From: an uncultured Pseudomonadota bacterium
Lineage (GTDB): Bacteria > Desulfobacterota_B > Binatia > UBA9968
Assembly (NCBI GenBank): GCA_946478635.1
Contig: CAMLCX010000347.1
Span: 1-5,687 of the forward strand
Direction of reading: 5' to 3'
Length of the DNA: 5,687 nucleotides
Part shown: positions 1 through 5,687 of the stretch, piece after piece
How the letters are laid out: every line of letters begins with the position of its first letter
How positions within the stretch are numbered: position 1 is the stretch's first letter
Notes under the pieces: generated by a model
What the model was told of the DNA's origin: nothing
The model's database searches: none
Seen by the model: only the letters and a program-made list of their open reading frames with translations
Translations under genes and position numbers: made by a program

Positions 1-484
1 CGTCTTTGTCGGGATTGATATTGGATTTCTTGAGAAACGCTTTAACCGCGAATTCCGAATAGGTGCCGGCGCCGGTCACGCCAATCGTTTTCCCTTTGAG
101 GTCTTCCACGCTGCGGGTCTGCTTGTTGCCGAGCAGAATATAGTTGGTGGTGCTCGAGGTGCAGCCGATAATTGACAAGTCCAAACCGCGCGACCGGCTG
201 CGAAAGACCGCTTGTGCGCCGCCGATGGCGGCATAGTCCACTTCTCCCGAAACCAGTGCGGCGATCGCGGCCGGCCCACCGCGAATGAGTATCGGCTCCA
301 CCTGAAGACCCTGCTGCTTGAAAAATCCCCGTGCCAGCGCGACCCGAAATGGAATCTCGCTATTCCAGGCAAGACTGACGAACACCATGCGGATCTTCGA
401 CTTTTCCTGCGCGAACGAAGACGCAGCGCCGCACATTAATAAGAAAACCAATGCTATGATTCCGGTACGTTTTAAATTTTTCAT
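1..484 (-). CDS. NMT1/SsuA-like ABC transporter substrate-binding protein, 3'-truncated by window edge
   Basis: This is the N-terminal 161 residues of an exported solute-binding protein. The ATG at 484-482 opens a classic Sec signal peptide: a basic start (MKNLKR), a hydrophobic core (residues 8-19) and an SFA|Q cleavage site after residue 25. The mature part reads as the first lobe of a type II periplasmic binding fold of the NMT1/THI5/SsuA group. A beta strand with 'FVSLAWNSEIP' is followed by 'ARGFFKQQGLQVE' (residues 51-63), 'GGPAAIAALVSGEVDYAAIG' (69-88), and the 'VEDLKGKTIGVTGAGTYSEF' stretch (126-145) that is typical of the family. The family binds a small organic ligand in the periplasm and delivers it to an ABC permease, but the ligand cannot be predicted. 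A GGAG lies 10 nt before the ATG. The gene lies 41 nt downstream of the DUF411 gene on the same strand, so the two may be cotranscribed. The C-terminal half is outside the window. Family confidence is high; substrate is unknown. Confidence 0.9.
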   Translation of the reverse strand, partial: MKNLKRTGIIALVFLLMCGAASSFAQEKSKIRMVFVSLAWNSEIPFRVALARGFFKQQGLQVEPILIRGGPAAIAALVSGEVDYAAIGGAQAVFRSRSRGLDLSIIGCTSSTTNYILLGNKQTRSVEDLKGKTIGVTGAGTYSEFAVKAFLKKSNINPDKD

Positions 485-493
485 TATCCCAAC

Positions 494-517
494 ACTCCAG
501 TACTCCATCACTCCATT
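494..517 (-). repeat. Three tandem octamers between the two minus-strand genes
   Basis: On the plus strand three 8-bp units run head to tail: ACTCCAGT, ACTCCATC and ACTCCATT. Read in the direction of the flanking genes, each unit carries GGAGT, so the leader of the substrate-binding protein gene contains three evenly spaced Shine-Dalgarno-like GGAG cores. The last lies 10 nt before the ATG and is the likely ribosome binding site. Whether the repetition has a function is unknown. Confidence 0.7.
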
Positions 518-525
518 CTTCTCTT

Positions 526-993
526 CTATCGCTTGGCGTACACCGTCGTCCTGCCGCTCTTGTCGAAGGTCAAGACTTCGTACGGTTCGGGCTTGCCGCC
601 TTCCATACCCGGGGAACCCACGGGCATTCCCGGCACGGCCAAGCCAAGGACCGGCGGTTTTTCCTTGAGAAGTTTATAAATCAAATCGGCCGGCACATGC
701 CCTTCGATCAGATATCCGCCAACCAGAGCAGTATGGCAGGCATAGAGCCGCTCGGGCACGCCCTGCTTGCGCTTGAAATCGGTGAAATTCTTGCCGAACA
801 AAACCTTCTTTTCGACCTTGAACCCACTCTTTTCTAGGTGCACCACCCAGCCATCGCAGCAGTCTCAGGTCGGCGTTTTGTAGACGGTCACCGTTGGCGA
901 CGCCGATTTACTCTGCGCGTAAACGACTCCGACGGCTAGGACCTGGACAAGGTAGACGGTAGAAACAAGAAAACGCGAATTTCTGAATGTCAT
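526..993 (-). CDS. Candidate selenocysteine-containing exported DUF411 (CopG-like metal-binding) protein
   Basis: The frame from the ATG at 993-991 to the TAG at 528-526 encodes 155 residues if the single in-frame TGA (codon 43) is read as selenocysteine. Residues 1-26 form a signal peptide with a VYA|Q cleavage site, so the product should be exported. The rest is a full-length DUF411 domain (Pfam PF04214). It has 'VYKTPT-U-DCC-DGW' (37-49), where relatives have PTCGCCxxW, then 'GVPERLYACHTALVGGY' (78-94, with Cys86-His87), 'IEGHVPADLIYKLL' (96-109) and 'GLAVPGMPVGSPGME' (117-131). DUF411 proteins are often annotated as metal-binding and found near copper-resistance genes; their biochemistry is poorly known, and the CxCC motif near the N-terminus recalls thioredoxin-like redox sites. 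Sec at the first Cys suggests that residue is catalytic. The start is fixed by a perfect AGGAGG 6 nt upstream. The alternative is a nonsense mutation or sequencing error (TGC/TGT to TGA), but frame, signal peptide, motifs and a SECIS-like hairpin are all intact. Starting at the GTG at 846 would give a 106-residue protein lacking the active site. Confidence 0.82.
834..850 (-). promoter_or_regulatory. Putative bacterial SECIS hairpin
   Basis: In the DUF411 mRNA the segment begins 14 nt after the UGA. CUGGGU pairs with ACCUAG over six base pairs (one G-U wobble), leaving a five-base loop GGUGC. G and C at the loop ends could pair, giving a seven-pair stem with a GUG triloop. The loop starts 21 nt past the UGA, and G occupies its first two positions followed by U. 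This agrees with known bacterial SECIS features: an apical loop about 16-37 nt from the UGA, a G among the first two loop bases, and a GGU in the loop as in the E. coli fdhF element. SelB would bind this loop to deliver Sec-tRNA. The segment also codes for residues W49 to E54. I judged the fold by eye, without an energy calculation. Confidence 0.7.
865..867 (-). other. In-frame TGA read as selenocysteine (codon 43 of the DUF411 gene)
   Basis: The only in-frame TGA in the five genes of the window lies exactly where DUF411 relatives have the first Cys of CxCCxxW. It is preceded by YKTPT and followed by DCCDGW. Reassignment of UGA to Trp is ruled out locally because Trp is regularly TGG, for instance throughout the Trp-rich protein after 3844. 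None of the complete genes seen here ends in TGA (they end in TAA or TAG), so stop use of TGA in this genome cannot be confirmed from this window. Confidence 0.8.
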
Positions 994-999
994 TGCCGC

Positions 1000-1005
1000 C
1001 CTCCT
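1000..1005 (-). promoter_or_regulatory. Ribosome binding site that fixes the DUF411 start
   Basis: A perfect AGGAGG lies 6 nt before the ATG at 993. It is the strongest Shine-Dalgarno site in the window. It shows that translation is meant to begin upstream of the in-frame TGA rather than at the GTG at 846. Confidence 0.85.
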
Positions 1006-1266
1006 AAAAAACCGGTAGCGAGGGCTACTCTAGCAAATCAGTTTGTCTCAAGGAAGGAAGCCCAATTGGACCACGCTGCAATCTGAAACCTTAGGCCCGC
1101 AAGATTTTGTCAAATGGCGGGATATCGGCCGCACCCGCCGGGCCATACTTTTCTAAAAAACAGTCCGCCAATGGAGCCGTCTCGCAATTTAGCCACTTAC
1201 TTGTCCTTGCACACCCGCCGCTCACCCTGTTAAGTAGGAGCAATTCCAAGAGCGAATTAAGCAGAC
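1006..1266. other. Intergenic region between divergent transcription units
   Basis: This 261-base gap separates the minus-strand DUF411 leader from the plus-strand dehydrogenase and must hold promoters for both directions. I could not pick out a convincing -35/-10 pair for either. Two small hairpins are visible. On the minus strand, GTAGC-CCTC-GCTAC (1028-1015) is followed by CGG and a run of six T (1011-1006) just before the DUF411 ribosome binding site. GGCGGG (1116-1121) is complementary to CCCGCC (1134-1139). No credible small gene was recognised. Confidence 0.5.
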
Positions 1267-2481
1267 ATGGCTGTAACATCAACCCCCGAGCGCAGATTAA
1301 AACTCGGCATCGTCGGCATCGGCGTCGGCGCGTCGGAAATCTTGCCGGCGATGGAGCAGATACCGGAATTCGAGCTGGTCGCCGCCGCCGACGTCAATCC
1401 GCGGGTTCTGGAGACATTTCGTCAGCGCTATGGCGCCAGAACCTATGACAGCGTCGAGAAGATGTGCGCCGATCCCGATGTCGAAGCGGTGTGGGTCTCG
1501 ACGCCGAACCGCTTTCACGCACCGCACACCATCATCGCCGCCAACGCGGGCAAGCATGTGGTGGTCGAGAAGCCCATGGCGATTTCGCTGCAGGAAGCGG
1601 AACAGATGATCGAAGCCTCGATCAAAAATAAGATCAAGCTTCTCTGCGGTCACACTCAAAGCTTCGGCCCGCATATTCGGACCATGCGCAAGATCATCCG
1701 TTCCGGTGAGTTGGGCCCGCTCTGCGCGATCCATGTCTGGGCTTATACGGATTGGATGCTGCGGCCGCGCACCGCGGAAGAGTTGGACATTAAACAGGGA
1801 GGCGGGGTGCCCTACCGCCAGGGGCCGCATCAGATCGATACGCTGCGCCTGCTCGGCGGCGGCCTGGTGCGAAGCGTGCGCGGTTCGGTGGGGAAATGGT
1901 TCAAGGGCCGCCCTATTCCCGGCTATTACTCAGCGTTTTTGGAATTCGAAGACGGCACACCGGCGACCTTGATGCACAACGGATACGGCTACTTCCTCGC
2001 CTCCGAGCTTGTCCCCTGGGGCGGACAGAACAGCCGTTACAGCGAAGCCGAGCGCGCGGCAATCCGCACAGCGCTTCTGAATGGGACGCGCAACGAAAAT
2101 GCGGATAAGGACGCCATGCGCATCGGTGGCGCCAACGAACGAGAAATCCGCGACCGCAGCAAAACAAAGCCCTGGTTGCCCAACGATCTCGGTATTCTGG
2201 TCGCGACCTGTGAGAAGGGTGACATCCGCCAATCGCAATATGGCCTGTTCGTGCACAGCGACGAAGGCACCAAGGACGTGCCGCTGGTCGGCGGCGGCGG
2301 GCCGTCGCGCCGCGGCGAGCTCATGGAACTCTACAACGCCGTCGTGCTCGACAAACCGATCCGCCACACCGGTCCGTGGGGTATGGCGACCCTTGAGGTT
2401 TGCCTGGCGATGATGGAATCGGCGAAGGAGAGAAAAGAAATCTTACTCAAGCATCAAGTGCCCGCGCCGGAAGAGGACTAA
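1267..2481 (+). CDS. Gfo/Idh/MocA-family NAD(P)-dependent dehydrogenase, phthalate dihydrodiol dehydrogenase-like
   Basis: This complete 404-residue oxidoreductase has the Gfo/Idh/MocA architecture. An N-terminal Rossmann domain carries the glycine-rich loop 'GIVGIGVGA' (14-22) and an acidic-end strand 'LVAAADVNP' (37-45). Next come 'VWVSTPNRFHAPHT' (75-88) and the family signature 'EKPMA' (101-105), whose Lys102 is the usual catalytic/cofactor-contacting residue. The C-terminal domain contains 'GGGVPYRQGPHQIDTLRLLGG' split across 178-198, with His188 and Asp191 in the usual active-site positions. The length of about 400, the 'YRQGPHQID' motif and a long insertion at 247-307 recall phthalate cis-4,5-dihydrodiol dehydrogenases (Pht4/OphB type), which oxidise a cis-dihydrodiol to a catechol using NAD(P). 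Many sugar and inositol dehydrogenases share the fold, so the substrate is not certain. An in-frame TAA at 1258-1260 makes 1267 the earliest possible start. No strong ribosome binding site precedes it: the AGGAG near 1236 is too far away. The LigJ-like gene follows on the same strand across a repeat-filled gap. Confidence 0.88.
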   Translation: MAVTSTPERRLKLGIVGIGVGASEILPAMEQIPEFELVAAADVNPRVLETFRQRYGARTYDSVEKMCADPDVEAVWVSTPNRFHAPHTIIAANAGKHVVVEKPMAISLQEAEQMIEASIKNKIKLLCGHTQSFGPHIRTMRKIIRSGELGPLCAIHVWAYTDWMLRPRTAEELDIKQGGGVPYRQGPHQIDTLRLLGGGLVRSVRGSVGKWFKGRPIPGYYSAFLEFEDGTPATLMHNGYGYFLASELVPWGGQNSRYSEAERAAIRTALLNGTRNENADKDAMRIGGANEREIRDRSKTKPWLPNDLGILVATCEKGDIRQSQYGLFVHSDEGTKDVPLVGGGGPSRRGELMELYNAVVLDKPIRHTGPWGMATLEVCLAMMESAKERKEILLKHQVPAPEED

Positions 2482-2507
2482 GGCGGATGCGCAAGCCGCG
2501 ACGCCAT

Positions 2508-2733
2508 CCTGTCATTTAGATCGAAGTAGAGGAATCTTCCCTTGCAGGCTACTGAAATAAGGTTCGGAATGCTTCGAGTGCCTCAGCATGAACGGAAAAT
2601 GATCAAGGATAGCAAATCCCTCCGTTCGTCCTGAGCGCCGTCGAAGGACTCCGCGAGGGTCTCCCAGCAGCCTGCTGGCCTAGGTGCGTAGGACAAGCTC
2701 GGAAGGATCTCTCGCGGGGATCGAGATGGCAGG
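2508..2733. repeat. 226-bp imperfect inverted repeat (MITE/REP-like foldback element)
   Basis: Almost the whole gap between the dehydrogenase and amidohydrolase genes is one large imperfect palindrome. Matching blocks occur in mirrored order on both arms: CCTGTCAT (2508-2515) with ATGGCAGG (2726-2733), GAATCTTCC with GGAAGGATCT (2701-2710), GCAGGCTACTG (2544-2554) with CAGCAGCCTGC (2665-2675), CTTCGA (2572-2577) with TCGAAG (2641-2646), CTCAG (2582-2586) with CTGAG (2631-2635), and GAACGGA (2590-2596) with TCCGTTC (2621-2627). The apical loop is about 24 nt. The cores resemble dispersed intergenic palindromes of the 'TCGTCCTGAGC...GTCGAAGGAC' and 'TGTCATTTCGA...GAATCTT' types common in environmental genomes. 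No transposase is encoded. As RNA it could fold into a long hairpin that terminates or stabilises the upstream transcript. Confidence 0.75.
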
Positions 2734-2783
2734 CGGCGGCGTATGACAAATTGAATCTCATTAAACAGTCACAAAACCCTATT

Positions 2784-2790
2784 AAAGGAG
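2784..2790 (+). promoter_or_regulatory. Ribosome binding site that fixes the amidohydrolase start
   Basis: AAAGGAG lies 8 nt before the ATG at 2799. It favours that codon over the in-frame TTG at 2751, which has no such site and would add 16 residues unlike the family N-terminus. Confidence 0.8.
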
Positions 2791-2798
2791 TGTGCCCT

Positions 2799-3779
2799 AT
2801 GCATAGCGGTTACAAGGTTGTCGATGTTCACGGCCACATGACCACGCCGGCGCCATTTCGCCAGTTTCTTGCGGAAACCGTGGCGCAGAACACGCCGGGC
2901 CGCAAGCTCGAGATGACCGACGAGCAATTGGAAAACGCCCAGCAGCGCCATTTAAAATTCATGGACGACCGCGGCATCGATATGCAGCTCATCGGCCCGC
3001 GTCCGATCGCCATGTGGCACTGGATGCGTCCGTTCCTGCAGGAGTACTGGTGCCGAGTCACCAACGATGTCATCGCGCGTATCGTCAAGCTCCACCCGGA
3101 CCGTTTTCGCGGCATGGCTCAGTTGCCTCAATCCAAGGAAAAAGATACCCATAACTGCGTCGCTGAGCTGGAACGTTGCGTGAAGGAACTCGGATTCGTC
3201 GGCGCGTACTTGAATCCCGACCCAGCCGGCGACAAGCAGACGCCGGGGGTGCACGAAGAATACTGGCATCCGCTTTACGAAAAGGCCATCGAGTTGGATG
3301 TGCCCCTGATGGTCCACCCGTCGGTCACCTACGATCGCCGCCTGGAAATAATTCCGGCCAATTATCAAATGAACAACTACCTGGAAGAATTCGTCGCCAT
3401 GCAACTTTACTCGCACAGCAATGTTTTCAAAACTTTCCCCAAACTGAAGATCGTCATCTGCCATTGCGGGGGCGGTTTGAACCGGTTCATCCCCACCGAT
3501 AAACATGTCGGCCAGGGCGACTTCAGTAAGAACCTGTTTTATGACTGTTGCTGTTACGACGAGCATTATCTCGAAGCGGCGATCAAACAACGCGGCGTCG
3601 AGCAAATGCTCTTCGGCACCGAATCGCCTGGTTCGGGCGGGGCGGTGCGACCCGACACCGGCAGAGCCTCCGACGATATGATCCCGGTGATCGACAGCTT
3701 GGGATTCTTGACCGCCGAAGATAAACTAAAGATCTTTCAGAAAAATCCCCTGAAAGTTTTCAACAAGGTAAAAATTTAG
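2799..3779 (+). CDS. LigJ-like amidohydrolase-2 (4-oxalomesaconate hydratase-type) enzyme
   Basis: This 326-residue cytosolic TIM-barrel enzyme belongs to the amidohydrolase-2 group (COG2159). Visible metal-site features are the HxH on strand 1 ('VVDVHGHMTT', His11 and His13), a strand-5 His in 'VPLMVHPSVTYD' (His173), a strand-6 His in 'IVICHCGGG' (His222), and Glu275 in 'LFGTESPG' where most amidohydrolases have Asp. That Glu, with 'YLNPDPAG' (137-144), 'FYDCCCYDE' and 'GAVRPDTGRASDD' (281-293), matches the pattern I recall from LigJ of Sphingobium. LigJ hydrates 4-oxalomesaconate in the protocatechuate 4,5-cleavage pathway using Zn bound by three His and a Glu. The related decarboxylases of this group (LigW and ACMSD types) usually have Asp there. 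The length fits the family (about 330-340). The ATG at 2799 is chosen because of the AAAGGAG upstream and because the HGH motif then falls near residue 11. The gene follows a Pht4-like dehydrogenase, so aromatic-acid catabolism is plausible but inferred. The triple Cys at 250-252 is unusual. Confidence 0.85.
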   Translation: MHSGYKVVDVHGHMTTPAPFRQFLAETVAQNTPGRKLEMTDEQLENAQQRHLKFMDDRGIDMQLIGPRPIAMWHWMRPFLQEYWCRVTNDVIARIVKLHPDRFRGMAQLPQSKEKDTHNCVAELERCVKELGFVGAYLNPDPAGDKQTPGVHEEYWHPLYEKAIELDVPLMVHPSVTYDRRLEIIPANYQMNNYLEEFVAMQLYSHSNVFKTFPKLKIVICHCGGGLNRFIPTDKHVGQGDFSKNLFYDCCCYDEHYLEAAIKQRGVEQMLFGTESPGSGGAVRPDTGRASDDMIPVIDSLGFLTAEDKLKIFQKNPLKVFNKVKI

Positions 3780-3832
3780 AACCGTTCGAGACAATAGTGG
3801 TGGTTTCAATGGCGGGCGCTACGAACCAAGTC

Positions 3833-3836
3833 GGAG
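3833..3836 (+). promoter_or_regulatory. Ribosome binding site deciding between two nearby ATGs
   Basis: GGAG lies 7 nt before the ATG at 3844 but only 1 nt before the ATG at 3838. The later ATG, which also begins with MKKR, is therefore preferred. Confidence 0.6.
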
Positions 3837-3843
3837 CATGAAC

Positions 3844-5687
3844 ATGAAAAAACGGATGGCATTGAACCTCTTGATCCTTTTCGCGATGGCGATCGGACTC
3901 GCCTCATGCAAAGAGAATCCCGCTCCTCCGCAAACAAAAGCGGTAGTGAAGACAGAGGTTAAGAAAGAGGATGCCGAGCCGGAGCCGCCGGTCGTGGGAC
4001 GGATAACGTTCATGGAAAAAAACGTTTTCCGTTATCTGAGCGACGCCAAGGATTGGGCTTTGGCCATGGTCGACGTTCCGGTGAGCGACGGCGACGTTCT
4101 TTACTCCGACACCCAGGGGCGCTCCGAGCTTACCTTTCCGAACGACACCACGGTCCGTCTCAATGACAAGACCAAAATGCAGGTGGACAGCGTCAAGGGG
4201 AATCTGACATCGCTTTTCGTCAATTCCGGCATTGCCAGGATTCAAAATCGTAGCGCGGATACGACGGTCAAAGTCGATACGCCCTACGGACAGGTCCTGT
4301 CCAAGCAGCCCGGCGCATTCGACGTCTATGTCGGCGACTCCTCCGTCGCGGTGACGGCATTCAAACAACCGCTCCAGTTTGTCGACGGCAAGGGAACTAC
4401 CTACGACATCAAGCCCGATGGCGAATCTTTGTTGGCGAACGAAAAAGCCGTCGTGCCCACGGCGCGCTTTATGAGCTCGAGTTGGGACAGCTGGAACAAT
4501 CAGCGCGACAACGAACTGCAAGTTTACGAGGTCAATCCGTCGCCCTATCTGCCCGCGCAGTTGCGCTCGGACAGCAAAGTCCTGAACGACAACGGCGCTT
4601 GGGAGCAGCTATCTTATAACGGCGAAACCGCCCATTACTGGACGCCAAGAAACGTCGCTCCCGACTGGTCTCCGTTCACCGTCGGCCAATGGACATCGTG
4701 GAATGGCGAGCAGCTATGGGTGCCCTACGAGCGCTTTGGCTGGGTGACCCATCATCACGGCGGATGGATTTATCACAATGGGCGCTGGTATTGGCGACCT
4801 CCCGTTCCTGGAAGATATCGCTACGCGGCCTGGTATCCCGCGCGGGTCGCCTGGGTTCATAGCGGGCGGCACATCGGCTGGGTTCCCATCTCGCCCTATG
4901 AAGCCTATTACGGTCGCCGCTACTGGGGCCCGCGCTCGGTGGTTTATTACCCCAATGGCAGGCACGTCGAATTTCGCAGCTACGTCAATGCCAATCGAGT
5001 CATCATCATCGAAAAGGACCGTTTATACGGCGTTCATCGCCGATATGAAACCACGAGAGATGTGAGGGTCGTCAAAGAAGTGGTTAACAATGGACGAGCC
5101 GCGCCAGTCGTGACACGCGATGTGGTGGGAGGGAATGCAAAAATGGAGCAGCATTTCGCACGCTCGGGAGATTTTTCACACAAGCCCAACGCGGATGCAA
5201 CCAGTGAATTCGCCGCGCGACGCCGCGGCTCGGGCGGCGCAACGGTAAATGCCCAATCCGGCGCCCCGGAAGTTCAGAAGACGAGCCTCAAAACCTCGGG
5301 CGATAAAACCGCGCCGTCGCCGGCCATCGCCAAGCCGGGTAGCGACAGCAAGCGCAACCTCCCTGAAACGCCGAAAGACGTGCGACGCGAACAACGCCAG
5401 GAGCGGCGTCAGGAGGCAAATATCGGCAATGCAGCCAAAGAAGCACAGGGTCAGCAACGCGTTCAGCAACAACAAAAGCAGACGCCACAGCAATCGTTAG
5501 CTGAACGTCAGCAACAGCGGGGGCAGCAGCAAGAAGCGCAGAGGCGGCAACAACAATTAGAGAGACAGCAGCAACAGCAATTAATGCAGGAGCAGCAGAA
5601 AGCGCAGCAAGCCCAACGACAGCAACAACAACAGGCCCAACCCCAACAGCAACAGGTCGCGCAGCAGCAGCAACAGGCTCAGCGGCA
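3844..5687 (+). CDS. Lipoprotein with FecR-like domain, DUF6600-like Trp/Tyr-rich region and Gln-rich tail, C-terminally incomplete
   Basis: At least 614 residues are encoded and the frame runs off the window. Residues 1-22 are a lipoprotein signal (MKKR, hydrophobic core, lipobox LASC with Cys22), so the protein should be anchored in a membrane on the periplasmic side. Residues 25-50 are a charged and Pro-rich linker. Residues 52-170 read as a FecR-like beta domain: 'VPVSDGDVLYSDTQGRSELTF' spans 78-98, followed by 'TTVRLNDKTKMQV' and 'VKVDTPYGQV'. Residues 253-365 are very rich in Trp and Tyr, with repeated W-x-PY/GW units ('WVPYERFGWV', 'GGWIYHNGRWYWRPP', 'GWVPISPYEAYYG'), as in DUF6600 proteins that follow FecR domains. 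From about 515 on the chain is Gln/Arg/Glu-rich with little hydrophobic content. Its role is unknown; envelope binding or scaffolding is a guess. It follows the amidohydrolase by 64 nt but looks functionally unrelated. Domain-type assignment is moderately firm; function is not. Confidence 0.8.
   Translation, partial: MKKRMALNLLILFAMAIGLASCKENPAPPQTKAVVKTEVKKEDAEPEPPVVGRITFMEKNVFRYLSDAKDWALAMVDVPVSDGDVLYSDTQGRSELTFPNDTTVRLNDKTKMQVDSVKGNLTSLFVNSGIARIQNRSADTTVKVDTPYGQVLSKQPGAFDVYVGDSSVAVTAFKQPLQFVDGKGTTYDIKPDGESLLANEKAVVPTARFMSSSWDSWNNQRDNELQVYEVNPSPYLPAQLRSDSKVLNDNGAWEQLSYNGETAHYWTPRNVAPDWSPFTVGQWTSWNGEQLWVPYERFGWVTHHHGGWIYHNGRWYWRPPVPGRYRYAAWYPARVAWVHSGRHIGWVPISPYEAYYGRRYWGPRSVVYYPNGRHVEFRSYVNANRVIIIEKDRLYGVHRRYETTRDVRVVKEVVNNGRAAPVVTRDVVGGNAKMEQHFARSGDFSHKPNADATSEFAARRRGSGGATVNAQSGAPEVQKTSLKTSGDKTAPSPAIAKPGSDSKRNLPETPKDVRREQRQERRQEANIGNAAKEAQGQQRVQQQQKQTPQQSLAERQQQRGQQQEAQRRQQQLERQQQQQLMQEQQKAQQAQRQQQQQAQPQQQQVAQQQQQAQR
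5386..5687 (+). repeat. Gln-rich low-complexity segment (CAG/CAA codons)
   Basis: This stretch encodes residues 515-614 of the lipoprotein and is dominated by Gln, with scattered Arg, Glu, Ala and Leu. Gln codons alternate irregularly between CAG and CAA and are interrupted by other residues. That indicates selection for a Gln-rich peptide more than a simple trinucleotide expansion. The tract continues past the window. Confidence 0.8.

Follow-up and report, generated by a model that had tools for sequence, protein, structure and literature searches.

Does the single TGA that interrupts a DUF411 gene in an uncultured bacterium end its reading frame, or is it decoded as selenocysteine (Sec)? 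The gene lies on the minus strand of the window, by which we mean the whole analysed stretch of 5,687 nucleotides. A first-pass annotation of the sequence had proposed a selenoprotein in which Sec takes the place of the first Cys of the family's CxCC motif.

The interrupted DUF411 gene and its relation to CopG

Translation confirmed that the frame running from the ATG at 993 to 526 on the minus strand is open except for one internal stop, the TGA at codon 43 (865..867). The gene comprises 155 codons, corresponding to 155 aa, and its true stop is a TAG. The TGA is embedded in the context YKTPT-*-DCC-DGW. An AGGAGG ribosome-binding site for the ATG, likewise expected from the first-pass annotation, was found at 1000..1005 (minus strand). 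Residues 1–26 (916..993) form a probable export signal peptide, judged from a helix at residues 6–25 in the low-confidence part of the structure model and a cleavage site placed by eye.

The protein matches the Pfam family DUF411 (PF04214) with an E value of 3.5e-25; since this model spans residues 84–130 only, the motif is not covered by the match. The sole relative by sequence in the PDB is CopG of P. aeruginosa (6WIS/6WJE), which aligns over residues 35–153 with an E value of 9.3e-28. In this alignment codon 43 falls on the first Cys of the CopG CxCC motif, and the claim that the TGA sits on a conserved Cys of the family is thereby borne out. The second and third Cys are kept as Cys45-Cys46 (856..861), so the predicted Sec codon occupies position 1 of a (C/U)xCC motif and changes it to UxCC. 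Searching the NCBIfam models gave no match to the protein at E 1e-3, and Rfam returned one weak match in the window (E 0.42) that we regard as chance.

The structure model, with a pLDDT of 86 overall and of 51–57 over residues 1–30, yielded five PDB matches at E ≤0.001. All of them are CopG, with TM scores of 0.87–0.90 by target and 42% identity; the Foldseek E value to 6WJE is 1.7e-14. We also examined the family motifs downstream of the TGA, which had been described as intact. Cys86 in the CHT motif (736..738) as well as Met123 and Met130 in the segment GMPVGSPGM (604..627), which aligns with its CopG equivalent, are invariant in an alignment of 19 rows (A2), and Cys45-Cys46 are present in every row that covers them.

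Conservation of the TGA codon among related genomes

An initial genome scan yielded five loci, one of which, L001 in the metagenome-assembled genome Syntrophobacter sp. SbD2 (G001), has a TGA at the same codon. Two other genes of the window point to the order of this genome as its likely home. Genes 84–86% identical to the window's amidohydrolase occur in seven genomes of the order. In G001, G417 and G419 the amidohydrolase gene and the TGA gene share a contig, together with a Gfo/Idh gene about 91% identical to that of the window. A relative from the protein database (P0036) is labelled Candidatus Binatia. At its far end (3838-5685) the window encodes a FecR/DUF6600 protein whose tail, very rich in Gln, continues beyond the window.

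We then determined the codon in the order as a whole. Of its 35 genomes 14 possess the gene, and codon 43 is TGA in every one of them, which is beyond chance. The codon was read individually in 13 genomes, with L039, in which an apparent frameshift follows further on, as the fourteenth. Instead of TGC or TGT throughout close relatives, the finding that the first-pass annotation had set against its own proposal, the order has TGA, and no Cys form of DUF411 was found among its 35 genomes. At the level of the class, DUF411 occurs in 16 of 148 genomes, and both genomes outside the order have Cys codons. Cys occupies the site in each of the 13 DUF411 loci examined from outside the order; 12 of them were found with a pattern that requires Cys, the other being L064. 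In a phylum sample of 395 genomes G001 was the sole match, and 28 stretches of viral contigs contained no relative. As a control we used alphaproteobacterial genomes: DUF411 is present in 73 of 385, and the match runs over the site free of stops in 72 of these 73. The exception (G861) shows a match that begins at residue 54 and contains one TGA and one TAG.

The simplest alternative is that the gene is decaying or that the TGA is a sequencing error. Two copies in the order are indeed damaged, L037 (G411), the N-terminus of which carries extra stops, and L039 (G430) with its frameshift. The presence of this TGA in 14 genomes from separate species argues against this explanation, as do the substitution patterns on both sides of the codon. 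Downstream of the TGA, all 13 gene pairs compared show more silent than replacing change per site. Over the 10 codons upstream of it, 12 of the 13 pairs do so; in the remaining pair (L028/L031), which has 1 silent change and 3 replacing ones, the rates are equal. Together with the starts of the database proteins described below, these observations make decay or error extremely improbable. In a midpoint-rooted tree the 15 UGA forms fall into one clade (support 99/97), apart from 12 other Cys forms. The same clade also contains 8 truncated proteins, the proteins P0002, P0068 and P0102, and the Cys protein P0080.

A standard ORF call on the gene yields just a fragment of 106 aa that starts at GTG 846 (529..846, minus strand), as had been foreseen for automated annotation, and the database relatives turned out to be mostly short as well. 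Among the best 120 of 7993 database proteins, 116 start at residues 47–54, past the TGA, and only 4 are full length. Of the 116 short proteins 105 have a length of 105–106 aa, and in 107 of 115 the start lies at residue 50. Starts placed just after the TGA in so many of the best 120 indicate truncated annotations. Databases thus hold the family largely as proteins that lack the metal motif. A separate JGI peptide of 42 aa, 83% identical to the N-terminus of the window protein, stops exactly ahead of the TGA. A protein search with residues 30–90 listed no full-length form (72 of 73 candidates, ≤67% coverage); its word filter also missed the full-length protein P0002.

The preference of ORF callers for residue 50 would also be expected if the functional product were the short 106-aa protein, translated from a GTG or ATG after the UGA, with the upstream part acting as a leader. 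We consider this highly unlikely. In 6 of 15 DNA copies the codon at this start is GTC, which is no start codon, and the fragment would have neither the signal peptide nor the xCC motif. The excess of silent over replacing change in the 10 codons that precede the TGA speaks against a short product, too.

The residue at the site in the four full-length proteins varies: Ser in P0002, Trp in P0068 and P0102, and Cys in P0080. The Trp forms may be gene calls made with code 4. P0080 and the TGA gene L029 differ at just two of 156 residues, one of them being the Sec position, and are likely a natural Sec/Cys pair. The occurrence of Ser and Cys at this position shows that Sec is not indispensable.

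Selenocysteine machinery and a hairpin downstream of the UGA

If the codon is not a stop, it could still be read as another residue, namely as Trp by near-cognate readthrough or through a changed genetic code. The two Trp-containing JGI proteins, possibly code-4 calls, and the Ser of P0002 would fit such a reading. We therefore looked at how TGA is used in this lineage. TGA terminates 33 of 94 mechanical ORFs of at least 200 codons in the neighbourhoods of the gene, which argues against a changed code. TGA is also the terminal stop of 8 of 15 TGA-form frames, in L039 as a result of the frameshift. Since tRNA-Sec, SelB and a TGA-containing SelD are present as well, decoding as another residue has very little to recommend it. 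Decay, sequencing error, a short-start product and a code change were rejected on the evidence from conservation, selection, start codons and ORF ends.

The first-pass annotation had also called for a search for Sec genes, and selB, tRNA-Sec and selD were detected in most genomes of the order. Of the 14 genomes with the TGA gene, 12 have a selB over the cut-off, 13 a tRNA-Sec (scores of 73–79 bits versus a cut-off of 47) and 13 a selD. For the bacterium of the window itself, Sec genes are predicted from their presence in the order. In G430 the selB match is only partial. G421 (L028, L046) has an open TGA gene and neither selB, tRNA-Sec nor selD over the cut-off; its assembly may be incomplete. 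The 21 genomes of the order without the gene comprise 17 with selB, 12 with tRNA-Sec and 18 with selD, so that the presence of Sec genes is consistent with Sec decoding but does not discriminate. Of 14 control genomes, 2 have a selB and 5 a tRNA-Sec over the cut-off. A built-in positive control is provided by selD: 32 of 33 selD matches of the order contain one TGA, showing that UGA is in use within a known selenoprotein family of this lineage. These selD genes (L067-L080), TGA-containing selenoprotein genes themselves, often share a contig with selB.

A SECIS element had been expected just downstream of the UGA. In the window a SECIS-like hairpin can be formed from nt 15 to 31 past the UGA (834..850, minus strand), with a stem of 7 bp and a GUG loop beginning at nt 22. 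A hairpin is formable in all 15 UGA-form genes, starting 11–15 nt past the UGA with the loop from nt 18–22. The positional limits of the search follow what is generally known of SECIS elements, and a G within the first two loop positions is a rule built into the search. A small loop with a G has been described for bacterial SECIS elements (PMC1088965).

We assessed the hairpin by shuffling synonymous codons. The z-scores of all 15 genes are negative, with a combined z of -4.62, although only 3 of 15 genes fall singly below 0.05. The hairpin thus exceeds what synonymous shuffles give, in line with the expected SECIS. In the same test, SelD of the same lineage reached a combined z of -3.11 (14 genes, 5 of them with a positive z), and the Cys-DUF411 control a combined z of +0.95 (12 genes, L064 being left out). 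An earlier and looser energy test over four stretches had given mixed results, with combined z values of -3.99, -1.92, -0.46 and -1.43.

Codon choice within the hairpin shows the same tendency. Leu is encoded by CTR (CTG/CTA) in 15 of 15 cases inside the hairpin versus 46 of 112 elsewhere, and His by CAC in 14 of 15 versus 14 of 34. The six stem pairs are complete in 14 of 15 UGA forms as compared to 5 of 12 Cys forms (Fisher p 0.0056; p 0.024 after thinning). The tests count genes as independent; the Leu and His results hold without three near relatives. The outermost stem pair is C-G in the window and G-C in 13 others, and is unpaired in L006. The codons for W-V-x-H-L dictate part of the stem, which may have predisposed the family to acquire a SECIS. 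The Cys forms L041 and L042, which belong to the same class, keep the stem with its six pairs in the same position, as if the site had been pre-set for a SECIS or a SECIS had been lost.

The reading as a UxCC-type DUF411 selenoprotein is hence supported by the TGA in all 14 genes of the order, by Sec genes in most of the genomes and by the hairpin. SelB and tRNA-Sec would read the UGA, helped by the hairpin starting 15 nt downstream. Considered as a step of its own, the predicted decoding of UGA 43 as selenocysteine appears very probable from these sequence comparisons.

A predicted copper site and its genomic surroundings

CopG binds a tetranuclear copper cluster through its CxCC motif and two Met residues (PMC7558416). 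CopG-like proteins are periplasmic, and oxidation of Cu(I) or the handing-on of copper has been proposed as their task in PMC7558416 and PMC8456105. The window protein resembles CopG in its fold, in the positions of its motifs, in the CHT Cys, in the GMPVGSPGM segment and in its predicted export; it differs from CopG in having a UGA codon in place of the first Cys of CxCC. Since the other CopG residues are kept, a Sec-containing copper protein is suggested, in which the copper is the part that we infer.

After the signal peptide has directed the protein to the periplasm, Sec43, Cys45, Cys46, Cys86 and Met123/Met130 would constitute the copper site, on the model of CopG with its four coppers; the CHT Cys would be a predicted ligand. 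The selenolate would be expected to bind Cu(I) more tightly than a thiolate and to shift the redox potential, and the protein might serve in balancing Cu(I) and Cu(II) or in buffering copper. Taken as a whole, the explanation that this is an intact DUF411/CopG gene whose UGA is read as Sec, yielding an exported thioredoxin-fold protein with selenium binding copper, seems to us somewhat more probable than its contrary. The further proposal of a natural copper-selenolate cluster throughout the lineage, in which Sec replaces the first Cys of the tetranuclear CopG site and tunes the redox behaviour of periplasmic copper, is made by analogy and tentatively, at a little less than an even chance.

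Alternatively, the protein could be a selenoprotein that uses Sec for thiol/selenol redox reactions, such as disulfide or peroxide chemistry, the family having changed its task in this lineage. Its thioredoxin-type CopG fold and UxC-type motif would suit this function, and so would its surroundings. An NMT1/SsuA-like ABC substrate-binding protein gene lies directly downstream in the window (2..511, minus strand) and runs out of it, and such a gene adjoins the UGA form in 7 of 14 genomes, a further difference from CopG. No copper gene was recognised beside UGA forms when the ORFs of the window and 6 proteins of related loci were scanned. Among plasmid-borne Cys relatives, by contrast, all 6 that were fetched (from 20 listed of 3454 records) adjoin copper-annotated genes. 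A function in thiol/selenol chemistry is nevertheless less probable than one with copper in view of the invariant Cys86, Met123 and Met130 and of Cys45-Cys46 being kept wherever they are covered, and the nearest solved fold is CopG itself. If the copper site is real, this small family, for which the structure of a Cys form is available, would make it possible to study the effect of selenium on a biological copper cluster by setting Sec and Cys versions of one site side by side.

Sec in a metal-handling Cys motif has precedents in different families, all found in Table 1 of PMC13188914: the SO_0444 Cu/Zn efflux transporter (UxC), CopZ-like 2Fe-2S proteins (GxUC, CU) and a cation ATPase (UxxC). 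The same table contains Trx (UxxC) and Sec.2 (PF13192, UxC). As predicted for the window protein, these have a thioredoxin-like fold and a motif that begins with Sec; they belong to different Pfam families. In agreement with the earlier impression that DUF411 is outside the established selenoprotein families, this table of 119 prokaryotic selenoprotein families and subfamilies from 2026 lists no DUF411 or CopG entry and no UxCC motif. No report of a DUF411 selenoprotein was found in the portions of the open-access literature covered, nor was any selenoprotein report for Binatia found in open-access literature; one paper, PMC9999580, contains both Binatota and selenocysteine. On the sequence evidence, the gene is a predicted new selenoprotein family and a predicted Sec variant of CopG.

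Two observations concern the surroundings of the gene. Similar, apparently meaningless translated sequence (WSIG-like) follows the gene in the window (480-520) as well as in L006 and L030 and hints at a shared intergenic repeat; within the window, no repeats were found near 440-560. On a Variovorax plasmid (L065), a gene at 5621-5833 near a Cys-DUF411 gene is annotated as a GDCCVxC (seleno)protein.
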